A stretch of 64,000 nt of DNA from Anaerolineae bacterium (GTDB taxonomy: Bacteria > Chloroflexota > Anaerolineae > Aggregatilineales > Phototrophicaceae): assembly GCA_020849765.1 (NCBI GenBank), contig JADLAY010000069.1:62001-126000 (forward strand), written 5' to 3'. How positions within the stretch are numbered: the first letter of the stretch is position 1; the number at the start of each line of letters is the position of its first letter. The translations under genes and the position numbers were made by a program. The notes under the pieces were generated by a model, which saw only the letters and a program-made list of their open reading frames with translations, did no database searches and had not been told where the DNA came from. Below are positions 1 to 64,000 of the stretch, piece after piece.

Positions 1-542
1 TCTATCGCGATGCCACGGCGGACGACGCGACAGCCATCGCGCGCATCCAGGTGGATACCTGGTGGACGACCTACCGCGGTATCATGCCCGATGCGGTGCT
101 TGAGCGCCTATCCTACGAACGCAGCGAGGCGAACTGGCGCACGGGCCTGGAGAACCCGCAGAGCAGATCATTCGTCAAACTCGCATGTGACGAGAATGAC
201 ACTGTGCTCGGTTTTGCAGCGGCTGGCCCGGAGCGCGAAGGCAGCCACGGATTCGATGGCGAAATCTACGCCATCTACGTGCTGCAATCGGCGCAGCGCG
301 GCGGCCTCGGCGTGGGGCTGGTGACTGCGGCGGCCATCAAGCTGCTGGCACGCGGCATCGACAACATGATCATCTGGGTGCTGCGCGACAATCCCCTCGG
401 GCGCGGCTTCTACGAGCGTATCGGTGGCGAACAGGTGACCGAACGCGAGATCTCGATTGGCGGCGTCATGATGCCGGAGATTGGCTATGGCTGGCGTGAT
501 CTGGCAGGGTCACTGAAACGGGACTTTGGGCGCCTGGACTGA
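1..542 (+). CDS. GNAT family N-acetyltransferase (5' end outside the window)
   Basis: The reading frame is open from base 3, and the residues before the GTG at 51 (YRDATADDATAIARIQ) fit the N-terminus of GNAT proteins. The true start therefore lies upstream of the window and GTG 51 is internal. The family transfers an acetyl group from acetyl-CoA to an amine. Visible support is the beta-strand and loop FDGEIYAIYVLQSAQRGGLG, which resembles the acetyl-CoA pyrophosphate-binding motif (R/Q-x-x-G-x-G/A), followed by a helix and the typical late motif NPLGRGFYERIGG. The substrate cannot be deduced. Its last 77 bases overlap the 3' end of the convergent asparagine synthase gene. Confidence 0.85.
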   Translation, partial: YRDATADDATAIARIQVDTWWTTYRGIMPDAVLERLSYERSEANWRTGLENPQSRSFVKLACDENDTVLGFAAAGPEREGSHGFDGEIYAIYVLQSAQRGGLGVGLVTAAAIKLLARGIDNMIIWVLRDNPLGRGFYERIGGEQVTEREISIGGVMMPEIGYGWRDLAGSLKRDFGRLD

Positions 543-2490
543 CATCCAGGAAGTGCTTCGCCCACAGTTCGAGCAGCAGCAGCCGGAAGACGACCTCCTC
601 GTGCTTTTCGTGCCCGGCGAAGTGGGCATGCAGCAGCTTGTCCAACGCCTCAACCCGAAATAGGGAGCGGATGTATGCGCCGGGGTCGAGCAGCACCCCG
701 GCGATGCGCGGCTGCAGATCGTGATCGAACCAGTGGCGTATCGGTGTCCCGAACGGCTGCTTGGGCCGTTCGAGCGCGAAGTCCGGCAGGTAGGGTCGCA
801 TCGCCTCGCGCAGGACGTACTTGTTCGAGCGCATGCGCAGTTCGGGCGGCACACGCGCGGCGAACGCCAGTAGATCCGGATCGAAGAAGGGCACGCGCGC
901 CTCGAGCGAGTGCGCCATCGTGACCTTGTCGCAGTTGAGCAGCGCGTTGCCATGCAGCCAGGTGTTGATGACCAGCGCCTGCGCCGTGTTGGCATCCAGC
1001 GACTGGCGGCTGTAGCGGAGGATTTCGGCAAAGGCCGCTTCTTTGTGGCGCGCGTCTTCCCACGCCGCGCGCAGGTCGTCGCCATACAGGCGCGCCCGCA
1101 GCGCGTCGCTCATGATCATGCCATCGAAGGCCATCATGCGCCGGATGCCCTCGCCTTCCGGCAGCAGCGCCTGGCGGAAGCGCGGCAGATAGGTCGGCAG
1201 CGCGCCGACGTAACGATAGCGCTTGAAGGTCGGGTAGAACGTCTCCAGCGCGCCGAACGGCGTCGCCAGCCACTCCAGCCATTGCAGCTTGTCATGCGTC
1301 GTCAGCAGCCAGGGGATGTTGCGATGATGCGGATAGCCGCCGAACAGCTCGTCACCACCCAGACCGGTCAAGACGACTTTGACGTGCCTGGCCGTATCTT
1401 CCGCCAGCAGCATGAGCGAGATGGCCGACGAATTGGCGTTCGGCTCGTCATGCGCATAGGCGTAGCGGTCGAGCGCTGCCCACCAGTCCTCGGCGTCGAT
1501 CACGCGGGCGTGATGCTGCGCGCCGAAGTGCTCGGCGATGCGCCCCGCCTGTGCCAGCTCGTTATCCGGCGTGTCGGCGCTGTAGCCGACTGTGTAAGTG
1601 TTGACCTGTGTCCCGGCCTCGCGGCTCATCAGGGCCAGCACTGCCGCCGAGTCGATGCCGCCGCTCAGGAACAGGCCGAGCGGGACGTCACTGCGCAGGT
1701 GCAGCCGCACGGATTCGGCCACCAGCTTGCGCGCAGTCTCGATCACCTCGGCTTCGCCGAGGGACTCCGCTGCGCTATGGCCCCCGTTGGTCATGGGCCG
1801 TTCCGGGTCGAAGTTATCGCCAAAGCGCCAGTATTCGACCGTTCGGCTGCTGCCATTTTCGGCCACGAACGCATGGCCAGGCATCAGCCGCCGCACACCG
1901 GCGAACAGCGTTTCCGGGCCGATCATATAGCCGAAGCTCATGTAGGTGTCGAGTGCTGCCATGTGCAATTCCGGCTGCAGGATGCCGGTCGCGGCGAACG
2001 CCTTGATCTCGCTCGCGAAATAGAGCAGCCCATCGCGCTCGTAGAGATAGATCGGCTTGATGCCGATGTGATCGACTGCCAGCAGCAGCCGCTCGCGGGT
2101 GCTATCCCAGAGCGCGAACGCATACATGCCGCGCAAATGCCGGAACAGATCGAGGCCGTATTCTTCGTAGAGATGGAGCAGCGTTTCGCCATCACCGTCC
2201 GTGCGCAGTTGATGGCCCTTGTCGGCGAGCATCTGGCGCAGTTCGCGGTAGTTGTAGATTTCGCCGTTGAAGACGAGCGCGAGCGATTTGTCTTCGTTGT
2301 AGAGGGGTTGATCGCTGCCTGCGACGTCGATGATGCTCAACCGGCGCATGCCCAGCGCGGCGTTGGGCGCGTCGTAGAAGCCGTCACCATCCGGGCCGCG
2401 ATGCTGGATGGCGGCGCACATGGCGCGCACCAGCCGGGGTTCGACCCGCTTGTGTCCACTGATGTCGACGACGCCGGCAATCCCACACAT
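466..2490 (-). CDS. asnB: Asparagine synthase (glutamine-hydrolysing)
   Basis: Makes asparagine from aspartate, ATP and glutamine in the cytosol. The protein (674 aa) begins MCGIAG, so Cys2 is the class II glutamine amidotransferase nucleophile once Met1 is removed. The N-terminal amidase domain covers about residues 2-200. The synthetase domain carries the ATP-pyrophosphatase loop LSGGIDSAA near residue 275. The start has a GAGGT site 4 bases upstream. The gene lies 33 bases after the monooxygenase-like gene on the same strand, so the two may be cotranscribed. Family members usually end near the ELWAKHFLD segment; here about 25 more residues are read from DNA antisense to the GNAT gene. Homologues of this length also work in exopolysaccharide or glycan clusters, so a biosynthetic role other than free asparagine is possible. 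Confidence 0.93.
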   Translation of the reverse strand: MCGIAGVVDISGHKRVEPRLVRAMCAAIQHRGPDGDGFYDAPNAALGMRRLSIIDVAGSDQPLYNEDKSLALVFNGEIYNYRELRQMLADKGHQLRTDGDGETLLHLYEEYGLDLFRHLRGMYAFALWDSTRERLLLAVDHIGIKPIYLYERDGLLYFASEIKAFAATGILQPELHMAALDTYMSFGYMIGPETLFAGVRRLMPGHAFVAENGSSRTVEYWRFGDNFDPERPMTNGGHSAAESLGEAEVIETARKLVAESVRLHLRSDVPLGLFLSGGIDSAAVLALMSREAGTQVNTYTVGYSADTPDNELAQAGRIAEHFGAQHHARVIDAEDWWAALDRYAYAHDEPNANSSAISLMLLAEDTARHVKVVLTGLGGDELFGGYPHHRNIPWLLTTHDKLQWLEWLATPFGALETFYPTFKRYRYVGALPTYLPRFRQALLPEGEGIRRMMAFDGMIMSDALRARLYGDDLRAAWEDARHKEAAFAEILRYSRQSLDANTAQALVINTWLHGNALLNCDKVTMAHSLEARVPFFDPDLLAFAARVPPELRMRSNKYVLREAMRPYLPDFALERPKQPFGTPIRHWFDHDLQPRIAGVLLDPGAYIRSLFRVEALDKLLHAHFAGHEKHEEVVFRLLLLELWAKHFLDVSPGAQSPVSVTLPDHASHSQSPAS

Positions 2491-2523
2491 AGCAACCTCA
2501 CGAACTTTCGGGCGAGCAGTCTC

Positions 2524-2850
2524 TCACAAAACGGATTTGGACGTCCACTCGACTTCGCTGGGGAATACCGGCGTCAGCAAAACGCGCGTGTATTCATCCG
2601 CATAGGCCGCGACCGCGCTGCGCCAGGCTTTGATGTGGTCGGTCTGGCGGTGGGCTTCGACCGCTTCTTCGGAGCGGTAGATCTCGAACACGACCAGTTC
2701 CGTCGGGCTCTCCTGGCGGCGATAAACCTCGAAGCGCAGGTTGCCCGTCTCTTTGACCGTTTCACGCGCGTCCAGCAGCGCCACTTCCATGAATTCGTCC
2801 AGCTTGTCAGGTTTTACTTTAACGTGAATCTGAAACATCACTATAGCCAT
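2524..2850 (-). CDS. Antibiotic biosynthesis monooxygenase (ABM) family protein
   Basis: A 108-residue dimeric alpha-beta barrel protein of the ABM/YgiN type. The start MAIVMFQIHV is preferred because AGGAG lies 7 bases before it; a longer frame exists upstream but adds a non-family N-terminus. Features of the family are the first strand FQIHVKVKPDKLDEF, the core LRFEVYRRQESPTELVVFEI and the His near residue 78 in EAHRQTDHIKAW. Relatives oxidise quinols or aromatic compounds without a cofactor, and many have no known substrate. The gene is the first of a likely two-gene unit with the asparagine synthase gene. The link between the two functions is not obvious. Confidence 0.8.
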   Translation of the reverse strand: MAIVMFQIHVKVKPDKLDEFMEVALLDARETVKETGNLRFEVYRRQESPTELVVFEIYRSEEAVEAHRQTDHIKAWRSAVAAYADEYTRVLLTPVFPSEVEWTSKSVL

Positions 2851-2874
2851 TTTGGATCTCCTGGGCACAGGGTG

Positions 2875-2911
2875 AAGAAAAAAGGGCATGTCGCCTGAAT
2901 ACGACATGCCC
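2875..2911 (-). terminator. Intrinsic terminator downstream of clpC
   Basis: A perfect 10-bp inverted repeat (GGGCATGTCG at 2884-2893 and its complement at 2902-2911) encloses an 8-base loop. Read on the minus strand the stem is followed by six T residues (complement of 2878-2883), which is a standard Rho-independent terminator. It lies 39 bases beyond the clpC stop and just before the ABM gene, so it separates the two transcripts. Confidence 0.85.
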
Positions 2912-2949
2912 CAGTGTGCGCGTAATACGCCTGAGTGAGCGGCGGGCGG

Positions 2950-5484
2950 TTAGACCCCCGGCGCTGCCATCTCTGCGCCTTCGTCTTCTTCCTCGACGGC
3001 GCTCAAGACGATCGCGTCCTTGTCGGCGTCGACGTGGACGATACTCGCCAGCTTGAACTTGCCGGACAGGATACCGTCGCTGAGGGCGTCCTCGATCTCG
3101 TTCTGGATCAGGCGGCGGAGTGGCCGTGCGCCGTATTCCGGATCATAGCCCTTATCCGCCAGCCAGCCGCGCGCGGCGTCGGTCACGTCGAGCGTGATGG
3201 CGTGTTCGATCAGCCGTTCGCGCACCTTGTTCAGTTCAAGGTCGACAATCGCCTTGATCTCGTCGCGTGTCAGCGAGCGGAAGAACACGGTGGCGTCGAT
3301 GCGGTTGAGGAATTCCGGGCGGAACGTGCGGCGCAGTTGCTCCGTCACGTGCTTCTTCATGTCGTCATAGCCCTGCTTCTCGTCGCGCGCAGCATCCTGC
3401 GGCAGACTGAAGCCCAGCGTGGCACCGCGCTTGATCGCGTCCGCGCCGACGTTGCTGGTCATGACGATGATGGCATTGCGGAAATCGACCCGGCGACCGC
3501 GCGCATCTGTCAATGTGCCCTCTTCCATGATCTGGAGGAGCATATTGAACATGTCGGGATGCGCCTTTTCGATCTCATCAAAGACCACGATGCTGTACGG
3601 GCGGCGGCGGATCGCTTCGGTCAGTTGACCGGCGTCCTCGTAGCCCACATAGCCGGGCGGTGCACCGACCAGCCGCGCGACCGAATGCTGCTGCATGAAT
3701 TCGCTCATGTCGAGCTGGATCAGCGCGTCTTCGCTGCCAAACAGGAACTCCGCCAGCGATTTGGTCAGTTCGGTCTTGCCGACGCCGGTCGGGCCGAGGA
3801 ACATGAACGAACCGATAGGACGCTTGGGATCTTTCAGACCGGCACGCGCGCGGCGAACGGCCTTGCTGATCGCTTCGATGGCTTCGTTCTGGCCGACGAT
3901 CCGGTTATGGAGCGCGCTTTCCATCTGCATCAGGCGTTCGCTTTCTTCGCCCGCCATCCGCATCACGGGGATGCCCGTCCACATCGCGACGACTTCCGCG
4001 ATGTCTTCACCGATCAGCCGCGGCTGCCCGGTTTCCTGATTCCAGTTGGCCTTGAACGTGAGCAGCGTTTCTTCGAGACCCTCGCGCTGCATCTGCAGGC
4101 GCGACAGTTCGTCTTCGGCGTCGCTGTTCTCTTCCGGCTCGGCGTCGATCTGCTCGATCTCGTCGTTGATGCGGATCAGTTCCTGCTCCGCACGCCGCAC
4201 CTGGGCCGCTTCCGGGCTCTTGTACATGCGTAGACGCGCAGCGGCCTCGTCGATCAGGTCGATGGCCTTGTCCGGCAGGAAGCGATCCGGCACGTAACGC
4301 GCCGAAAGGTTGGCCGCCATTTCGATGGCTTCGTCGGTGATTTCGACGTTGTGATGATCCTGATAGGGCACCTTGATGCCTTGCAGGATTTCCACGGTCT
4401 CCTCGATGGTCGGCTCGGAAACCAGGATCTGCTGGAAGCGGCGTTCGAGTGCCGCATCGCTTTCGATATGCTTGCGGTATTCATCGAGCGTGGTTGCGCC
4501 GATGCACTGCAATTCGCCACGAGCCAAGGCAGGCTTGAGAATGTTGGCCGCGTCGACACTGCTCCCGGCAGAACCAGCGCCAACCAGCATGTGCACTTCG
4601 TCGATAAAGAGGATGCTATCTGAGGACTTGAGTTCCTCGATCACTCGCTTGAGGCGTTCTTCGAATTGGCCACGATACATCGTGCCTGCGACCAGGGAGC
4701 CCACGTCGAGCTGAAGGACGCGCTTGTGCAGCAGCGGCTTCGGCGTTTCGCCGTTGACGATGCGCTGCGCCAGGCCCTCGACAATGGCGGTCTTACCGAC
4801 GCCCGGCTCACCGATGAGGGCCGGGTTGTTCTTGCGCCGCCGGCTGAGCACCTGGATGACGCGTTCGATCTCGGTCTCGCGTCCGACCACGGGATCGAGC
4901 TTGCCTTCCATCGCCATTTGAGTCAGATCGGTTGCCAGTTGGTCCACAAGAGGAGTCTTCCCATCGCTCGGTTTACGACCGGTGCGTGATTCCGGCGTGC
5001 GACGCGGCTCTGGTTCGCTGGGTTCCGGCTTTTGCACCGGGTTTTCCTGCAAGACACGGCGTGTCTGCCGACGCACCTCTTCCGGGCTGATGCCCAGGCG
5101 TTTCAAAATGTCGATCGCGACGCCTTCCGGCAGGCGCACCAGGCCGAGCAACAAATGCTCTGTGCCAATGTAGTGATGCCCCATGCGGCGCGCTTCGTCG
5201 ACCGCTAATTCCAATACACGTTTTGTCCCAGGGGAAAGTTCGGGCGTGATCGTCGACACGCGAGTTGTCGCCCGCGTCATCCGTTCCACCAGTTCTTCGA
5301 CCCGGTGCTGATCAAGGCCCAATTCACGCAGCACGCGCCCGGCGACACCGCCTTCTTCGCGGATCAGCCCCAAAAGCAAATGCTCTGTGCCGATGTAGTT
5401 GTGCTGGAAGCGCTCGGCTTCTTCCTGCGCTAGGCTCAGCACACGTCGTGCTCGCTGCGTGAACCGTTCCATCTTGTTTGCCAC
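2950..5484 (-). CDS. clpC: ATP-dependent Clp protease ATP-binding subunit ClpC
   Basis: Hsp100 unfoldase (844 aa) that feeds proteins to ClpP and helps in protein quality control. Two Clp-N repeats occupy about residues 1-145. The first AAA+ module has Walker [14 protein letters not shown] near residue 224 and Walker [10 protein letters not shown] middle coiled segment rich in Glu follows. The second AAA+ module has [13 protein letters not shown] near residue 563 and [12 protein letters not shown]. The length matches ClpC rather than ClpB, which has a longer middle domain. Translation starts at a GTG with GGAGG 9 bases upstream. A minus-strand promoter candidate lies at 5603-5631. I saw no clear CtsR or CIRCE operator. 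A strong terminator follows the gene. Confidence 0.96.
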
Positions 5485-5602
5485 GGTTCTAGTCCTCCAT
5501 CGCCAGTGAATGAAAATACTGCTGGCTAGACGCTATCCTGACGAAATGATTCGGCACATGAGAGCCTGCCAAATTGTACCACACCGAAATCCCAGCCCTG
5601 TA

Positions 5603-5631
5603 ACTATACCAATGTTCAGGATCTATGTCTG
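5603..5631 (-). promoter_or_regulatory. Candidate sigma-70-type promoter for clpC
   Basis: On the minus strand a CAGACA -35 element and a TATAGT -10 element are separated by 17 bases, about 110 bases before the clpC GTG. The -10 box matches consensus at five of six positions; the -35 box is weaker. The assignment is inference from spacing and position. Confidence 0.4.
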
Positions 5632-5804
5632 GGATAATTTGGGTTATTTTAGTTTAGCCCTAAAGCATTACAATGGGCTATAAATTGTTCGTTAGAAGAC
5701 AAGTAATTGTCGATTACGTTTTGAGGTTATTGAAAGATCGTGAGGACTGTTTGAGACGCAGTCTGTACAAGGGAAACGCATTCAAGCATTCATGCGCAAG
5801 ATGA

Positions 5805-5835
5805 GGGCAAGTGTCATGGACCAAACCACTTGCCC
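5805..5835 (-). terminator. Inverted repeat after rpsA, possible terminator
   Basis: GGGCAAGTG at 5805-5813 pairs perfectly with CACTTGCCC at 5827-5835, with a 13-base loop. It starts 41 bases beyond the rpsA stop on the minus strand. There is no T-run after the stem in that direction, so it may be a weak terminator or an RNA-stabilising hairpin. Confidence 0.4.
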
Positions 5836-5876
5836 CCAACAGCTTCTTTGAGGATGTCACAGCGAGCGGTCACCGC

Positions 5877-7412
5877 TCAACTGTTGTCGCCCTCGGCATT
5901 ACCCCAATCGCGTTCCATATCGCGGTCGAGGTATTCCGCCGAGTTCACCTTCTTCAGGCTCAGGCCGAGACGGCGCTCTTTGACGTCGATCTTGACGACA
6001 CGCAGCGTCAGCTTGTCGCCTTCCTGGACGACCTCGCGCGGCGTGTTGACCCGGCGCTCGGATAGCTCGGAGATGTGCACCAGACCTTCGATTTCCGGCA
6101 CGTCGACCAATTGGACGAACGCCCCGAACTTGGTCAACTTCGTGACCGTGCCCTGGACGAGCTGACCGATTTCGTAGTCAATCGCGATCGTGTCCCACGG
6201 ATCGGGACTCTGGCGCTTCATGCTCAGGCCGATGCGCTTCTGATCGCGGTCGATGCTGATGACTTCGACGGCGACTTCCTGGCCGACTTTGAGCACTTCG
6301 CGCGGGTGCGTGATGTGCTGCCACGTCACTTCCGTGAGATGCACCAGCCCTTCAGCGCCGCCGACATCGACGAATGCGCCGAAATCTTCGAGGCTGACGA
6401 CGCGCCCGGTGCGGACTTCGCCGACGGTCAGTTCGTTGACGAGCGCTTCTTTGCGCTTCTCGCGCGCTTCCCGCGCCGCCATCCGCTCGGACAGGATCAG
6501 GCGGTTGCGGCCACGATCCACTTCCATGACCTTAACCGTGATCGCTTCATTGACCATGCTGCTCCAGCGCTGTTCCGGCGTTTCGTCATCGCCGCCACGC
6601 CGCCGCTCTGGGCTGAGCTGGCTCTGCGGGACGAAGCCGCGCACGCGCCCGAAACGCACGATCAGGCCGCCCTTGTTGTAACCGGCGACGCGCGTCTCGT
6701 AGGGCGCCTGTGACTGGCGGAACTCTTCAGCGTGCTGCCAATCCATTTCTTCGACGGCACGGTTGATCGAGACGACCGCATTGCCACTCGGGTCGCGCGG
6801 GTTGACGACGAAGACCGTGATTGATTCGCCTGGTTTGAGCGCTTCAAGGGCCTGGCGGGTCATCTTCTCCAGCTCATGGCTGGTGATAATGCCCTGGACG
6901 TCCTTGCCCAAATCGACCGTGACTTGCAGGGGCGAGGTGGATGTGATCGTCGCCTCGACCAGATCGCCACGTTTGAACGGCGGCGCCTCCACTTCTGCAG
7001 CTGCCGGTTCGCTGGCTGCCTCCGCGGGTGCTTCTGGCTCGGCGGCTGCGGCCTCGGTGGGTGTCTCTGCCTCAGCGGTCGCCTCCGCTGGTGCCGCCTC
7101 GCTGGCGACAGGTTCGGCAGAGGTTGTGCCAGCGGCCTCGGCTGGCGCTTCACCCTCAGGAATTGCGTCTGTCTCGGCTGTAGTTTCCGCTTCTTGTGCG
7201 GCTTCAGCCGATTGTTCTGTCTCGCCCTCATCTTCAAGAACAGGCAGTTCAACCGTATCTGCCGTCGAGACTGGCGTGGACTCTTCGACGTCCGGTGTAG
7301 CTTCTGTATTGGTCATCATATCGTCTTCTGACGACTCCAAAGATGAATTTGGCGACTCAACCGAATTTTCAATCTCTCCGGTCTTGTTCAGCCCCGAATT
7401 ATCCAAGTCCAT
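5877..7412 (-). CDS. rpsA: 30S ribosomal protein S1 / S1-domain RNA-binding protein with long acidic N-terminus
   Basis: RNA-binding protein (511 aa) of the S1 family, which brings mRNA to the 30S subunit. Four S1 domains are visible at about residues 146-218, 233-305, 328-397 and 413-485; the last two carry the classic GAFVDVGGAEGLVHLTEV and GAFVQL...EGLVHISEL cores. Residues 1-145 are a low-complexity Glu/Ala/Pro/Thr-rich acidic tail with no folded domain, longer than the N-terminus of typical S1. Translation starts at an ATG with GGGGAG 9 bases upstream, 41 bases below a strong promoter (7453-7481). It could be a general S1-domain protein, but four domains and the strong promoter favour ribosomal S1. 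Confidence 0.88.
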   Translation of the reverse strand: MDLDNSGLNKTGEIENSVESPNSSLESSEDDMMTNTEATPDVEESTPVSTADTVELPVLEDEGETEQSAEAAQEAETTAETDAIPEGEAPAEAAGTTSAEPVASEAAPAEATAEAETPTEAAAAEPEAPAEAASEPAAAEVEAPPFKRGDLVEATITSTSPLQVTVDLGKDVQGIITSHELEKMTRQALEALKPGESITVFVVNPRDPSGNAVVSINRAVEEMDWQHAEEFRQSQAPYETRVAGYNKGGLIVRFGRVRGFVPQSQLSPERRRGGDDETPEQRWSSMVNEAITVKVMEVDRGRNRLILSERMAAREAREKRKEALVNELTVGEVRTGRVVSLEDFGAFVDVGGAEGLVHLTEVTWQHITHPREVLKVGQEVAVEVISIDRDQKRIGLSMKRQSPDPWDTIAIDYEIGQLVQGTVTKLTKFGAFVQLVDVPEIEGLVHISELSERRVNTPREVVQEGDKLTLRVVKIDVKERRLGLSLKKVNSAEYLDRDMERDWGNAEGDNS

Positions 7413-7452
7413 GCGAAAAAACTCCCCAAAGAAGGGTGATCATGAGAGAGCG

Positions 7453-7481
7453 ATTATAACGTGCGGAAAATCACCTTGCAA
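7453..7481 (-). promoter_or_regulatory. Strong promoter for rpsA
   Basis: On the minus strand TTGCAA and a perfect TATAAT are separated by 17 bases, 41 bases before the rpsA ATG. This is the best sigma-70-type promoter in the window and suits a highly expressed ribosomal gene. Confidence 0.75.
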
Positions 7482-7514
7482 AGAATGGCTGTAATATAAC
7501 ATTGCCATAATAAA

Positions 7515-7557
7515 AACCTCCGATAATGGCTACGCCTATGGGGTTATGAAGGAGGTT
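7515..7557 (-). terminator. Hairpin with T-run, no gene feeding it
   Basis: AACCTCC at 7515-7521 pairs with GGAGGTT at 7551-7557 around a 29-base loop. Read on the minus strand, GGAGGTT is followed by TTTTATTA, as in a terminator. No minus-strand gene lies to the right, so it may insulate rpsA from antisense transcription or end a short unannotated RNA. Confidence 0.35.
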
Positions 7558-7579
7558 CGAAGCCGGAAATGACCCCAGC

Positions 7580-7608
7580 TTGCCCGATTCTGGGCGCGCT
7601 CGTAAACT
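7580..7608 (+). promoter_or_regulatory. Candidate promoter for the MFS transporter gene
   Basis: TTGCCC and TAAACT are separated by 17 bases and lie about 50 bases before the ATG at 7660. Each box matches consensus at four of six positions, so support is modest. Confidence 0.3.
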
Positions 7609-7659
7609 TGTGCGTGTCGGTTTGCCATCTGCGTTCATACAGAGCCATCAATACGGCGC

Positions 7660-8916
7660 ATGCTGGCGCCAAAACTGGAGTTCCGATCTCCTTTGAACGC
7701 CTTTCGCGTACACCTTGTGCGCACCTCCCTTCTCAATTTCGCCCAGTCGCTCGTCTTCACCACCTGGATGATCTATCAGGCGCAGATTCTGGGACTGGAT
7801 GCTTTGCAACTGGTGCTGATCGGCACGATGATGGAGATCAGCATCCTGCTGTTTGAAATCCCGACCGGCGTGGTCGCGGACGTCATCAGTCGCCGCCTAT
7901 CGGTCATTATCGGAACGCTGCTCATGGGCGTCGGGTTCCTCGTCATGGGGCTGGCGTCGTCGTTCGAGATGGCGCTCGTCTCGCAGCTCTTCTGGGGCAT
8001 CGGCTACACCTTCACCAGCGGCGCCTACGATGCCTGGCTGGTCGACGAAGTCGGGCAGGAGCAGGCGGGCAATGCCTTCATGCGTGGCAGCCAGACGGCG
8101 CGCATCTCCGGGCTGCTGGGAATCATCGCCAGCACATTGTTGGCGACGCTGCGCCTGGATCTGCCTCTGCTTATCGGCGGCGGCATCCACCTGCTGCACG
8201 GCCTGCTTCTGATGGTCATCATGCCGGAGCGAGGCTTCACGCCGACGCCGAAAGCCGAGCGCACGACCTGGCGCGTTTACTTCGGCACGTTTGCGGAGGG
8301 GCTCAAGGTCGTCAGGAGTCGACCGGCACTGATCAACATTGTCGGCGTCGGCTTCTTCTACGGTCTGTTCAGCGAGGCATGGGATCGCCTGTGGCAGATC
8401 CACCTGACGGACACCATCGGGCTCCCGGCGGCGCTGCCACCGCAAACCTGGATTGGCCTGCTGTTCGCGCTTGATGCTATATTGGGGGCGGCGGCAGTCG
8501 AAGCACTGCGTCGGCGGCTCGATACGGCCAACAGCCGCCAGATGACCGCCAGCTTGCTCGTATCGACGGCGGTCATGGTCAGCGGATTGGTCGTCTTTGC
8601 CATTGCCGGGAACCTGGCGGTCGCCATCGCTGCTTTCTTCGCTTTCATGATCGCCCGCGGGCTGGTCGAACCTATCTTCGCGACCTGGACGAACCAGCAC
8701 ATTGATAGCCGGGTGCGCGCGACCGTGCTCTCGATGCAGAGCCAGGTAGATGCCATCGGCCAGATTGCAGGTGGCCCGCCTTTGGGCGCCATCGGCCAGC
8801 GTTCTTTGCGTCTATCCTTGATCGCGAGCGCTATCGCTCTATCCCCGGCATTGGCGCTGCTGGCGCGCGTCTGGCGTCGCAGCACACCACGCATTGACGC
8901 TCGTCCCGCCGTCTGA
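7660..8916 (+). CDS. MFS transporter
   Basis: Integral inner-membrane protein (418 aa) of the major facilitator superfamily. About 12 hydrophobic segments are visible. The loop between the second and third segments carries the family signature GVVADVISRRLSV (form G-x-x-x-D-x-x-x-R-R). After about residue 190 a central polar stretch (PERGFTPTPKAERTTWR) separates the two six-helix halves. The substrate is unknown; drug and metabolite exporters share this architecture. The ATG at 7660 lacks a strong ribosome-binding site, so the exact start is uncertain. The next gene begins about 115 bases later and has its own ribosome-binding site. Confidence 0.88.
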   Translation: MLAPKLEFRSPLNAFRVHLVRTSLLNFAQSLVFTTWMIYQAQILGLDALQLVLIGTMMEISILLFEIPTGVVADVISRRLSVIIGTLLMGVGFLVMGLASSFEMALVSQLFWGIGYTFTSGAYDAWLVDEVGQEQAGNAFMRGSQTARISGLLGIIASTLLATLRLDLPLLIGGGIHLLHGLLLMVIMPERGFTPTPKAERTTWRVYFGTFAEGLKVVRSRPALINIVGVGFFYGLFSEAWDRLWQIHLTDTIGLPAALPPQTWIGLLFALDAILGAAAVEALRRRLDTANSRQMTASLLVSTAVMVSGLVVFAIAGNLAVAIAAFFAFMIARGLVEPIFATWTNQHIDSRVRATVLSMQSQVDAIGQIAGGPPLGAIGQRSLRLSLIASAIALSPALALLARVWRRSTPRIDARPAV

Positions 8917-9032
8917 GCTACCAGCGCATCTGTGAGTTGATCGCAACTCGCCACAACGCGCTGCGTAGATCATCTTATATCCACAAGCCTGAGCTTGAGT
9001 CACAGGGGAACATGCTCCCTCAGGAGGAAGCT

Positions 9033-10049
9033 ATGCAAACACAGATCATGGTCGAGGTGCGTGACCTCACCAAGACGTTCAAGGGCAAGAATGGCGCCGA
9101 CATTCAAGCCGTGAAGGGCATCAGCCTGGACATTCGTCACGGCGAAATATACAGCTTGCTCGGCCCCAACGGCGCGGGCAAGACGACAACCATCTCGATG
9201 ATCAGCGGCCTGCTCGCACCGACGCGTGGGGATGCGCGGATCGGCGGGCATTCGATCACGAAGGAGCCGCTGCAAGCCAAGCAGCTTCTGGGCGTCGTGC
9301 CCCAGGAGATCGCTCTCTACCCGACGTTGAGTGCGCGCCAGAACCTCGACTTCTTCGGCAAGATGTACGGGCTGTCCGGCAGCGATCTCTCGCGTCGCGT
9401 CGACGAGATCGTCGACTTCGTCGATTTGCGCGAGCGCCAGCACGACCGCATCGAGACATTTTCCGGCGGCATGAAGCGCCGTGTCAATATTGGCGTCGGC
9501 CTTTTGAACAAACCGCAATTGATTTACATGGACGAGCCGACCGTCGGCATTGATCCGCAAAATCGCCGCCGCGTGCTGGATACGGTCAAACGCCTGCAGC
9601 AAGAGATGGGCATGACCGTGCTCTACACGTCGCACCTGATGGAGGAAGTCCAGGAGATCAGCGATCGCATCGCCATCATCGATCACGGCGAGATCATCGC
9701 CGAGGGCACGCTGGGCGAACTGATTCAGCAGATCGGCGAAGAGGATCGCCTGACCTTCAAGGTCGGCACGCAAACGGTGTCCGAGACACTGCTGGCCCGC
9801 TTCCAGCGAGAAGTCGAGGGCGTGACCAGCGCGTCCTACGATCGGCGTGAAATCGCTGACGAAGACAGCACGGCGCTGGCGCACGTCGATGGCGTGGTCA
9901 CGATCATGGCGAAACGCGGGCGCAAGGCCCTGCCAGATCTACTGCGTATCGCCGACGATGCCGGGCTTGATGTGCTTTCGGTCGAAGTGCGCGAACCAGA
10001 CCTGGAAGGGGTGTTCCTGCACCTGACCGGGCGCGCGCTGCGCGACTAG
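9033..10049 (+). CDS. ABC-2 type exporter, ATP-binding protein (DrrA/CcmA-like)
   Basis: ATPase subunit (338 aa) of an ABC exporter. Walker A is LLGPNGAGKTTT, the Q-loop lies in VVPQEIALYPTL, the signature is ETFSGGMKRRVNIG and Walker B is LIYMDEPTVGID. About 100 C-terminal residues after the nucleotide-binding domain resemble the regulatory tail of daunorubicin-type ATPases. The ATG at 9033 is preferred because AGGAGG lies just upstream; a longer frame back to 8937 has no family match. It is the first gene of an operon with two permeases starting 11 and about 1,350 bases beyond its stop. Export of a drug, lipid or polysaccharide is plausible; the cargo cannot be told. Confidence 0.93.
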   Translation: MQTQIMVEVRDLTKTFKGKNGADIQAVKGISLDIRHGEIYSLLGPNGAGKTTTISMISGLLAPTRGDARIGGHSITKEPLQAKQLLGVVPQEIALYPTLSARQNLDFFGKMYGLSGSDLSRRVDEIVDFVDLRERQHDRIETFSGGMKRRVNIGVGLLNKPQLIYMDEPTVGIDPQNRRRVLDTVKRLQQEMGMTVLYTSHLMEEVQEISDRIAIIDHGEIIAEGTLGELIQQIGEEDRLTFKVGTQTVSETLLARFQREVEGVTSASYDRREIADEDSTALAHVDGVVTIMAKRGRKALPDLLRIADDAGLDVLSVEVREPDLEGVFLHLTGRALRD

Positions 10050-10060
10050 GGGGTGCATTC

Positions 10061-11386
10061 ATGCGTAAAATACTCGCCATTACCTGGAAAGACCTGTACA
10101 CAACCTTCACCGATCGCAACCTGATCCTGATCATGATCGTGACGCCGCTCGCGCTCTCGACCATCATCGGCTCGGCCTTCAGCGGCTTCATCGGCGGCGG
10201 CGGCAACGATGTGCCCGTGCGCGATATCCCGATTGCGCTGGTCAATCTCGACCAGGGCGGCAATGCCAACGGGCAAGACGTCAACTACGGTCAGATGTTT
10301 GTCGATTTGCTCATCCCGACCAGAACCAACACCTCCAGCCCGCTGCTCGCCCTGACGGATGCGACGCTGCTCGGCAACGCAGCGGCGGCCAGAGCGAGCG
10401 TGAACAGCGGCTCGAAAAGCGTCGCCATCATCATCCCGGAGGATTACACCTCCAGCCTGACTTACAGCCAGGATCACCCTGACGTGCGCGTCTCGCCGAT
10501 CGAGGTTTACAGCAGTCCGGCAGCCACAATCAGTGCCGGGATCGTGCGCAGTATCGTCGAGAACATCACCAACACGTTCCTGACCGGCAGCGTCACCGTC
10601 GAGGCCACGATCGAGGCGTTGATCGCCAGGGCGCAGGACGACCCGGCCTTCGGGCTTCAGTTTGGGGTGGCCTCTGCCAGCGGGAGTTTCCAGCCGGATT
10701 TCGCACCCGCCTTCCAGCCTGACGCGGCGCCGATCACGATCGAACAGCAAACCGTGCGCGGCCAGGCGCAGACGTTCAATCCGCTCGTGTTCTTCGGCAG
10801 TGCTCAGGCGCTCTTCTTCATGACGTTCACGGCCATTCAGGGTGCCAACAGCATGCTGGAAGAGCGGCGCGACTGGACTCTGCAGCGCCTGATCGCCTCG
10901 CCGACACCACGCATCACCATTCTGCTGGGCAAGCTGCTCGGCACCTGGGTCACCTGCATCTTTCAGGTCACGCTCTTGTTCATCTTCCTGACCTTGATCG
11001 GCAGCCTGATCGCCGGTGAGCTCCAGTTGATCTGGGGCAGCAACCTGCTCGCGATCCTGGCCGTCATCGTCGCGGCTTCGCTGGCGATGTGTGGCATCGG
11101 CGCGGTCGTCGCCGCGCTCGCGCGCACGCCGGAGCAGGTCAATGTCGTCGGTGGCATCATCGCGATTGCGCTCGGCTTGTTCGGCGGCGCCTTCTTCAAC
11201 ATCCAATCCATCCCGCAGATCGCGCCGATCAGCCGCCTGACGCCGAACTATTGGGGCACAGATGCATTTGCCACGCTCGCCGCCGGGCAGAATGACATTG
11301 GCATGAATCTGGTTGTGCTGACGGTCATCGGCGGGGTGCTCTTCCTGGCCGGGCTGGCGATTTTCAACCGCCGCCTGAGCGTATAA
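10061..11386 (+). CDS. ABC-2 type exporter permease, first subunit
   Basis: Membrane protein (441 aa) of the ABC-2/YhgE type. One transmembrane helix near residues 20-40 (DRNLILIMIVTPLALSTIIG) is followed by a large extracytoplasmic domain of about 200 residues. Five or six helices then fill the C-terminal half, starting near LVFFGSAQALFFMTF. The motif LEERRDWTLQRLIASP before the helices is characteristic of ABC-2 permeases. It lies 11 bases after the ATPase gene with GGGGGTG as ribosome-binding site. It probably forms a heterodimer with the following permease, which has the same architecture. Confidence 0.9.
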   Translation: MRKILAITWKDLYTTFTDRNLILIMIVTPLALSTIIGSAFSGFIGGGGNDVPVRDIPIALVNLDQGGNANGQDVNYGQMFVDLLIPTRTNTSSPLLALTDATLLGNAAAARASVNSGSKSVAIIIPEDYTSSLTYSQDHPDVRVSPIEVYSSPAATISAGIVRSIVENITNTFLTGSVTVEATIEALIARAQDDPAFGLQFGVASASGSFQPDFAPAFQPDAAPITIEQQTVRGQAQTFNPLVFFGSAQALFFMTFTAIQGANSMLEERRDWTLQRLIASPTPRITILLGKLLGTWVTCIFQVTLLFIFLTLIGSLIAGELQLIWGSNLLAILAVIVAASLAMCGIGAVVAALARTPEQVNVVGGIIAIALGLFGGAFFNIQSIPQIAPISRLTPNYWGTDAFATLAAGQNDIGMNLVVLTVIGGVLFLAGLAIFNRRLSV

Positions 11387-11397
11387 GGAGGCCCATC

Positions 11398-12669
11398 ATG
11401 CGTCAAATCATCGAAATTGCTCTCAACGACCTCCGCATCATCTTTCGTGAGCGCGGTATCTGGGTCAATCTGTTCCTGATCCCGCTCGTGCTCACGGTCG
11501 TCATCGGTTTTGCCAACGGCGGTGCCTCATCCGCCAGTGCGCCGTCCGCCGGGCCGAGCATCCTGATCGATGTGATCGACCAGGATAGCAGTGACCTGTC
11601 CGGTCAGTTCCTGGCCGAACTGCGCGCGGCCAACGCGAATTTCGTGCTTTGCCCGCTCGATAATGATGCGGTCGATGTCTGCCAGTTGAACGGGCGCACG
11701 CTCGTCGAACCCGTGGCCGAGACGCGGCTGCAAGAGCAGACCTCGCTCGCGTTAATCGAACTGCCTGCGGGTTTCGGCGCGGCGCTCGATGCGGGCGATG
11801 ATGTCAGCATCGTCTACCGCTCCAACGAAGACGCGACGGCGCCGAGCTACATCCTGCAGGCCGTCCAGGCGACCGTCCAGCGCTTTGGCGCGGCCATCGT
11901 CGCCGGGCAGGTTGGCGGTGACGTAGCCGCCGATACGCCTGGTCTCAATCTCGACGCTGCCGGGCAGGCGCAGTTCGCCGCCGACATTCGCGATCGTGCG
12001 CAGCAAATCCTCAGCCAGCAGCCAGCGGTCGTCACCGCCGTCACCGGCACCGCGCAGGAGGTCGTCGAAAATTCGTCGATGGGGGGCTTCAGCCAGTCCG
12101 TGCCGGGTATGGCGACCATGTATGTGATGTTCGCCGTCTTCCCCGCAGCCGTGGCGCTCATGACCGAGCGCAAACAGGGCACGCTGCAGCGCATGGTCAC
12201 GCTGCCGTTGACGCGCGCACAGCTCCTGGGTGGCAAGCTGCTGGCCCGCTTCTTGCTCGGTATGATCCAGTACGGGATTGTGTTCGTCTTCGGCTACTTC
12301 CTGGGTGTTCGCTACGGCAATGATCCGGTCGCGATCGGCCTGACGATGGTGGTCTTCACCTTGTGCATCACCGCGCTGACGCTGGCGCTCTCGACGCTGC
12401 TCAGAAATGAGAATCAGGCGGGCGCCATCACGCTTCTGCTGACTCTGACGCTAGCGCCGCTCGGAGGTGCCTGGTGGCCGCTGGAAGTTGTGCCAGAGTG
12501 GATGCGCAACCTGGGTCACATCTCGCCCGTCGCCTGGGCCATGGACAGCTATTCGTCGCTCATCTTTTTCGATGGGCGACTGGCCGATGTCCTACCCTAT
12601 ATCGGTGTGCTGGCGGCAATGACCGTCGCCTTCTTCCTGCTCGGCATCCTGCGCTTCAAGGTCGAGTAG
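11398..12669 (+). CDS. ABC-2 type exporter permease, second subunit
   Basis: Second membrane subunit (423 aa) with the same plan as its neighbour: one N-terminal helix, a large outer domain at about residues 45-230, then a helical bundle beginning at MYVMFAVFPAAVALM. The ABC-2 motif TERKQGTLQRMVTLPLTR is present. The ATG follows the previous stop by 11 bases with TAAGGAGG as ribosome-binding site, so the three genes form one operon. A 14-bp stem terminator closes it. The two permeases are clearly diverged from each other, which suggests an obligate heterodimer. Confidence 0.9.
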   Translation: MRQIIEIALNDLRIIFRERGIWVNLFLIPLVLTVVIGFANGGASSASAPSAGPSILIDVIDQDSSDLSGQFLAELRAANANFVLCPLDNDAVDVCQLNGRTLVEPVAETRLQEQTSLALIELPAGFGAALDAGDDVSIVYRSNEDATAPSYILQAVQATVQRFGAAIVAGQVGGDVAADTPGLNLDAAGQAQFAADIRDRAQQILSQQPAVVTAVTGTAQEVVENSSMGGFSQSVPGMATMYVMFAVFPAAVALMTERKQGTLQRMVTLPLTRAQLLGGKLLARFLLGMIQYGIVFVFGYFLGVRYGNDPVAIGLTMVVFTLCITALTLALSTLLRNENQAGAITLLLTLTLAPLGGAWWPLEVVPEWMRNLGHISPVAWAMDSYSSLIFFDGRLADVLPYIGVLAAMTVAFFLLGILRFKVE

Positions 12670-12676
12670 AAACGCC

Positions 12677-12719
12677 CGCGAAGAGACTCGCTCCGCGCGA
12701 GTCTCTTCGCGTGTTATTA
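12677..12719 (+). terminator. Intrinsic terminator of the ABC-2 exporter operon
   Basis: A perfect 14-bp stem (12677-12690 with 12698-12711) encloses a 7-base loop and is followed by TGTTATTA. It begins 7 bases beyond the stop codon of the second permease. Confidence 0.75.
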
Positions 12720-12807
12720 CGGCGATCAAATACATGCGCAGCGATTGTATAAGAAACGTAACAACTTCTGTGAAAGAACTTTGTAGAGAATTGAGATTGC
12801 AACGACA

Positions 12808-12813
12808 TATAAT
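12808..12813 (+). promoter_or_regulatory. -10 element before the helical hypothetical gene
   Basis: A perfect TATAAT lies 34 bases before the ATG at 12847. No good -35 box stands 16-18 bases upstream, so only the -10 element is claimed. Confidence 0.4.
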
Positions 12814-12846
12814 GAATAATGTAACCGGGCCACACGGCTGCGCAAG

Positions 12847-13386
12847 ATGAGGTTAGTGCGGGAAAACAGTGCTATGATGGACGTAAACCAGGACAACACG
12901 TTGTGTACGCAATGGGATCCATCGATGTCGGAAGACGCGCAGCTTCTCTGGCGTATCAATAATGAGTACCGTCTCCGCTTGACCAGGGCGCAGAACAGCA
13001 TCGAACTGTTGTTACAGCTTCTGCTCACACGTGCGGATGCCAGCGTGCAGGACGCCGTCGATGTGGTCTACAGTACGCAGCAGCACCTCGTCACCCTGAT
13101 CCAGGAACATCGCGAGTGGCGCTATCGCTTCTTTTATGCTTCATCGGCTGAGCGGCGCATGGTGCAGGAAGATCGTGATGTCTACCGCGCATTGGCAGGG
13201 TTCAGCCGTATGCAGGCCGCTCACCAGCGCGCTCTGAGCGATATCTGGCATCTGTTCGGCGGTGTGCATCGTCCGGCCTCATTCTTCACCACCGTCGCCA
13301 ATGGCGATCTGTGGGATGTGGCGCACCAGGCGATTGCCGACCTGTCAGAGTTCGAAGGCTTCGTGCAAACGGTCAATCAGCAGTAG
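12847..13386 (+). CDS. Hypothetical all-helical protein
   Basis: I do not recognise this protein (179 aa at most). It is soluble, without signal peptide or membrane helix, and is predicted by eye to be almost all alpha-helical. It is rich in Arg, Gln, Leu and aromatic residues, for example RLRLTRAQNSIELLLQLLLT and EHREWRYRFFYA. A second start, MMDVNQD at about 12874, is equally plausible. The gene is a single transcription unit: a TATAAT box lies upstream, the exporter terminator precedes it and a strong terminator follows. It stands next to the E2/JAB/E1 operon but is separated from it by that terminator. Confidence 0.7.
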   Translation: MRLVRENSAMMDVNQDNTLCTQWDPSMSEDAQLLWRINNEYRLRLTRAQNSIELLLQLLLTRADASVQDAVDVVYSTQQHLVTLIQEHREWRYRFFYASSAERRMVQEDRDVYRALAGFSRMQAAHQRALSDIWHLFGGVHRPASFFTTVANGDLWDVAHQAIADLSEFEGFVQTVNQQ

Positions 13387-13419
13387 GCTGCTCTGTGCAT
13401 CATGGGGCTTGATGTAAAG

Positions 13420-13445
13420 GCGACTTCCGGCGAAGTCGCTTTTTT
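13420..13445 (+). terminator. Intrinsic terminator after the hypothetical gene
   Basis: GCGACTTC at 13420-13427 and GAAGTCGC at 13432-13439 form an 8-bp stem with loop CGGC, followed directly by six T residues. This is a textbook Rho-independent terminator and isolates the next operon. Confidence 0.9.
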
Positions 13446-13634
13446 CGCGCCTTTGCTCAATAGAGACTCCTTCTAAACATCCTTCTCTTAGAGGATCGTT
13501 TGATGTTGTGGCTGAATGCAACCTCACTGCCGTATCCTGCGTACAGAAAGGGTAGACCATCGACAGTGATTTAGGCCATGCCCTTGGTGGTAAAATCAAA
13601 CTTGAAATGGTCAGACTGATGAGGAGTAGCTGGA

Positions 13635-14105
13635 ATGGCATGGTGGGGAACGCGCAGTAACGTGTCGCCGCGCTTACGCCTGGAAGTCGAAGCAATGCGT
13701 GCCACCTTTGGCAGCACCTTTCGCCTGGTCGTGCCAACGGGCGCCGACTTGTTGTATTGGTTGGGTGATGTAGATGTCAACCTGGCCACGTTGCGCCAGC
13801 GGGCACACACCGTTCGCATCCTGTATCCGGCGGATTATCCAAGCCGTCCGGCGGAAGCGTACGTGCTGCAGCCCAAGATCTATAGCGAGAAGCATCAGTA
13901 TGAGGATGGACAGCTTTGCCTGTTCAATCCCAAAGATGGTGAACATTATGGCTGGAATCCAAGCCGGTCGACGGCTGTGACGGTTGCCGCGTGGGCCGTC
14001 CAGTGGATTTATGCCTACTACACATGGCGCGCAACCGGGGAATGGCCCGGCATTGAAGAACGTGTCGATCCGAATACGCCCTTGCCGCCAAGACGACGGA
14101 GGTAG
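13635..14105 (+). CDS. E2-like (UBC-fold) conjugating-enzyme family protein
   Basis: A 156-residue protein resembling bacterial relatives of ubiquitin-conjugating E2 enzymes, which carry a modifier as a Cys thioester. The central part shows the UBC pattern: a strand (VRILYPADYP), a Pro-rich turn, YVLQPKIY, then H87 and, after EDGQ, the candidate catalytic Cys95 in LCLFNP. A helical C-terminus with AVQWIYAYYTW and GEWPG follows, as in several prokaryotic E2 families. Start: ATG with GAGGAG 8 bases upstream. It is the first gene of a five-gene unit with JAB-like, E1-like, disordered and PCMT-like proteins; the next start is 6 bases past its stop. Family assignment is by motif reading and operon context. 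Confidence 0.78.
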   Translation: MAWWGTRSNVSPRLRLEVEAMRATFGSTFRLVVPTGADLLYWLGDVDVNLATLRQRAHTVRILYPADYPSRPAEAYVLQPKIYSEKHQYEDGQLCLFNPKDGEHYGWNPSRSTAVTVAAWAVQWIYAYYTWRATGEWPGIEERVDPNTPLPPRRRR

Positions 14106-14111
14106 CCCTCG

Positions 14112-15272
14112 ATGTTGGCGCGACGATTGCAACAAATAGTGCGTGGTCCTGGCGCACCGAATCTGGTGGTCGCTCAGCGCGTCATCGACAAGATGGCGAC
14201 CGCGGCGAATCAGCACCTGGAAGACGAAACAGGCGAGGCGATGGTAGGCTTCATCGTGCCGCCTTCGCTGCCGAATGGCGTGCCGACGATCTACGTCCTC
14301 GACACGATCTCGCCGGATAGCAGCGCCGTGCGCCAGTTTCACACCTTTCAGCAAGGTGACGATCGCCAGGGCGATATCTTCCAGTGGCTCTACAACAACT
14401 GGGAAGTCCAGCGTGGGCGCCAGCGTGGCGGCCTCAACAAGATGCTCCACAGCAAGTGGAACGTGCCGCTCAAGCACCTGGGCGATTGGCACAAGCAGCC
14501 GGGCTACATGATCCAGCCGAGCGGCGGCGACCTGATGACGGCGCTCGACTGCCTGGAGGATGGCTTCGACTTCCTGGTCGCCCCTATCCTGACGCTGGAT
14601 CACCCGACAACGATCGGCATGACGAACGCGGTCACGAATTTCGTGCTCGTGCCGGATGACGACGGTACGGCGCTGCGCGTGGACTTCTGGTATATCGATC
14701 TGATGACGCGCTTCTTCGTCCCTATCATCCCGGCCATCTATCCCACCGATCAGCTTCCAGAGTTGTTCCCCTATCCGTGGCATCTGGAACGCGAATCGCT
14801 GGCGCGCGAAGAGTTCGGCCTGATGCAGGATGACGGCCTGGCGCTTTCGATCACACACTGGGATGCCGACGGCGAACTGCCGCTGGAAGTGTGCGTGCTC
14901 ACGATGCGCGTCGGCTCGAACAAGATGATCATCCTGGTGACGCCGCATAACTTCCCCAGGAAACCGGCCTCGGCGCGCGTCGCGCCGGTCGTGCCCATGG
15001 GCGATGCCGACGATATGCAGACGGTCTTCGAGAAGGCGTGGGAAAAATCCCAGCCGGTCGATCTGCCCTACGACGCTGATAAGTATCCGACGCTGCTGGC
15101 TTACCTTCATGCCATCGAGGACAAGCTGGGCATCCAGCGCGTGGCTCACCCGCCCGTGACGACGGAAGCGCCGAAGGGCGAGCCGAGCGAACCCGGCGCA
15201 CCGAAAGAGGAAAGTCCACAGCCCGTGAGCGAGGTCGAAAAAGACGCGCCAGAAACGGAGGATGCGTCATGA
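14112..15272 (+). CDS. JAB/MPN (Mov34) domain protein with altered JAMM motif
   Basis: A 386-residue protein whose first 150 residues resemble JAB metalloproteases that cut modifiers from targets or mature them. The JAMM elements are E39 in ETGEAMVG and the stretch from H127 to D140 (GDWHKQPG then PSGGD). The spacing H-x-[H]-x7-S-x2-D is exact, but the second His is Gln129, which may weaken or abolish zinc binding. Residues 150-330 form an unrecognised domain; the last 40 residues are an acidic Pro/Glu tail. The E2 gene ends 6 bases upstream with GGAGG in its last codons, and the stop overlaps the E1 start as ATGA. Activity as a peptidase is uncertain. Confidence 0.72.
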   Translation: MLARRLQQIVRGPGAPNLVVAQRVIDKMATAANQHLEDETGEAMVGFIVPPSLPNGVPTIYVLDTISPDSSAVRQFHTFQQGDDRQGDIFQWLYNNWEVQRGRQRGGLNKMLHSKWNVPLKHLGDWHKQPGYMIQPSGGDLMTALDCLEDGFDFLVAPILTLDHPTTIGMTNAVTNFVLVPDDDGTALRVDFWYIDLMTRFFVPIIPAIYPTDQLPELFPYPWHLERESLAREEFGLMQDDGLALSITHWDADGELPLEVCVLTMRVGSNKMIILVTPHNFPRKPASARVAPVVPMGDADDMQTVFEKAWEKSQPVDLPYDADKYPTLLAYLHAIEDKLGIQRVAHPPVTTEAPKGEPSEPGAPKEESPQPVSEVEKDAPETEDAS

Positions 15273-16189
15273 CGTGGGATCGCGTGGCTGGCAAGCTGGG
15301 TGCGGAGAACCTGGCACTGCTGGCGCAAAAGCGCGTTGGCGTAGTCGGGCTGGGGTCGGGTGGCAGCTTTGTCGCGCTCAGCCTGGCGATGAGCGGCGTC
15401 GGTCACTTCGTGCTGATCGACTCGGACGTGCTGGAAACAGGCAATGTCGTGCGTCACGCCGCCGATTTGCGTGACGTCGGCAAGCCGAAAGTCGAGGCGG
15501 TGGCCGAACTCATTCACCAGCGCAACCCGAATGCCGTGGTCGAAACGCGCATCGGGCGCATCGAGGCGAATCTGGATGCGCTCGATCATCTGGATGTGCT
15601 CATCGTCGGCGTCGACGGCGAAGGCCCGAAGTATGTCATCAATCAGGCCTGTCTCACGCGCGGACTGACCGCCATCTACGCCGGCGTCTACGAGCGCGGC
15701 GAGGGCGGCGACGTCTGCATCATTCAGCCGTATGCCGGGCCGTGCTATGCCTGTTGGGCCGCGGAACTGCGCGAAGGATTGGTCGATCCGCGTGCCGACG
15801 TAGAACTTGATTATGGTATGATCGGCGAAGACGGGACTCTCGAAGCAGAGCCGGGACTCTGGTTGGATGTCGTGCGTGTGGCGGCGGTGCAGGGCGATAT
15901 GGCGCTCAGCTACCTGCTCCGCGCGACGGATGCCAGAAAGCCGATACCCGGTAACACGGTTATCCTGGCGAACAACGTTCTGGAAATTGCCGAAGGCCAC
16001 GACTTGCTGCCCTACAGCGCCGAGTGGATTCAAATCGAACGCGATCCGCATTGCCTGGTCTGCGGCGATGCTGTGCGGGCGGATCGTCTCCAAGAGGGTC
16101 AACCGGAGCTTTCGCTGGCCGATCTCATGCAAGAAGCTGGCATCAGCCTGGAGACGCCGGAACCGGAAGAGGAAGAGCAATCATCATGA
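15269..16189 (+). CDS. E1-like / ThiF family adenylyltransferase
   Basis: A 306-residue Rossmann protein of the ThiF/MoeB/E1 superfamily, which activates the C-terminus of a ubiquitin-like protein by adenylation. Visible are the nucleotide loop VVGLGSGGS (residues 25-33), the acidic pair in LIDSDVLETGN with N59 and R62, and two Cys pairs, C159-x-x-C162 (CYAC) and C262-x-x-C265 (CLVC), that should bind zinc. C150 and C128 are candidates for a catalytic thioester Cys. The last 15 residues are acidic. The start overlaps the JAB gene by ATGA with GGAGG upstream, and the stop overlaps the next start in the same way, so translation is coupled. Confidence 0.9.
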   Translation: MTWDRVAGKLGAENLALLAQKRVGVVGLGSGGSFVALSLAMSGVGHFVLIDSDVLETGNVVRHAADLRDVGKPKVEAVAELIHQRNPNAVVETRIGRIEANLDALDHLDVLIVGVDGEGPKYVINQACLTRGLTAIYAGVYERGEGGDVCIIQPYAGPCYACWAAELREGLVDPRADVELDYGMIGEDGTLEAEPGLWLDVVRVAAVQGDMALSYLLRATDARKPIPGNTVILANNVLEIAEGHDLLPYSAEWIQIERDPHCLVCGDAVRADRLQEGQPELSLADLMQEAGISLETPEPEEEEQSS

Positions 16190-16578
16190 CGGATGAACAA
16201 AACCTGGGCCAAGTGCCACCCGTAAACACAACCGAAACGCCGGACGAACCCATGCCTGAAGTGTCTGATAACGGCGCTCCAACCGAAGCAGCTGCTCCGG
16301 AATCGCCATCTGCCGAAGTCGAGGCGCCGGTCAATACGGCACCGCCGGTCTATTCGGCTCCCGCACAACCGCCGACCATGCCGGAAGATGACGGCTACGG
16401 CGACCGCCTTGAACGCCTGGGAGGCGAACCGGCTCCGGTGATCACGCCTGAGGAGTTCGCGCGCTTGCAGCGGCAGGGGCAGGTCAACATCGACGCGCGT
16501 GGCCGCGTGCGCACGACCCGCCGTAGTGACGCTGAAGCTGGGGTCTCATTGCGCAAACGTCGTGCATGGTATGCCTGA
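16186..16578 (+). CDS. Small Pro/Ala/Glu-rich, probably disordered protein of the E2-JAB-E1 operon
   Basis: I do not recognise this 130-residue protein. Residues 1-70 are rich in Pro, Ala, Glu and Thr and look unstructured. Residues 70-95 (YGDRLERLGGEPAPV, then a short helix ITPEEFARLQRQG) and the basic C-terminus (RTTRRSD, then LRKRRAWYA) are more conserved-looking. No beta-grasp fold is evident. An internal RLGG at residues 77-80 is followed by Glu. The ATG overlaps the E1-like stop as ATGA, which supports a real, coupled gene. The position suggests a substrate, adaptor or modifier precursor of the operon enzymes; this is inference. Confidence 0.75.
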   Translation: MTDEQNLGQVPPVNTTETPDEPMPEVSDNGAPTEAAAPESPSAEVEAPVNTAPPVYSAPAQPPTMPEDDGYGDRLERLGGEPAPVITPEEFARLQRQGQVNIDARGRVRTTRRSDAEAGVSLRKRRAWYA

Positions 16579-16588
16579 TCGAGTGTGA

Positions 16589-17752
16589 ATGCCAACCTAT
16601 ACACCTGAAACATTGATCGCGCGCCTTAAACGTCAAGGCGCGCTGACTGATCCAGCTATCGAGGCGGCCTTTGGCGCCGTGCCTCGTCACGCATTTTTGC
16701 CGGGAGTTCCGCTGCGCAATGTCTATCGCGATGAATCGATTCCGCTCAAGCGCGATGAGCGCGGAGGTGTGACGATTGCATCGACACAGCCGAGCATGAC
16801 GGCGCGTATGTTGGCCCAGCTTGACCTCAAGCCGGGGCACAACGTCTTGCAGGTCGGCGCGGGCAGCGGCTACACCGCCGCGTTGATTCAGCACATCGTC
16901 GGGGCATCAGGGCGCGTGACCGCCATCGAGATTGACCGCGTCACGGCGACGCAGGCGGGCGAAAACCTCCAGCGCGTCCAGATGGGCAGCGTCAATATCG
17001 TCGAAGGCGATGGCACCAGCGGCTATGCGCCGCGCGCGCAGTATGACCGCATCATCGCCAATGGCACGATCTGGGATGTGCCGCTCACCTGGGTGCGACA
17101 GATCAAAACTGATGGCCGTCTCGTCGCGCCGCTGTGGTTGGATGCCCTTCAGTACAGTGCGGCTTTCCGCGTCGAGGCCAACGACAATCTGAGCAGCGAA
17201 TCGAATGAAGCCTGCGCCTTTGTCCCTCTGCGCGGCAGCGCCGAAGGGCCGGGCATGACCGTGCGCATCGGCGGATCGTCGCTCATGCTCACCGGGCAGG
17301 TGAGCCGCCTGGACAGTGCGGCGCTCCACTTGCTGCTCTCGGAAACGGCGGACATTGATTACCTGGGGGCACCGCTCACCGGTCACAAGAGCAAGCGCAA
17401 CTTCCTGCCCTTCTTCATGCTCTATCTGCCGCCGGAATTCGTCTTCTGTCTCTACAATGCCCAGGGCGAACAGCAGCCCTACGGGATGAATCGTCGCGGG
17501 TTTGCCGTGCTTTCGCGTGGCAGCGCTGCTTTTGTGTCGCTAGACGGGGATTTCAAGGCCTGGGTGTTCGGCGGCGCGGATGCGATTGTGGCCGCGCAGG
17601 ATACGTATGCCGCCTGGCTCGCGGCAGGCATGCCCGGCGATGACCGGCTGCGCGTACGCCTGGTCGCGCGTGATGGCAGCCCTTCCCCTGCGCCCGAAGA
17701 TGTGCGTGTCTACCCGCGGACGATCCACGACGCACACGTCTGGCTGGCCTGA
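16589..17752 (+). CDS. PCMT-like (protein-L-isoaspartate O-methyltransferase family) enzyme with C-terminal extension
   Basis: A 387-residue SAM-dependent methyltransferase. The N-terminal 210 residues follow the PCMT pattern: substrate-side motif STQPSMTARMLAQLDL, SAM loop VLQVGAGSGYTAALI and acidic strand end VTAIEID. Classical PCMT is about 210 residues; here about 170 more residues form an unrecognised domain. Similar two-part PCMT homologues are known in some peptide-modification (RiPP) pathways, where they methylate Asp in a peptide substrate. The ATG is 10 bases after the small disordered protein gene, so it closes the E2/JAB/E1 operon. Repair of isoaspartate is one option; modification of the disordered protein is another. 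Confidence 0.82.
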   Translation: MPTYTPETLIARLKRQGALTDPAIEAAFGAVPRHAFLPGVPLRNVYRDESIPLKRDERGGVTIASTQPSMTARMLAQLDLKPGHNVLQVGAGSGYTAALIQHIVGASGRVTAIEIDRVTATQAGENLQRVQMGSVNIVEGDGTSGYAPRAQYDRIIANGTIWDVPLTWVRQIKTDGRLVAPLWLDALQYSAAFRVEANDNLSSESNEACAFVPLRGSAEGPGMTVRIGGSSLMLTGQVSRLDSAALHLLLSETADIDYLGAPLTGHKSKRNFLPFFMLYLPPEFVFCLYNAQGEQQPYGMNRRGFAVLSRGSAAFVSLDGDFKAWVFGGADAIVAAQDTYAAWLAAGMPGDDRLRVRLVARDGSPSPAPEDVRVYPRTIHDAHVWLA

Positions 17753-17754
17753 TG

Positions 17755-19011
17755 TCAGCCTGAGTCGGCCATGCGCGCCTGGACGCTGTCGATGATGGTT
17801 TCCGCTTCCGCCAGGATCTGCGCGCGTCGCTCGCCCTCGAACTGCTTGCTGATCATGTAGCGCTCCAACAATTCGAGATCGGTCAGGCCTTCGGGGTTGT
17901 CGCCCAGACGCGCGCGCGCAGGCTCGTCGATCTCTTTGCGGATGGCAGCCACGCTGCTGACACGCGCGCGTCGCAGTGCATCGCGCACGATGCCTTCGTT
18001 GAAACGCGCCTCTGTCTCCGGCGTCAGCTTCAAAATCAGGCGGACGATGGCCTCTTCAAGTTTGTATTCTTCAATCAGGTCGACGGTCTCGGCAGTGGGG
18101 TCGCTGCTTTCGCGCAGGTCGGCTTCGAGCGTGACGAACGGGCGGCTGTCCACAGGGATGAAGCGCCACTGTGTCTCGCCACGTGCCAACTCGACCCAGC
18201 AAAAGCCCTTCGGATCGCCCTCTTCGCCGAAGTCGATCCGTTCGAGACTGCCGCTGTAGATCACCGGCGGCACCCCATCGCGCCCGTGCGTCAGATTTTG
18301 ATGTTTGTGGATGTGCCCCAGCGCGACGTAATCCCAACGCGGATCGGCCACGGCGGACGGCAGCACCTGGATATCGCGTCCCAGCATAATGCCGCGCTCG
18401 CTGCCGAAGATCGCGCCGTTGATGGTGAAGTGCCCTGTCAGCAGCCGTGGCAGATCGTGCGCGTCGGCTTCCTCGGCCAGCGTCTCCAGAATCTGCGCCA
18501 GATCGCTTTGCAGGCGCCCGTCGATCTCGGCAATCGTCAGGCCGCGTGTGCGCTCGTCGTCGATGATGCGCGAGCGAATCGGGTAGGGCGCCGCCCCGAC
18601 GACCACGTCACCGCGCTTGGTCGAGATGACGCGCGTCTCGTAAGTATCGGCCACCCAGACGTTCGGCACCGCCAGCGTATCGTAAATTTCGATGGACGAG
18701 GCCTTGAGCTGATTCGGCGACATATCGTGATTGCCGACCAGCATCACCAACGGCGCCAACTGCGAAAGATCGCGCACACGGTAGGCGAACTCGCGCTGAT
18801 AGGTGGGATTCGGCGCGCGGGTCTTGAACGCATCCCCGGCAAAGATGATCAGATCGACGTCATGCTCCGCTCCATAGGCAATGATCTCGTCGAGCCGGTG
18901 CAGAAAATCGCGCACGCGGCTGCTATACCCCGTTTCCGGGTCGAACTTGCCATAATTTTCCATGCCGACGTGAATATCGGCGAAGTGGAGGACGCGAATG
19001 GGGTCGGTCAT
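17755..19011 (-). CDS. sbcD: SbcD/Mre11-like metallophosphoesterase (DNA repair exonuclease)
   Basis: A 418-residue calcineurin-like phosphoesterase of the SbcD/Mre11 family, which with SbcC trims DNA ends. The five phosphoesterase motifs are visible: HFADIHVG (D12, H14), IFAGDAF, MLVGNHDMS, LLTGHFTI and ALGHIHKHQ. The remaining 190 residues form a capping and regulatory region. No sbcC gene is adjacent, which is unusual. Its stop lies 2 bases from that of the convergent PCMT-like gene. The gene is divergent from the large histidine kinase across a 177-base spacer. Confidence 0.88.
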   Translation of the reverse strand: MTDPIRVLHFADIHVGMENYGKFDPETGYSSRVRDFLHRLDEIIAYGAEHDVDLIIFAGDAFKTRAPNPTYQREFAYRVRDLSQLAPLVMLVGNHDMSPNQLKASSIEIYDTLAVPNVWVADTYETRVISTKRGDVVVGAAPYPIRSRIIDDERTRGLTIAEIDGRLQSDLAQILETLAEEADAHDLPRLLTGHFTINGAIFGSERGIMLGRDIQVLPSAVADPRWDYVALGHIHKHQNLTHGRDGVPPVIYSGSLERIDFGEEGDPKGFCWVELARGETQWRFIPVDSRPFVTLEADLRESSDPTAETVDLIEEYKLEEAIVRLILKLTPETEARFNEGIVRDALRRARVSSVAAIRKEIDEPARARLGDNPEGLTDLELLERYMISKQFEGERRAQILAEAETIIDSVQARMADSG

Positions 19012-19108
19012 AAACGACGATCATCCCTTAGTTTGCATAACCGCCAATCATACCATGTCCGCATCAATGAGTTGTCGAATCTGACGGCGGAACAAGTGTA
19101 AAGCCATG

Positions 19109-19114
19109 TATAAT
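19109..19114 (+). promoter_or_regulatory. -10 element before the large histidine kinase gene
   Basis: A perfect TATAAT lies 74 bases before the ATG at 19189 in the spacer shared with the divergent sbcD gene. A convincing -35 box is lacking, so only this element is claimed. Confidence 0.35.
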
Positions 19115-19188
19115 GCAGTTTGTCACGGGTTTGTATGGAAACCGCAACGTTGACGTATCATCGGACTGCAAATTTGAAGCGAGTGTAG

Positions 19189-22100
19189 ATGCCTCAGCGC
19201 GTATTCGAAACACTCATTTTCTGGACACTGCTCGTCGTCACGGGGGTTGCGCTGATTGTGGACCTGCCCGATGCCGCTACCCTGACGCAATACGCAGGCC
19301 CGCTACTCTTGTATGTGTCGCTGACCGCGTTCGCGCTGATATTTAGTGCGGCGCTGGTGCAAGGTGAACTCAGCGCTGCTCACGCGGTGGGTATCCTGGC
19401 CGCCCTGTCTTTGCCGTCAGCCGCTCATGGCGCGGTCACGTGGGCCTTGGCCCTCGGCGGCCTCGTCGGCGGCGCCATCGTCGTCTTCACGGGCGACCGG
19501 CGGCTGCCCTGGCAGCGCCCGCAAGAACGCACGCTGAGTGCGATGCTTCTGATCGTCGTTCGCGTCACACTGTCCTTTTTCCTGGCGACCGGGCTGTACG
19601 AGGCGCTCGGTGGCGGGCTGCCGATCCAGCTCGACAGCATGGAGCACGTGCTGTGGGTGGTCGGGTTCTGCGTCCTCTATACCGCCATTTATCTGACCCT
19701 GTTCTTGCTCGAAATGTATGGCCGTGACTACGGGATGCGCCACATCGTGCGCGTGAATCTGCTCGAAGTCCTGACGGTTCTGGGGCTGCCGCTGCCCTTG
19801 TCCGTGTTGGGCGCGCACATCTACACCAATTTAACCCTGCTGGCTTTCGCCATTTGTATGCTCGGTTTGAGCCTCGCCATCGTCGCGCCCTACGTCATCA
19901 GCCGGGCGCAGCAGCGGCTGCGCAAACAGGTGGATGAACTGCGCTCGCTGGCCATCATGAGCCAGGCGATTCGCGCGAACTACCAGTACGACTCGTTGAT
20001 GAACATGGTCTACGGGCAGGTTTCGAGCCTGCTCGACATCAATAACTTCGTCGTCGCGCTCTACGACCCGGATAAGCAGGATCTGGAATATCCGCTGGTC
20101 ATCCGCAACGGCAAAGAGATCAAGCAGCTGGCAGCGCCGCTCCCCGCCAACTCGCCGATCAAGCGTGTGATCGAAACGCAGCAGCCGCTGCTGCTGGCGC
20201 GCGATGCGCAGAAGGACGGCTGGGTGCGCGGGCTATCCGTGCCGGAGGGCGATTATTCGTGGCTGGGTGTGCCCTTGCAGGCTGGGGGCAGCCTCCTGGG
20301 CGTGATGGTGGTCACGTCGCCCAACCAGCGGCGCGTATTCACCGCGGATGATTTGCGTTTGCTCAATATTGTCGCCGCCAGCACCAGCGTGGCGCTTGAA
20401 AACAGCCTGCTCTACGATCAGCAGAAGAAACGCGCCCTCAAACTGACGCAACTCAATACGGTGCTGGCCCAGTTGACCGAAACGCTGTCGCCGGATGCCG
20501 TGCTCGAAACGATCGTTAAGGAAGCGACCCGGCTGGCCAATGCCGACGCCGCGGCCGTGATGCTGGTCAAGAACGGCGATAACATCCCCCGGCTCGCCCA
20601 AAGCGTGGGGATGAGCGATGCGTTCAAGGCGAAGGTGTCCACACCGCTCATCTTCAATCACAATGTCTCGCCGACGCAATCCAGCCCGCTGCTGATCCCG
20701 GATGTGCGCGGCGACAATCGCGCGGTGTCCGTCCGCGATGCGGCGCTGACCGAAGGCTTCTCGTCCTGGATCGAACTGCCGCTGGTGGTCGGTGGCAGCC
20801 GTATTGGCGTGCTGTCGCTGTATTTCCGGCAGGTGCATAAGTTCATCGACGAGGATGTCGAGGTGCTGCGCGCCTTCGCGACCCAGTCGTCGCAGGCGAT
20901 TCAGAATGCCTACACCTTCCATCACGCGGACGAAGCGCTGTCACGGCGTGTCGGGCAGATGCTGGCGTTGGCGACCATCAGCCACGAACTCACGGCCACG
21001 CTCGACATGCGCACGATTTGCGGCCTGGTGCTGGAATTCGCGCTCAATGCGACCTTCACCCACGTCGGCACGATTATGCTGCGCGATGAGTTCGACGAGC
21101 TGGACGTGATCTCGCAGTATGGCTATCCGCTGGAAACTGTCTCGCGCCGCGAGATCGTGCAGCAGCAGGTCACGATGACCGCGCTCGTGAGCGGCGAACC
21201 GATGCTGATCGGGAATATCGCTGACCATCCTGAGATCACGCCGACGGTGCCGGAACTGCGCTCACAGATGGCCGTGCCGATCGTGCGGCGCGGCGAGGTG
21301 TTGGGCGTCATCACGCTTGAGAGCGAGGACGTGGGTTTCTTCAACGAAGAGGATACCCAGTTCGTCCAGCAGCTTGCGGATCAGGCGGTCATCGCCATCG
21401 ACAATACGCAGCTCTTCCAACGCATGAAAGAAGCGCGCGACCGCGTGCAGCTCATCCTGGACAACATGAGCGAACCCCTGCTCTTGATCGACCGTACGGG
21501 CGTCATTGCGCTGGCGAACCCGCGCATCGACAAGATCGGTTTCCATCCCGACCTGCTGTTGGGACAATCCGTCGAATCGCTGCTGGCGCACGAAGACTTC
21601 CAACTGGCGACGCGCCTGGGTTTCGAATCGGCCAATCATGTGCGCGCTTTGCTGCAGCGCCTGGGTGGGCCGGTCACGCAGCATCAGTACGCACCCTTCG
21701 CCTATGCGCTCGAAAGCAAATCGCAAACGCTCCATCTGCAGCGCAACGTCATCCCGGTCGCTAACGAAGAGGGGATCGTCGTTGCCTTGATGATCGTCTT
21801 CTACGACGAGACCGAGGCGCACGAGCTGGCGCAGGCCCGTGAAGATCTCGTGCGCATGATCGTCCACGATCTGCGCAGCCCGCTGACGGCGGTCACGACC
21901 AGCCTCAAGCTGATGAATGACATCATCCCCGCCGACAGCGAGTACAAAGAAGTGATCGATTCGACCAGCACGGCCGGACGGCGCGCCATTCGCAAGCTGC
22001 TCGACCGCGTCGATTCGCTGCTCGACGTCGCCCGCCTCGAAAGCGGCCAGATTTCGCTCGAAACCAGGACTGCGGAATTGGCGACCATCGTCGACAGCGT

Positions 22101-22569
22101 GTGCGCGGAACTCAGCCCACTGGCGCACGATTTGAACGTTACCGTCGAGACACAGATCCCGACGTCGCTGCCGCTGCTGCATGTTGATGCGGATAAGACC
22201 GAGCGCGTGCTTCTCAACCTGCTCGATAACGCGCTCAAGTTCAGCCCGGAAGAGAGCAGTGTCGTCATCCGCGCGCATACGCCCGGCACTGATGGCGCGG
22301 CGGCTGACTACGTGCGCATCGACGTGGTCGACCTGGGGCCGGGCGTGCCGGAAGAATACAAACTGACGCTGTTCAATCGCTTCGTGCAGGTGCGTGGCCG
22401 CGAGGGACGGCGGCGCGGCTCCGGCCTGGGGCTGACGTTCTGCCGCCTGGTGGTCGAGGCGCATGGTGGCGACATCTGGATTGAAGACAACCCCGCCGGG
22501 GGCACCGTCTTCAGCTTCACGATGCCGATCAGCACGGCGCCCGCCCCGGCACACGACAAGACTGGTTAG
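19189..22569 (+). CDS. Large membrane sensor histidine kinase with GAF and PAS domains
   Basis: A 1,126-residue sensor kinase. The first 235 residues hold about seven hydrophobic helices. Three GAF-like modules follow at about 255-405, 420-580 and 595-745, each with a typical end such as LLNIVAASTSVALENSLLYDQ. A PAS domain lies at about 755-870 (ILDNMSEPLLLIDRTG). The HisKA box MIVHDLRSPLTAV places the phosphorylated His at 893. The ATPase domain shows the N box LLNLLDNALKFSP, DLGPGVPEE and GSGLGLTFCR. No response regulator gene is adjacent, so it is an orphan kinase. The ligand or signal is unknown. The ribosome-binding site before the ATG is weak. Confidence 0.93.
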   Translation: MPQRVFETLIFWTLLVVTGVALIVDLPDAATLTQYAGPLLLYVSLTAFALIFSAALVQGELSAAHAVGILAALSLPSAAHGAVTWALALGGLVGGAIVVFTGDRRLPWQRPQERTLSAMLLIVVRVTLSFFLATGLYEALGGGLPIQLDSMEHVLWVVGFCVLYTAIYLTLFLLEMYGRDYGMRHIVRVNLLEVLTVLGLPLPLSVLGAHIYTNLTLLAFAICMLGLSLAIVAPYVISRAQQRLRKQVDELRSLAIMSQAIRANYQYDSLMNMVYGQVSSLLDINNFVVALYDPDKQDLEYPLVIRNGKEIKQLAAPLPANSPIKRVIETQQPLLLARDAQKDGWVRGLSVPEGDYSWLGVPLQAGGSLLGVMVVTSPNQRRVFTADDLRLLNIVAASTSVALENSLLYDQQKKRALKLTQLNTVLAQLTETLSPDAVLETIVKEATRLANADAAAVMLVKNGDNIPRLAQSVGMSDAFKAKVSTPLIFNHNVSPTQSSPLLIPDVRGDNRAVSVRDAALTEGFSSWIELPLVVGGSRIGVLSLYFRQVHKFIDEDVEVLRAFATQSSQAIQNAYTFHHADEALSRRVGQMLALATISHELTATLDMRTICGLVLEFALNATFTHVGTIMLRDEFDELDVISQYGYPLETVSRREIVQQQVTMTALVSGEPMLIGNIADHPEITPTVPELRSQMAVPIVRRGEVLGVITLESEDVGFFNEEDTQFVQQLADQAVIAIDNTQLFQRMKEARDRVQLILDNMSEPLLLIDRTGVIALANPRIDKIGFHPDLLLGQSVESLLAHEDFQLATRLGFESANHVRALLQRLGGPVTQHQYAPFAYALESKSQTLHLQRNVIPVANEEGIVVALMIVFYDETEAHELAQAREDLVRMIVHDLRSPLTAVTTSLKLMNDIIPADSEYKEVIDSTSTAGRRAIRKLLDRVDSLLDVARLESGQISLETRTAELATIVDSVCAELSPLAHDLNVTVETQIPTSLPLLHVDADKTERVLLNLLDNALKFSPEESSVVIRAHTPGTDGAAADYVRIDVVDLGPGVPEEYKLTLFNRFVQVRGREGRRRGSGLGLTFCRLVVEAHGGDIWIEDNPAGGTVFSFTMPISTAPAPAHDKTG

Positions 22570-22579
22570 CGCCGCCGAC

Positions 22580-22607
22580 TTGACGCGCTCCGGTTAATGC
22601 ATACGAT
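22580..22607 (+). promoter_or_regulatory. Candidate promoter for the STAS-like gene
   Basis: TTGACG (five of six) and TACGAT (four of six) are separated by 16 bases, 51 bases before the ATG at 22659. Confidence 0.45.
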
Positions 22608-22658
22608 AAATCTAGATCCGAGATGATCGCACCCATCTTGTACAGGTAGGTCGAAATT

Positions 22659-23105
22659 ATGAGTGGGTCTGGTATTCGTGTCGATAACGAGCATTTCTCC
22701 GCCAATTATGATTTTGACGATCGTATCCTGCGCGTGCGCTACAAAGGCCAGCTGACCCCGGCCCTTTCCACCCACTTTTATCAGTGGTTGATCGGCGCCC
22801 TCAAAGATAATCCACATCTGATCACGGAAGCGCGCGGTTCCATCTATGACTTTCGCGACGTGAGCGAAGTTGCCAATGCCAACATGAGTTCGAGCCAGCG
22901 GCAAAGCCAGCAGGTCAACCAACAGGTCGATCTGCAAAACCACCCGGTGGCCCTGATCGCGAAGGATTCCGTGCAGCGGGCACTGCTCACCGCCACCATG
23001 CGCATCTCGCCTCAGCATGACCGCAAGCGGGTCGTCGGCAGCGAGGCGGAGGCCATTGCTTACATCGAGTCATTCCACAAGCAGCAAGAACGTCAACCTG
23101 AGTGA
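22659..23105 (+). CDS. Small protein, possibly STAS/SpoIIAA-like fold
   Basis: A 148-residue soluble protein. The order of strands and helices (YDFDDRILRVRYKGQL, helix, GSIYDFRDVSEV, Gln-rich helix, PVALIAKDS, RKRVVGSEAEAIAYIESF) resembles SpoIIAA/STAS-like proteins, in which a short helix follows a strand ending in DF or D-S. Such domains regulate sigma factors or bind lipids. The assignment is tentative. The ATG has AGGTAGG upstream and a plausible own promoter. It stands 89 bases after the large sensor kinase, which could be a functional partner. Confidence 0.6.
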   Translation: MSGSGIRVDNEHFSANYDFDDRILRVRYKGQLTPALSTHFYQWLIGALKDNPHLITEARGSIYDFRDVSEVANANMSSSQRQSQQVNQQVDLQNHPVALIAKDSVQRALLTATMRISPQHDRKRVVGSEAEAIAYIESFHKQQERQPE

Positions 23106-23135
23106 GAGCGACGCCCAAACCGGGCATCGTTACCA

Positions 23136-23164
23136 TTAACAAGACCTGGCTTTTGCGCTATGAT
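23136..23164 (+). promoter_or_regulatory. Promoter for the Thr/Pro-rich exported protein gene
   Basis: TTAACA and TATGAT, each five of six matches to consensus, are separated by 17 bases and lie 41 bases before the ATG at 23206. Confidence 0.55.
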
Positions 23165-23205
23165 CCGCCGCGTTTGTTGCCCTCTTTTGCCGGAGTCTTT
23201 GCATT

Positions 23206-24654
23206 ATGTCGAATAATTCCCGACGGATCAGCCTCATCTTGGGTGGTTTCATGGCGATTGTCCTGATCGCAGGGACGATTCTGCCGTTGTTCAGTAACAA
23301 CGCCCAAACGACGACTCAAACGACTGATCCGACCGCTATTCCTTCGCCAACCTTTCCTGCCCCAGTGACTGATTTCAGCGGCATCAGCTTCGATCAGGTT
23401 TACCTGCATCCCTCCGGGTTGTATACCATCGCTCAGCCGACGGGCTGGGCCATTCTCAACCCGGTGACGCAGAGCGAAGTCGCCCAGGTGGGCATGAACA
23501 ACGGCGAAAACCTGTCTGTGATTGACGCCTACATTCAGAAGCCTGCGCTGCCGGTTGCCGATGCGCAGGGCATCAGCGACACGCTCACACGTGACGTGCT
23601 GGCGCAAACCTGGACGCGTTATAACCGTTGGGAAGAGACCAACCGTCGCATCGAAGACGATCGGCTGATCATCGACTTCTCGATTGTGTTCAACCGCCAG
23701 GATTACGTCGCGCGTCAGGTCTCGTGGACGGATGGCCAGTACATCTACTCGGTACGCGTCGTCGCACCCTCGAATGCTATCGACCTGCTGCACTTCCTGC
23801 TCGACAATCTGCCCGCCACGCTCCACCCGGTTCCGGGCATGGACGTCGCACCGTTCAACTGGCAGGCCTTCTACGATCCGTATGCTTACCACATCCTGCG
23901 CTATCCGCAGACGTGGTCACAGCAGGACGTCGCTGCCGGGCGCACTGCCAGCATTATCGGCACGCAGGGCGAGTCGATGCGCGTCGAGATCAGCGACCTG
24001 AGCGGCGCGCTGGATGAAACAGCGGCCAGCGACTACGTCACGTCGATGGTGCCGAACGCGACCATCCTCAGTGTCGAGCCGGTCACGCGCGACAGTGCAG
24101 ACGGGTTCGGTGTGGCCTACAGCACGAGCAATGCCGATGGTGAACCATTCAGTGGGTACGCCCTGCTGCTCACGACCGGGGATGGCAAGCTGCACACGGT
24201 CAATCTCCGTTTCCCCGGCAGCGCTATCGACTTGAGCACGCTGCCCGCGGCCACGGAGGCGGCAGCTGCCGAACCCACCGCCTCGGCGGATGCAACGCCG
24301 GAACCAGCGACCAGCGACCCGAACGCGGCCTATCGTGATTACGCCACCATCATGGAGACGTTCCACATCATCGAGCCGATCCCGCTGTCTGCCGATAGCC
24401 TCCCGCCCACGGCGACCCCGCTGCCGACTCTGCCGCCGACCGCAACGCCGACGGAGACCAATACGCCGGAACCGACGGCCACGAGCACCAGCACGAATAC
24501 GCCTGAGCCAACGGCGACCAGCACCAACACGCCCGTTCCGACGGCGACGAACACCGAAACGCCGGAGCCGACCGCAACAGACACACCGCAGCCGACCGAT
24601 ACAGCAGAACCGACGGCTACGGAAGTCTCCGCGACCGCGACGCCCAACAGCTAA
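23206..24654 (+). CDS. Membrane-anchored exported protein with PsbP-like region and Thr/Pro-repeat tail
   Basis: A 482-residue protein anchored by an N-terminal helix (residues 8-30, ISLILGGFMAIVLIAGTILP). Outside the membrane two related segments, about residues 60-200 and 215-350, each start with a stretch like LHPSGLYTIAQPTGWAIL or DPYAYHILRYPQTWSQQ. This is the pattern of PsbP/DUF1795-type domains, so an internal duplication is likely. The last 85 residues are a degenerate TNTPEPTATS-type repeat. Such tails are common in Chloroflexota surface proteins and may be a glycosylated wall-spanning stalk. Function is unknown. The gene has its own promoter and ends before a strong hairpin. Confidence 0.75.
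   Translation: MSNNSRRISLILGGFMAIVLIAGTILPLFSNNAQTTTQTTDPTAIPSPTFPAPVTDFSGISFDQVYLHPSGLYTIAQPTGWAILNPVTQSEVAQVGMNNGENLSVIDAYIQKPALPVADAQGISDTLTRDVLAQTWTRYNRWEETNRRIEDDRLIIDFSIVFNRQDYVARQVSWTDGQYIYSVRVVAPSNAIDLLHFLLDNLPATLHPVPGMDVAPFNWQAFYDPYAYHILRYPQTWSQQDVAAGRTASIIGTQGESMRVEISDLSGALDETAASDYVTSMVPNATILSVEPVTRDSADGFGVAYSTSNADGEPFSGYALLLTTGDGKLHTVNLRFPGSAIDLSTLPAATEAAAAEPTASADATPEPATSDPNAAYRDYATIMETFHIIEPIPLSADSLPPTATPLPTLPPTATPTETNTPEPTATSTSTNTPEPTATSTNTPVPTATNTETPEPTATDTPQPTDTAEPTATEVSATATPNS
24403..24630 (+). repeat. Degenerate coding repeats, Thr/Pro-rich tail
   Basis: The 3' end of the preceding gene is built of imperfect repeats of about 30 bases, each encoding variants of T-N-T-P-E-P-T-A-T-S. 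The DNA repeats are diverged, so they are old or under selection only at the protein level. Confidence 0.7.
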
Positions 24655-24670
24655 GACTCCTCTTGCACAT

Positions 24671-24703
24671 GACGAGGGAGATGCGACCCGTATCTCCCTC
24701 GTC
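24671..24703. terminator. Strong hairpin after the Thr/Pro-rich protein gene
   Basis: A perfect 12-bp stem (24671-24682 with 24692-24703) with a 9-base loop lies 16 bases after the stop codon. It lacks a T-run, so termination is likely but not certain. Confidence 0.55.
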
Positions 24704-24809
24704 GCTCGAATTGTCCCTGTGCCGAACCTCGCCAGATCGCTCCATACGATTGAGCGTCTGTTACAATGTGATAGAGCATGAGTTCTAAACGATCCTGGAG
24801 TAGTGTCGT

Positions 24810-27029
24810 ATGACCGTCGATCTATTGGCCGGGCTGAATCCGCAGCAGCGCGCCGCCGTGGGTGCCGGGGATGGCCCGGTGCTGGTGCTGGCCGGGCCAG
24901 GGAGCGGCAAGACGCGCGTACTGACGCACCGCATTGCCTACCTGTGCCAGGATCGCCGCGTCTACCCCGACCAGATCGTCGCCGTCACCTTCACCAACAA
25001 GGCCGCCGGTGAAATGCGCGAGCGTTCCGAGCAGCTCATGGGCGGCAAACTCGACGGGCTGCAGATTGGCACGTTTCACTCGATTTGCGCGCGGATGCTG
25101 CGCCGCGAAGCCGATCAGACGGCTTACGGGCGCGAGTATGCCATCTACGACACCGACGATCAGATCAGCGTCATGAAGCAGGTGCTGGCCGAACTCAACG
25201 TCGATGTCAAGAAGTTCACGCCGGGGCGCGTGTTGAATGCCATTTCCGGCGCTAAGAACGAGTTGATCGCGCCTGAATACTACGCGCCGGTCGATTACTT
25301 CGGCGAGATCGTGCACCGCGCTTACCCGCTCTACCAGCAGATTCTGGTCAACAACAACGCGATGGACTTCGACGACCTGCTCATGCAGACCGTCTTCCTG
25401 CTGCGTGATAACGAAGAGGTCAAGGCCAAGTATCAGCGGCGCTACCAGTACGTCCTCGTCGACGAATTCCAGGACACGAATCAGGCGCAGTATCAACTCG
25501 TCCGCTTGTTCGCCGCCCCGCAGGAGAACGTCTTCGTCGTCGGCGATGAAGACCAGGGCATCTACGCCTTTCGTGGCGCGGATTATCGCAACGTCATGCA
25601 GTTCCGCAGTGATTACCCGCAGGCGCAGGTCATCCTGCTGGAGCAAAACTACCGCTCGACGCAGATCGTGCTCGACGCGGCGCGCGCCGTCATCGACAAG
25701 AACCTGCACCGCACGCCGAAAGCCCTTTTCACGGATCGTGAAGGCGGCGCGTCGATCTCGCTCTACGAAGCCTACAACGAGGGCGAAGAGGCGACCTACG
25801 TCGCCGAGAAGATTCGCGAACTGCTCCGGCGCGAGGGTTACACGTGGAAAGACTTCGCCGTCATGTATCGCACCAACGCGCAGTCGCGCGCGCTCGAAGA
25901 TGCGATGGTGGCGACGCACGTGCCCTACCGGCTGGTCGGTGGCGTCGGCTTCTACAAGCGCCAGGAGATCAAAGATCTGCTCGCCTATCTGCGCCTGATC
26001 AACAACCCGAACGACACGGTCAGCTTCCGCCGCATCGTCAACGTGCCGGGGCGCGGCATCGGCAAGAAGTCCGTCGAGACATTCCATGCCTGGGCCACGA
26101 GCCTGGGCGAAGGTTACGGCGTCGCCCTGGGGCAGATGATGCAGGGCGTCGTCAGCCCGCTGACTGGCAGGGCCGTCCGCAGCCTGATCGATTTCGGCCA
26201 CATGCTGGCCGATTGGCGCGAGATCGCCGCGCAGGGCGATCTGTCTGCGTTGTTTGATGCGATCGTCGATAGCACGGGCTACGTCGGCTACCTGAGCGAG
26301 ATCAGCGACCGCGACGAACAGGTGACGGAGCGCATCGAGAACGTCCAGGAATTGCGCAACATCCTGATTGAGAAGAAAGACCTGGCGCTGGGTGACTTCC
26401 TGGAAGAAGTCTCGCTCGTCGCCGAGGTCGATACGCTGGTGGACGAACAGAACACAGTGACTCTGCTGACGCTGCATTCGGCCAAGGGTCTGGAATTCCC
26501 GGTCGTCTTCCTGACCGGGCTGGAGGATGGCCTGCTGCCGCACTCGCGCTCGCTCAACGAAGCCGACGCCATGGCCGAGGAGCGACGCCTGATGTACGTC
26601 GGCCTCACCCGCGCCAAAGATCGGCTGTACCTGACCTACGTCTTCCGCCGCATGATGTACGGCGAAAGCATTCCGAGCGTACCGTCGCGCTTCCTCGGCG
26701 ACATCCCGACCGAGCTGACCGAGGGTGTCTCCGTCCGCGTGAGCGAACTGCGCGATCGCGACGCTTTTCAGCGCATGACCAGTTGGGAAGGTGGCGGCAG
26801 TCGCAGCGGCAGTGCATCGTCCAAGATCATCCAATTCCCCAGCAATCGAGCGCCGCAGCCCGGCTCACCCTATCGTGTGGGGCAGCGTGTGCAGCACGCG
26901 ACCTTCGGCGAAGGCGTGATCCAGGAGGTCGAGCGCGTCTCCGGGGACATCGAAGTCGTCGTCAACTTCGTCAAGGCCGGGACCAAGCGGCTTTCGACCG
27001 CTTTTGCCAATTTGAAACTGCTGGATTGA
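24810..27029 (+). CDS. pcrA: ATP-dependent DNA helicase PcrA/UvrD
   Basis: Superfamily 1A 3'-5' helicase (739 aa) used in repair and replication-conflict resolution. Motifs in order: Q motif LNPQQRAAV, Walker A LAGPGSGKT, AVTFTNKAAGEMRER, IGTFHSICARML, Walker B VDEFQDTN, GDEDQGIYAFRGA, LEQNYRST, then TLHSAKGLEFPVVF and MYVGLTRAKDRL. The last 70 residues (RVGQRVQHATFGEGVI to the end) form the Tudor-like C-terminal domain typical of PcrA, which contacts RNA polymerase. The start ATG has TGGAG upstream. It stands alone in its transcription unit. Confidence 0.95.
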   Translation: MTVDLLAGLNPQQRAAVGAGDGPVLVLAGPGSGKTRVLTHRIAYLCQDRRVYPDQIVAVTFTNKAAGEMRERSEQLMGGKLDGLQIGTFHSICARMLRREADQTAYGREYAIYDTDDQISVMKQVLAELNVDVKKFTPGRVLNAISGAKNELIAPEYYAPVDYFGEIVHRAYPLYQQILVNNNAMDFDDLLMQTVFLLRDNEEVKAKYQRRYQYVLVDEFQDTNQAQYQLVRLFAAPQENVFVVGDEDQGIYAFRGADYRNVMQFRSDYPQAQVILLEQNYRSTQIVLDAARAVIDKNLHRTPKALFTDREGGASISLYEAYNEGEEATYVAEKIRELLRREGYTWKDFAVMYRTNAQSRALEDAMVATHVPYRLVGGVGFYKRQEIKDLLAYLRLINNPNDTVSFRRIVNVPGRGIGKKSVETFHAWATSLGEGYGVALGQMMQGVVSPLTGRAVRSLIDFGHMLADWREIAAQGDLSALFDAIVDSTGYVGYLSEISDRDEQVTERIENVQELRNILIEKKDLALGDFLEEVSLVAEVDTLVDEQNTVTLLTLHSAKGLEFPVVFLTGLEDGLLPHSRSLNEADAMAEERRLMYVGLTRAKDRLYLTYVFRRMMYGESIPSVPSRFLGDIPTELTEGVSVRVSELRDRDAFQRMTSWEGGGSRSGSASSKIIQFPSNRAPQPGSPYRVGQRVQHATFGEGVIQEVERVSGDIEVVVNFVKAGTKRLSTAFANLKLLD

Positions 27030-27047
27030 GCATCTTTCGCAATCCAT

Positions 27048-27078
27048 AGCCGAACATTTCGGCTCGCCCTGTAGGGCG
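27048..27078. other. Two adjacent small hairpins between pcrA and the LutA-like gene
   Basis: AGCCGAA/TTCGGCT (27048-27064) and CGCCCT/AGGGCG (27065-27078) are back-to-back inverted repeats 18 bases after the pcrA stop. A TATAAT box at 27087-27092 follows, 38 bases before the next gene. They may end the pcrA transcript just before a new promoter. Confidence 0.4.
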
Positions 27079-27130
27079 CGGCTGGCTATAATCACTGTGT
27101 TCGCAGCCGTCAATCTGTCTGGAACGCACC

Positions 27131-27898
27131 ATGTCGCAAGATCCGCGCCCGTCGCCTCGTCACAAGCCCGTTTCCCTGTTTGTCACATGCATCATCGATA
27201 TGATTTATCCCGGTACCGGCATCTCCGTCGTCGAGATTCTGGAGCACCTGGGCGTCGAGGTGCGCTTCCCGATGGCGCAGACCTGCTGCGGGCAGCCCGC
27301 CTACAATGCCGGCGCTCAGGCCGATGCCAAAGCCGTCGCCAAACAGTTTCTCAATGCTTTCGAAGGCGCGGAGGTGATCGTCACGCCGTCGGGCAGCTGC
27401 GCGTCGATGGTGCGCCACTTTTACCCTGATCTGTTCAAGGATGACCCCGAATGGCGCGACCGTGCCGCCTGGGCCGCCGATATCACCTGGGAATTCACGG
27501 AATATCTGGTCGACGGGCTGGGCGTCACCGATCTGGGCGCAAAACTGCCGCCGACCAAAGTGGCGCTGCATAATTCCTGCCACGGCTACCGCATGCTCAA
27601 CCTGCGCAGTCAGGTGGCGACGCTGGCGCGCAATGTGGAAGGCGTGACGGTCAACACGCTCGATGGCTCGGATCAGTGCTGCGGCTTCGGTGGCCTTTTC
27701 GCCGTCAAGATGCCGGAGATCAGCAGCGCCATGCTGAAAGAGAAGGTCGAGCACATCGAGGACGCCGACGCCGACATCATCCTGACCGGCGACGCCAGCT
27801 GCCTCACCCAGATGAATGGTGGCCTCAGCCGCAAGGGCAGCGATCGGCGTACCATGCACATCGCCGACTTCCTGGCTCAGGGATTAGACAAAGACTGA
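27131..27898 (+). CDS. CCG-domain Fe-S protein, LutA/YkgE-like
   Basis: A 255-residue protein with two Cys-rich CCG domains. The first has ...VTCIID and TCCGQPAYN, the second SCHGYRML and QCCGFGGLFAV. This is the layout of LutA/YkgE, part of the LutABC L-lactate oxidation complex, and of the C-terminal half of GlpC and HdrB-type subunits. The CCG clusters bind Fe-S centres that pass electrons to a heterodisulfide or quinone. No lutB or lutC gene is adjacent here, so the partner must be encoded elsewhere. It lies between pcrA and a carboxypeptidase and has a -10 box upstream. Confidence 0.85.
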   Translation: MSQDPRPSPRHKPVSLFVTCIIDMIYPGTGISVVEILEHLGVEVRFPMAQTCCGQPAYNAGAQADAKAVAKQFLNAFEGAEVIVTPSGSCASMVRHFYPDLFKDDPEWRDRAAWAADITWEFTEYLVDGLGVTDLGAKLPPTKVALHNSCHGYRMLNLRSQVATLARNVEGVTVNTLDGSDQCCGFGGLFAVKMPEISSAMLKEKVEHIEDADADIILTGDASCLTQMNGGLSRKGSDRRTMHIADFLAQGLDKD

Positions 27899-27922
27899 GC
27901 CTCGAACCAAATCCACTTTTTG

Positions 27923-27951
27923 TTGTAGAGTCATCAGGTTTCCCGTATAGA
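27923..27951 (+). promoter_or_regulatory. Candidate promoter for the M32 carboxypeptidase gene
   Basis: TTGTAG and TATAGA with a 17-base spacer lie 19 bases before the ATG at 27971. Each matches consensus at four or five positions. Confidence 0.45.
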
Positions 27952-27970
27952 GCAGGAGCATTGATTCATC

Positions 27971-29476
27971 ATGGGTGATAAATACGAACAACTCGTCTCG
28001 CACCTGGACGAGTTTCAGGATCTGGAATACGCAGGAGCGATCCTGAGCTGGGATCAGCAGGTGAATATGCCGCCGGGCGGCGCCATGGCGCGCGCGCGCC
28101 AGCTTTCGACCCTGGCGCGTCTTTCGCATGAGATGTTCACCAGCGACAAAACGGCCCGCCTGCTGGAAGATGCCGAGCGCGAAGTCGACGGCATGCCCTA
28201 CGACAGTGACGAGGCCAGCCTGATCCGTGTCGTCAAAGAGGACTTTGCGGAGCGCACCAAGCTTCCCACGGATCACGTGGCGGAGTTCACGCGCGTGACC
28301 GCCGAAGCGCACGAAGTCTGGGTCCACGCCCGCGCCAACAACGATTTCGCGTACTTCCGCCCGATGCTTGAACGGATCGTCGATCTCGTCATCCAGAGCG
28401 CGGAATTCCTCGGTTATGCCGATCAGCCCTACGATGCGTTGATCAATCGTTACGAACGCGGCATCACGACCGCGCGCGTCAAAGAGATCTTCGATGGGCA
28501 CAAGCCGCGCCTGGTCAGCCTGATCAGCGACGTCACCGCGCACGCCGACCGCGTCAGCGATGCGGTGCTGCACCAGGGCTATGACGTCGACAAGCAGCGC
28601 GCCTTCGGCCTGGATATGGTCAAGCGCTTCGGCTATGACATGATGCGTGGCCAGCAGTCGGTCTCCGTGCATCCGTTCTGCACGTCCTTCTCGCGCGACG
28701 ACGTGCGTATCACCACGCGCTTCGACAGCAATTGGCTCAACCCGGCGCTCTTCGGCATGATGCACGAATCCGGTCATGCCATGTACGAACAAGGCTCCAG
28801 CCAGTCGTTGGAAGGGACGCTGCTGGTCGGCGGCACGTCGCTCGGCGTGCACGAGAGCCAGTCGCGCATGTGGGAGAATATCGTCGGGCGCAGCCGCGGC
28901 TTCTGGATGTGGGCCTTCCCCATCCTCCAGCAGTATTTCCCGACGCAGCTTGAAGGCGTCGACGCCGAGACGTTCTACAAGGCGATCAACAAGGTTGAGC
29001 GTTCGTTCATCCGCGTCGAGGCGGACGAAGCTACCTACAACCTGCACATCATGGTGCGCTTCGAATTGGAGACGGGCCTGGTCAGCGGCAAGATCAAGGT
29101 GGCGGACGTGGCGCGCGAGTGGAACGACCGCTTCGAGTCGTACTTCGGCGTCGTGCCGCCGGATGATGCCCATGGCGTCCTGCAGGATGTCCACTGGTCG
29201 TCCGGCCTGCTGGGCTACTTCCCGACCTACGCGCTCGGCAATCTGCTCTCGGTGCAGTATTACAACCGTGCCCTCCAGGATCACCCGTCGATCCCGGACG
29301 AGATCGCCGCGGGCAAGTTCGATACGCTGCTCCACTGGCTGAACGAGAACATTCACCAGTACGGGCGCAAGTTCACCAGCGATGAGCTGACGCGACGCGT
29401 CACCGGCGAGAGCATCCAGTCGGATGACTACATCGCCTATCTTGAGGGCAAGTTCAAGGACGTTTACGGCTTGTAG
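27971..29476 (+). CDS. M32 family metallocarboxypeptidase (Taq carboxypeptidase)
   Basis: Zinc metallocarboxypeptidase (501 aa) that removes C-terminal amino acids from peptides in the cytosol. The metal site HESGH is at residues 265-269 (MMHESGHAMYEQ), followed by the third-ligand region HESQSRMWENIVGRS. The sequence matches M32 length (about 500 residues) and the typical N-terminus LQDLEYAGAILSWDQQVNMPPGG. AGGAG lies upstream of the ATG. It has its own promoter candidate and a strong terminator, so it is monocistronic. Confidence 0.94.
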   Translation: MGDKYEQLVSHLDEFQDLEYAGAILSWDQQVNMPPGGAMARARQLSTLARLSHEMFTSDKTARLLEDAEREVDGMPYDSDEASLIRVVKEDFAERTKLPTDHVAEFTRVTAEAHEVWVHARANNDFAYFRPMLERIVDLVIQSAEFLGYADQPYDALINRYERGITTARVKEIFDGHKPRLVSLISDVTAHADRVSDAVLHQGYDVDKQRAFGLDMVKRFGYDMMRGQQSVSVHPFCTSFSRDDVRITTRFDSNWLNPALFGMMHESGHAMYEQGSSQSLEGTLLVGGTSLGVHESQSRMWENIVGRSRGFWMWAFPILQQYFPTQLEGVDAETFYKAINKVERSFIRVEADEATYNLHIMVRFELETGLVSGKIKVADVAREWNDRFESYFGVVPPDDAHGVLQDVHWSSGLLGYFPTYALGNLLSVQYYNRALQDHPSIPDEIAAGKFDTLLHWLNENIHQYGRKFTSDELTRRVTGESIQSDDYIAYLEGKFKDVYGL

Positions 29477-29490
29477 GCTGTGGCGAGAGA

Positions 29491-29531
29491 ACCGCACGGA
29501 GGCACACCAGCGTGCTTCCGTGCGGTTTTTT
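29491..29531 (+). terminator. Intrinsic terminator after the M32 carboxypeptidase gene
   Basis: A 15-bp stem with one G-T pair (29491-29505 with 29512-29526) and a 6-base loop is followed by a T-run to 29531. It lies 14 bases after the stop. Confidence 0.9.
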
Positions 29532-29536
29532 GTTGC

Positions 29537-32347
29537 CTAGTGCACGTCGTGCCAGGCGGTATGCACTTCAGCCTCCCCCCGCTTCATGGCCAGCAGTAGC
29601 GCATCCTGGTCGACCGGCAGCGAGTAGATGCGCACACCGGTCGCGTTGAAGATGGCATTGACGATGGCTGGCGACGTGTTGATCGACGGGATTTCACCGA
29701 CACCCTTGGCGCCGTACGGCCCTTCCGACGCCCGAGCCTCGACCAGACGCGATACGATCTGTGGCGCGTGCTTGATGCTCGGCATCTTGTAGCGCGCCAG
29801 CAGCGTCGTCCACGGCACGCCATCCTCGATGATGAACGACTCGGTCAGGCAGTTACCGAGCGCCATGACGATGCCGCCCTCGATCTGCCCCTGAAGCATC
29901 AGCGGGTTGATAGCGCGGCCAATGTCCGTGCTGCTGACGACCTTGTGCACGTGGATCTCGCCCGTGTCCAGGTCGACCTCGACCAGGGCAGCCTGCGTGG
30001 CGTAGCTGAAGGCGAAGTGCATGTCACCGCCGCTGCCGAGCGGCTGCGTCGGCGGTGCCCAGTATTCGTGGCGGGTGCGTGGTTCCAGGCCGTGCGAGCG
30101 CATCCAGGCGACGACCGAGCCGATCTCGACGCTGCTGCCGTTGTAGCGCAGCAAGCCTTCCTCGTAGCGGATCATATCGGGCGACACGTCGAGCATCTCC
30201 GCCGCGGATGACGTGATCGCTTCACGCAGGGCGCCCGCGGCGATGCGTGCGGCGTTGCCGGTCATGAACGTCTGGCGCGAGGCCGTCGTCGGCCCGCCGT
30301 TGGGCGTCAAATCGGTGTCGCAGAGCAGCACGCGCACACGATTGTACGGGATGTGCAGCTCTTCGGCGGCGCACTGCGCGACCACGTGGGCGATGCCCTG
30401 GCCCATATCCGCGGCGGCGGATCGTACCTCGATGGTGCCGTCGTCAAATGCTTCGACCTCCGCCTCGGATTTATCCGGCGCGCCGCCGCCGAGGCCAGTG
30501 TTCTTGTAGGCGCAGGCGATGCCCCAGGCATAAGCCTTGCGCCCTTCCGTCCACGCCCAACGAAAGCCGGTGCCGTTGTGATGCCCGGCCATGTCGCGCT
30601 TGACGTCGTCGATCGTTTGCAGCAGCCCAACCGACTCGCGCAGAAGCTGGCCGGTCGCCGTCGTCACGCCGACCTTCTGCGCATTCATGCGCCGGAACTC
30701 CAGCGGATCGATGTCGAGCGCCTGCGCCAGCATGTCCATGTTCTGCTCGACGGCGAAGGCGGACTGCGTCACGCCGAAGCCGCGGAAGGCGCCAGACGGC
30801 ACGTTGTTGGTGTACATGACGTAGCAGTCGATCTTGGCGTTCGGCAGGTAGTAAGGGCCGGTCGCATGCGTGGTTGCGCGCGTCATCACCTTGTCGGAGA
30901 GCGAGGCATAAGCGCCGCCATCGCCATAGAGTTCGGCCTGCACGGCGGTCAAAGTGCCGTCGCGTTTGGCGCCGGTCTTGATGCGGATGATCGTCGCGTG
31001 GCGCTTGGGATGGAAGATCAGCGACTCCTGGCGCGTATACAGCATCTTGACCGGGCGCTGAGTCACATTCGCCAGCATGGCGACGTGGATCTGCCCGGCG
31101 ATGTCTTCCTTGCCGCCGAAGCCGCCGCCGATCAAGGTGCCAATGACGCGGATGCGTTCTTCCGGCAGGCCCATCGCCTGGGCGATCTGGTTGCGATCCT
31201 GGTAGGGGATCTGCGAGCCGACGTAGACGGTCAGCTTGTCGTGGCCGGGGAAGCCCTCCGGCACGCCGATGGCACACTCCGGTTCGAGGAAAGCGTGCTC
31301 GGTCGTCGGTGTGTGATACTCGTGCTCGACGATGACGTCGGCCTCGGCGAAGCCCTGCTCGATGTCACCGTGGCGCACCTTGATGTGCTTGAGCAGGTTG
31401 CCGGTCGGGTGTTCGGGATGCAGCACCGGCGCATCGTCGCGATGGGCCGAGATCGGATCGGCCACGACGGGCAGCGGTTCGTAATCGACCTCGATCAGCG
31501 ACAGGGCCATCGCCGCCAGTTCCTCGGTGTCCGCGGCCACGATGGCGACCGCATCGCCGACGTAACGGACCACGTCGCCGCACAGCACCGGCCAATCGCG
31601 ATACACCAGCCCATGCAGATTTTCCGCCGGGACATCCTCGTGCGTCAGCACGGCCTGGACGCCGGGCAGCGCCCTGGCCTTATCTGTGCGAATGTCGAGG
31701 ATGCGCGCGTGCGGGTAGGGCGAGCGCAGCGTTCGCGCGTACAGCATGCCCGGAAAGACGTAATCGTCGGTGTATTTGGCTTTGCCCGTCACCTTGGCGA
31801 CGACTTCCTGCGGCGGCACCGACTGGCTGATGACGTCCATCGGCTCGTCAACATGCGGATCGTTCACTGGCAGCGGCGGCAGCCCGCGGCGTTCGCGCGC
31901 CGCCGACTTGATCGCCTGCATCACGCTGCTGTAGCCGGTGCAGCGGCAGAACGTATCTTTGAGCGCGTGCTTGATCTCGTCCTCGTTCGGGTCGCCGTTC
32001 TCGTCCAGCAGCGCCGCCGAGGTCATGATCAGGCCGGGGGTGCAGAAGCCGCACTGCACCGCGCCGTGAGCGATGAAGTTGCTCTGCAAGGGATGCAGTT
32101 CCTCGCCATGGGCAAGACCCTCGATGGTCGTGATCGCTTTGCCCTGCGCTTTCCAGACCGGGTAGACGCACGAATCGACTGGCAGGCCGTCGACGAGGAC
32201 GGTGCAAATGCCACATTCTGCCTCTTCGCAGCCGATCTTGGTGCCGGTCAGGCCCAGGTCATTACGCAGGAACTGCGCCAGCGTGCGCGATTCCGGGATG
32301 TCGCGCGAAATCGTCTCGCCATTGACGGTGACATTGAGTTGTGCCAT
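29537..32347 (-). CDS. Molybdenum hydroxylase (xanthine dehydrogenase/aldehyde oxidoreductase type), Fe-S plus molybdopterin fusion
   Basis: A 936-residue fusion. Residues 1-80 are a plant-type [2Fe-2S] domain with C40, C45, C48 and C60. Residues 85-155 form the second [2Fe-2S] domain with C99, C102, C134 and C136 (QCGFCTPG, CRCTGY). The rest is the molybdopterin subunit, beginning at KVTGKAKYTDDY. The late motif GAKGVGEIP carries the conserved active-site Glu885. This order is that of single-chain aldehyde oxidoreductases, but the FAD subunit gene next to it makes it a two-polypeptide xanthine-dehydrogenase-like enzyme. It lies 3 bases after the FAD subunit gene and downstream of a nucleoside importer, which favours a purine substrate. 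Confidence 0.9.
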   Translation of the reverse strand: MAQLNVTVNGETISRDIPESRTLAQFLRNDLGLTGTKIGCEEAECGICTVLVDGLPVDSCVYPVWKAQGKAITTIEGLAHGEELHPLQSNFIAHGAVQCGFCTPGLIMTSAALLDENGDPNEDEIKHALKDTFCRCTGYSSVMQAIKSAARERRGLPPLPVNDPHVDEPMDVISQSVPPQEVVAKVTGKAKYTDDYVFPGMLYARTLRSPYPHARILDIRTDKARALPGVQAVLTHEDVPAENLHGLVYRDWPVLCGDVVRYVGDAVAIVAADTEELAAMALSLIEVDYEPLPVVADPISAHRDDAPVLHPEHPTGNLLKHIKVRHGDIEQGFAEADVIVEHEYHTPTTEHAFLEPECAIGVPEGFPGHDKLTVYVGSQIPYQDRNQIAQAMGLPEERIRVIGTLIGGGFGGKEDIAGQIHVAMLANVTQRPVKMLYTRQESLIFHPKRHATIIRIKTGAKRDGTLTAVQAELYGDGGAYASLSDKVMTRATTHATGPYYLPNAKIDCYVMYTNNVPSGAFRGFGVTQSAFAVEQNMDMLAQALDIDPLEFRRMNAQKVGVTTATGQLLRESVGLLQTIDDVKRDMAGHHNGTGFRWAWTEGRKAYAWGIACAYKNTGLGGGAPDKSEAEVEAFDDGTIEVRSAAADMGQGIAHVVAQCAAEELHIPYNRVRVLLCDTDLTPNGGPTTASRQTFMTGNAARIAAGALREAITSSAAEMLDVSPDMIRYEEGLLRYNGSSVEIGSVVAWMRSHGLEPRTRHEYWAPPTQPLGSGGDMHFAFSYATQAALVEVDLDTGEIHVHKVVSSTDIGRAINPLMLQGQIEGGIVMALGNCLTESFIIEDGVPWTTLLARYKMPSIKHAPQIVSRLVEARASEGPYGAKGVGEIPSINTSPAIVNAIFNATGVRIYSLPVDQDALLLAMKRGEAEVHTAWHDVH

Positions 32348-32350
32348 GTC

Positions 32351-33238
32351 TCATCCCCCCTGCGCGCGCTCGACCGCCGCGGTCAGCGTGCGCCCTAACA
32401 ATACGCCGATCATCTCTTTGCGATAGTCTGCCGTCGCCCGGTATTTGCTCGTCCGGGGATGCAGCGCCTCGGTTGCGATCTTGATGGCCGCCTGAATTGT
32501 CTCCGCAGTTGCGGGCTGACCCGCCAGCGCTTCCTCGACCACGGTCGTACGTTCCGGTGTTGGGCCGGTTGGTGCGATGCAGGCGCGTGCGGACTCGTAA
32601 TGTGTCCGATCCTCGCTCAGGCGCACCCAGACGGCGCAGCCCAGAATGGGCAGTGCCACGCCCTGCGGGCGCATGATGCGGCTGAACGAGGTCGCTTCAC
32701 GTGAGCCGGTGCCGCGCACGCGGAACTGGATCAGCAGGTCGCGCGTTGGGTCGAGCAGCGAAAGGCCCGGCCCACGATACAGCTCGCCAATCGGCAGCCA
32801 GCGCCGCTCGCCGCCATGGATCACCTCGGCTTCGGCGTCGAGCGCAACCAGCGAGACCGTGCCATCGCCCGCGGGCAGCGCGTGGACGACGTTGCCGCCC
32901 AGCGTTGCCACGTTGCGCACCTGCGGCCCACCGACCACGCCGCAGCTTTCGATCAGGCAGGTCGCCTGCGCGGCCAGCTCCGGCGAGTGCACGATCTGCG
33001 TGTGCGTCACGCCCGCGCCGATGTAGAAGACATCGCCATCGCGACGGATCGTGCGCAGCTCCGGGATCGCCGTGATGTCGACCAGCGCCTCGTGGGCCGG
33101 TTCGTGTGTCGCACGCATGTCGACCAGCAAATCCGTGCCCCCGGCGATGATCCGCGCGCGCCCGGCGTAGGAGGTCAGCAGTTCGAGCGTTTCGTCGATG
33201 GATTTAGGGGTGTGATAATGTTCCCAGAGTATGGTCAT
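32351..33238 (-). CDS. FAD-binding subunit of molybdenum hydroxylase (CoxM/XdhB type)
   Basis: A 295-residue flavoprotein subunit that takes electrons from the Fe-S domains. The FAD-binding strands are ARIIAGGTDLLVDM and PQVRNVATLGGNVVHALPAGD, both standard for this family; the C-terminal domain follows (TSFSRIMRPQG). The stop lies 3 bases before the ATG of the large subunit, so both are made together. The gene begins 52 bases after the ABC ATPase gene on the same strand, which joins enzyme and transporter in one operon. Confidence 0.92.
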   Translation of the reverse strand: MTILWEHYHTPKSIDETLELLTSYAGRARIIAGGTDLLVDMRATHEPAHEALVDITAIPELRTIRRDGDVFYIGAGVTHTQIVHSPELAAQATCLIESCGVVGGPQVRNVATLGGNVVHALPAGDGTVSLVALDAEAEVIHGGERRWLPIGELYRGPGLSLLDPTRDLLIQFRVRGTGSREATSFSRIMRPQGVALPILGCAVWVRLSEDRTHYESARACIAPTGPTPERTTVVEEALAGQPATAETIQAAIKIATEALHPRTSKYRATADYRKEMIGVLLGRTLTAAVERAQGG

Positions 33239-33290
33239 GGATGATCCAACAGTCTTCTTCTGCCAGCAATCGATGATTTGACGGGTGTGT

Positions 33291-34841
33291 TCAAGACACT
33301 TCGAGTTCGGCGCCTGCCATCATCGCGCCGATCTGGCGCACGGTCGCCTGCGCGCGCGGGACGATGCCGACGATGCGGCCTTCGTACATGACGGCGATCC
33401 GGTCGGACAGCGCCATGATTTCATCCAGATCTTCCGAGATGAGCAGGATCGCCGTCCCTTGGCGCCGCTCGTCCAGCAAGCGCTGGTGAATGTACTCGCT
33501 CGCGCCGATGTCGACGCCGCGGGTCGGCTGCGCCGCGATCAGCACCTGCGGGTGGCGCGAAAGCTCCCGTGCCATCACCAGTTTTTGTATATTACCACCG
33601 GATAGGCTCTTGATGGGCGTTTCCGTGCCCGGCGTTTTGATCTCGTACTGGCGGATGGCGTCGCGGCAGGCATCGGTGATGGCGCGCAAATTGAGCAGGA
33701 AACCCGCCGAGACGTACGGCTTGCGGCCATGATCTTGCAGCACGAAGTTTTCGGCACAGGTGAATTCTTTGATGACGCCGTCTTCCATGCGCTCTTCAGG
33801 GATGTAGGAGAGTCCCAGAAGCTGAAGCTGGCTCGGCGGTTTGCCGGTCACGTCCTTGCCGTCGATCGCGATTGTGCCGCCTTTGGTTGGTCGCAGCCCT
33901 GCGATCACCTGGGCCAGTTCTGTCTGGCCGTTGCCGGAAACGCCCGCCACGCCGACGATTTCGCCACCGTAGATCGTCAGCGAGACTTCCTTCAGGCCAA
34001 GCTCGCCGCGATTGCTCAGCGCGCTGACGTCGTTCAAGTGCAGGCGCTCGCCGCCGCGATTGCTCGGCTGCTGCTCGTATTCGAGCACGACCGGGCGACC
34101 GACCATCATTTCGGCCAGCGTCGCTTTGGTCGCGCCCGAAGTCGGGATCGTGTCGACCCGCCGCCCATCGCGCAGCACGGTGATGCGCTGGCTGATCCTG
34201 AGGACTTCGTGCAGCTTGTGCGAAATGAAGATGATCGCGCGGCCATCCGCCGTCATCTGCTCCAGCACCTGGAACAGTTCGTCGACTTCCTGCGGTGTCA
34301 GCACCGCGGTCGGCTCGTCCAGGATCAGCAGCGCGGCGCCCTTGTAGAGCGCGCGCAAAATCTCGACACGCTGCTGCTCGCCGACCGCAAGCTGCCAGAC
34401 CGGCACGTTCGGATCGACTTTCAGGTTGTAGCGTTCCGAGAGTTCGTTTAGTCTTTTCGAGACGACGTCGAGATCCAACCGCCACCCGCGCGAGGACTTC
34501 AAGCCGAGGGCGACGTTTTCCGCCACTGTCAGCGACGGCACGAGCATGAAGTGCTGGTGCACCATGCCGACCCCGCGCTGGATGGCGGCATAAGGCGAGC
34601 GGATGGCCGTATCGACCCCGTCGATCAAGACCGCGCCCTCGTCCGCATGATAAAGGCCATAAAGAATCTTCATCAACGTACTTTTGCCCGCGCCGTTTTC
34701 GCCCAACAGCGCGTGGATTTCACCCGCTCGCACCTCGAAATCGACATGATCGACCGCCAGCACGCCGGGAAACTGCTTGACGATTCCGCGCATCTGTAAC
34801 TGGTCGATTCGTTGCTGCTCTGCGAGCGATGACACCGCCAT
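33291..34841 (-). CDS. Nucleoside/sugar-type ABC importer, duplicated ATP-binding protein
   Basis: A 516-residue ATPase with two nucleotide-binding domains, the form found in BMP-type nucleoside importers (YufO/NupO) and sugar importers. The first domain has Walker [16 protein letters not shown] and Walker [12 protein letters not shown], with [10 protein letters not shown] as signature. The second has a degenerate Walker A ([15 protein letters not shown]) and signature [11 protein letters not shown]. Such asymmetry is usual in the family. It follows the binding-protein gene by 69 bases that contain a GC-rich hairpin. Confidence 0.93.
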
Positions 34842-34870
34842 AACTGACCTCGTTCAGTAATTCTGCAAAT

Positions 34871-34897
34871 GGGGCGGGCAACCGTTCAGCCCGCCCC
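34871..34897 (-). other. GC-rich intercistronic hairpin between the binding protein and ATPase genes
   Basis: GGGGCGGGC (34871-34879) and its complement (34889-34897) form a 9-bp stem with a 9-base loop, 13 bases after the binding-protein stop. There is no long T-run. Such stems commonly protect the upstream message or cause partial termination, so that binding protein exceeds ATPase. Confidence 0.65.
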
Positions 34898-34910
34898 AGA
34901 TTCTCAACCG

Positions 34911-35816
34911 TTAACCGCCCGCCTGACCCATGACCATCTGCAAACCACCGTTTGCCAGCGTCAGAGTGTAGGCTTCGCCACCGAGCGTGCCGCCCTGGAT
35001 CTTCTCGATCATGTCGCGCAGGATGGTATCCCAACGATAGACCTGGAACATCACGCCAGCGCCCTCGGCCAATTCAGCCTGGCTGGCCTGCGTGCCGAAC
35101 CAGAGCAAGCCGTTCTCTTTGGCGACCGCGATCGGGCCGACGACCATCTGCGCCGAGCCGGTCAGGATGTCCGCGCCGTTGGCGACAAAGGTGTTGGCCG
35201 CCTCGGTCGCGAGCGGGACGTCGCTGAACGACTGGATGTAGTTGACCAGCACCTGCACGTCAGGATTGACGGCCTGCGCACCGGCGACGAAGCCGTCGAT
35301 GTAGAGCTTGGCATCGCCGACTTCGATCGGGCCGACGACACCGATGGTGCCCGATTCGCTCATGTAGGCAGCCATCGCGCCATTGAGGTAGCCACCCTGA
35401 TCCGCAGCGGCGGTGTATGCGAAGACGTTATCCAGCCCATAGGTGTTGACGTCCGTGCCCCACGCAAACGAGACTTCGGGGAATTCCGGCGCCAGTTCTT
35501 CAATGATCGAGCCGTACTGCGAGCCGTGGGCGATGATCAGATCGTATTCGCCCGACGAGGCCCACTCGCGCAGCGCCACGGCGGCGTCATCGACGACGAA
35601 GGTGTTTTCCTGGAACACGAAATCGAATCCATCACCCATCTCTTCGTCGAGCATGGTCAGCGCTTTGTACATGCTCTGGCTGAAGGCGAGATCGTTAGTG
35701 GCGCTCGGAGCGACGGCGGCCACGCGGAAAACGTCGTCCTGAGCGGCTGCGGGCAGTGCGCTCAACACCACCATCGCCATGACGACCAGCACTAAAGTGA
35801 GAATACGCTTGTTCAT
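34911..35816 (-). CDS. BMP family ABC transporter substrate-binding protein
   Basis: Binding protein (301 aa) of the BmpA/PnrA/YufN family, which captures purine nucleosides, or riboflavin in some members. The start MNKRILTL has AGGAGG 4-5 bases upstream; the frame extends further but without sense. A signal peptide ends after ALPAAA. Mature features include VAAVAPSATNDLAFSQSMYK, IIAHGSQYGS and VVGPIEVGDAKLYIDGFVAG, the last typical of BMP proteins. No lipobox Cys is seen, which is unusual since most relatives are lipoproteins. It is the third gene of the importer operon. Confidence 0.9.
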   Translation of the reverse strand: MNKRILTLVLVVMAMVVLSALPAAAQDDVFRVAAVAPSATNDLAFSQSMYKALTMLDEEMGDGFDFVFQENTFVVDDAAVALREWASSGEYDLIIAHGSQYGSIIEELAPEFPEVSFAWGTDVNTYGLDNVFAYTAAADQGGYLNGAMAAYMSESGTIGVVGPIEVGDAKLYIDGFVAGAQAVNPDVQVLVNYIQSFSDVPLATEAANTFVANGADILTGSAQMVVGPIAVAKENGLLWFGTQASQAELAEGAGVMFQVYRWDTILRDMIEKIQGGTLGGEAYTLTLANGGLQMVMGQAGG

Positions 35817-35841
35817 AGGGCCTCCTACAGGCAAAGTAAAC

Positions 35842-36768
35842 TCATTCCCCCCGGTCAAACGGTTTGGTTAAAGCGGTTGGTTTCTCCGTTTGTTTGGAGG
35901 CGAATACCAGAGCAATGATGGTGATGACGTACGGGGCCATCACCGCGAACTCGGACGGCACATCGATGCCAATCGCGCTGATCTGCAGCTGGAGGGCATT
36001 GACGAAGCTGAAGAGCAGCGCGCCCAACATGACGCCGAACGGACGCCAGCGGCCAAAGTAGACCAGCGCAATGGCGATGAAGCCCAGGCCGGAGGTCAGG
36101 TTCTGTTGGAAGACGTTGAGCAGCGCAATCGAAAGCGACGCACCCGCCAGCCCTGCCATCATCGCGCCGAAGATGACGGTCATGTAACGCACGCGTGTCA
36201 CGCTGATGCCCATCGCATCCGCCGCTTCCGGGTTCTGCCCGACCGCGCGGATCATCAAGCCGAGTGGAGTCCGCCGCAGGACGTAGGCCGAAATCGGGAC
36301 GAGGGCGAAGGCCACGTAGACGAGCAAATTGTGCTGGAAAAAGATCTGGCCGATGCCGAGGAACTGGATGTCCGAGAGCACAGGGATGTGCAGCGGCGGA
36401 AAGCCGGAGACGGAACGCGGCGTCCCGACCAGCGTCTTGAACAACAGCTCGCTCATGCCGAGGCCGAACAAATAAACGCCGATGCCGCTGATGCCCTGCT
36501 CGGCTTTCAGCGTCACATTGACGAACGCAACCGCGATGCCCATCACCAGGCCAGCGATCAGCGCCCCGATCACACCCAGGAGCAGGCTGCCCGTGCTGAG
36601 CACGACGTAGTGTGCGAAGAAGGCGCCCATGAGCATGATGCCTTCGACGCCCAGGTTGAGCACGCCGCTGCGCTGGCCGAACATCTCGCCGATGGCGGCA
36701 AACAGATACGGCGTCGCCAGACGCAGACAGGTCGCGAAGACGCTTGGAGCCAGGATATTCTCGATCAT
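35842..36768 (-). CDS. Nucleoside-type ABC importer permease, second subunit
   Basis: Membrane subunit (308 aa) of the BPD_transp_2 family (NupQ/YufQ-like). The start MIENILAPS overlaps the previous stop as ATGA. About eight to ten helices are visible, with the family motif GQRSGVLNLGVEGIMLMGAF near residue 30 and IGQNPEAADAMGISV in the second half. A longer frame upstream would run 84 bases into the preceding permease gene and is not supported. The protein pairs with the permease encoded upstream. Confidence 0.93.
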   Translation of the reverse strand: MIENILAPSVFATCLRLATPYLFAAIGEMFGQRSGVLNLGVEGIMLMGAFFAHYVVLSTGSLLLGVIGALIAGLVMGIAVAFVNVTLKAEQGISGIGVYLFGLGMSELLFKTLVGTPRSVSGFPPLHIPVLSDIQFLGIGQIFFQHNLLVYVAFALVPISAYVLRRTPLGLMIRAVGQNPEAADAMGISVTRVRYMTVIFGAMMAGLAGASLSIALLNVFQQNLTSGLGFIAIALVYFGRWRPFGVMLGALLFSFVNALQLQISAIGIDVPSEFAVMAPYVITIIALVFASKQTEKPTALTKPFDRGE

Positions 36769-37937
36769 GCCTGTTGCTCCACCACGATTGGGCTGTCCAG
36801 CGGCACTTCCGTTCGGGTTGTGGATTGCTGTGCGCGCCGCCTCCCTCGCCACTTGACCAGGATCTGGCTGCTGACGACGAACACGACGACGATGCCGTTG
36901 ATCGTCGTAATCAGCGACGCCGGGATACCCAGGTCGCGCTGCATATTCTGAGCGCCGACGAGCAGCCCGCCGAACAAGATCGACGCCGGTATTGCGCCGA
37001 ACGGATTCAATCCGCCGAAGAGCGCCGCCACGATACCGTTAAACCCGGCGTTGGCGGTGAACCCGGCAGGCGAGCCATCCGTTTGCAGGCGATATTGCAG
37101 CCCCAAGACCTGGACGACGCCTGCCAGCCCGGCGCAGCCACCGGCCAGGAACATCGACAGCACCATCTGCCTGCCGACGCTGATGCCCGCGTAGCGTGAG
37201 GCGCGCTCGTTGTAGCCGACCGCGCGGATGCGGTAACCGATCGGCGTGCGCCAGAGGATAATGTAGATCACGGCGGCCAGCACGATCGCGATCAGCAGGC
37301 CGTAATGCAGGCGCGTGCGGTCGAACAGCAGCGTGCCATCCGGCAGCCCGATCACGAGGCGTGGAAGCTGCGCTTCGGCGACGATGCGCGCCGTCTTCGG
37401 GATGTGATTCAGACCCTGTTCAGACGGATCGAGCAGCGGGCCGTTGAGCAGGAAGTTCATCATCTGCACGGCCACCTGGTTGAGCATGATCGTGCTTAGG
37501 ATTTCATTGACGTTGAACTGCGCTTTGAGAAACCCGGCCAGGCCGCCATAAAGCGCACCCGCCAGGAAGCCTGCGGCCAGCGCAGCGACGATGATCACGA
37601 GCGAGGGCGCGCCGCTGAGCGCCAGTGTAGCCGTCGTCCCGGCCAGTGCCCCGGCGATCATCTGTCCTTCACCGCCAATATTGATGACGTTGGCGCGGAA
37701 AGCCACGCAGATGCCGATAGCCACGAACATCACCGGGATGGCTTTGACGAGCGTTTCGGCAAACGCGTTCTGCGTGCCGAAGGCGCCTTCAAGCAGCGCC
37801 GCGTAAGCCTGCCCGACATCGGCATTCAGCGCGATGAGAAGCAGCGACGCGACGGCCAGCGCGGCGATGAGCGAAAGGAGAGGCAGCAGTCCATCGATTA
37901 AGCGGTCGAGGAAGGCACGGAGGTTCGAAGAATGCAT
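36765..37937 (-). CDS. Nucleoside-type ABC importer permease, first subunit
   Basis: Membrane subunit (390 aa) of the BPD_transp_2 family (NupP/YufP-like). Multiple helices are visible, with the family motif RANVINIGGEGQMIAGALAG near residue 80. A longer outer loop at about residues 155-215 precedes helix YGLLIAIVLAAVIYIIL. It is the first gene of an operon running importer permease, permease, binding protein, ATPase, FAD subunit and molybdenum hydroxylase. A palindromic operator-like site lies 58 bases upstream. Confidence 0.93.
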   Translation of the reverse strand: MHSSNLRAFLDRLIDGLLPLLSLIAALAVASLLLIALNADVGQAYAALLEGAFGTQNAFAETLVKAIPVMFVAIGICVAFRANVINIGGEGQMIAGALAGTTATLALSGAPSLVIIVAALAAGFLAGALYGGLAGFLKAQFNVNEILSTIMLNQVAVQMMNFLLNGPLLDPSEQGLNHIPKTARIVAEAQLPRLVIGLPDGTLLFDRTRLHYGLLIAIVLAAVIYIILWRTPIGYRIRAVGYNERASRYAGISVGRQMVLSMFLAGGCAGLAGVVQVLGLQYRLQTDGSPAGFTANAGFNGIVAALFGGLNPFGAIPASILFGGLLVGAQNMQRDLGIPASLITTINGIVVVFVVSSQILVKWRGRRRAQQSTTRTEVPLDSPIVVEQQA

Positions 37938-37994
37938 CTACTCTTTGTCCCGGTCAACAAAGTATCGATTCTACAGATGAATTTACCGCCTAAC

Positions 37995-38010
37995 TCTGTA
38001 AAAACACAGA
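37995..38010. promoter_or_regulatory. Operator-like palindrome upstream of the nucleoside importer operon
   Basis: TCTGT and ACAGA are separated by 6 bases, 58 bases before the first gene of the operon. The arrangement suits a dimeric repressor, but I cannot name the regulator. Confidence 0.3.
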
Positions 38011-38040
38011 ATCTTGCGGGCTGTAATTTAGTCAATTTAA

Positions 38041-38084
38041 CAAAAAGCCCTCCCTAGCCGCTGGAAAACCCGCGGGGGGAGGGC
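38041..38084 (-). terminator. Intrinsic terminator after the phasin-like gene
   Basis: GCCCTCCC (38047-38054) pairs with GGGAGGGC (38077-38084), with a smaller CCGCGG-type stem inside the loop. On the minus strand the stem is followed by a run of five T. It lies 56 bases after the phasin-like stop. Confidence 0.75.
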
Positions 38085-38139
38085 CTAAGTAATGCGCCGG
38101 GCGGATAGTCTGCGCTGCCGTCCGGCGTTGTAAAACTAT

Positions 38140-38448
38140 TTAATTCTTGCGACTAACAGCTTTTTTCACGCCCGATTTCTTTTCCAGACGGGCCTTCTCC
38201 AGCGTCTCGATCAGGTCGTCGAGCGCCGAGTTGAATAGATTGCGATAACCTTCGATAACTTCCTCGACGGCTTTCTCGCCGTGTTCCTTCACGCCCTCAG
38301 GCAGCATGGCATTGAATGCTTTGCTGACTTCGGTGAACGCCTTGCGCTGGTGATCGACGAACAGATCGAAGGCGGTATCGACCTTTTCTTCGACAGCCTT
38401 CACGGCCTCGACCGATTCTTCCACCGGCTCGTTCGCTTTGCGGACCAT
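38140..38448 (-). CDS. Phasin-like small amphipathic helical protein
   Basis: A 102-residue protein that is nearly all helical and rich in Glu, Lys, Val and Ala (VEESVEAVKAVEEKVDTAFD, then HQRKAFTEVSKAFNAM), with a basic C-terminus (EKKSGVKKAVSRKN). Phasins that coat polyhydroxyalkanoate or lipid granules have this size and helical character. The start MVRKANEP has GGGAGG 4 bases upstream. Its neighbour is the wax ester/TAG synthase gene on the same strand, 117 bases upstream, and a CRP-like site lies between them. The phasin role is inferred from composition and neighbourhood only. Confidence 0.6.
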   Translation of the reverse strand: MVRKANEPVEESVEAVKAVEEKVDTAFDLFVDHQRKAFTEVSKAFNAMLPEGVKEHGEKAVEEVIEGYRNLFNSALDDLIETLEKARLEKKSGVKKAVSRKN

Positions 38449-38541
38449 AATACCTCCCGAAAAAGGGTACATTTATCGCCACATTACACTCACCCTAACA
38501 CGTCGTCCAGTAAAGGGTCAGTCGTGAGTGTCATCAATTCA

Positions 38542-38557
38542 TGTGATAAATATCACA
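38542..38557. promoter_or_regulatory. CRP/FNR-family operator upstream of the phasin-like gene
   Basis: TGTGATAAATATCACA is a perfect 16-bp palindrome fitting the CRP consensus TGTGA-N6-TCACA. It is centred about 100 bases before the phasin-like start. On the minus strand a TTGATG box (38532-38537) and a TTTACT box (38509-38514), 17 bases apart, follow it, as expected for an activated promoter. Confidence 0.6.
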
Positions 38558-38564
38558 ATCACTG

Positions 38565-40784
38565 TCATGACCAGGGCACGCGCCGGGCACAGTTGACCAG
38601 CTCGGTCGCCGAGCGCGTGTGCGGCAGCAGCTTGAGCAGCGATCCTTTGCGCAGCATCAGCCTGCCGGTCGTCAGCATAACGAGAGGTGACGTGCGGCCG
38701 CTGAGCACTTCCATCCAGGCGGCGTAATCCCCGGCGATGATGAAATCGCCCTGCTGGCTGGCCGCCCGCGAATCAATGGCATACGCGTCGCGGCACTCAC
38801 CTCGATGCAGATTGAGATAGACGGATGCGGCCTGTGGAAAGTCGTGCATCGGCGCAGCATTCATGGTGAAGATCAGCGACCCCGCCGTCCAGTTGGCCCC
38901 GGCGCGCCTGTACTCGTCGCTGTGATTAATGACTTCGCGGAAGGCTTTCGCCCACTCGTCCGAGAACAACTTGTGTGCGACGGGCTGTGGCACGCTGCCG
39001 TTCGGCGATTTCGCGGCCTGGGGCGCAGCGCCACTCATCGTCGCATCGGGTTTCTCGACTGCCCCGACAGCTTCGGGTGCTGCTTCCACTGCGCTTGTCG
39101 CTTCCGTCTCTGACTCGAGATCAGATTCTGCCTGGGCCGCTGGCGTCTCCGCTTCCGCTGAGGCGACGGTCGGCTGGGCGGCAGAGTCGCTGATGACCGG
39201 GACCGGTTTGCTCTCTGATGGAACGCCATTCGCAGGTGCGCTGGCTGCTGTTGGGGCCTTATCGCCATCAACGCCCGGCGTGCTGGCGACCGGCTTGGGC
39301 TTGGCCTCAGGCGGCACGCCGTTGGTTGATACCACGGTTTCAGGCGCAGGCTTTTCCTCTTTTGCCGGGGCGGGCGGGATAGCATCAGGCAGCCCGGCGG
39401 CGCGGCGCAGTTCGGCGTAAGCCTCGCGCAGATCGTTCTCCAATGTCTGCGGATCGGGGATGATGGCTTCGTCGACGACCAGGCTCAACGTGATCTGCCC
39501 GTTGTAGCTGACGATGACCCCAGCGACGCCCATCGTTGGGTTGAGTGGGAAGTAGCCATAGACCTGCTTGAGCTGGTGGCCGAGCAGATAGACCGGTGCC
39601 GGTGGTGCAGCGACGTTCGTACACCAGGTGTGCGCCAGGATGGAAAAGGCGACCGGCGCCACACCCCAGATCGACGGCTGGACCAGCGATGGCAGCAGCG
39701 ACGGCAGCGTCAGGATCATGTCCATCGTCAGCGAGAGCGACGAGTCCTTCATCGCCTTGCTGTAACGAGTTGCGGCGCGGAGGCGTTCCAGCGGATCGGC
39801 GACGCCGAACGGGACGTCAATCGGCAGCACGGAGATGCGATTGCCGTAGTTGCCGATTTCCTCTTCCGCGCGCACGTTGAAAGGCACGAGGATGCGCATG
39901 AAGGCCTGCTCGTTCATGTGGCGGCGACGGCTGTAGCGCTCCACGCCCGCGGTCATCACGGTCAGCATCACGTCGTTGACCGAGGCGCCCGTTTTGCGGC
40001 GAAGGTCGTGGACTTCGTCGAGCGAGAACGCCCCCCAGATCATCTGCTGCTTGCCGCTGTTCGCCCCATTGATCGGCAGCTTGCGGATCGGGCTCAACGT
40101 GCTGTTGAGCAGGTGCGCGACGCCGATCAGCATCTTCAGGCGCTGGTTGGTATCGAACAGATTGAATGCGACCCGCGTGACATCTTTGCTCAGCTTGTCG
40201 AGCATGTTGAAGCGATGCAGCACGTCACGTTGGAGGGAGTCCCAGGTCAGCGTAGCCGGGTCAGGCAGGTTCGGCGCGGAGAATTCCTGCTTATCTTCGA
40301 GCACGGGGATGCGCGAGTCGAGTTCCATCAACATCGTGAACAGATCGACGGCAGCCAGTCCATCGACCATGCAGTGATGGACTTTGAAGAAGACGGCGGT
40401 GCTCGCTTCCAGCCCTTCGATGAAGTAGATCTCCCACAACGGCTTGTTTCGGTCGAGCGTGCGCGAGAGCAGCTCGCCGACCTTGGCTCGCAGCTGCGCC
40501 TCGGACGCCGGTTCGGCCAGCACGACCCGTTTGACGTGGTTATAGATGTAGAACGTGGGATCGGTGACCCACGTCGGCTGCCCCAGACGGAATGGCGCCT
40601 GCATGATGCGCTGGAAGTAACGCGGGGCCAGATGCAGCCGCGCTTGGATCAGGTTGACGAACGCCTCGAAATCGACCTTGCCTTCGTAAATCGTCAACGC
40701 CCCGATGTTCATCGGCGTTTCGGGCGTTTCGACGTAATAAAAGGCACTATCTACTGGCCCTAAAATACTGGCATAACGTTCCAT
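38565..40784 (-). CDS. Wax ester synthase/diacylglycerol acyltransferase (WS/DGAT) fused to an SCP2-like domain
   Basis: A 739-residue protein. The N-terminal 460 residues are a WS/DGAT enzyme that esterifies fatty alcohols or diacylglycerol with acyl-CoA, making storage wax esters or triacylglycerol. The catalytic HHxxxDG is at 136-142 (VHHCMVDGLAAV); the start MERYASILGPVDSAFYYVET is typical. Residues 466-600 are a Pro/Ala/Glu linker. Residues 603-739 resemble a sterol carrier protein 2 domain (DEWAKAFREVINHSDEYRRA; IIAGDYAAWMEVLSGRTSPL), which binds lipids. Ordinary WS/DGATs end near residue 460-480, so the C-terminal half is an added domain. The ATG is 2 bases past the patatin stop. Confidence 0.88.
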   Translation of the reverse strand: MERYASILGPVDSAFYYVETPETPMNIGALTIYEGKVDFEAFVNLIQARLHLAPRYFQRIMQAPFRLGQPTWVTDPTFYIYNHVKRVVLAEPASEAQLRAKVGELLSRTLDRNKPLWEIYFIEGLEASTAVFFKVHHCMVDGLAAVDLFTMLMELDSRIPVLEDKQEFSAPNLPDPATLTWDSLQRDVLHRFNMLDKLSKDVTRVAFNLFDTNQRLKMLIGVAHLLNSTLSPIRKLPINGANSGKQQMIWGAFSLDEVHDLRRKTGASVNDVMLTVMTAGVERYSRRRHMNEQAFMRILVPFNVRAEEEIGNYGNRISVLPIDVPFGVADPLERLRAATRYSKAMKDSSLSLTMDMILTLPSLLPSLVQPSIWGVAPVAFSILAHTWCTNVAAPPAPVYLLGHQLKQVYGYFPLNPTMGVAGVIVSYNGQITLSLVVDEAIIPDPQTLENDLREAYAELRRAAGLPDAIPPAPAKEEKPAPETVVSTNGVPPEAKPKPVASTPGVDGDKAPTAASAPANGVPSESKPVPVISDSAAQPTVASAEAETPAAQAESDLESETEATSAVEAAPEAVGAVEKPDATMSGAAPQAAKSPNGSVPQPVAHKLFSDEWAKAFREVINHSDEYRRAGANWTAGSLIFTMNAAPMHDFPQAASVYLNLHRGECRDAYAIDSRAASQQGDFIIAGDYAAWMEVLSGRTSPLVMLTTGRLMLRKGSLLKLLPHTRSATELVNCARRVPWS

Positions 40785-40786
40785 AA

Positions 40787-41842
40787 CTACCCCCCTTGGG
40801 CAGCAGCCTTCTCCAATGCCTTGAGCGCTGCCACCTCTCCACTATGAATAATCAACTTTTGTATTTCTGGACGGAACGAAAACTCGGGCGCCAGAAAAAA
40901 CGCCCGATCTTCCGGATCGGGATGGATCCAGACGAACTGCTTCCCGGCATACTCATGCTCGTAGATGTCGCGCCAGACCTCGATCCGTTCGTTGAGCATG
41001 ACGTTCATGGACTGCTTGAGGATCGCCAGCCAGCCCATGTCGCGCACGCTGTCACCGTTCTCCTGGTAGAGCGGCTGGTACGTGTGCGAGATGATGACGC
41101 GGTCGGCCAGCGCCAGGCCAAGATCGACCGACAGCGTCTGCTTGACTTCGCCGTCGACGTAATAACGGCCACCGATGTTGACCGGCTCGAACATCCCCGG
41201 CAGGCTGACCGATGCGCGCACCGCCTGGTGCACCGGCACACCGGTGAAGAAGCGATTGTTGGCATCTTCGAAGGCGTACGACGCATTGAACACGGCGCGC
41301 TGGTGACTATCCAGGCTGGTCGCCGTGACGTAGAGGTCGATGTCCGCAGCGCCGAAGTCATTCGACGACACCATCGACTTGAAGATGTCTTCAATCGCAT
41401 CAGCGCTGAAGAATCCGGACGCATGACGCTGGCTCATGACCCAGCGATCGACCGCTTCCGCAACCAGGTCGCGTCGCCACAGCAGCGGCAGCGAGACGAA
41501 GAAGCGCAGCGCCTCCAATCCGGTGTAGGCGCTTTGCCGGGCCAGATTGCAGGTATCCAGGCGGAACAACAGACCGGAGTCGAGGGATTTGGCGATGCGA
41601 TCCAGATGGGGCACGTAGACCTGGCGGTCGTTGACGGCGGCGATCAGCGTATCGACATCGGTGCCCATGGCGACGAGCGCCGCCACCATCGCACCTGCGC
41701 TGCTGCCGACCAGCGCGCTGACATCCGCGATTCCTAGCGCTTTGAGGACTCCCAGGTGGAAATAGAACGCCTTGGTCGCTCCCCCGCTGAGAACGAGCGC
41801 AGTTCCAGGTTTCTTATGCACTTGCGGAATTTCGCGCCGCAT
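40787..41842 (-). CDS. Patatin-like phospholipase/lipase
   Basis: A 351-residue lipid acyl hydrolase of the patatin family. The glycine-rich oxyanion loop is VLSGGATKAF, the nucleophile Ser48 lies in VGSSAGAM and the dyad Asp is in YYVDGEV near residue 232. It should release fatty acids from phospholipid or neutral lipid. It precedes the WS/DGAT gene by 2 bases in one operon, so lipid breakdown and resynthesis are coupled. A promoter candidate lies at 41929-41956 on the minus strand. Confidence 0.92.
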   Translation of the reverse strand: MRREIPQVHKKPGTALVLSGGATKAFYFHLGVLKALGIADVSALVGSSAGAMVAALVAMGTDVDTLIAAVNDRQVYVPHLDRIAKSLDSGLLFRLDTCNLARQSAYTGLEALRFFVSLPLLWRRDLVAEAVDRWVMSQRHASGFFSADAIEDIFKSMVSSNDFGAADIDLYVTATSLDSHQRAVFNASYAFEDANNRFFTGVPVHQAVRASVSLPGMFEPVNIGGRYYVDGEVKQTLSVDLGLALADRVIISHTYQPLYQENGDSVRDMGWLAILKQSMNVMLNERIEVWRDIYEHEYAGKQFVWIHPDPEDRAFFLAPEFSFRPEIQKLIIHSGEVAALKALEKAAAQGG

Positions 41843-41928
41843 AAGATTACTTTCGACATCATCCTCTAGTCTGATCTCATTATTTTCGATGTGCTATTAC
41901 GTGAGTGATGAACATCTGTCACCGATAT

Positions 41929-41956
41929 TGTAGACGTTTGACACGAACTGTCCGAA
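41929..41956 (-). promoter_or_regulatory. Candidate promoter for the patatin-WS/DGAT operon
   Basis: On the minus strand CGGACA and TACAAT are separated by 16 bases, about 90 bases before the patatin ATG. The spacer also contains TTGACA on the plus strand (41940-41945), possibly the -35 box of the divergent SDR gene, though no well-spaced -10 follows. Confidence 0.4.
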
Positions 41957-42002
41957 ACGCAGTTGTTCATAATCAATATTATGATGCCTTAGAGGGGGAA
42001 TT

Positions 42003-43226
42003 ATGTCTGTTTACGGTTCTTTTGATTTGAATAGTGAAGCCACGCTCGATCCGGCTATTCAACCCCTGCCGGATGGCGCGGATGTGACAAAGCCTGCGCA
42101 AAAGATCTTTCTCACCGGTGCGACCGGTTTTGTGGCAGCCTATATCCTTGCCGAACTGATCGAACAGACAGATGCGACCATATATGCGCTCGTCCGCGCT
42201 TCAAACGAGGCGGCGGGCATGGTGCGCATCCGTCGTAATCTGGAACGCTATCATCTGTGGACGCCGGAACTGGCCGCGCGCATCATCCCCGTGCCGGGCG
42301 ATCTCAAGCTGCCGCTGCTCGGCCTGACTCAGATGGAGTTCGACCGCATGGCGGCGGAGATTGACGTCGTCTTCCACGTAGGCAGCAAACTGAGCTACGT
42401 TGCGCCTTATCACTTCCTCAAAGATGCCAACGTCGGCGGCACGCAGGAGACGCTGCGCCTGGCGACGACGACTCGCCCGAAGCCGTATCATTTCGTCTCC
42501 TCGCTCGGCATTTTGCTCGACTACAAAAAGCTCGAAGGCGGGCACGAAGAAGATGAGCTCGACGCCGAAAAATGCCCTGAGGTCGGCTACTTCCAGACCA
42601 AATACGTCGCCGAGCGCGTGGTGCGGATCGCTCGTGCGCGTGGCATCCCGGTGACGATCCACCGCATCGGCCTGATCGTCGGCGATAGCAAACACGGCTA
42701 TTCCAACGAGGATGATTTCGTCGCGCGCATCCTGATCGGCTGCATCCTGGCGGGCTATGGGCCGGATATCCGCAGCACCATGGATATGACGCCGGTCGAT
42801 TTCATCGCGCGTGCGATTGTCCATCTGGCGTTTCAGCAAGCCTCGTTGGGCCATATCTTCCATCTGCTCAATCCCAACCCGATCACGTGGGGCGGTATCA
42901 TGGACATCATCAGCGCCGCGGGCTATCCTGTTCGCAAGCTGCCCTATCATCATTGGGTACAGGCCATCGAAGAACACGCTGACCCGGAGACCAATCCGCT
43001 GCACCCGCTGCTGCCGTTCTTCCATATCTCATTCGCCGGGCGCATGCTGGGGATCAATGAGAATGCCTACCACGCGCTCGGCACGGAGAATACGCAGGCC
43101 GCGCTCAACGGATCGGGCATCCAGTGCCCGCCGGTGGACGAGGCGCTGATCACAACCTTCCTGGGGCGTTTCGTCGACGCCGGGCGGCTGCATCCCGTTC
43201 CAGAGTTGGCGACAGGTGCGACATGA
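42003..43226 (+). CDS. NAD(P)-dependent thioester-reductase-type SDR protein
   Basis: A 407-residue extended short-chain dehydrogenase of the male-sterility/thioester reductase type. The nucleotide loop is FLTGATGFVAAYIL (residues 36-49). The catalytic Tyr and Lys lie in GYFQTKYVAE near residue 196. Related domains reduce acyl thioesters to aldehydes or alcohols, as in carboxylic acid reductases and fatty acyl reductases. Divergent from the WS/DGAT operon, it could supply fatty alcohol for wax ester synthesis; this is inference. The ATG has GAGGGGG upstream, and the stop overlaps the next start as ATGA. Confidence 0.85.
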   Translation: MSVYGSFDLNSEATLDPAIQPLPDGADVTKPAQKIFLTGATGFVAAYILAELIEQTDATIYALVRASNEAAGMVRIRRNLERYHLWTPELAARIIPVPGDLKLPLLGLTQMEFDRMAAEIDVVFHVGSKLSYVAPYHFLKDANVGGTQETLRLATTTRPKPYHFVSSLGILLDYKKLEGGHEEDELDAEKCPEVGYFQTKYVAERVVRIARARGIPVTIHRIGLIVGDSKHGYSNEDDFVARILIGCILAGYGPDIRSTMDMTPVDFIARAIVHLAFQQASLGHIFHLLNPNPITWGGIMDIISAAGYPVRKLPYHHWVQAIEEHADPETNPLHPLLPFFHISFAGRMLGINENAYHALGTENTQAALNGSGIQCPPVDEALITTFLGRFVDAGRLHPVPELATGAT

Positions 43227-44935
43227 AACGAAAGCTTCTCTGGCTCGTATGGTTCGTACTGGCGGCGGCGGCAGGGTTCTTCCTGCGCCGTCGTTTTATT
43301 TCCTTCTGGCTGCGTTTGCCTCCGCCGCGCAATCGGGTGCGCATCGAGCGCGGGCACATGATCGCGGCGCCGGATGGCGCGCTGCTCGCCAGCGATCACT
43401 ACGCGCCAATCACGGATCGCGCCTGCCCGACGATCCTGATCCGCTGCCCATATGGGCGCAATTGGCGGCATGGCATCTTCGGCCTGCGGGTGGAATTCGT
43501 GGCCCAGCGCTTTGCCGAGCGCGGTTATCACGTCATCGCTCAGGACGTGCGCGGGCGCTTCGACTCGACCGGCGTCTTCGAGCCGCACGTCAACGAGCGC
43601 AAAGACGGCCAGGCGACCATCGACTGGATCAAGCAGCAGCCCTGGTTCAATGGCGACCTGGGCATGTGGGGGCCGAGCTATCTGGGCATCGTCCAGTGGG
43701 CGGTCGCCGACGCGCCAGAAATGCGCGCCCTGTTCCCGATGATCACCAGTTCCTCGCTCTACGACATCGTCTTCCCGGATGGCGCGCTCGATCTCGGCCT
43801 GATCCTGCGCTGGATCACACTGCTCGAATTGGGCGAGAAGCAGCGTTACCGCTCGCTGGCCGCCAGTCTCTTCATCTTATTCGAGATGGAATGGCGCGTC
43901 CGTCGCGCGCTGATGACGCTGCCTGTGATCCAGGCACAGACGCGCCTGGGCGGCGCCCCCGTACCCTATTACGACGCCTGGCTGCAAGAGACCGACCCCG
44001 AGTCGCCGCTCTGGCGCGAACGGCTCGGCGGTATCGCTCATGAGCAGGTACACGGCGCGGTGCATCTCGTCGGCGGCTGGTACGATCTGTTCCTGCGCGG
44101 GCTGCTCAACGATTACGCGGCCATGAAAGCGGCGGGCAACCAACCCTACTTGACCATCGGGCCGTGGTATCACTTCAGCCATGTGTTCTTGATGTGGAAT
44201 ACGCTGCACTTTGCCGTCGAATGGTTCGACGCTAAGCTGGCCGACCGCAAAACCAAACTGCGTGAACAACCGGTGCGCCTCTACATCATGGGCGCGGATG
44301 AATGGCGCGACTATCCCGATTATCCGCCGCCCGCGCGCTCGACGCCGTTCTACCTGACGCACGATGGCAGCCTGACGCGCGAACCGCATGACTCGGCAGC
44401 CGATCATTTCACCTACGATCCAGCGCACCCGACCCCGGCGGTCGGTGGCAATCAGTTTGCGCTCGTGGCTGGCCCACAGGATAACCGGCGTCTCGAACAG
44501 CGCGGCGACGTCCTGGTCTACACGACACCCGCCTTCGATGTGCCCATGGAGTTGATCGGCCCGGTCAAGCTGCAGCTCTATGCCCGTTCATCGGCGCCGA
44601 ACGGCGATGTCTACGCGCGCCTGTGCGACGCCTATCCTGACGGTCGCCTCGTCAACATCTGTGACGGGTTAACGCGCTTCCACACTGAAACGAACGGCAG
44701 CAATGGCGACGTCCCCTGTGTGGAAATCGACATGTGGGCGACGGCCTATCAGATGAAGCCGGGGCATCGTCTTCATTTGATCGTGGCCGGGGGCGCGCAC
44801 CCACGTTGGTGCAGACACACCGGCGGCGCGACACCCTTGTTCGATACGGACGTCCGGCAGATCCAGCATACGATCTTCCACGATCGGGAACATCCGTCGA
44901 TGCTGGTCCTGCCGGTGACGTCTTCGTCAACGTAA
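43223..44935 (+). CDS. CocE/NonD family (X-Pro dipeptidyl-peptidase-like) hydrolase
   Basis: A 570-residue alpha/beta hydrolase of the CocE/X-Pro peptidase family. The start MKRKLLWLVW overlaps the SDR stop as ATGA. One N-terminal helix (residues 4-20) and an Arg-rich flank anchor it in the membrane. The nucleophile Ser152 lies in MWGPSYLGIV, the acid in GGWYDLF and the His in IGPWYHF. A C-terminal jelly-roll region (LIGPVKLQLYARS) is typical. Substrates in the family range from peptides to esters; with lipid genes nearby an ester substrate seems likely. It ends 3 bases from the convergent araD stop. Confidence 0.9.
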   Translation: MKRKLLWLVWFVLAAAAGFFLRRRFISFWLRLPPPRNRVRIERGHMIAAPDGALLASDHYAPITDRACPTILIRCPYGRNWRHGIFGLRVEFVAQRFAERGYHVIAQDVRGRFDSTGVFEPHVNERKDGQATIDWIKQQPWFNGDLGMWGPSYLGIVQWAVADAPEMRALFPMITSSSLYDIVFPDGALDLGLILRWITLLELGEKQRYRSLAASLFILFEMEWRVRRALMTLPVIQAQTRLGGAPVPYYDAWLQETDPESPLWRERLGGIAHEQVHGAVHLVGGWYDLFLRGLLNDYAAMKAAGNQPYLTIGPWYHFSHVFLMWNTLHFAVEWFDAKLADRKTKLREQPVRLYIMGADEWRDYPDYPPPARSTPFYLTHDGSLTREPHDSAADHFTYDPAHPTPAVGGNQFALVAGPQDNRRLEQRGDVLVYTTPAFDVPMELIGPVKLQLYARSSAPNGDVYARLCDAYPDGRLVNICDGLTRFHTETNGSNGDVPCVEIDMWATAYQMKPGHRLHLIVAGGAHPRWCRHTGGATPLFDTDVRQIQHTIFHDREHPSMLVLPVTSSST

Positions 44936-44938
44936 CGG

Positions 44939-45592
44939 TCAGCGCTGGCCGTAGACGTTCTGGTAGCGGTCGAACAGCTTGTCGATCTCGCTCTGTGCGA
45001 TCGGGATCGGCGTGCCGATTTGCATCGCCGTCCAGACGATGGCGGCATTGTCCTCGGTCATGATCGCCGCCTTGACGGCGCCCTCAGCATTCTTGCCGAG
45101 CGCGAACACGCCGTGATTTTGCAGCAGGCATGACGGGCTGCGATGGCCGGTCAGCGTATCGACCACCAGCTTGCCAATCGCCTCGCTGCCGATCAGGCGG
45201 AAGCCGCCGCACGGAATTTCCCCGCCGAACTCGTCGCCCATCGCCGTCGTCACGCATGGAATGCCTTTGCCAAGCACGGCAAAGGCTGTGGCGTAGCGTG
45301 AATGCGTATGGACGACGCCGTTGACCTCCGGCATCTCGCGGTAGATGTAGCAGTGCGAAAGCGTGTCCGAAGACGCTGCGTAATCACCCTCGACCAGTTC
45401 GCCGTGGATGTCGACCACGACCATGTTCTCCGGCGTCAGGTCTTCGAACTTGATACCGCTGGGCTTGATGACGACCAGATTCGTCTCCGGGTCGCGCGCG
45501 CTCAGATTGCCGCTCGTCCAGGCGACCAGGTTGTTGCGCGGAAGCTCCGCGTGCAGATTGCAGACGGTTTCGCGCAGCTCAGGTAGCAGCAT
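44939..45592 (-). CDS. araD: L-ribulose-5-phosphate 4-epimerase
   Basis: A class II aldolase-fold enzyme (217 aa) that converts L-ribulose 5-phosphate to D-xylulose 5-phosphate in arabinose use. Motifs: TSGNLSARD for phosphate binding, ASSDTLSH and VVHTHSRYATAFA with the zinc-binding His pair, and LLQNHGVFALG with the third His. It follows araB by 15 bases with AGGAGG before its ATG. No araA isomerase gene is in the window. Aldolases of this family also act on fuculose phosphate, but the araB neighbour favours ribulose phosphate. Confidence 0.92.
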   Translation of the reverse strand: MLLPELRETVCNLHAELPRNNLVAWTSGNLSARDPETNLVVIKPSGIKFEDLTPENMVVVDIHGELVEGDYAASSDTLSHCYIYREMPEVNGVVHTHSRYATAFAVLGKGIPCVTTAMGDEFGGEIPCGGFRLIGSEAIGKLVVDTLTGHRSPSCLLQNHGVFALGKNAEGAVKAAIMTEDNAAIVWTAMQIGTPIPIAQSEIDKLFDRYQNVYGQR

Positions 45593-45607
45593 GATTGTCC
45601 TCCTGTC

Positions 45608-47260
45608 TTAGGCGTGCGCAGCGCGCTTGATCTGCTTCAGACGTTTCATCACGTCATTGGCACCGCGCCCGAAGTAATCGTAGAGAGTCTTGTAGTCGGC
45701 GTAGAGCTGGTCGTAGACCTTCTGATTGGCGGGGATCGGCGTGACGACCTCGTCCTTCAGCTTGCCCATCTTCTCGGCTGCAGCCTGGATATTGGGATAC
45801 ACCCCCGCAGCGACTGCCGCGTGCATGGCGCTGCCCAGGGCCGGCGCTTGCGCAGACCCGGCCAGTTTGAACGAACGCCCGGTCACGTCAGCGTAGATCT
45901 GGCGCAGCAGGGCGTTCTTCTCCGGCAGGCCGCCGGCGGCGACCAACTCGTTAACGGCCACGCCGCGATCCTCGAATGCCTCGATGATCACGCGCGTGCC
46001 AAAGGCCGTCGCTTCGATCAGCGCACGGTAAATATCCGGCGCGCGTGTCGCCAGCGTCATGCCGACCATCATGCCGGTCAGATCTGCGTCGACCAGCGTC
46101 GAACGGTTGCCGTTCCACCAATCGAGCGCGATCAGGCCATGTTCGCCGACGGCCTGCTTGGCCGACTCGCGTTCGAGATACTCATGCAGATTCAACCCGG
46201 CTGCCTGCGCCGCTTCATGATATTCCGGCGGCACCGCGTGATCGACAAACCAGGCGAAGATATCGCCGACACCGCTCTGCCCGGCTTCATAGCCATACAG
46301 ACCGGGGATGATGCCGCCCTTGACCACGCCGCACATGCCGTCCACGTCCTGCAGCTGCGTGCCGGACATAATGTGGCAGGTCGACGTGCCCATGATCATG
46401 ACCATGACGCCCGCCTCGGTCGCCTTGACTGCTGGGGCGGCCACGTGCGCGTCGACGTTGGCCACCGCGACGGCAATACCGGCGGGCAGGCCCATCTTGG
46501 CGGCCATCTCCGGCGTCAGTTCACCGGCCTTGTCGCCGAGCTGGGCGAAATCCGTCGTCCCGATCTTGGTCTCGACCACGTCGGCAAAGGCCGGGTCGAG
46601 CGCGGCGAAATACGCCTTGCTGGGGAAGTGGCCATCCTGCACCATCGCCTTGTAACCGGCGGTGCACGTATTGCGCGTTTCGACGCCCGTCATCTGCCAG
46701 ATGATCCAGTCCGCCGCTTCGATGAATTGATCGATCTCGCGGTAGACGCTCGGCGCTTCCTGCAAAATCTGCAGGAGCTTGCTGAAGAACCACTCCGAGG
46801 AGATCTTGCCGCCGTAGCGAGCCAGCCAGGTTTCGCCCATCTTGCGCGCCGTCTCGTTGATCAGATCCGCCTGGCGTTGGCCGGCATGATGTTTCCACAG
46901 CTTGACGTAGGCATGGGGCTCGTCGCGAAATTCGGGCAGGAAGGACAACGGTGTGCCATCCTGCTTGACCGGCATCGGCGAGCTGGCAGTGAAATCGGTG
47001 CCGATGCCGACGACTTCCTTCGGATCGATGCCGCTCTGGCGCAGCACCGCCGGGACGGTGTGGGTCAGCACGTCGATGTAGTCCTGAGGATCTTGCAGTG
47101 CCCAGTCCGGCGGGAGCTTGCGCCCGCTGGCGGGCAGCACGTCGTCGATGACGCCGTGCGGATAATCGTAGACGGCGGAGGTGATTTCGCGCCCATCCCG
47201 CGTGTCGATCAATACGGCACGTCCGGAGAGCGTCCCAAAATCGATACCAATTGTGTACAT
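45608..47260 (-). CDS. araB: Ribulokinase
   Basis: A FGGY-family kinase (550 aa) that phosphorylates L-ribulose. The start MYTIGIDFGTLSGRAVLID has AGGAG 10 bases upstream; the open frame continues 27 codons further but into a hairpin region, so this start is preferred. The substrate-binding motif GIGTDFTASSPMPV and the later ATP-site stretch VNELVAAGGLPEKNALLRQI support AraB rather than xylulokinase. The gene precedes araD. The leader contains a three-armed inverted repeat that could attenuate transcription from the gene upstream. Confidence 0.93.
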   Translation of the reverse strand: MYTIGIDFGTLSGRAVLIDTRDGREITSAVYDYPHGVIDDVLPASGRKLPPDWALQDPQDYIDVLTHTVPAVLRQSGIDPKEVVGIGTDFTASSPMPVKQDGTPLSFLPEFRDEPHAYVKLWKHHAGQRQADLINETARKMGETWLARYGGKISSEWFFSKLLQILQEAPSVYREIDQFIEAADWIIWQMTGVETRNTCTAGYKAMVQDGHFPSKAYFAALDPAFADVVETKIGTTDFAQLGDKAGELTPEMAAKMGLPAGIAVAVANVDAHVAAPAVKATEAGVMVMIMGTSTCHIMSGTQLQDVDGMCGVVKGGIIPGLYGYEAGQSGVGDIFAWFVDHAVPPEYHEAAQAAGLNLHEYLERESAKQAVGEHGLIALDWWNGNRSTLVDADLTGMMVGMTLATRAPDIYRALIEATAFGTRVIIEAFEDRGVAVNELVAAGGLPEKNALLRQIYADVTGRSFKLAGSAQAPALGSAMHAAVAAGVYPNIQAAAEKMGKLKDEVVTPIPANQKVYDQLYADYKTLYDYFGRGANDVMKRLKQIKRAAHA

Positions 47261-47302
47261 AAGTTCATTGCTCCTTGCGCTGAAAACTTTCAACGCAAAC
47301 AT

Positions 47303-47348
47303 ATCGCCCCAACGAAAATGGGGCGATGACCTGACGACCATCGCCCCA
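47303..47348 (-). terminator. Three-armed inverted repeat between the cytochrome lipoprotein gene and araB
   Basis: The 9-mer TGGGGCGAT and its complement occur in alternation at 47303-47311, 47319-47327 and 47340-47348. On the minus strand arms one and two form a 9-bp hairpin with a 12-base loop followed by TTTTCGT, like a weak terminator. Arms two and three form an alternative hairpin with a 7-base loop. Confidence 0.6.
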
Positions 47349-47410
47349 TAGTTTGGCGCATTTCTGCGGATTCTGCACGGCGTTTAGGTTGTCGCTCTGG
47401 CGCTGCGTGC

Positions 47411-49066
47411 TTACTTCTGATCGTCGCGCATGAGTTCGGCCAGCTGCGCTTTGAGGGCGGCTCGCTTGCGCTCATACGCCTTATGGGTGACCTTCCCGGC
47501 ATCATGATCGCGATCGAGCGTGGCGATCTGCTCAATCAACGACTGCGCTTCTGCCGTGGCCACAATCACCGGGCCGAGCGGTCGCGCCCTCCGATCGCGG
47601 AGGAACAGGAACGCGGCCAGCACAATCGCGAGGACGCCGAAGATGATCAGCACATAGGAGACGAGGTTGTCGCTCGTGACTGCGCTGCTCGTCTGGGTCG
47701 ACGCATCGGCGACCGGCGCGCCCGACACCACATACGAGACGCTGGTTTCCGGCGGTGTCGACATTTGCCCGGCGTAGCTCATCATGGTCGAGCTGCCGAC
47801 CTGGCGCATGCCTTGCTCGGCCAGCAAATCACCGGCGACGGTCAAACCACCGCTCGCGACTAAGACTTCGTAGCTGCCGTCGACGGCATACGGAATGACC
47901 TGCGCCACCGTCGCCTGGTTGTTCGGATACGGCATGCCGAAGGCGACGTGCATCAGATGCTGCTCGCCGGGCAGGACGGGCTGCGTGTCGAAGACCTGCG
48001 AACCGTCTTCCGAAACCACGTAGTCAGAACTGGTGAAGTTCTGGTAGATGGCGCCATCCGGCACGGCGATGCTGACGGAGGTCGCGCCGTCGTCAGTGAC
48101 GTTGAGGAATACATGATCCGACGTGTTGGTGTAACTGACGACCTGTACGACCTGCAGCCCGCCATCCGCCGCAATCACCTGGTTGAGGATGGCGTCAATT
48201 TGAATAATCGACGGATCGTTGCTGGTCTCGTAGATCGAGATCGGCAGCGTCAACTCCGTCGTGCTGTCGTCGATCGTGGCGAATTCGCTCATGAAGCGGA
48301 TGTCGTTGTACTCGGCGGTCAACACGTACTGAAGATCCGACCGCATCGGGATATCCTCAAGACGGAAGCTGCCATCGGCGTTGGCCGTCGTCTCGAAGAT
48401 CTGGCTCTCGAACTGGGCGTCGACGGCGAACAGCCGGACGACCTGCCCATCCGGGATCGATCCGCCTGCCGTGCCGTTGGTCAGTTGACCGCTGACGACG
48501 CCGGTCGCCCCAGGCTCCTCGGTCGTTTGCACTTCCGCACCCGGCGATGGCTCTTCGGTCGTCTGGACCTCGGCTCCGGTAGCCGGTGCTGCGGTTGGCT
48601 GTGCCTGTGCGACCTGAGCTGGCTCCGACGACGACAGGTTGTAGACGTAGTTCGCCACGGCCCAGCGTTCCGTTTCCGAAAGTTTGTCGGCCCACGGCGG
48701 CATCAGCAGATCCATGCGCCCTTCAGTCACGATCTGGAAGTAGTCTGCCGGCGTTTTGCCCTCAATTGTTGCCGGATCTGTGAAATCGATGATACTTGGG
48801 ATCTGTCCGCTGAGGACGAATTCACCGTCGCCCTGCCCGGTTACACCATGGCAGCGCGTACAGTTTGCGGCGTAGACTTGCGCGCCAAGCGCCAGATCCG
48901 GCGCTTCCTGAGGTACGCTAAGAGCAGCGGACGGTGCCTGCGGCGGCAGCGTCGCGACGACGCGTGGCTCACCGGCCAACCCCTGGCATGAGGCCAGGGC
49001 GAGTGCTACAAGTGATAAAAACAGGGTCAGTTTGCGGTTGTGGGTTACACACCGAAACGCAGCCAT
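47411..49066 (-). CDS. Cytochrome c lipoprotein with carboxypeptidase-regulatory-like domain and membrane anchor
   Basis: A 551-residue exported protein. The start MAAFRCVTHNRK gives a lipoprotein signal ending in ALASC. A class I cytochrome c domain follows with heme site CTRCH and Met ligand in LLMPPWADKL. After a Thr/Glu linker, residues of GQLTNGTAGGSIPDG start a CarboxypepD_reg-like beta domain. A long beta-rich region, one helix (VSYVLIIFGVLAIVLAAFLF) and a cytoplasmic tail of about 60 residues rich in charged helices complete it. The gene is divergent from the NarL-type sensor kinase. It probably takes part in periplasmic electron transfer; partners are unknown. Confidence 0.82.
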   Translation of the reverse strand: MAAFRCVTHNRKLTLFLSLVALALASCQGLAGEPRVVATLPPQAPSAALSVPQEAPDLALGAQVYAANCTRCHGVTGQGDGEFVLSGQIPSIIDFTDPATIEGKTPADYFQIVTEGRMDLLMPPWADKLSETERWAVANYVYNLSSSEPAQVAQAQPTAAPATGAEVQTTEEPSPGAEVQTTEEPGATGVVSGQLTNGTAGGSIPDGQVVRLFAVDAQFESQIFETTANADGSFRLEDIPMRSDLQYVLTAEYNDIRFMSEFATIDDSTTELTLPISIYETSNDPSIIQIDAILNQVIAADGGLQVVQVVSYTNTSDHVFLNVTDDGATSVSIAVPDGAIYQNFTSSDYVVSEDGSQVFDTQPVLPGEQHLMHVAFGMPYPNNQATVAQVIPYAVDGSYEVLVASGGLTVAGDLLAEQGMRQVGSSTMMSYAGQMSTPPETSVSYVVSGAPVADASTQTSSAVTSDNLVSYVLIIFGVLAIVLAAFLFLRDRRARPLGPVIVATAEAQSLIEQIATLDRDHDAGKVTHKAYERKRAALKAQLAELMRDDQK

Positions 49067-49244
49067 GGCCCCCCCTAAATGCTGCAATATCGAGACAATC
49101 GTGGACAATGATACCAAGCTAAGCGCGTTTTAAGGAGATAAACAGCTTTCATTCAACACCAATAAAGTGTGAAGTATGTCATCTTAAACAACAGGGCCGT
49201 TTGTCCCAAAATAGAGAAGATGTCACGTTCTGGAGAAAACTGCA

Positions 49245-51032
49245 TTGAAACTACTGCCACGTTTCAATCGACTGAGCACCGGTTTGATGTTCGTCTTCCT
49301 GATCGTGCTCATGATCCCGCTGTTGGCGACAGCGCTCTATGGCCATCTGTTTGCGCGTGACGTGCTCTCGCGCAACGCCGTCGAACGGTCGCTCAGCCAG
49401 CTCTCGCTACAGGCGGAGAGCATCGTCAGTTCGCTTCGTCAGGCGCAGGGAGACGCCCTCTACATCTCGTCGCTGCGCAGCCTGCACAACCTGAACGAGC
49501 AAAGAGTCGCCATCGAGGCCGCACGTACGGAGGCGGCACGCGACTTTCTCGTCTTCCTGTCCTCGCGCCCGATGTATCGCGCGCTGCGCTACCTGGATGA
49601 AGATGGCATGGAGATGGTGGCCGCCCAGTCCGATGGTCGCACCGTCAGCATCGTCGACAATTTGCAGGATCGCAGCAGCACCGATTATTTCCGCTACACC
49701 ATTCAAATATTGCCCGGCGGCGTTTACGTCTCCTCGTTCGGCTTTGACGATACCGGGACCGATAGCGCGCCACTCTTGACCTATGCCATGCGCGCCAACG
49801 ACGGCGGTATCGTCGTCATCGATCTACACGCGGGGTGGCTGCTGCGCAATCTGCCCGGCGGCTCCAGCATCGACCAGTGGGCGATCATCGATCAAGATCA
49901 GAATTACCTCGTCTACCCGTCCTCGTTCGACCCGGAAGCTCATGCCCTGGATCTCTCCTTCATGCTGGAGAACGATGCGGGCTGGCGCGAGACCAACGAC
50001 AGCGTCTACGTCTACACCACCATTCACCCGACGGTCAATCTGCCCGATTACGCCTGGGTCATGTACAGCATCACGCCCAAGGCCGTGCTCTACGCCGAAT
50101 TGACTCACTTCTATCTGGCGGCGGGTGGTTTTGCGCTCGTCGGTGTCGGGGTGGCGATCCTGCTGGCCTACTTCATGAGCCGCAGCCTGACCAAACCGCT
50201 CGCGCAGCTGGAAACAATGGCGACGGCCTTCGGGCGCGATGGCACGCTGCCCGTGCTGCCCAATCAGCTGTCCCGCGATGAGATCGGCTCGCTCACGCGC
50301 ACGTTTTGCGACATGGCGCACGAGTTGGAGCGCCAGCGGCGCCAGGAACACCGCCTGATCGAGCAGTTGATCAACGCTCAGGAAGAAGAACGCAAGCTGA
50401 TCGCTTACGACCTGCACGACGGTCTGATTCAACAAATGGTTGGCGCGCGCCTGTACCTGACCAACTGCCGCGAGTCGTGCCCGATCGATGCGCACGCCAC
50501 CCAGAACGGCATCCAGCGCGGCTGCGACGCGCTGACCGAAGCGATCGTCGAAGGCCGCCGTATCATCGAAGGTCTGCGCCCCGCTGTGCTCGACGATCTG
50601 GGCCTGATCGCAGCCATCGAGGAAGTGGCACAGACGCACGCGCAGTTGGCGGGCTGGGATCTGCATATGGATTTGCAGCAGTTACCCAATGAGCCGGAAA
50701 AGACGATCTCGGTCACGCTGTTCCGCATTTTGCAGGAAGCGCTCAACAACGCGCTCAAACATGCGCACGCGCGCTCGATGAATATTCATCTCCATAACGG
50801 CTCCGGCATTGGCATTCGCATTCATGACGATGGCGCGGGCTTCGACCCGGCGACTATCACTAATGAAGGCCGCGGCCTGGGGATGAAGACGATGCAGGAG
50901 CGCGCCGCGCTGCTCGGTGGGATCTGTGAGATTATCAGCCAGCCCGGCCATGGGACACTCATCAACGTCTGGGTGCCGGAAACGGTCTCCCCGCGCGGCG
51001 TCAGAACGCCAAACGTGACGCTGGTGGAATAA
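49245..51032 (+). CDS. NarL-type sensor histidine kinase (HisKA_3)
   Basis: A 595-residue membrane sensor. Translation starts at TTG with GGAG 9 bases upstream. Helix 1 (GLMFVFLIVLMIPLLATALY) and a second helix near residue 290 bracket an outer domain of about 250 residues, likely a Cache-type sensor. A HAMP segment follows (YFMSRSLTKPLAQLETMATAF). The HisKA_3 box YDLHDGLIQQM puts the phosphorylated His at 391, and the ATPase domain has HDDGAGFDP and GRGLGMKTMQERA. A NarL-type regulator gene lies 18 bases downstream. The pair precedes the cytochrome operon and may control it. Confidence 0.93.
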   Translation: MKLLPRFNRLSTGLMFVFLIVLMIPLLATALYGHLFARDVLSRNAVERSLSQLSLQAESIVSSLRQAQGDALYISSLRSLHNLNEQRVAIEAARTEAARDFLVFLSSRPMYRALRYLDEDGMEMVAAQSDGRTVSIVDNLQDRSSTDYFRYTIQILPGGVYVSSFGFDDTGTDSAPLLTYAMRANDGGIVVIDLHAGWLLRNLPGGSSIDQWAIIDQDQNYLVYPSSFDPEAHALDLSFMLENDAGWRETNDSVYVYTTIHPTVNLPDYAWVMYSITPKAVLYAELTHFYLAAGGFALVGVGVAILLAYFMSRSLTKPLAQLETMATAFGRDGTLPVLPNQLSRDEIGSLTRTFCDMAHELERQRRQEHRLIEQLINAQEEERKLIAYDLHDGLIQQMVGARLYLTNCRESCPIDAHATQNGIQRGCDALTEAIVEGRRIIEGLRPAVLDDLGLIAAIEEVAQTHAQLAGWDLHMDLQQLPNEPEKTISVTLFRILQEALNNALKHAHARSMNIHLHNGSGIGIRIHDDGAGFDPATITNEGRGLGMKTMQERAALLGGICEIISQPGHGTLINVWVPETVSPRGVRTPNVTLVE

Positions 51033-51050
51033 GCGCAAAGGGGTTGCGCC

Positions 51051-51725
51051 ATGCAGAACGATGGTCAAGGCAAAGTGCGTGTGGTGATCGTCGACGATCA
51101 CGGAATCGTCAGGCAGGGTCTGCGCGCGCTGCTCACACGACCCGGCATCGACGTCGTCGGCGAAGCGGATAGCGGCACCAATGCCATCGCGCTCGCCCAT
51201 CGTGAGCAGCCTGACGTCATGCTGCTCGACATCCGCATGAAGGATATGGATGGCTTGCAGGCGCTGCCGCAGATCAAGGCCGTTTCCCCGCGCACGAGCA
51301 TCATCATGCTCACGACCTACGCCAACCCCGGCTATCTGGCGCGGGCGATCAGCGGCGGCGCCGCGGGCTATCTTTCGAAAGAGACGGACCCGGATCAGAT
51401 TGTGCGCGCCGTCATGGCGGCTGCCGCGGGCGATGACCTGATCGACCGAGCACTGCTGACCGCGGCCCTGGCGAGCGCCGTCGATCACAGCACGCCGACG
51501 CCGGAACCGACCGAGCTTGAGAGTGAGCCGCTGTCCGAACGCGAACGCGACGTGCTGCGCCTGATTGTGGAAGGCTTCGCTAACCAGTCGATTGCCGAAA
51601 CGCTCAACATCAGCCTGCCGACGGTCAAAACGCATGTGCAGCACATCCTCCAGAAATTGCACGTCTCGGATCGCACGCAGGCGGCTCTGCTGGCGCTCCG
51701 GCACGGGCTGGTGGATGCGGAGTAG
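51051..51725 (+). CDS. NarL/FixJ-type response regulator
   Basis: A 224-residue regulator. The receiver domain has the acidic pair in VVIVDDHG, the phosphoacceptor Asp60 in VMLLDIRMKD and the Lys in LSKETDPDQ. After a short Pro/Glu linker comes a LuxR-type helix-turn-helix (LSERERDVLRLIVEGFANQSI...VKTHVQHILQKL). It pairs with the upstream kinase. Tandem repeats at 51766-51808, just past its stop and before the multiheme cytochrome operon, are candidate binding sites. Confidence 0.95.
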   Translation: MQNDGQGKVRVVIVDDHGIVRQGLRALLTRPGIDVVGEADSGTNAIALAHREQPDVMLLDIRMKDMDGLQALPQIKAVSPRTSIIMLTTYANPGYLARAISGGAAGYLSKETDPDQIVRAVMAAAAGDDLIDRALLTAALASAVDHSTPTPEPTELESEPLSERERDVLRLIVEGFANQSIAETLNISLPTVKTHVQHILQKLHVSDRTQAALLALRHGLVDAE

Positions 51726-51765
51726 TCGAGGCTTGTCGAGCACGAGCTGCGAAGAATTAAGGGAA

Positions 51766-51808
51766 TTCATCCCCCGGAATGATCGCTGTTCATCCCCGCG
51801 AACGATGG
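51766..51808 (+). promoter_or_regulatory. Tandem direct repeats upstream of the multiheme cytochrome operon
   Basis: Two copies of about 20 bases start at 51766 and 51789, 23 bases apart. Both begin TTCATCCCC and share GAA and GAT at the same places, with about 15 of 20 positions identical. The spacing is close to two helical turns. They may bind the response regulator encoded next door. Confidence 0.45.
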
Positions 51809-51860
51809 CGGAATGAGCTCCGGGTGAGAGAATGTAGGCTAGAGCTTTTCATGCGAGGAA

Positions 51861-51888
51861 TCAATCTGCTTCTTAAGCAGTGAATTGA
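51861..51888. promoter_or_regulatory. Inverted repeat upstream of the multiheme cytochrome operon
   Basis: TCAAT-CTGCTT and AAGCAG-TGA-ATTGA form an interrupted palindrome 55 bases before the first cytochrome start. It could be an operator or a leader hairpin. Confidence 0.35.
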
Positions 51889-51942
51889 TCGAAATAGTGA
51901 CCTGCTGTTGAAATGACCGTATCGGAAAGGCAGCAAATCAAG

Positions 51943-53586
51943 ATGAGACAAAGCAAAACCCTGCTGCTACTCATATTTGGCGTAATGCTTCTCACAGTTG
52001 GCATTACCCTGCTTGCTTTCGGCGACACGGCTCCAGTCCATGCACAAGACGACGGTGAAGGTGATTACATTGGGGTGCGCGAATGCGCCTCCTGCCATCG
52101 CACGATGGTGCGCGAACATGCTGAAACCGCTCATGGTCTGGCGCTGCAAGACGTCGAACGCGACAAAGACCCCATCCTGGCCGATTTTGACCAGGGCGAA
52201 GATCTGCGTACCGTGACCTTCCCTGGCGACGACGAAGCGCGCGCCTTCGATGACGACGACATCGTCTACGTCATCGGCACAGGCAAACGCGTTCAGGCTT
52301 ACCTGGCCGAAGTCGACCGCCGGGAATACATGGTGCTTCCCGCACAGTGGAACGTCGAAGAAGGTGTTTGGGAACCGCTTGCGCTGGCGGAATCCTGGCC
52401 TGACCCCGCCTATGATTGGGCACAGAACTGCGCTTACTGCCACGTGACCAACCTTGACACTGAGCGTGGTCGTTGGGATGACGATGGCGTGCAGTGCGAG
52501 GCCTGTCACGGCCCCGGCAGTGAACATGCCGAGCTGGCTGGTGACATCAGCGGCGATTCGTCTGATGAAGAGCTCGCCGCCGTGCGCGCGGCCATCAATC
52601 CGGCCACCGACCCGCAGATCTGCGGGCAATGTCACGGGCGCGGCACCGACGCCGAGAATCATCCGTATCCCGCCGGTTACGTGCCGGGTGAGGATCTATC
52701 CGAGGTTTACACGCTCTCCACGCCTGACGATCTGGCGCACTGGTATCCGACAGGCCATGCGCGCAGCGCGTACATGCAGTACAACGAATGGCTGACCACC
52801 GGTCATGCCACATCGCTCTCCGCACTTCTGGATTACGCGGCGGGCGCCGAAGGCGTGGCGCAGGTCGATGACTCATGCCTGACCTGCCACAGCAGCGATT
52901 ACAACTACACCGAGAGCCTGATCGCGGCGGTTGCAGCCGGTAACCGTACGGGGGCCGCGCCGGATGCGCTGACGCTGGAAACCGCGCACTATCCGGTCGG
53001 CTGCACGACCTGCCACGATCCGCACTCGCAGGGCGAACTGCCCGACGAAGTGGTGCAAGAAGCCTATCCGCTCTGCACAAACTGCCACAGCACAGAGAAC
53101 TTCACGGGCGAAGGTGTCCATCACCCGGTCAAGGAAATGTTCGAAGGCATTCAGGTACTGCCACAGGTGAGCAGCCGTCCCAGCGATCACTTCCTGAACG
53201 CGAATGGCCCGGATTGCCAGACCTGCCATCTGCCAGAAGTGCCGGTCGATGACTTCGGCTCTCGTGTGAGCCACGCTTTCTCGCCGATCACGCCGCAAGC
53301 GGCGATGGACGTCGAAGGTTTGACCGACTCGTGCTCCGCGTGTCATGAAGAGGCTGTTACGCCGGAACTGCTGCAGAAGCTGATCGATGACGTCCAGACG
53401 GATACCCGCGAACGCATCGATATGGCGCGCGCAGCGGTGAATGCCGGGACGCCCACCTGGGTGATCGACGCGCTGGACTTTGTCGAGGGCGACGGCAGCC
53501 TGGGCATCCATAACTACGCGTATGCGGACGCCCTGCTTGACGCAATTTTCACTGAACTGGAATTGTTCCCGGCGTCGGGGCAATAA
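51943..53586 (+). CDS. Nine-heme cytochrome c
   Basis: A 547-residue exported protein with nine CxxCH heme sites: CASCH, CAYCH, CEACH, CGQCH, CLTCH, CTTCH, CTNCH, CQTCH and CSACH. The start MRQSKTLLLL gives a signal peptide ending near VHA; an upstream ATG at 51913 is in frame but lacks a ribosome-binding site. No Lys-type heme motif (CxxCK) or other catalytic signature is seen, so I call it an electron carrier or reductase of unknown substrate. It is the first of four genes that end with an NrfD-type membrane subunit, and the next gene begins 13 bases later. A two-component system lies upstream. Confidence 0.9.
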   Translation: MRQSKTLLLLIFGVMLLTVGITLLAFGDTAPVHAQDDGEGDYIGVRECASCHRTMVREHAETAHGLALQDVERDKDPILADFDQGEDLRTVTFPGDDEARAFDDDDIVYVIGTGKRVQAYLAEVDRREYMVLPAQWNVEEGVWEPLALAESWPDPAYDWAQNCAYCHVTNLDTERGRWDDDGVQCEACHGPGSEHAELAGDISGDSSDEELAAVRAAINPATDPQICGQCHGRGTDAENHPYPAGYVPGEDLSEVYTLSTPDDLAHWYPTGHARSAYMQYNEWLTTGHATSLSALLDYAAGAEGVAQVDDSCLTCHSSDYNYTESLIAAVAAGNRTGAAPDALTLETAHYPVGCTTCHDPHSQGELPDEVVQEAYPLCTNCHSTENFTGEGVHHPVKEMFEGIQVLPQVSSRPSDHFLNANGPDCQTCHLPEVPVDDFGSRVSHAFSPITPQAAMDVEGLTDSCSACHEEAVTPELLQKLIDDVQTDTRERIDMARAAVNAGTPTWVIDALDFVEGDGSLGIHNYAYADALLDAIFTELELFPASGQ

Positions 53587-53599
53587 AGGAGTGATGAAG

Positions 53600-54763
53600 A
53601 TGACAAACATGCATCGACGCCTGATCGTCTTCTTCACGGGGATTGGGATCACGTTGTTGTTGGCCGGGTTGTTGCCATTGGTGGCGGCTGCGCAGGATGC
53701 GACGCCGCAACCGACCGGGGAGCCACCCGTTGAAGAAACAACCGAGCCGTTCTACGACGTCGAAAACGTGCCTCTCGTTGAACCGACCGGAGATAACAGT
53801 TACTGCGTCCTTTGCCACAACCGCCCCTTGCAGACCGTGACTCTGCAGGATGGTCGCATTCTCAATCTGTACGTCAGCCCGGAGATCATCGCCAACTCGG
53901 TTCACGGGGTGAACAGCCCGAACGGCCCCCTGGGGTGTGTGGATTGCCACGGCGAAGATACCTTCCCGCACAGCGGCCCCACGCCGACCGATCAGCGCGA
54001 ATACACGTTCAAGTCTGTGTCCTTCTGTGTCAACTGCCACACCGACGAGGTGAACGAGCTGCAGCACGGGTTGCACGAGCAGGCCATCGCGCGCGGTAAC
54101 GATGCCGCCGCGGTCTGCACCGACTGCCACGGCGCGCACGACATTCGCCCGGTCGCTCAGTTTCCGGAACTGGTCGCCGGTGTTTGCGGTGACTGCCATG
54201 CGACCACGCTGGGTGAATGGCGTTCGAGCGCGCACGTCGACATCGGCCCGCTGGATTGCGCCACCTGCCACTCACCGCATACGCAGCAAATGCGCGGCGA
54301 CCTCACGGTCAATGAGCTTTGCATCAACTGTCACAAAGAAGTGCCGGATAACTTCGCGCACGACCAGCATCTCACCGGGGAAGACCCGATCGAATGCTCT
54401 GATTGTCACATGTTCGTGCCTGAGGAACTCACGGGTGTTTTGACGGAGGCGGTCGATGTCAGCACTGCTGCCGTGCCCGTATCCACAGGCCATACGTTCA
54501 CCGTCCAAACTGCAGCCTGCGATACCTGCCACCAGAATCTCATCACCTCTGGCGAATGGGATCGCTTGCGTGGTGAAACACAGGTGGCCGAGGTCGCCAG
54601 TGCCACAGCCGAGATCCCTGAACCCGAAGCAGCAGCGCCAGCCTCTAACGTGCAGCTTCTGCAGGGCTTAATCCTTGGGATCGGATTTGGCATTACGATC
54701 GCTACGATCTTCATTGCCCGTGGCAATCGGCGTCCTGCGCCCGATGCAGAGGACGAATCGTAA
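53600..54763 (+). CDS. Nine-heme cytochrome c, membrane-anchored
   Basis: A 387-residue exported protein with nine CxxCH sites: CVLCH, CVDCH, CVNCH, CTDCH, CGDCH, CATCH, CINCH, CSDCH and CDTCH. The start MTNMHRR is 8 bases after AGGAG. A signal peptide ends near VAAA and a C-terminal helix (LLQGLILGIGFGITIATIFI) with a basic tail anchors it. It differs in length and sequence from the preceding cytochrome. The arrangement of two cytochromes followed by Fe-S and NrfD-type subunits suggests a quinol-linked periplasmic electron pathway. Confidence 0.9.
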   Translation: MTNMHRRLIVFFTGIGITLLLAGLLPLVAAAQDATPQPTGEPPVEETTEPFYDVENVPLVEPTGDNSYCVLCHNRPLQTVTLQDGRILNLYVSPEIIANSVHGVNSPNGPLGCVDCHGEDTFPHSGPTPTDQREYTFKSVSFCVNCHTDEVNELQHGLHEQAIARGNDAAAVCTDCHGAHDIRPVAQFPELVAGVCGDCHATTLGEWRSSAHVDIGPLDCATCHSPHTQQMRGDLTVNELCINCHKEVPDNFAHDQHLTGEDPIECSDCHMFVPEELTGVLTEAVDVSTAAVPVSTGHTFTVQTAACDTCHQNLITSGEWDRLRGETQVAEVASATAEIPEPEAAAPASNVQLLQGLILGIGFGITIATIFIARGNRRPAPDAEDES

Positions 54764-54780
54764 GAGGGGGGAATAACGCT

Positions 54781-55647
54781 ATGGCTGATTATCAACAGCC
54801 ACCCAAACAGCCGGAGGTGAAACAACCGAAGGCGGTGGCCCCGACGCCAGAGAACTTACATCTTCTCTCGCGCCGCGACTTCATGACGCTCCTGATCGGC
54901 GGCGGCGCCTCGCTGGTGCTGGCCGCCACCCTGGCCCAGCCGCTCGATACCTTCGCCCGCCAGATCTCCGAGACGCGTCCGGCGGGCCACGAGGGTGACT
55001 CGAATTTCCACTGGGTTATGGTCATCGACCTCAGCCGCTGCATCGGCTGTGATTACTGCGTCTGGGCTTGCCAGGCGACCAACGATACCAAGGACGACAT
55101 GCGCTGGAACATCCGCATCGACGACGAAACGCCGCTCGGTGAAGTCTTCCACGTCACGCGTCCCTGCCTGCACTGCACTCACGCGCCGTGCGTAGAGGTG
55201 TGCCCGGTTTCCGCGACCTACCATCGGGCCGATGGCCTGGTGGCGATGGACTACAACAAGTGCATCGGCTGTCGCTACTGCCAGACGGCCTGCCCCTACG
55301 GCGCGCGCAGCTTCAACTGGTTCGAGCGCAGCGACGAGAATCCGCGCGTCCCGGAATGGGGTACGCCGGAAGTGCAGCGTCGTCCGCGCGGTGTGGTCGA
55401 GAAGTGCACGTTCTGCGTCCACCGTATCGATGCCGGTCTGGCCAACGGCCTGATGCCGGGCGTCGACGAAGATGCGACACCGGCCTGTGTCAACATTTGC
55501 CCGGTCAATGCGCGCTTCTTTGGCAACATCAACGACCCGAACAGCACCGTCTCGCGCATCATCAGCAGCCGCCCAACCATCCGCCTTCGTGAGGATCTGG
55601 GCACTGAACCGAACGTCTACTATATTCCGCCGGAGGGGTTGGTCTAA
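54781..55647 (+). CDS. 4Fe-4S ferredoxin-type subunit (NrfC/HybA/PsrB-like), Tat signal
   Basis: A 288-residue periplasmic electron-transfer subunit. A Tat signal is present: SRRDFMTLL followed by a hydrophobic stretch. Four Cys clusters follow: CIGCDYCVWACQ, CLHCTHAPCVEVCP, CIGCRYCQTACPYG and CTFCVHRI with a later CVNICP, enough for four [4Fe-4S] centres. Such subunits connect a catalytic or cytochrome partner to an NrfD-type quinol subunit. Its stop shares a base with the next start (TAATG), and the previous gene ends 17 bases upstream. Confidence 0.94.
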   Translation: MADYQQPPKQPEVKQPKAVAPTPENLHLLSRRDFMTLLIGGGASLVLAATLAQPLDTFARQISETRPAGHEGDSNFHWVMVIDLSRCIGCDYCVWACQATNDTKDDMRWNIRIDDETPLGEVFHVTRPCLHCTHAPCVEVCPVSATYHRADGLVAMDYNKCIGCRYCQTACPYGARSFNWFERSDENPRVPEWGTPEVQRRPRGVVEKCTFCVHRIDAGLANGLMPGVDEDATPACVNICPVNARFFGNINDPNSTVSRIISSRPTIRLREDLGTEPNVYYIPPEGLV

Positions 55648-56963
55648 TGACAGCAGCAAGCCACACCACAACGGCAAAGTTCAGGCCGATGGGGGTGAGA
55701 CATACCTCCCTGGCCTTCAAACTCTGGGTCGGCTTCCTCGTGCTGGCACTCATCATCGGGCTTGTCAGCGCGTCGCAGGTGATCATGAATGGCCTGGGCG
55801 TCACCAACCTGACGGATGAACTGCCCTGGGGCCTGTGGATTACCCTGGATCTCTCGTCGATTGCGCTCGGCGCCGGGGCGTTTACGCTCTCGGCTGCCGT
55901 CTATCTGTTCGGGCTGAAGCGCTATGAGGCCATCGCGCGGGCGGCGGTCTTCGTCGGCTTGCTCGGCTATTCGTCCGCCATGCTCGCGCTCTTCATGGAT
56001 ATCGGGCGCTACGATCGCTTCTATCACCCGCTCATCTACTGGAACGTCCACTCGGTGCTGTGGGAAATCACGATGTGTGTCATGTTGTACACCACCGTGC
56101 TGCTGATGGAGCTGATCCCGATCATCATCGAGAGCACGCCGCTCAAGAACATCGCCATCCTGCGCACACTGGCGCATGTGCTGCACCGTTTCATGCCCGT
56201 GGTCGCGCTGGTCGGTATGGGCTTGTCTCTGCTGCATCAATCGTCGCTGGGTGCCACTTATGGCATTCTGACAGCGCGCCCGGTCTGGTATTCGCCGTCC
56301 GCACCCGTGCTCTTCATCCTGTCGGCAGTTGCCGCAGGCGCGGCGGTCACGATGCTGGCGACCGTCCTGGCCGGCAAACTGCTCCGCAAAGAGCTGGTGC
56401 CGGAAGATGTGCTCTTCGGCGTTGCCAAGCTGGTCGGTTTTGCCTGTCTGGCCTATCTGTACTTGAAACTGTGGAGCTGGGCTGCAACCAACTACTACAG
56501 CCAGGTTCCGGAACGCCAGTTAGGGTCTGAGATCCTGTCGCAAAACACGCCCTATAACTTCACCTTCTGGTTTGGCGAAGTCCTGTTTGGGGCGTTGGTG
56601 CCGGCCATCTTCATGCTCTGGCGCCGGACCCGCAGCAACCGCAACATCCTGATCCTGGGCGCGCTCATGATCATCGCCGGGTTGGTCATCAACCGCTGGA
56701 ACATGACTCTGTCCGGCTTCGTCATTCCGCTCGATTGGTCGCCGGGGACACGAGATGTCTTCCCTATAAATCAGTATATGCCGTCGCTGATCGAATGGGG
56801 CGTCGCCATCGGCATTCTCGCTTATGGCGGGCTGGCGTTCACACTCGGTATTCGCTTCCTCAATCTGTATCCGCAGGCGCGCGAGCTGCCGCCCAATGAG
56901 CCGGTGAAGGCTACGGCTGAGGCGGCTGCGCCCAGCACTCCGGTCGCCCCTGCCAGCGCATAG
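55647..56963 (+). CDS. NrfD/PsrC family membrane subunit
   Basis: A 438-residue integral membrane protein of the NrfD/PsrC family, which exchanges electrons between the quinone pool and periplasmic Fe-S subunits. About ten helices are visible. Family features are ELPWGLWITLDLSSIALGAGAF and the acidic and polar residues DIGRYDRFYHPLIYWNVHS that line the quinol site. The start overlaps the ferredoxin gene by one base. No molybdopterin catalytic subunit is encoded, unlike in PsrABC, so the cytochromes may be the electron acceptors or donors. A terminator follows. Confidence 0.93.
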   Translation: MTAASHTTTAKFRPMGVRHTSLAFKLWVGFLVLALIIGLVSASQVIMNGLGVTNLTDELPWGLWITLDLSSIALGAGAFTLSAAVYLFGLKRYEAIARAAVFVGLLGYSSAMLALFMDIGRYDRFYHPLIYWNVHSVLWEITMCVMLYTTVLLMELIPIIIESTPLKNIAILRTLAHVLHRFMPVVALVGMGLSLLHQSSLGATYGILTARPVWYSPSAPVLFILSAVAAGAAVTMLATVLAGKLLRKELVPEDVLFGVAKLVGFACLAYLYLKLWSWAATNYYSQVPERQLGSEILSQNTPYNFTFWFGEVLFGALVPAIFMLWRRTRSNRNILILGALMIIAGLVINRWNMTLSGFVIPLDWSPGTRDVFPINQYMPSLIEWGVAIGILAYGGLAFTLGIRFLNLYPQARELPPNEPVKATAEAAAPSTPVAPASA

Positions 56964-56989
56964 ATTGTTCCCGCATCACCACTGATGCT

Positions 56990-57025
56990 ACCGGCGCAGA
57001 GTTTGTTCTGCGCCGGTTTGTTTTT
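56990..57025 (+). terminator. Intrinsic terminator of the multiheme cytochrome operon
   Basis: An 11-bp perfect stem (56990-57000 with 57007-57017) with a 6-base loop is followed by TTGTTTTTA. It starts 27 bases after the NrfD-type stop. Confidence 0.85.
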
Positions 57026-57073
57026 ATACTGTGCCCCTTGCCTGAACTTCGATAATGGAGGTCATGATCTATC

Positions 57074-57499
57074 GTGCCCGCGAACATACTGCTCCTGCTT
57101 TCGACGCTCCTGTGGGGCATCTGGGGTTACACCAATAAGCTGGCGGTCGGCCACGCGCATCCGCTCACCGTCCAGTGGATGTACAGCATTCCGATCGCGC
57201 TTATGATCCCCGTCTACTACTGGTTGGGAGCGACGACTGCGCCCGCCACCAATATGAATGGCGATGCTCTCAAATATGCGCTCATCTCCGGTTTGATGTC
57301 CGGTGCCGCCGGGCTGCTCTACTTTTTCGCCGTGCGCAATACGTCCGCCTCGGTCGCGACGGCCATTACGGCGGCTTATCCGATTGTCACGTTATTCCTG
57401 GCTGTGCTGCTGCAAACGGAGGCGTTCACCTGGCGCAAGCTGATCGGCATCCTGGTCGTGATCGGCGGCATCGTCCTGCTGCAGAGTGAGGGGTCTTAG
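57074..57499 (+). CDS. Half-size EamA/DMT family transporter
   Basis: A 141-residue membrane protein with about five helices, one EamA repeat rather than the usual two (ILLLLSTLLWGIWGYTNKLAV near the start, KLIGILVVIGGIVLLQS at the end). Half-size members act as dimers. The start is a GTG with GGAGGT 11 bases upstream; no in-frame ATG fits better. The substrate is unknown. It overlaps the convergent glycosyltransferase-like gene by 4 bases. Confidence 0.82.
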   Translation: MPANILLLLSTLLWGIWGYTNKLAVGHAHPLTVQWMYSIPIALMIPVYYWLGATTAPATNMNGDALKYALISGLMSGAAGLLYFFAVRNTSASVATAITAAYPIVTLFLAVLLQTEAFTWRKLIGILVVIGGIVLLQSEGS

Positions 57500-58923
57500 C
57501 GGTCGTGGGTTGATGGATGGGGCGCCGCGCTCGTGCGCCGGTTTGTGTACCAGAAGTACAGGCTGACGAGCGCTGCCGCCGAGAAGATGAACCACGCCGG
57601 GTCGGTCGGCACGCGGTAGCGCGTCGAGGGGTGGAAGACGACATAGACCAGCGTCATCGCGATTTGCAGGAACCACAGCAGCGAAACGTCGCGCCACTGG
57701 CGCCAGGTGAGCACGATGCCGACGCAGCCAAGGACGAACAGGCTGCCCCAGTAGATCACATGGACAGCGCGTCCCACTTGATCGAACAGCGGCAGCGAAT
57801 AGGCGCCGACGGGATCGCCCGGCGGTAGATCGGTCAGAAGCAGTTCGCCATCCTCGCCCTGCTCGACGACGATATTGCCCTGGTAATCGATGCGCGGCAG
57901 TTCGCCCTCGGTCGGGTTCAAGCGCGGCGCAATGCCGATGCTCCAATGCACCAGGAATTTGAGGCCGAACAATTCGACCAGCTTATCCGGGTTCTCGCGC
58001 CAGAAGTCCAACGCCAGCTCGAAGCGCTTCGCATCCGCCTCGCGCGATTGCGGGTCGAGGTTGTCGATTTCTTCCGGGTCAGGCGACGTCCACTGGACAT
58101 CGTAACCCGCGCGGAAATACGGGATCACGTAGCGGCTGTTGCCCTGCCATAGATTCGAGCCGGACGTAATCGTCATCGGCACGAAGGCGCCGTAGACGTC
58201 GTAGTTGCGCGCGATCCAGGGCACCAGAGTCAGCATGCCGATCAGGGCGACCGGCAGCAAGCGGGCCAGCGTCTGCCACAGGTTGAGCCGCAGCAAAAAC
58301 CAGATGCCGACCAACAGCGCAAACGGCGGCAGAATCGGGCGCGTCAACATCCCCAGGCCCAATACCAGACCACCCGCAATCGCGAGTAGCCAGCCACGTC
58401 CATCAAACGTGGGGCGGCTGCGCAGCAAGACCATCAACCACGTGAAGGCGTACAGCTCCGTCATGAAGAACGGCGTGTCAATCACCGTCAGGTTCTGGAA
58501 GATCAGGTAGGGATAGAAGGCGTACATCAGCCCGGCCAGCGTGCCGACGATGTCGCCACGCGGCAGCAACCGGCGGGCGATGTCGTAGACGAAGGCGATC
58601 GAGAAGCAGTCGAGCACGATGTGGAGCAGCGCCACCTGCAGCGCGCCGCGACCGAACAGCCCATAGAGACCGGCCAGCAGATAGCTGTACAGCGGCGGGA
58701 TTAGCGCATCCGCCTGGCCGAGCGTGCGGCCATAGATGCCCGTAGCGAGCAGATTCTGCGCATAAGCATCATACGAATCGGAGCCGTGGATCGCACCCGT
58801 GGCGACGAAATCGAACACCGAGGGGAAACCTAAAAAGATGATCAGTCGCAGCAGCACCGCAAGCAGGAGTACGAACAGCAGGCGGTAGCGCCATGCAGCA
58901 CGGACGGTCACGGAACGGGTCAT
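57496..58923 (-). CDS. GT39/ArnT-like membrane glycosyltransferase family protein
   Basis: A 475-residue polytopic membrane protein with about 10-12 helices. The early outer loop after helix 1 contains GSDSYDAYAQNLLATGIYG, an acidic loop of the kind that holds the catalytic Asp of GT-C enzymes using polyprenyl-linked sugars. Other GT-C signs are IPPLYSYLLAGLYGLFGRG and the helix bundle that follows. The start MTRSVTVRA overlaps the previous stop as ATGA. It follows a methyltransferase gene, so both could modify a cell-surface glycan or lipid. Confidence 0.75.
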   Translation of the reverse strand: MTRSVTVRAAWRYRLLFVLLLAVLLRLIIFLGFPSVFDFVATGAIHGSDSYDAYAQNLLATGIYGRTLGQADALIPPLYSYLLAGLYGLFGRGALQVALLHIVLDCFSIAFVYDIARRLLPRGDIVGTLAGLMYAFYPYLIFQNLTVIDTPFFMTELYAFTWLMVLLRSRPTFDGRGWLLAIAGGLVLGLGMLTRPILPPFALLVGIWFLLRLNLWQTLARLLPVALIGMLTLVPWIARNYDVYGAFVPMTITSGSNLWQGNSRYVIPYFRAGYDVQWTSPDPEEIDNLDPQSREADAKRFELALDFWRENPDKLVELFGLKFLVHWSIGIAPRLNPTEGELPRIDYQGNIVVEQGEDGELLLTDLPPGDPVGAYSLPLFDQVGRAVHVIYWGSLFVLGCVGIVLTWRQWRDVSLLWFLQIAMTLVYVVFHPSTRYRVPTDPAWFIFSAAALVSLYFWYTNRRTSAAPHPSTHDR

Positions 58924-59855
58924 CGCTTTCGGGCAGTGATCGAGATGATGTCGAGCGGGTTCACCAGCAGTGACCACTCGGACAATTTGAAGGCGCGCTC
59001 AGCGCGGGAGAGCAGACTCGCCAGCAGCGAGCTGTACATGCTCAGGCGGTCAAGGAACAGCCGCAGCGTGACGTACTTGCCGACGTGCTGCACGCGCACG
59101 ATCTCGAAGCCCGCGCTTTCGAGCAATCGTGACAGCGTCTGCTGCGAGAAGTAATAGACGTGCTCTTCCGAGAGCTTGTAGCCGACCCAGCGGGTGCCGG
59201 TCAGGCGCGCCGGGATGCTTTCGATATCCGGTGTTGCCAGGGAGAGGATGCCGCCCGGCTTGAGCAGCGTGGCGATTTCGGCGATGTATGCTTTCGGATC
59301 GGGCACGTGCTCGATCACATCCCACAGCGTCACCAGGTCATAATCACCCGTGGGATAATCCTGATCCAGCAGACTGCCCTGACGCACGTCGTAGCCGAAG
59401 CGCTCACGCGCATACTGCACGACGAAGTTCGAGACGTCGACGCCCTGCACCTGCCAGCCATGCTTATGTGCTTCGTCCAGGAAAAAGCCCGCCGCGCAGC
59501 CCACGTCCAGCAGCTTGCCCGGTTGAACGAATTGTTCAAGCCTGCGCAGCCGCCGGGCGAAAGTCTTGCGGATGTTCGCCTCGTCCTTGAGGTAATGGCT
59601 GTAGCCGACGATGCCCGACTCGTCGTTATGGAAATAGGACTCATCGTAGAGCGCGTACAAATCGCTCGCTTCGGGACGGCTGCCGACGAAGACCAGCCTG
59701 CAGTTGGCGCACTGCACCAGGCCCAGCCCGTTGCTCGGCAAAAATGGATGCACATCCTGGCTGCCGCACTGGTTGCACGGGACAACGTCGAGTCGGGTGA
59801 TCGTCTCGACGTACTGAAACAGGGGATGTGTTTCTGTCAGTGTCCCACGCGCCAT
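58920..59855 (-). CDS. SAM-dependent methyltransferase with N-terminal zinc-ribbon-like segment
   Basis: A 311-residue class I methyltransferase. The N-terminal 60 residues hold two Cys pairs, CNQC and CANC, likely a zinc knuckle. The SAM loop is LLDVGCAAGFFLDEA, the acidic strand end VQGVDVSNF, and the later motif VTLWDVIEHVPDP is typical. Proteins of this layout are common in sugar and polysaccharide biosynthesis. Its stop overlaps the start of the GT-C-like gene, so they form an operon. Confidence 0.87.
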   Translation of the reverse strand: MARGTLTETHPLFQYVETITRLDVVPCNQCGSQDVHPFLPSNGLGLVQCANCRLVFVGSRPEASDLYALYDESYFHNDESGIVGYSHYLKDEANIRKTFARRLRRLEQFVQPGKLLDVGCAAGFFLDEAHKHGWQVQGVDVSNFVVQYARERFGYDVRQGSLLDQDYPTGDYDLVTLWDVIEHVPDPKAYIAEIATLLKPGGILSLATPDIESIPARLTGTRWVGYKLSEEHVYYFSQQTLSRLLESAGFEIVRVQHVGKYVTLRLFLDRLSMYSSLLASLLSRAERAFKLSEWSLLVNPLDIISITARKR

Positions 59856-59940
59856 TTGGCAAAGCGACCCCTTGAGGCGAAAAGCACGCGCATTTTATCG
59901 CGCTTTAAGAGGACATTCAACGCCTGGGGCAAATATGCCA

Positions 59941-60549
59941 TCATTCGGCCCGTTCTTGCTCGGCCAGCACGCGCTCGATCACCTGGCGGAAGACGTCGAG
60001 CGGCTGCGCGCCGGAGACGAGATAGCGCTGCGCCAGGATCGTCGCGGGCACCCCCTGCAGCCCGATCTGATAGGCAAACATGATGTCCTCGTCGACTTGC
60101 TGTGCGTACTGCGGATCGGAAAAGATCGTATCGAGATCGGGCGTCACCAGCCCGACGGCTGCCAGCGCCCCGGCCAGCACGTCCAACTGGGAGATGTCTT
60201 TGCCGTCCATCCAGTAGGCGCGCTCGACCACGCGGTGATAGGCGCGGCCTTTACCGTGCGCCAGGGCGTACTTTTCCAGGATGAGCGCCGGTCGCGAATC
60301 GATACCGAACGGCCCGGAATTAACCTCGACGCCATAATCTGTCTGTGCCCGCTGCTTGAAGATGACGCGCCCGCGCTCGATCTGCGCTTTGTACTCTGGC
60401 GGAACCGGCGGTGAGCCTGCCGGGCGCAGCTCATACGAGCGCCAATGCAACTCCAGGTCGTAGCTTCGCTCTAGCTCCTCCAAACTGAAGGAGACGAGAA
60501 AGCACCATGGTCAGACGAAATCCGACCAGACATCGAGCCGCAGGGGCAT
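59941..60549 (-). CDS. DsbA/FrnE family oxidoreductase, probable selenoprotein (in-frame UGA for Sec13)
   Basis: A 202-residue thioredoxin-fold protein if the UGA at 60511-60513 is read as selenocysteine. The frame starts MPLRLDVWSDFV, then UGA, then PWC: exactly the CPWC active site of FrnE-type DsbA proteins with its first Cys replaced. After it the family sequence continues without a break (LEELERSYDLELHWRSYELR, then the GVPATILA cis-Pro loop). The ATG has GGAGGAGG upstream and shares a base with the upstream stop (TGATG). A SECIS-like hairpin follows the UGA. A caller that stops at UGA would begin at TTG 60483 and lose the active site. A true nonsense mutation is the alternative. Confidence 0.85.
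60475..60493 (-). promoter_or_regulatory. Bacterial SECIS-like hairpin within the FrnE-like gene
   Basis: On the minus strand CTCCTTC and GGAGGAG pair over 7 bp (one U-G pair) around the loop AGTTT. The loop begins 24 bases after the UGA, inside the usual 16-37 range, and has G at its second position, as bacterial SECIS elements do. An outer CTC/GAG pair extends it. The element lies in the coding frame. Confidence 0.7.
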
Positions 60550-60968
60550 CACCCCTCCTCCAACTGGCCGCGGACACGCGTTGGTGTTACGCGAATAGCG
60601 AGCGAGAACATGGCGTCGAAGCTCTCCGGCGTCATGTCAATGGCCGGGATGCTCTCCGCATATTTGTTCATGTATGCCGCCTGTTTGGTCGCTGGCAGCG
60701 CGCCGGGGTCGAGCACGGCATCGCCCATGATGACGAGGAATTCTTCGGCATCATCACGCAGGACAATGTTCAGGGCGACCTTTGGATTGGCCCTGATGTT
60801 GCGGATCTTTTGCGCCTGGGGCTGGCTGTAGATCAGGAATTTGCCATCTTCAAAGACAAACCACACGGGCGTCGGCTGAGGTTGGCCATCCGCACGCACG
60901 GTTGTGAACCACATGTATTCGGCCTCGGCGATGACAGCAGCATATTTCGCATCAATCGAGACACTCAT
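60549..60968 (-). CDS. PPOX-type (pyridoxamine 5'-phosphate oxidase-like) flavin/F420-binding protein
   Basis: A 139-residue split-barrel protein. The start MSVSIDAKYAAV has AGGAG 8 bases upstream. Family signs are the strand pair YMWFTTVRADGQPQPTPVWF, DGKFLIYSQPQAQKIRNIRANPKVALNI and the late strand VRVTPTRVR. Short members of this type bind FMN or F420 and are often annotated as TIGR03667-like enzymes. The stop overlaps the FrnE-like start (TGATG), so the two are translationally coupled. That suggests linked redox roles. Confidence 0.85.
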   Translation of the reverse strand: MSVSIDAKYAAVIAEAEYMWFTTVRADGQPQPTPVWFVFEDGKFLIYSQPQAQKIRNIRANPKVALNIVLRDDAEEFLVIMGDAVLDPGALPATKQAAYMNKYAESIPAIDMTPESFDAMFSLAIRVTPTRVRGQLEEG

Positions 60969-60999
60969 GCAAGTTGCTCCTGAAGTAAGCAGAAATAAG

Positions 61000-61027
61000 A
61001 AGGGGTATGGCACAGGCCATACCCCTT
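61000..61027 (-). terminator. Intrinsic terminator after the THI5-like binding protein gene
   Basis: A perfect 12-bp stem (61000-61011 with 61016-61027) with loop ACAG is followed on the minus strand by TTCTTATTTCTG. It lies 29 bases after the binding-protein stop and ends the importer operon. Confidence 0.8.
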
Positions 61028-61055
61028 ACGGTAACGCTCCTAGATGAGTGGAGGA

Positions 61056-62162
61056 TTATTCACCGTTCGGCGTGATCTCAACTTCGGGAGCCACATAGTC
61101 CATGCCGTTGACGTCAATATCGGCCATGTTTTCCTGCAGCATGGCCAGGGCGGCCTCTGCCAGGTCAGTGCGATAGACAGCTTCCGGCACGGCGGCTTCA
61201 GCGATAACGCCGTAGTTCAGAGCGATGTCAGCGGTGGTGGTGAAAGCTTCGGGGTCCATGACGCCGATGCCATTCTCCGACGGCCAGACGAGCTTGTTGA
61301 TCTCGTTCATCTGCCATTCCTGGTGGCCGACGCCGAGCGTGGGGCCTTCGGCGAGCACGCTCTCGACGCAGCTCTCAGCGTTATCACGGCAGTAGATCCA
61401 GCCCTCGAAGCTCGCGGCCAGGAAGCGCGTCGCAATGTCTTCATTGCCCTCTTCCGCCAGCCAACCGGCATTGACGAAGATGCCATCTTCGAGCATCGCG
61501 GTGCCATACTCGTTGAAGTCGAGGATGGTCAGGTCGTCCAGCGTGTAGACCGGGAACGCATCGCCTTCGCCGACGAATTCCAGCACCTGCGCCAGTTCGT
61601 TGTAGGTCATGGCCGAGGCCGCATCGATTTCGCGATTCAGGAACGCGTTCATGTCGAAGGCCTGCTGGGCGATGGTCACATCATCCGGATTTTCCGGGTC
61701 GAAACCGGCCTTAGTTAATGCCGCGAAAGTGGGGAACTGGTTACCGCAGCACCACACACCCACGACCTTACCGCCCAGATCTTCAAACGAGGTGATACCG
61801 GCATCCGCCCAGGTCACCTGGCGCATACCGCTGCTCTGGAAGATCTGCGCGATGTTGACCACATCCTGCCCGGTTTCCCGCGTCGCCAGCAGGTTGCCCA
61901 TCCAGTCGATGCCGAACTGAGCTTCACCGCTCGCCACCAGCTGCTGCGGGTTGATGTCGACGCCTGCCGCAATGATGGTGACATCCAGCCCCATGTCTTC
62001 GTAGAAGCCCTGGTCACGTGCAGCATAGTAACCGGCAAACTGCGCCTGAGGCACCCACTTCAATACCAATGAGACCGCATCTGGCCCGTCCTGCGCAGCG
62101 GCTGCTGGAACGAGGGCGAGGGCGAGCATAGCCAGAACAGCGAGCAACAATACTTTACGCAT
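61056..62162 (-). CDS. NMT1/THI5-like ABC transporter substrate-binding protein
   Basis: An exported binding protein (368 aa). The start MRKVLLLAVLAML has GGAGG 10 bases upstream; a signal peptide ends near AAAAQ. The fold signature is LKWVPQAQFAGYYAARDQGFY and the ligand region contains VGVWCCGNQFPT. This family delivers thiamine pyrimidine precursors, riboflavin (RibY type in Chloroflexota) or other small ring compounds. Motifs alone do not separate these. It is the last gene of an operon after an ABC ATPase and a permease; any TPP or FMN riboswitch would lie beyond the right edge of the window. Confidence 0.88.
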   Translation of the reverse strand: MRKVLLLAVLAMLALALVPAAAAQDGPDAVSLVLKWVPQAQFAGYYAARDQGFYEDMGLDVTIIAAGVDINPQQLVASGEAQFGIDWMGNLLATRETGQDVVNIAQIFQSSGMRQVTWADAGITSFEDLGGKVVGVWCCGNQFPTFAALTKAGFDPENPDDVTIAQQAFDMNAFLNREIDAASAMTYNELAQVLEFVGEGDAFPVYTLDDLTILDFNEYGTAMLEDGIFVNAGWLAEEGNEDIATRFLAASFEGWIYCRDNAESCVESVLAEGPTLGVGHQEWQMNEINKLVWPSENGIGVMDPEAFTTTADIALNYGVIAEAAVPEAVYRTDLAEAALAMLQENMADIDVNGMDYVAPEVEITPNGE

Positions 62163-62237
62163 GGTGTTTCGTCCTCCGTTTGTGAACACCGCTAACCAAG
62201 CACCGTGCAATGGCGATCTAGACCGCCTACACCGCCA

Positions 62238-63533
62238 TTATTTCTCGCGGAACGAAATATGCCAATGCATCAGCGATCGTTCCACGGCAGAAACCGCGAG
62301 ATAGAAGAGTATCCCGAACAACGAGGCCATGACAATCGCCGACCAGGCTTCGGGATATTTGAACAGACCGGCGTCGTCGCGAATGCGAAAACCGAGACCG
62401 GCAGTCGAGCCGCCGAAGTATTCGCTCACGATCGCACCGATCATACTGAGAGTGGTTGCCACCTTGAGGGCGGAGAAGATGAACGGCAGTGCCGATGGCA
62501 GGCGCAGCTTGCGGAAGACCGTCATCTGCGAGGCGGCGTAGGTCTTCATCAGTTCGAGCGATGATTGATCGGCGGAGTTCAGGCCGCGCACCGTGCTAAC
62601 CATGGCCGGGAAGTACGTCAGCACCGCGACAATCGCGATCTTGGAGGCTGGATTGAGGTCGCCGAACCACAGATTCATAATCGGCGCGAGCGCAATGATC
62701 GGCACGGCGTTGATCCCGACCGCCAGCGGCAGCAGCGCCTGGCTGAACGACGTGAACCTCGACGAGATGACGCCCGTGAAGATACCTGCGCTGCACCCAA
62801 AGACGAAGCCCCAGAAGGCATTCTGGAAAGTGTTCCAGGCGGCGGAGACCAGCCGCGGGTAGACTTCGGCGAAGGTCTGCGCGATCACACTCGGACGCGG
62901 CAGCAAGAACTCCTGAATGCCGAAGATGTTGATCAACAGTTCCCACAGACCGATGACGACGATGGCGACGACGATCGGCGCGCTGTTTTTGCGCAGCGCG
63001 CGCGTATACAGCGACAGGCGCTTCCACGGCTCCCACAGGATCACCACCGCAACCAGCGCGAGATACTCGAAAATCGCGGTCAGTTGTAAGTGCCGCTCCA
63101 GGATTTCCAGCGGCGCGTCGTCGCGCAGACGGTCGACGAACAACGTCTGGTCGATGCCAAGCAGCGCACCGATGAGATTGAAGTCGAAGATCACCGCCAC
63201 AAACACGTACAACCCGAACAGCAGCAGCACCACTGCCGCCGCCAACCGGATCGGATTCTGGCGCAGCATCCCCCAATTCCCGACCAGGATGACCGAGGTC
63301 AGCAGCAAGCCGACGACGATCACCGGCTGCAGGGTCGCGTTGCGGAAGGCCGATCCAAACTGAATCAGGTAGAGGGAGACGGGATTTTGCAGATGATAAG
63401 CCACCACCACCAGGAACAGTGCCGTCAGCGCCAATAGGTCAAGGCCGAGCGTGCGGCTGTCGTAATTATCGACGACGGTCTCCGCCGGGCTGGGCTTGAA
63501 CTGGCTGGCTCGTTCCTGAGCGATGGATGCCAT
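62238..63533 (-). CDS. ABC importer permease with N-terminal membrane extension
   Basis: A 431-residue membrane protein. The C-terminal 240 residues are a normal binding-protein-dependent permease domain (SsuC/ThiX type) with the loop YAASQMTVFRKLRLPSALPFIF that contacts the ATPase. The first 190 residues add about five helices not found in standard permeases of 250-270 residues. Its start shares a base with the ATPase stop (TAATG). It works with the THI5-like binding protein 75 bases downstream. Confidence 0.88.
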   Translation of the reverse strand: MASIAQERASQFKPSPAETVVDNYDSRTLGLDLLALTALFLVVVAYHLQNPVSLYLIQFGSAFRNATLQPVIVVGLLLTSVILVGNWGMLRQNPIRLAAAVVLLLFGLYVFVAVIFDFNLIGALLGIDQTLFVDRLRDDAPLEILERHLQLTAIFEYLALVAVVILWEPWKRLSLYTRALRKNSAPIVVAIVVIGLWELLINIFGIQEFLLPRPSVIAQTFAEVYPRLVSAAWNTFQNAFWGFVFGCSAGIFTGVISSRFTSFSQALLPLAVGINAVPIIALAPIMNLWFGDLNPASKIAIVAVLTYFPAMVSTVRGLNSADQSSLELMKTYAASQMTVFRKLRLPSALPFIFSALKVATTLSMIGAIVSEYFGGSTAGLGFRIRDDAGLFKYPEAWSAIVMASLFGILFYLAVSAVERSLMHWHISFREK

Positions 63534-64000
63534 TACTCCATGACCTCGTCACGAATGCCTGTTCGCAGCGCGTGGCGGACCTGGCTGGTCAGGCGGAAGT
63601 AATCTTCATGATCACGCGTTTCCGGGCCGCGCGGACGTGGCAGATTGACGTCGATGATTTCCGCCAGCCGCCCCGGACGCGGCGACAGCACCACGACGTG
63701 ATCCGACAGGTAGACGGCTTCGGCGATGCTGTGGGTGACGAAGACGACCGTCATGTGCGGGATCGCCGTCCAGATGCGCAGAAGCTCGTTGTTCATGCGT
63801 TCGCGCGTCATTTCGTCGAGCGCGCCGAATGGCTCGTCCATCAGCAGAATGTTCGGTTCGAACGCGAGCGCACGCGCAATGCTGACACGCTGCTGCATGC
63901 CGCCGGAAAGCTGCCACGGATACTTGTCTTCAAACTCGCCCAGCTCGACCAGGCCGAGCATCTCGCGGGCGCGCTCGTCGCGCTTCTCCTTCGGCCACTT
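63533..64000 (-). CDS. ABC importer ATP-binding protein (start outside the window)
   Basis: The frame is open to the right edge of the window and lacks a start and Walker A, which lie beyond base 64000. The visible 155 residues contain the signature [15 protein letters not shown], Walker [14 protein letters not shown] and the H-loop [12 protein letters not shown], as in SsuB/TauB/ThiZ ATPases. It is coupled to the permease gene by a one-base overlap. Substrate as for the binding protein: a vitamin precursor or similar compound. Confidence 0.9.

Follow-up and report, generated by a model that had tools for sequence, protein, structure and literature searches.

Introduction

Most known bacterial systems that combine E1, E2 and JAB enzymes are antiviral operons of sporadic occurrence, accompanied by a β-grasp modifier or a CD-NTase client. 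In type II CBASS, Cap2, a fused E1-E2 with a catalytic E1 Cys, and the JAB protein Cap3 are accompanied by a CD-NTase and an effector; the CD-NTase is a non-β-grasp client conjugated by these E1-E2-JAB enzymes (Cap2), and such clients require a C-terminal Gly/Ala, Trp abolishing conjugation (PMC10097602). Bil (ISG15-like) operons contain E1, E2 and JAMM genes together with the double ubiquitin-like BilA, and were set apart here by features defined in a review (PMC11354881), namely an E1 composed of IAD, AAD and Cys domain and an E2 with the CEHH motif C-x5-E-x-H-x4-H. Types 6a-6e of Iyer 2006 are sporadic neighbourhoods of JAB, E1 and E2 genes, in some of which E2 domains are RWD-like and inactive; it was proposed that such operons might draw on available ThiS/MoaD proteins (PMC1779556). 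Pup has a C-terminal GGE/GGQ and the PafA ligase. Here we describe an E2-JAB-E1 operon in the window, the whole 64,000-nucleotide stretch of DNA analysed, which originates from a bacterium of the order Aggregatilineales (Chloroflexota).

Results

Organisation of the locus

The five open reading frames that an earlier note had placed at 13635-17752 were all confirmed; they are co-directional with gaps of 6, -4, -4 and 10 bases (Table 1), and the small protein starts at the ATG at 16186, in a 4-base overlap with the E1 stop codon. Among the five proteins, only E1 and the PCMT-like methyltransferase gave Pfam matches. Gene maps of 41 Aggregatilineales loci revealed the E2-JAB-E1 order in 38 and adjacency of E1 and the small protein in 31, suggesting an arrangement beyond chance. 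This survey of gene order, proposed in the earlier note, bore out the association of E2, JAB, E1 and the small protein but not that of PCMT, which is found next to the small protein, on its 3' side, at just 16 of the 41 loci and is absent from most other lineages. PCMT was therefore ruled out as a core component. It gave a Pfam match of 6.2e-43, and its best NCBIfam model, TIGR04364 (FxLD methyltransferase), scored 231 bits against a cut-off of 320, which does not place the locus among FxLD RiPP systems. A Nudix gene is present at 23 of the 41 loci.

Table 1 Features of the locus in the window and related operons.
Feature	Position	Strand	Description
E2 gene	13635..14105	+	UBC-like enzyme, 156 aa
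Predicted catalytic Cys95 of E2	codon 13917-13919	+	within H..(Y/F).DG.LC
JAB gene	14112..15272	+	MPN domain and UBC/RWD-like domain
MPN/JAMM-like domain	14112..14786	+	JAMM pattern E...HxH...S..D: Glu42, His127, Ser137 and Asp140 invariant; Gln129 at second zinc His
Cys-less UBC/RWD-like domain	14787..15146	+	JAB residues 226-345; AF2 and hhalign
Disordered tail of JAB protein	after 15146, to 15272	+	follows UBC/RWD-like domain
E1 gene	15269..16189	+	adenylating enzyme, 306 aa
E1 C-terminal SL[DE][DE]L motif	about 16112-16129	+	SLADLM in this E1
Small protein gene	16186..16578	+	130 aa; disordered variable N-terminus and conserved core
Small-protein core	16405..16575	+	57 aa; ends SLRKRRAWY; RRAWY 16558-16572
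PCMT/FxLD-like methyltransferase gene	16589..17752	+	optional neighbour, not core
Small protein-E2-JAB-E1 operons elsewhere in Chloroflexota	L170, L209, L210, L228, L229, L231-L235

The three enzymes

The E2 gave no match in Pfam, and its earlier description as an E2-like protein with Cys95 was upheld by PADLOC E2 models (6.8e-17) and by comparison of its family profile with UBE2L3 (5.8e-5). All 69 loci compared retain Cys95, and His87, Asp91 and Cys95 are invariant across 27 aligned homologues; with active-site Cys and upstream His conserved, the protein is a true UBC homologue.

The E1 assignment was also upheld (Pfam ThiF, 3.2e-30; PADLOC E1 model, 4.4e-30). The enzyme consists of a single adenylation domain with a CxxC...CxxC zinc site, as in MoeB/ThiF, MccB and UBA5, but, unlike these, has a UBC and an MPN protein as partners. 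In the PDB, MccB was the top match of the E1 profile (1.3e-19), nearly equalled by UBA5. None of the 67 E1s having both CxxC motifs contains a Cys between them, and the GPGCW segment, found in the Cap2s of L171 and L172 in the same alignment, is absent, consistent with a single-domain, MoeB-like E1 that has no catalytic Cys.

The JAB/MPN-like protein matched a PADLOC JAB model (1.1e-8), and in its AlphaFold (AF2) model (mean pLDDT 84, pTM 0.80) the MPN domain was paired by Foldseek with BRCC36 (4.5e-8) and Rpn11 (8.3e-7). The structural check, given for the JAB and small proteins, thus recovered an MPN fold in the former and no β-grasp in the latter, and the profile matches together with AF2/Foldseek bear out genuine UBC, MPN and E1 folds. 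The earlier note had overlooked both a UBC/RWD domain and an HxQ change in the JAB protein. In AF2, its second domain shows a helix, four strands and two helices in UBC/RWD order (pLDDT >90), and a single hhalign comparison of its profile with that of the E2 gave E 9.3e-5 at a probability of 59%. The position of the second zinc His of the JAMM pattern is occupied by Gln in 63 of 71 loci and by His in eight, namely seven of family f87 and L052; because HKQP replaces the zinc-binding HxH in most lineages, the peptidase activity of the JAB protein is uncertain.

The small protein and the membrane-protein pair

The 130-aa protein, earlier described as disordered, has a variable, disordered N-terminus, and its last 57 residues display 77% mean column identity. 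This C-terminal core, the most conserved segment of the system, had escaped notice at first reading. Between the window and its nearest relative, L040, 31 of 56 core codons are changed synonymously and none non-synonymously, and two further pairs gave 27/0 and 35/0; the core is under purifying selection. In about 100 distinct sequences, conservation ends at ...RRAWY and is followed by 0-29 unconserved residues, and comparison of the C-termini found no GG[EQ] tail. AlphaFold models the core as helices and a short hairpin and gave no support to a β-grasp fold. A MerR-like pattern in L175 had pointed to an HTH at the RRAWY tail, but the resemblance was put down to chance and this reading dropped.

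A scan for the small protein in one genome each for 84,980 species confirmed 127 loci, of which the best 80 represent the Aggregatilineales group; a few of these 80 carry unexpected bin titles, Pleurocapsa being one. Within the order, the core is present in 135 of 154 genomes, and where the gene lies apart from E1 it stays with (PCMT)-Nudix genes rather than E2-JAB-E1.

Profile searches also detected tandem related membrane proteins (TM pair) in 136 of the 154 genomes, a part of the system that the first reading had missed; outside the order, the phylum sample gave only a marginal match. In families f82, f83, f84 and f87, one or two of these proteins commonly lie before E2, whereas in the window's family the pair is found away from E2 (contig C41:24112-25714 in the window genome, G000). 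Their N-terminal hydrophobic segments predict membrane anchoring, and their orientation in the membrane is inferred. The most invariant part is the C-terminal S-L-x-x-L-L: an SL[DE][DE]L tail, with S, L and LL invariant, occurs in 22 of 26 TM proteins, and 26 of 39 E1s carry it as well, the SLxxLL tail motif being common to both.

Distribution and inheritance

The JAB protein was found in 137 of 154 Aggregatilineales genomes (87 of 90 of good quality). The small-protein core and the TM pair occur in the same five families as JAB, even when unlinked, and are absent from families f85, f86 and f88 among the 154 genomes, a co-occurrence which inside the order represents essentially one evolutionary event. 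Among 301 genomes spread over the phylum, only two encode the JAB protein, both from the window's own family, and the operon genes were not found in other orders of this sample at this similarity; when 298 genomes from the class were searched with a profile, the only finds outside the order were the distant relative L170 and two CBASS loci. In a concatenated E2, JAB and E1 tree, families f1, f82, f83 and f84 form clades with support of 0.98-1.0, and f87 is split merely through the chosen root. Given its near-universal single copy and family-congruent tree, the system is vertically inherited, an order-wide core trait of Aggregatilineales unlike mobile defence islands, an identity that was thereby ruled out. 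This order-wide inheritance had likewise gone unremarked. In viral contigs, a single-sequence E1 search yielded nothing but distant ThiF-like genes, none of them partnered by E2 or JAB, and plasmids searched with E2 gave no match.

Comparison with described systems

The operon resembles type II CBASS in its UBC, ThiF-type E1 and JAB components, in its proposed client without β-grasp and in the frequent placement of the client gene immediately 5' of E2. However, Pfam and PADLOC scans of the window operon and of the conserved neighbours in the 41 locus maps found neither a CD-NTase nor an effector, E1 and E2 are encoded separately, the E1 lacks the GPGCW Cys, and the system is a universal core trait whose small-protein tail is not Gly/Ala. 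It shares with Bil the presence of E1, E2 and JAMM in one operon; however, no counterpart of BilA was found (no Pfam ubiquitin-like match in the window operon; AF2 of the small protein), the 306-aa E1 has a single adenylation domain, and the residues following Cys95 do not fit CEHH. The earlier view that neither a CD-NTase, an effector nor a β-grasp modifier lies beside the genes, and that they are neither type II CBASS nor Bil, is thus sustained. None of types 6a-6e (PMC1779556) was described with separate E2, JAB-RWD and E1 genes, an aromatic-tailed small protein and a membrane pair, and these types are sporadic, unlike the system in Aggregatilineales. The PRTRC ThiF model TIGR03736 gave 19.8 bits with the E1 (cut-off 144.75), placing it outside PRTRC, and unlike Pup the operon has no GG[EQ] tail and its enzymes are E1, E2 and MPN proteins. 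Judged by sequence, the enzyme set is ubiquitin-like and lies outside CBASS, Bil, PRTRC, Pup and types 6a-6e, and it probably represents, as had been suggested, an undescribed protein-modification system, having failed the tested features of every named one.

Proposed mechanism and alternative explanations

These sequence features make it probable that the operon is a conjugation system in general. Our best reading, to which we give about even weight, is that of a vertically inherited, membrane-tethered housekeeping ubiquitin-like conjugation system, the dedicated client of which is the non-β-grasp small protein. How its chemistry and tethering work, and what the small protein does, we infer as follows. 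The MoeB-like E1 would adenylate the client C-terminus and, lacking a catalytic Cys, would pass the client straight to Cys95 of E2, which would join it to an amine on the target. The MPN-RWD protein may trim the precursor or reverse the link, with its RWD domain acting as a docking module, and the TM pair may tether the machinery via the SLxxLL tail that it has in common with E1. The client would be the small protein, most likely conjugated via its conserved aromatic C-terminal region, as the CD-NTase is by Cap2. This reading predicts an E2 thioester, tail dependence, an effect of Q129H and SLxxLL docking. If true, it would reveal a housekeeping ubiquitin-like system in bacteria, in single copy and in practically all good genomes of five families, and a defined client lacking a β-grasp fold would widen the range of proteins on which E1/E2 enzymes can act.

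That the small protein is itself the modifier can be proposed only tentatively, at somewhat below even confidence: this role is favoured by where the protein is encoded, by its size and disorder, by a fixed tail that carries a variable extension and by the CBASS precedent (PMC10097602), whereas the tail ends aromatic or in a variable extension, with no terminal Gly/Ala. An adaptor role is possible, if doubtful. Similarly doubtful is a distinct class of ubiquitin-like conjugation in Chloroflexota, membrane-anchored and core to a whole order, in which a small, largely disordered non-β-grasp modifier with an invariant [LV][KR][KP]xRxW[FY]-type tail would be passed directly from a Cys-less E1 to E2. 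The association of the unlinked small protein with (PCMT)-Nudix and the confinement of the TM pair to the order both speak against our best reading, as do the tail without Gly/Ala, the HKQP change in the JAB protein, the weak HMM scores between small proteins of the order and of other classes, and the single evolutionary event behind the co-occurrence.

Two ThiS-family proteins scored above cut-off in the window genome, which, together with the Iyer 2006 proposal (PMC1779556), the helix-and-hairpin model of the small-protein core and its non-Gly/Ala tail, suggests that a ThiS/MoaD-type β-grasp modifier might be encoded elsewhere, the small protein serving as an E2 adaptor or scaffold (E3-like) recognised via its aromatic tail. 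We consider this rather unlikely, as one of the ThiS-family genes adjoins the other ThiF homologue of the genome, which is how ordinary sulfur-carrier loci are built, the small protein is conserved as strongly as the enzymes, and the non-CBASS relatives examined have no obvious β-grasp gene beside E2 except YukD in L233/L234. It is improbable that the small protein is instead the acceptor, modified by E2 at the invariant Lys of L[RK]K.R.W: the Lys aligned to core K51 is invariant across the order and in three outside sequences of A9, but the relative L232 has Arg there, and this reading leaves the modifier without a candidate.

An anti-phage defence function as a CBASS- or Bil-like variant would explain the likeness of E2, JAB and E1 to PADLOC models, which derive from defence systems, but it is hard to reconcile with a near-universal single copy, a family-congruent tree and the lack of CD-NTase or effector, and we regard it as quite improbable. 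Least credible, and very improbable, is an MccB-like modification of a small molecule or peptide by E1 and E2, with Nudix and PCMT acting on the product. MccB is the top PDB match, the E1 has no catalytic Cys, and Nudix and PCMT genes frequently accompany that of the small protein; against this, UBA5 scores almost as well, the presence of an MPN protein and of a UBC that has its catalytic Cys suggests conjugation and reversal, and most lineages have no PCMT.

Relatives in other classes of Chloroflexota

E2 profile searches retrieved 11 non-CBASS E2/E1 operons and seven CBASS-type E2 loci from other Chloroflexota. A protein of 50-103 aa is encoded directly 5' of E2 in 10 of the 11 non-CBASS loci versus none of the seven CBASS-type loci (Fisher p 2.5e-4, which is a guide only, as the loci are not independent); in several CBASS-type loci, this slot holds the CD-NTase, the conjugated client. 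The operons have the same enzyme set, a similar small protein 5' of E2 and aligned E1s without catalytic Cys, but differ from those of the order in being sporadic and in having membrane/RWD, Band_7, TPR or kinase-WD40 partners, some adjoining WXG100-like and YukD genes. Burroughs, Iyer and Aravind have reportedly worked on Chloroflexi ubiquitin-like loci and may describe some of these relatives. HMM comparisons of the small proteins of the order with those of the other classes gave weak matches in either direction (best E 0.047 and 0.0068), with proteins of the order filling 36 of the first 40 places among 12,400 ORFs, and these scores together with gene position argue weakly for homology. The L170 peptide alone scored an insignificant 0.3 bits against the small-protein core, and it was later loci that made the case. 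The small protein of the relatives comprises a helix, a linker and a tail, in the layout [SLEELK..L..A..V.VD..G.L], a variable linker and [VKPxRWF].

Genomic context of the operon and of related loci

The coordinates of the flanking genes and of two further features are listed below.

Features beside the operon and at two other loci
Feature	Location	Remark
ABC-transporter ATPase, then two permease genes	window 8937-12669	just 5' of the operon
SbcD-like phosphoesterase	window 17755-19011	minus strand
Large membrane histidine kinase carrying GAF-like repeats	window 19189-22569	downstream of the phosphoesterase
SLxxLL membrane-protein pair and KsgA/RsmA-like rRNA methyltransferase	L186:8247-10736	window genome, contig C41
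RHS-like ORF	L173:3940-5073	genome G438, contig C218

The RHS-like ORF contains a motif resembling that of the small protein (VDEAGRIRV...GASLRRRRAWY, E 1.3e-7), positioned immediately ahead of its C-terminal domain, which possibly reflects mimicry of the conjugation system or recruitment by it. At two loci from another Chloroflexota family (L233 and L234), YukD-like and WXG100-like genes of type VII secretion adjoin the genes for the small protein, E2, RWD, JAB and E1.

Within the window's family, locus L052 sits on a long branch, and its JAB protein displays the canonical HKHP motif, in contrast to HKQP in its relatives. In several genomes of this family, the rRNA methyltransferase gene lies directly 5' of the SLxxLL membrane-protein pair. 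Two genomes from the window's class carry type II CBASS operons (loci L171 and L172), neighboured by genes for a HigB-like toxin and an HTH/M78 peptidase.

Follow-up and report, generated by a model that had tools for sequence, protein, structure and literature searches.

A predicted FrnE/DsbA-type selenoprotein with a UPWC active site in an Anaerolineae bacterium, and its selenocysteine and cysteine orthologues across Chloroflexota

The locus and its reading frame

The window analyzed here is a stretch of 64,000 nucleotides from the draft genome of an Anaerolineae bacterium (contig JADLAY010000069.1). Its minus strand carries a short oxidoreductase gene, interrupted by one in-frame TGA, directly behind a gene for a PPOX-class protein. 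The features discussed below are as follows:

60549–61013, minus strand: upstream gene for a PPOX-class F420-dependent oxidoreductase (TIGR03667, 140.8 bits against a cut-off of 125.3; PF01243)
60552–60561, minus strand: ribosome-binding site GGAGGAGGGG, directly ahead of the start ATG, identified from the sequence
59941–60549, minus strand: predicted gene for a Sec-containing FrnE/DsbA-like oxidoreductase, 202 residues plus a TGA stop, translated with TGA as U
60511–60513, minus strand: in-frame TGA at codon 13, the inferred selenocysteine of a UPWC active site, from Cys/TGA codon comparison
60475–60493, minus strand: SECIS-like mRNA hairpin, 24 nt downstream of the UGA, with a 7-bp stem and the loop AGUUU, whose second base is G

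From 60549 to 59941 the minus strand forms a single reading frame, whose sole break is the TGA at codon 13. The strong ribosome-binding site and the start overlapping an upstream stop, both claimed in a preliminary description of this DNA, are present: GGAGGAGGGG occupies 60561-60552, and the ATG (60549-60547) shares one base with the PPOX stop TGA (60551-60549), forming the overlap TGATG. Read through, the frame yields MPLRLDVWSDFV-U-PWCFLV... and ends at the terminal TGA 59943-59941. PF01323 matches residues 5-191 of the read-through protein with 98.1 bits, in agreement with the earlier claim that family sequence continues in frame on either side of the UGA. Its best PDB sequence matches are 5cp1 and 5cnw (E 3.6e-19), entries named FrnE protein, which we take to be the protein of D. 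radiodurans. The protein thus combines the features of the FrnE subfamily (COG2761), namely a DsbA-like thioredoxin domain, a CxxC-type site and FrnE as its nearest relative of known structure.

Gene calling with table 11 places the start of this frame at TTG 60483, as had been anticipated together with the loss of the catalytic site; no model in NCBIfam release 20.0 scores this protein above its cut-off, so that annotation relying on NCBIfam probably truncates the gene and loses the active site. The TTG opens the longest table-11 open reading frame in this phase and would give a 180-aa protein devoid of the catalytic motif, but the codons ahead of the TGA are conserved at the protein level and vary mostly at third positions. 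Across 28 Sec loci, the entropies of the ten codons preceding the TGA are 0.51, 0.47 and 1.32 for the first, second and third codon positions, and an alignment of 24 homologues shows no variation at S9, D10, C13, P14 or C16. This conservation led us to reject the downstream start, which is exceedingly improbable.

The Rcas_1661 family of thioredoxin-like (seleno)lipoproteins (NF041057), likewise a thioredoxin-fold selenoprotein family, was considered as an identity for the protein and rejected as another family, since the match of 21.1 bits falls far short of the cut-off, 190. The Rcas of this name presumably denotes a Chloroflexota species. A 2026 review lists the family as DsbG-like (PMC13188914).

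Coupling to the PPOX-type flavin protein gene had been put forward as a feature of interest, a view that did not hold up: the arrangement was seen at 2 of 50 homologous loci (the window's genome, G000, and G013) in a tblastn search of some 1.5 kb of flanking sequence, or less where a contig ended sooner, and the tie is local. A terminator-like 12-bp hairpin at 61000-61027 spans the listed PPOX start, GTG 61013; since it covers this codon, the GTG is doubtful and the PPOX start is probably ATG 60968.

Predicted selenocysteine and cysteine at codon 13

A homologue search of 300 related genomes returned 50 loci in 49 genomes. Aligned at residue 13, where the preliminary description had proposed looking for Cys or UGA, these carry TGA at 34 loci, spread over many families, and TGC/TGT at 16, with no other codon. 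Codons were read directly at this site, as a count of in-frame stops is misleading for one genome (G063), where a TGA is reported and codon 13 is TGC. A phylum-wide search matched 108 of 400 genomes, and 29 of its loci were fetched and read, giving 22 TGA and 7 TGC/TGT; one of the 29 (L165) repeats an earlier locus. A pattern scan of contigs had Cys fixed at the site, so that its 80 Cys out of 80 arise by design and are uninformative on Sec frequency, and 12 pattern matches in viral contigs included no relative.

These counts bear directly on the possibility that the TGA arose by an error in sequencing, or recently by nonsense mutation of a Cys gene. TGA differs from TGC/TGT by one base, and the assembly to which the window belongs is a draft (88 contigs, 6.35 Mb, 95.6% complete). 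Yet TGA likewise occupies codon 13 at 34 of the 50 loci, from many families, and at 22 of the 29 further ones, and the hairpin described below covaries in the Sec loci. Recurrence of the TGA at 34 of 50 loci excludes a sequencing error; the homologues refute both versions of this explanation, whose probability is practically nil.

The genus to which the window belongs has Sec forms as well as Cys forms. Of two other genomes in this genus, one (G010) has a 600-base stretch identical to Chloroflexi bacterium OLB15 and the other (G007) has one identical to an Anaerolineae MAG, which places the window in Chloroflexota and probably in the class Anaerolineae. Mapping onto the tree gives 7 switches of state between Sec and Cys (bootstrap range 6-8), 3 of which are forced by well-supported branches.

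The downstream hairpin and the sel genes

The hairpin was described earlier as a 7-bp stem with G at position 2 of an AGTTT loop that begins 24 bases past the UGA, and the sequence agrees: 60493-60487 pairs with 60481-60475 around the loop at 60486-60482. By itself the hairpin is weak evidence, and as a stand-alone argument it was rejected, since 2728 of the 40004 window positions tested (6.8%) offer an unbroken stem of at least 7 pairs and a G at loop position 1 or 2. It is set beyond chance by covariation, by its loss in Cys orthologues and by the conserved TGA itself. Over the 28 Sec loci compared, 165 of the 196 cells of the 7-bp stem are paired (84.2%), both-side changes occur at all 7 stem pairs, and the covariation score was reached by none of 500 shuffles; shifting the partner by 1-3 columns lowers pairing to 41-54%. 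The weakest pair, third from the base, is paired in 11 of these 28 loci. The 12 Cys orthologues have 35 of 84 cells paired (41.7%), about the shuffled mean, and give no clear covariation signal; among five measures, the number of cells altered on both sides alone stayed high (a value reached by 16 of 500 shuffles). The hairpin has decayed in these orthologues. The serine codon of the loop is AGT in 28/28 Sec loci, 3/12 Cys loci and 7/197 serines elsewhere in Sec genes, and third-position entropy is 0.91 within the hairpin against 1.18 before and 1.65 after it. Excluded from these counts are L066-L069, four Cys loci that encode canonical FrnE, and L058, L059, L063-L065 and L070, six Sec loci from family f34 with a hairpin of different shape. 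The f34 Sec forms L058, L059 and L063-L065 carry the hairpin GGCC-AGGGTGT-GGTC, and a further Sec form (L163) has a different hairpin with a GGTCT loop.

Published limits for bacterial SECIS elements are a loop of 3-9 nt, a stem of 4-16 bp, G in the first two loop positions, a distance of 16-37 nt from the UGA and an MFE <= -7.5 (PMC13188914). The window gene lies within them, with a loop of 3 or 5 nt, a stem of 8 or 7 bp, a UGA-to-loop spacing of 25 or 24 nt and -12.4 kcal/mol. Once two duplicate loci (L070, L165) are set aside, 41/54 loci with Sec fall within the limits, as do 3/23 with Cys and 55/336 other positions inside the genes; on this strict reading, 13 of the 54 Sec loci lie outside them.

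The window's genome encodes selB (349 bits, above cut-off), selA (544 bits), a tRNA-Sec with anticodon TCA (74.4 bits) and a selD that itself contains an in-frame TGA (368 bits); all four genes, including the selC tRNA, are therefore present, and the objection that selB or selC might be missing falls away. The selD gene (L017, G000:C55:75413-76348) has its TGA in SCAG-U-AAKLG, followed by a possible hairpin, and this TGA suggests that SelD is probably a selenoprotein too.

With selB presence scored at E < 1e-70 as a stand-in for the cut-off, selB, tRNA-Sec and selA were each found in 30 of 33 Sec-form genomes; each of the 33 has one or more of them, 32 have two or more and 25 have all three. 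None of the three was found in the 12 genomes with a close Cys orthologue (0/12), and Sec is exchanged with Cys in these genomes where sel genes were not found. Four other genomes, with canonical Cys FrnE, divide into two with selB, tRNA-Sec and selA and two with none. The link between sel genes and form has a Fisher p of 3.5e-11 (33 Sec, 12 Cys genomes), a test that ignores ancestry; well-supported branches supply 3 independent pairs (sign test p 0.25), which leaves an independence of the link from ancestry unsupported. It is also one-directional, as genomes that carry selA may still have the Cys form: all 28 genomes examined from the phylum set have selA, and 7 of them have the Cys form. Those seven Cys forms are L156-L160 and L162 (genus g197) and L172 (G551).

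A further alternative is that the UGA is read as another residue, either Trp under an altered code or some other amino acid through unspecific readthrough. The Sec reading does rest on sequence rather than on protein, which gives this alternative some room; against it, 15 of the 50 loci, the window gene among them, also end with a TGA stop codon, all non-TGA forms carry Cys, the residue that Sec replaces, and the genome holds a complete sel gene set. On these three grounds a code change was rejected, and reading of the UGA as any residue other than Sec is very improbable.

The window gene is thus almost certainly a gene for an FrnE/DsbA-type selenoprotein, in which UGA 13 is read as Sec by means of SelB, Sec-tRNA(Sec) and the downstream hairpin. 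The basis of this reading is the intact family frame around a conserved UGA, the complete sel set, the SECIS covariation and the replacement by Cys in genomes in which no sel genes were found. The central claim of the preliminary description, an overlooked FrnE/DsbA-like selenoprotein with a UPWC site, is borne out by TGA conservation, sel genes and covariation, and that interpretation is supported as a whole.

Known relatives, probable mechanism and significance

DsbA-like selenoproteins were already said to be known, and the literature agrees. A family of nine sequences with a UxxC motif, assigned to COG2761, was described from the Sargasso Sea in 2005 (PMC1088965); GOS data from 2008 gave 63 sequences of DsbA 1 (pfam01323, UxxC; PMC2398784), and the 2026 review includes a 'DsbA-like protein form 1' (PF01323, UxxC; PMC13188914). 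Four DsbA-like selenoproteins, and three Chloroflexi selenoproteins from three families, appear in PMC1794560. The suggestion that an FrnE-type selenoprotein is new fails on this record: D. radiodurans frnE is placed in COG2761 (PMC1978522), the group whose UxxC forms date from 2005. The window gene shares with the 2005, 2008 and 2026 proteins the Pfam domain, the UxxC motif and a predicted in-frame SECIS. Its likeness to the 2005 family, which has COG2761 in common with FrnE, is one of Pfam, COG and UxxC motif only, and the present set is from Chloroflexota. DsbA, FrnE and Chloroflexi are all absent from the main text of PMC12013277, and no paper on a Chloroflexota FrnE selenoprotein was found in the open-licence literature searched. 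Most likely, the window gene is a real selenoprotein of the already reported FrnE-type (COG2761) kind.

With D. radiodurans FrnE (DR_0659) the protein shares the DsbA-family thioredoxin fold, a CPWC-type site and a sequence match over the whole length. The D. radiodurans protein has Cys at the active site and a C-terminal CxxxxC, proposed to regenerate that site (PMC8945050), whereas the window protein has Sec and retains only U13 and C16. The C-terminal CxxxxC, absent from the window protein, is described as a feature of many FrnE members but not all, and is not required for FrnE, because S. roseofulvus FrnE also lacks it (PMC8945050). A second, canonical FrnE with CPWC, a C-terminal CxxxxC (CTDDSC) and no TGA is encoded elsewhere in the window's genome (L180, G000:C1:2777-3406).

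In the proposed mechanism, SelB would bind the hairpin 24 nt downstream and deliver Sec-tRNA(Sec) to UGA 13, inserting selenium into what would be a short (202 aa), probably cytoplasmic, FrnE-type selenol/thiol-disulfide oxidoreductase of the DsbA family. Sec13 would be the attacking and Cys16 the resolving residue of a UPWC site that, judging from alignment, is expected to face the cis-proline loop (V167-P168). No signal-like stretch was seen by eye at the N terminus, and FrnE proteins are predicted to be cytoplasmic (PMC8945050); for these reasons a cytoplasmic reductase appears considerably likelier than a secreted oxidase. Counting Cys in the sequence of the window protein shows none beyond the UPWC site, so that reduction by thioredoxin or another donor would be needed.

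With this finding, a selenoprotein family known from marine metagenomes gains a well-documented member, together with Sec/Cys orthologues from across the phylum. The short FrnE-like selenoprotein might be one of the genes that tie Chloroflexota to selenium, its conversion to Cys permitting loss of the whole Sec trait within one genus; this idea, suggested by the repeated Sec/Cys changes and by sel genes going unfound in the close-Cys genomes of the window's family, is speculative and on balance rather unlikely. A genus that contains both forms, and genomes both with and without sel genes, is well suited to testing what benefit selenium brings to an FrnE-type enzyme.
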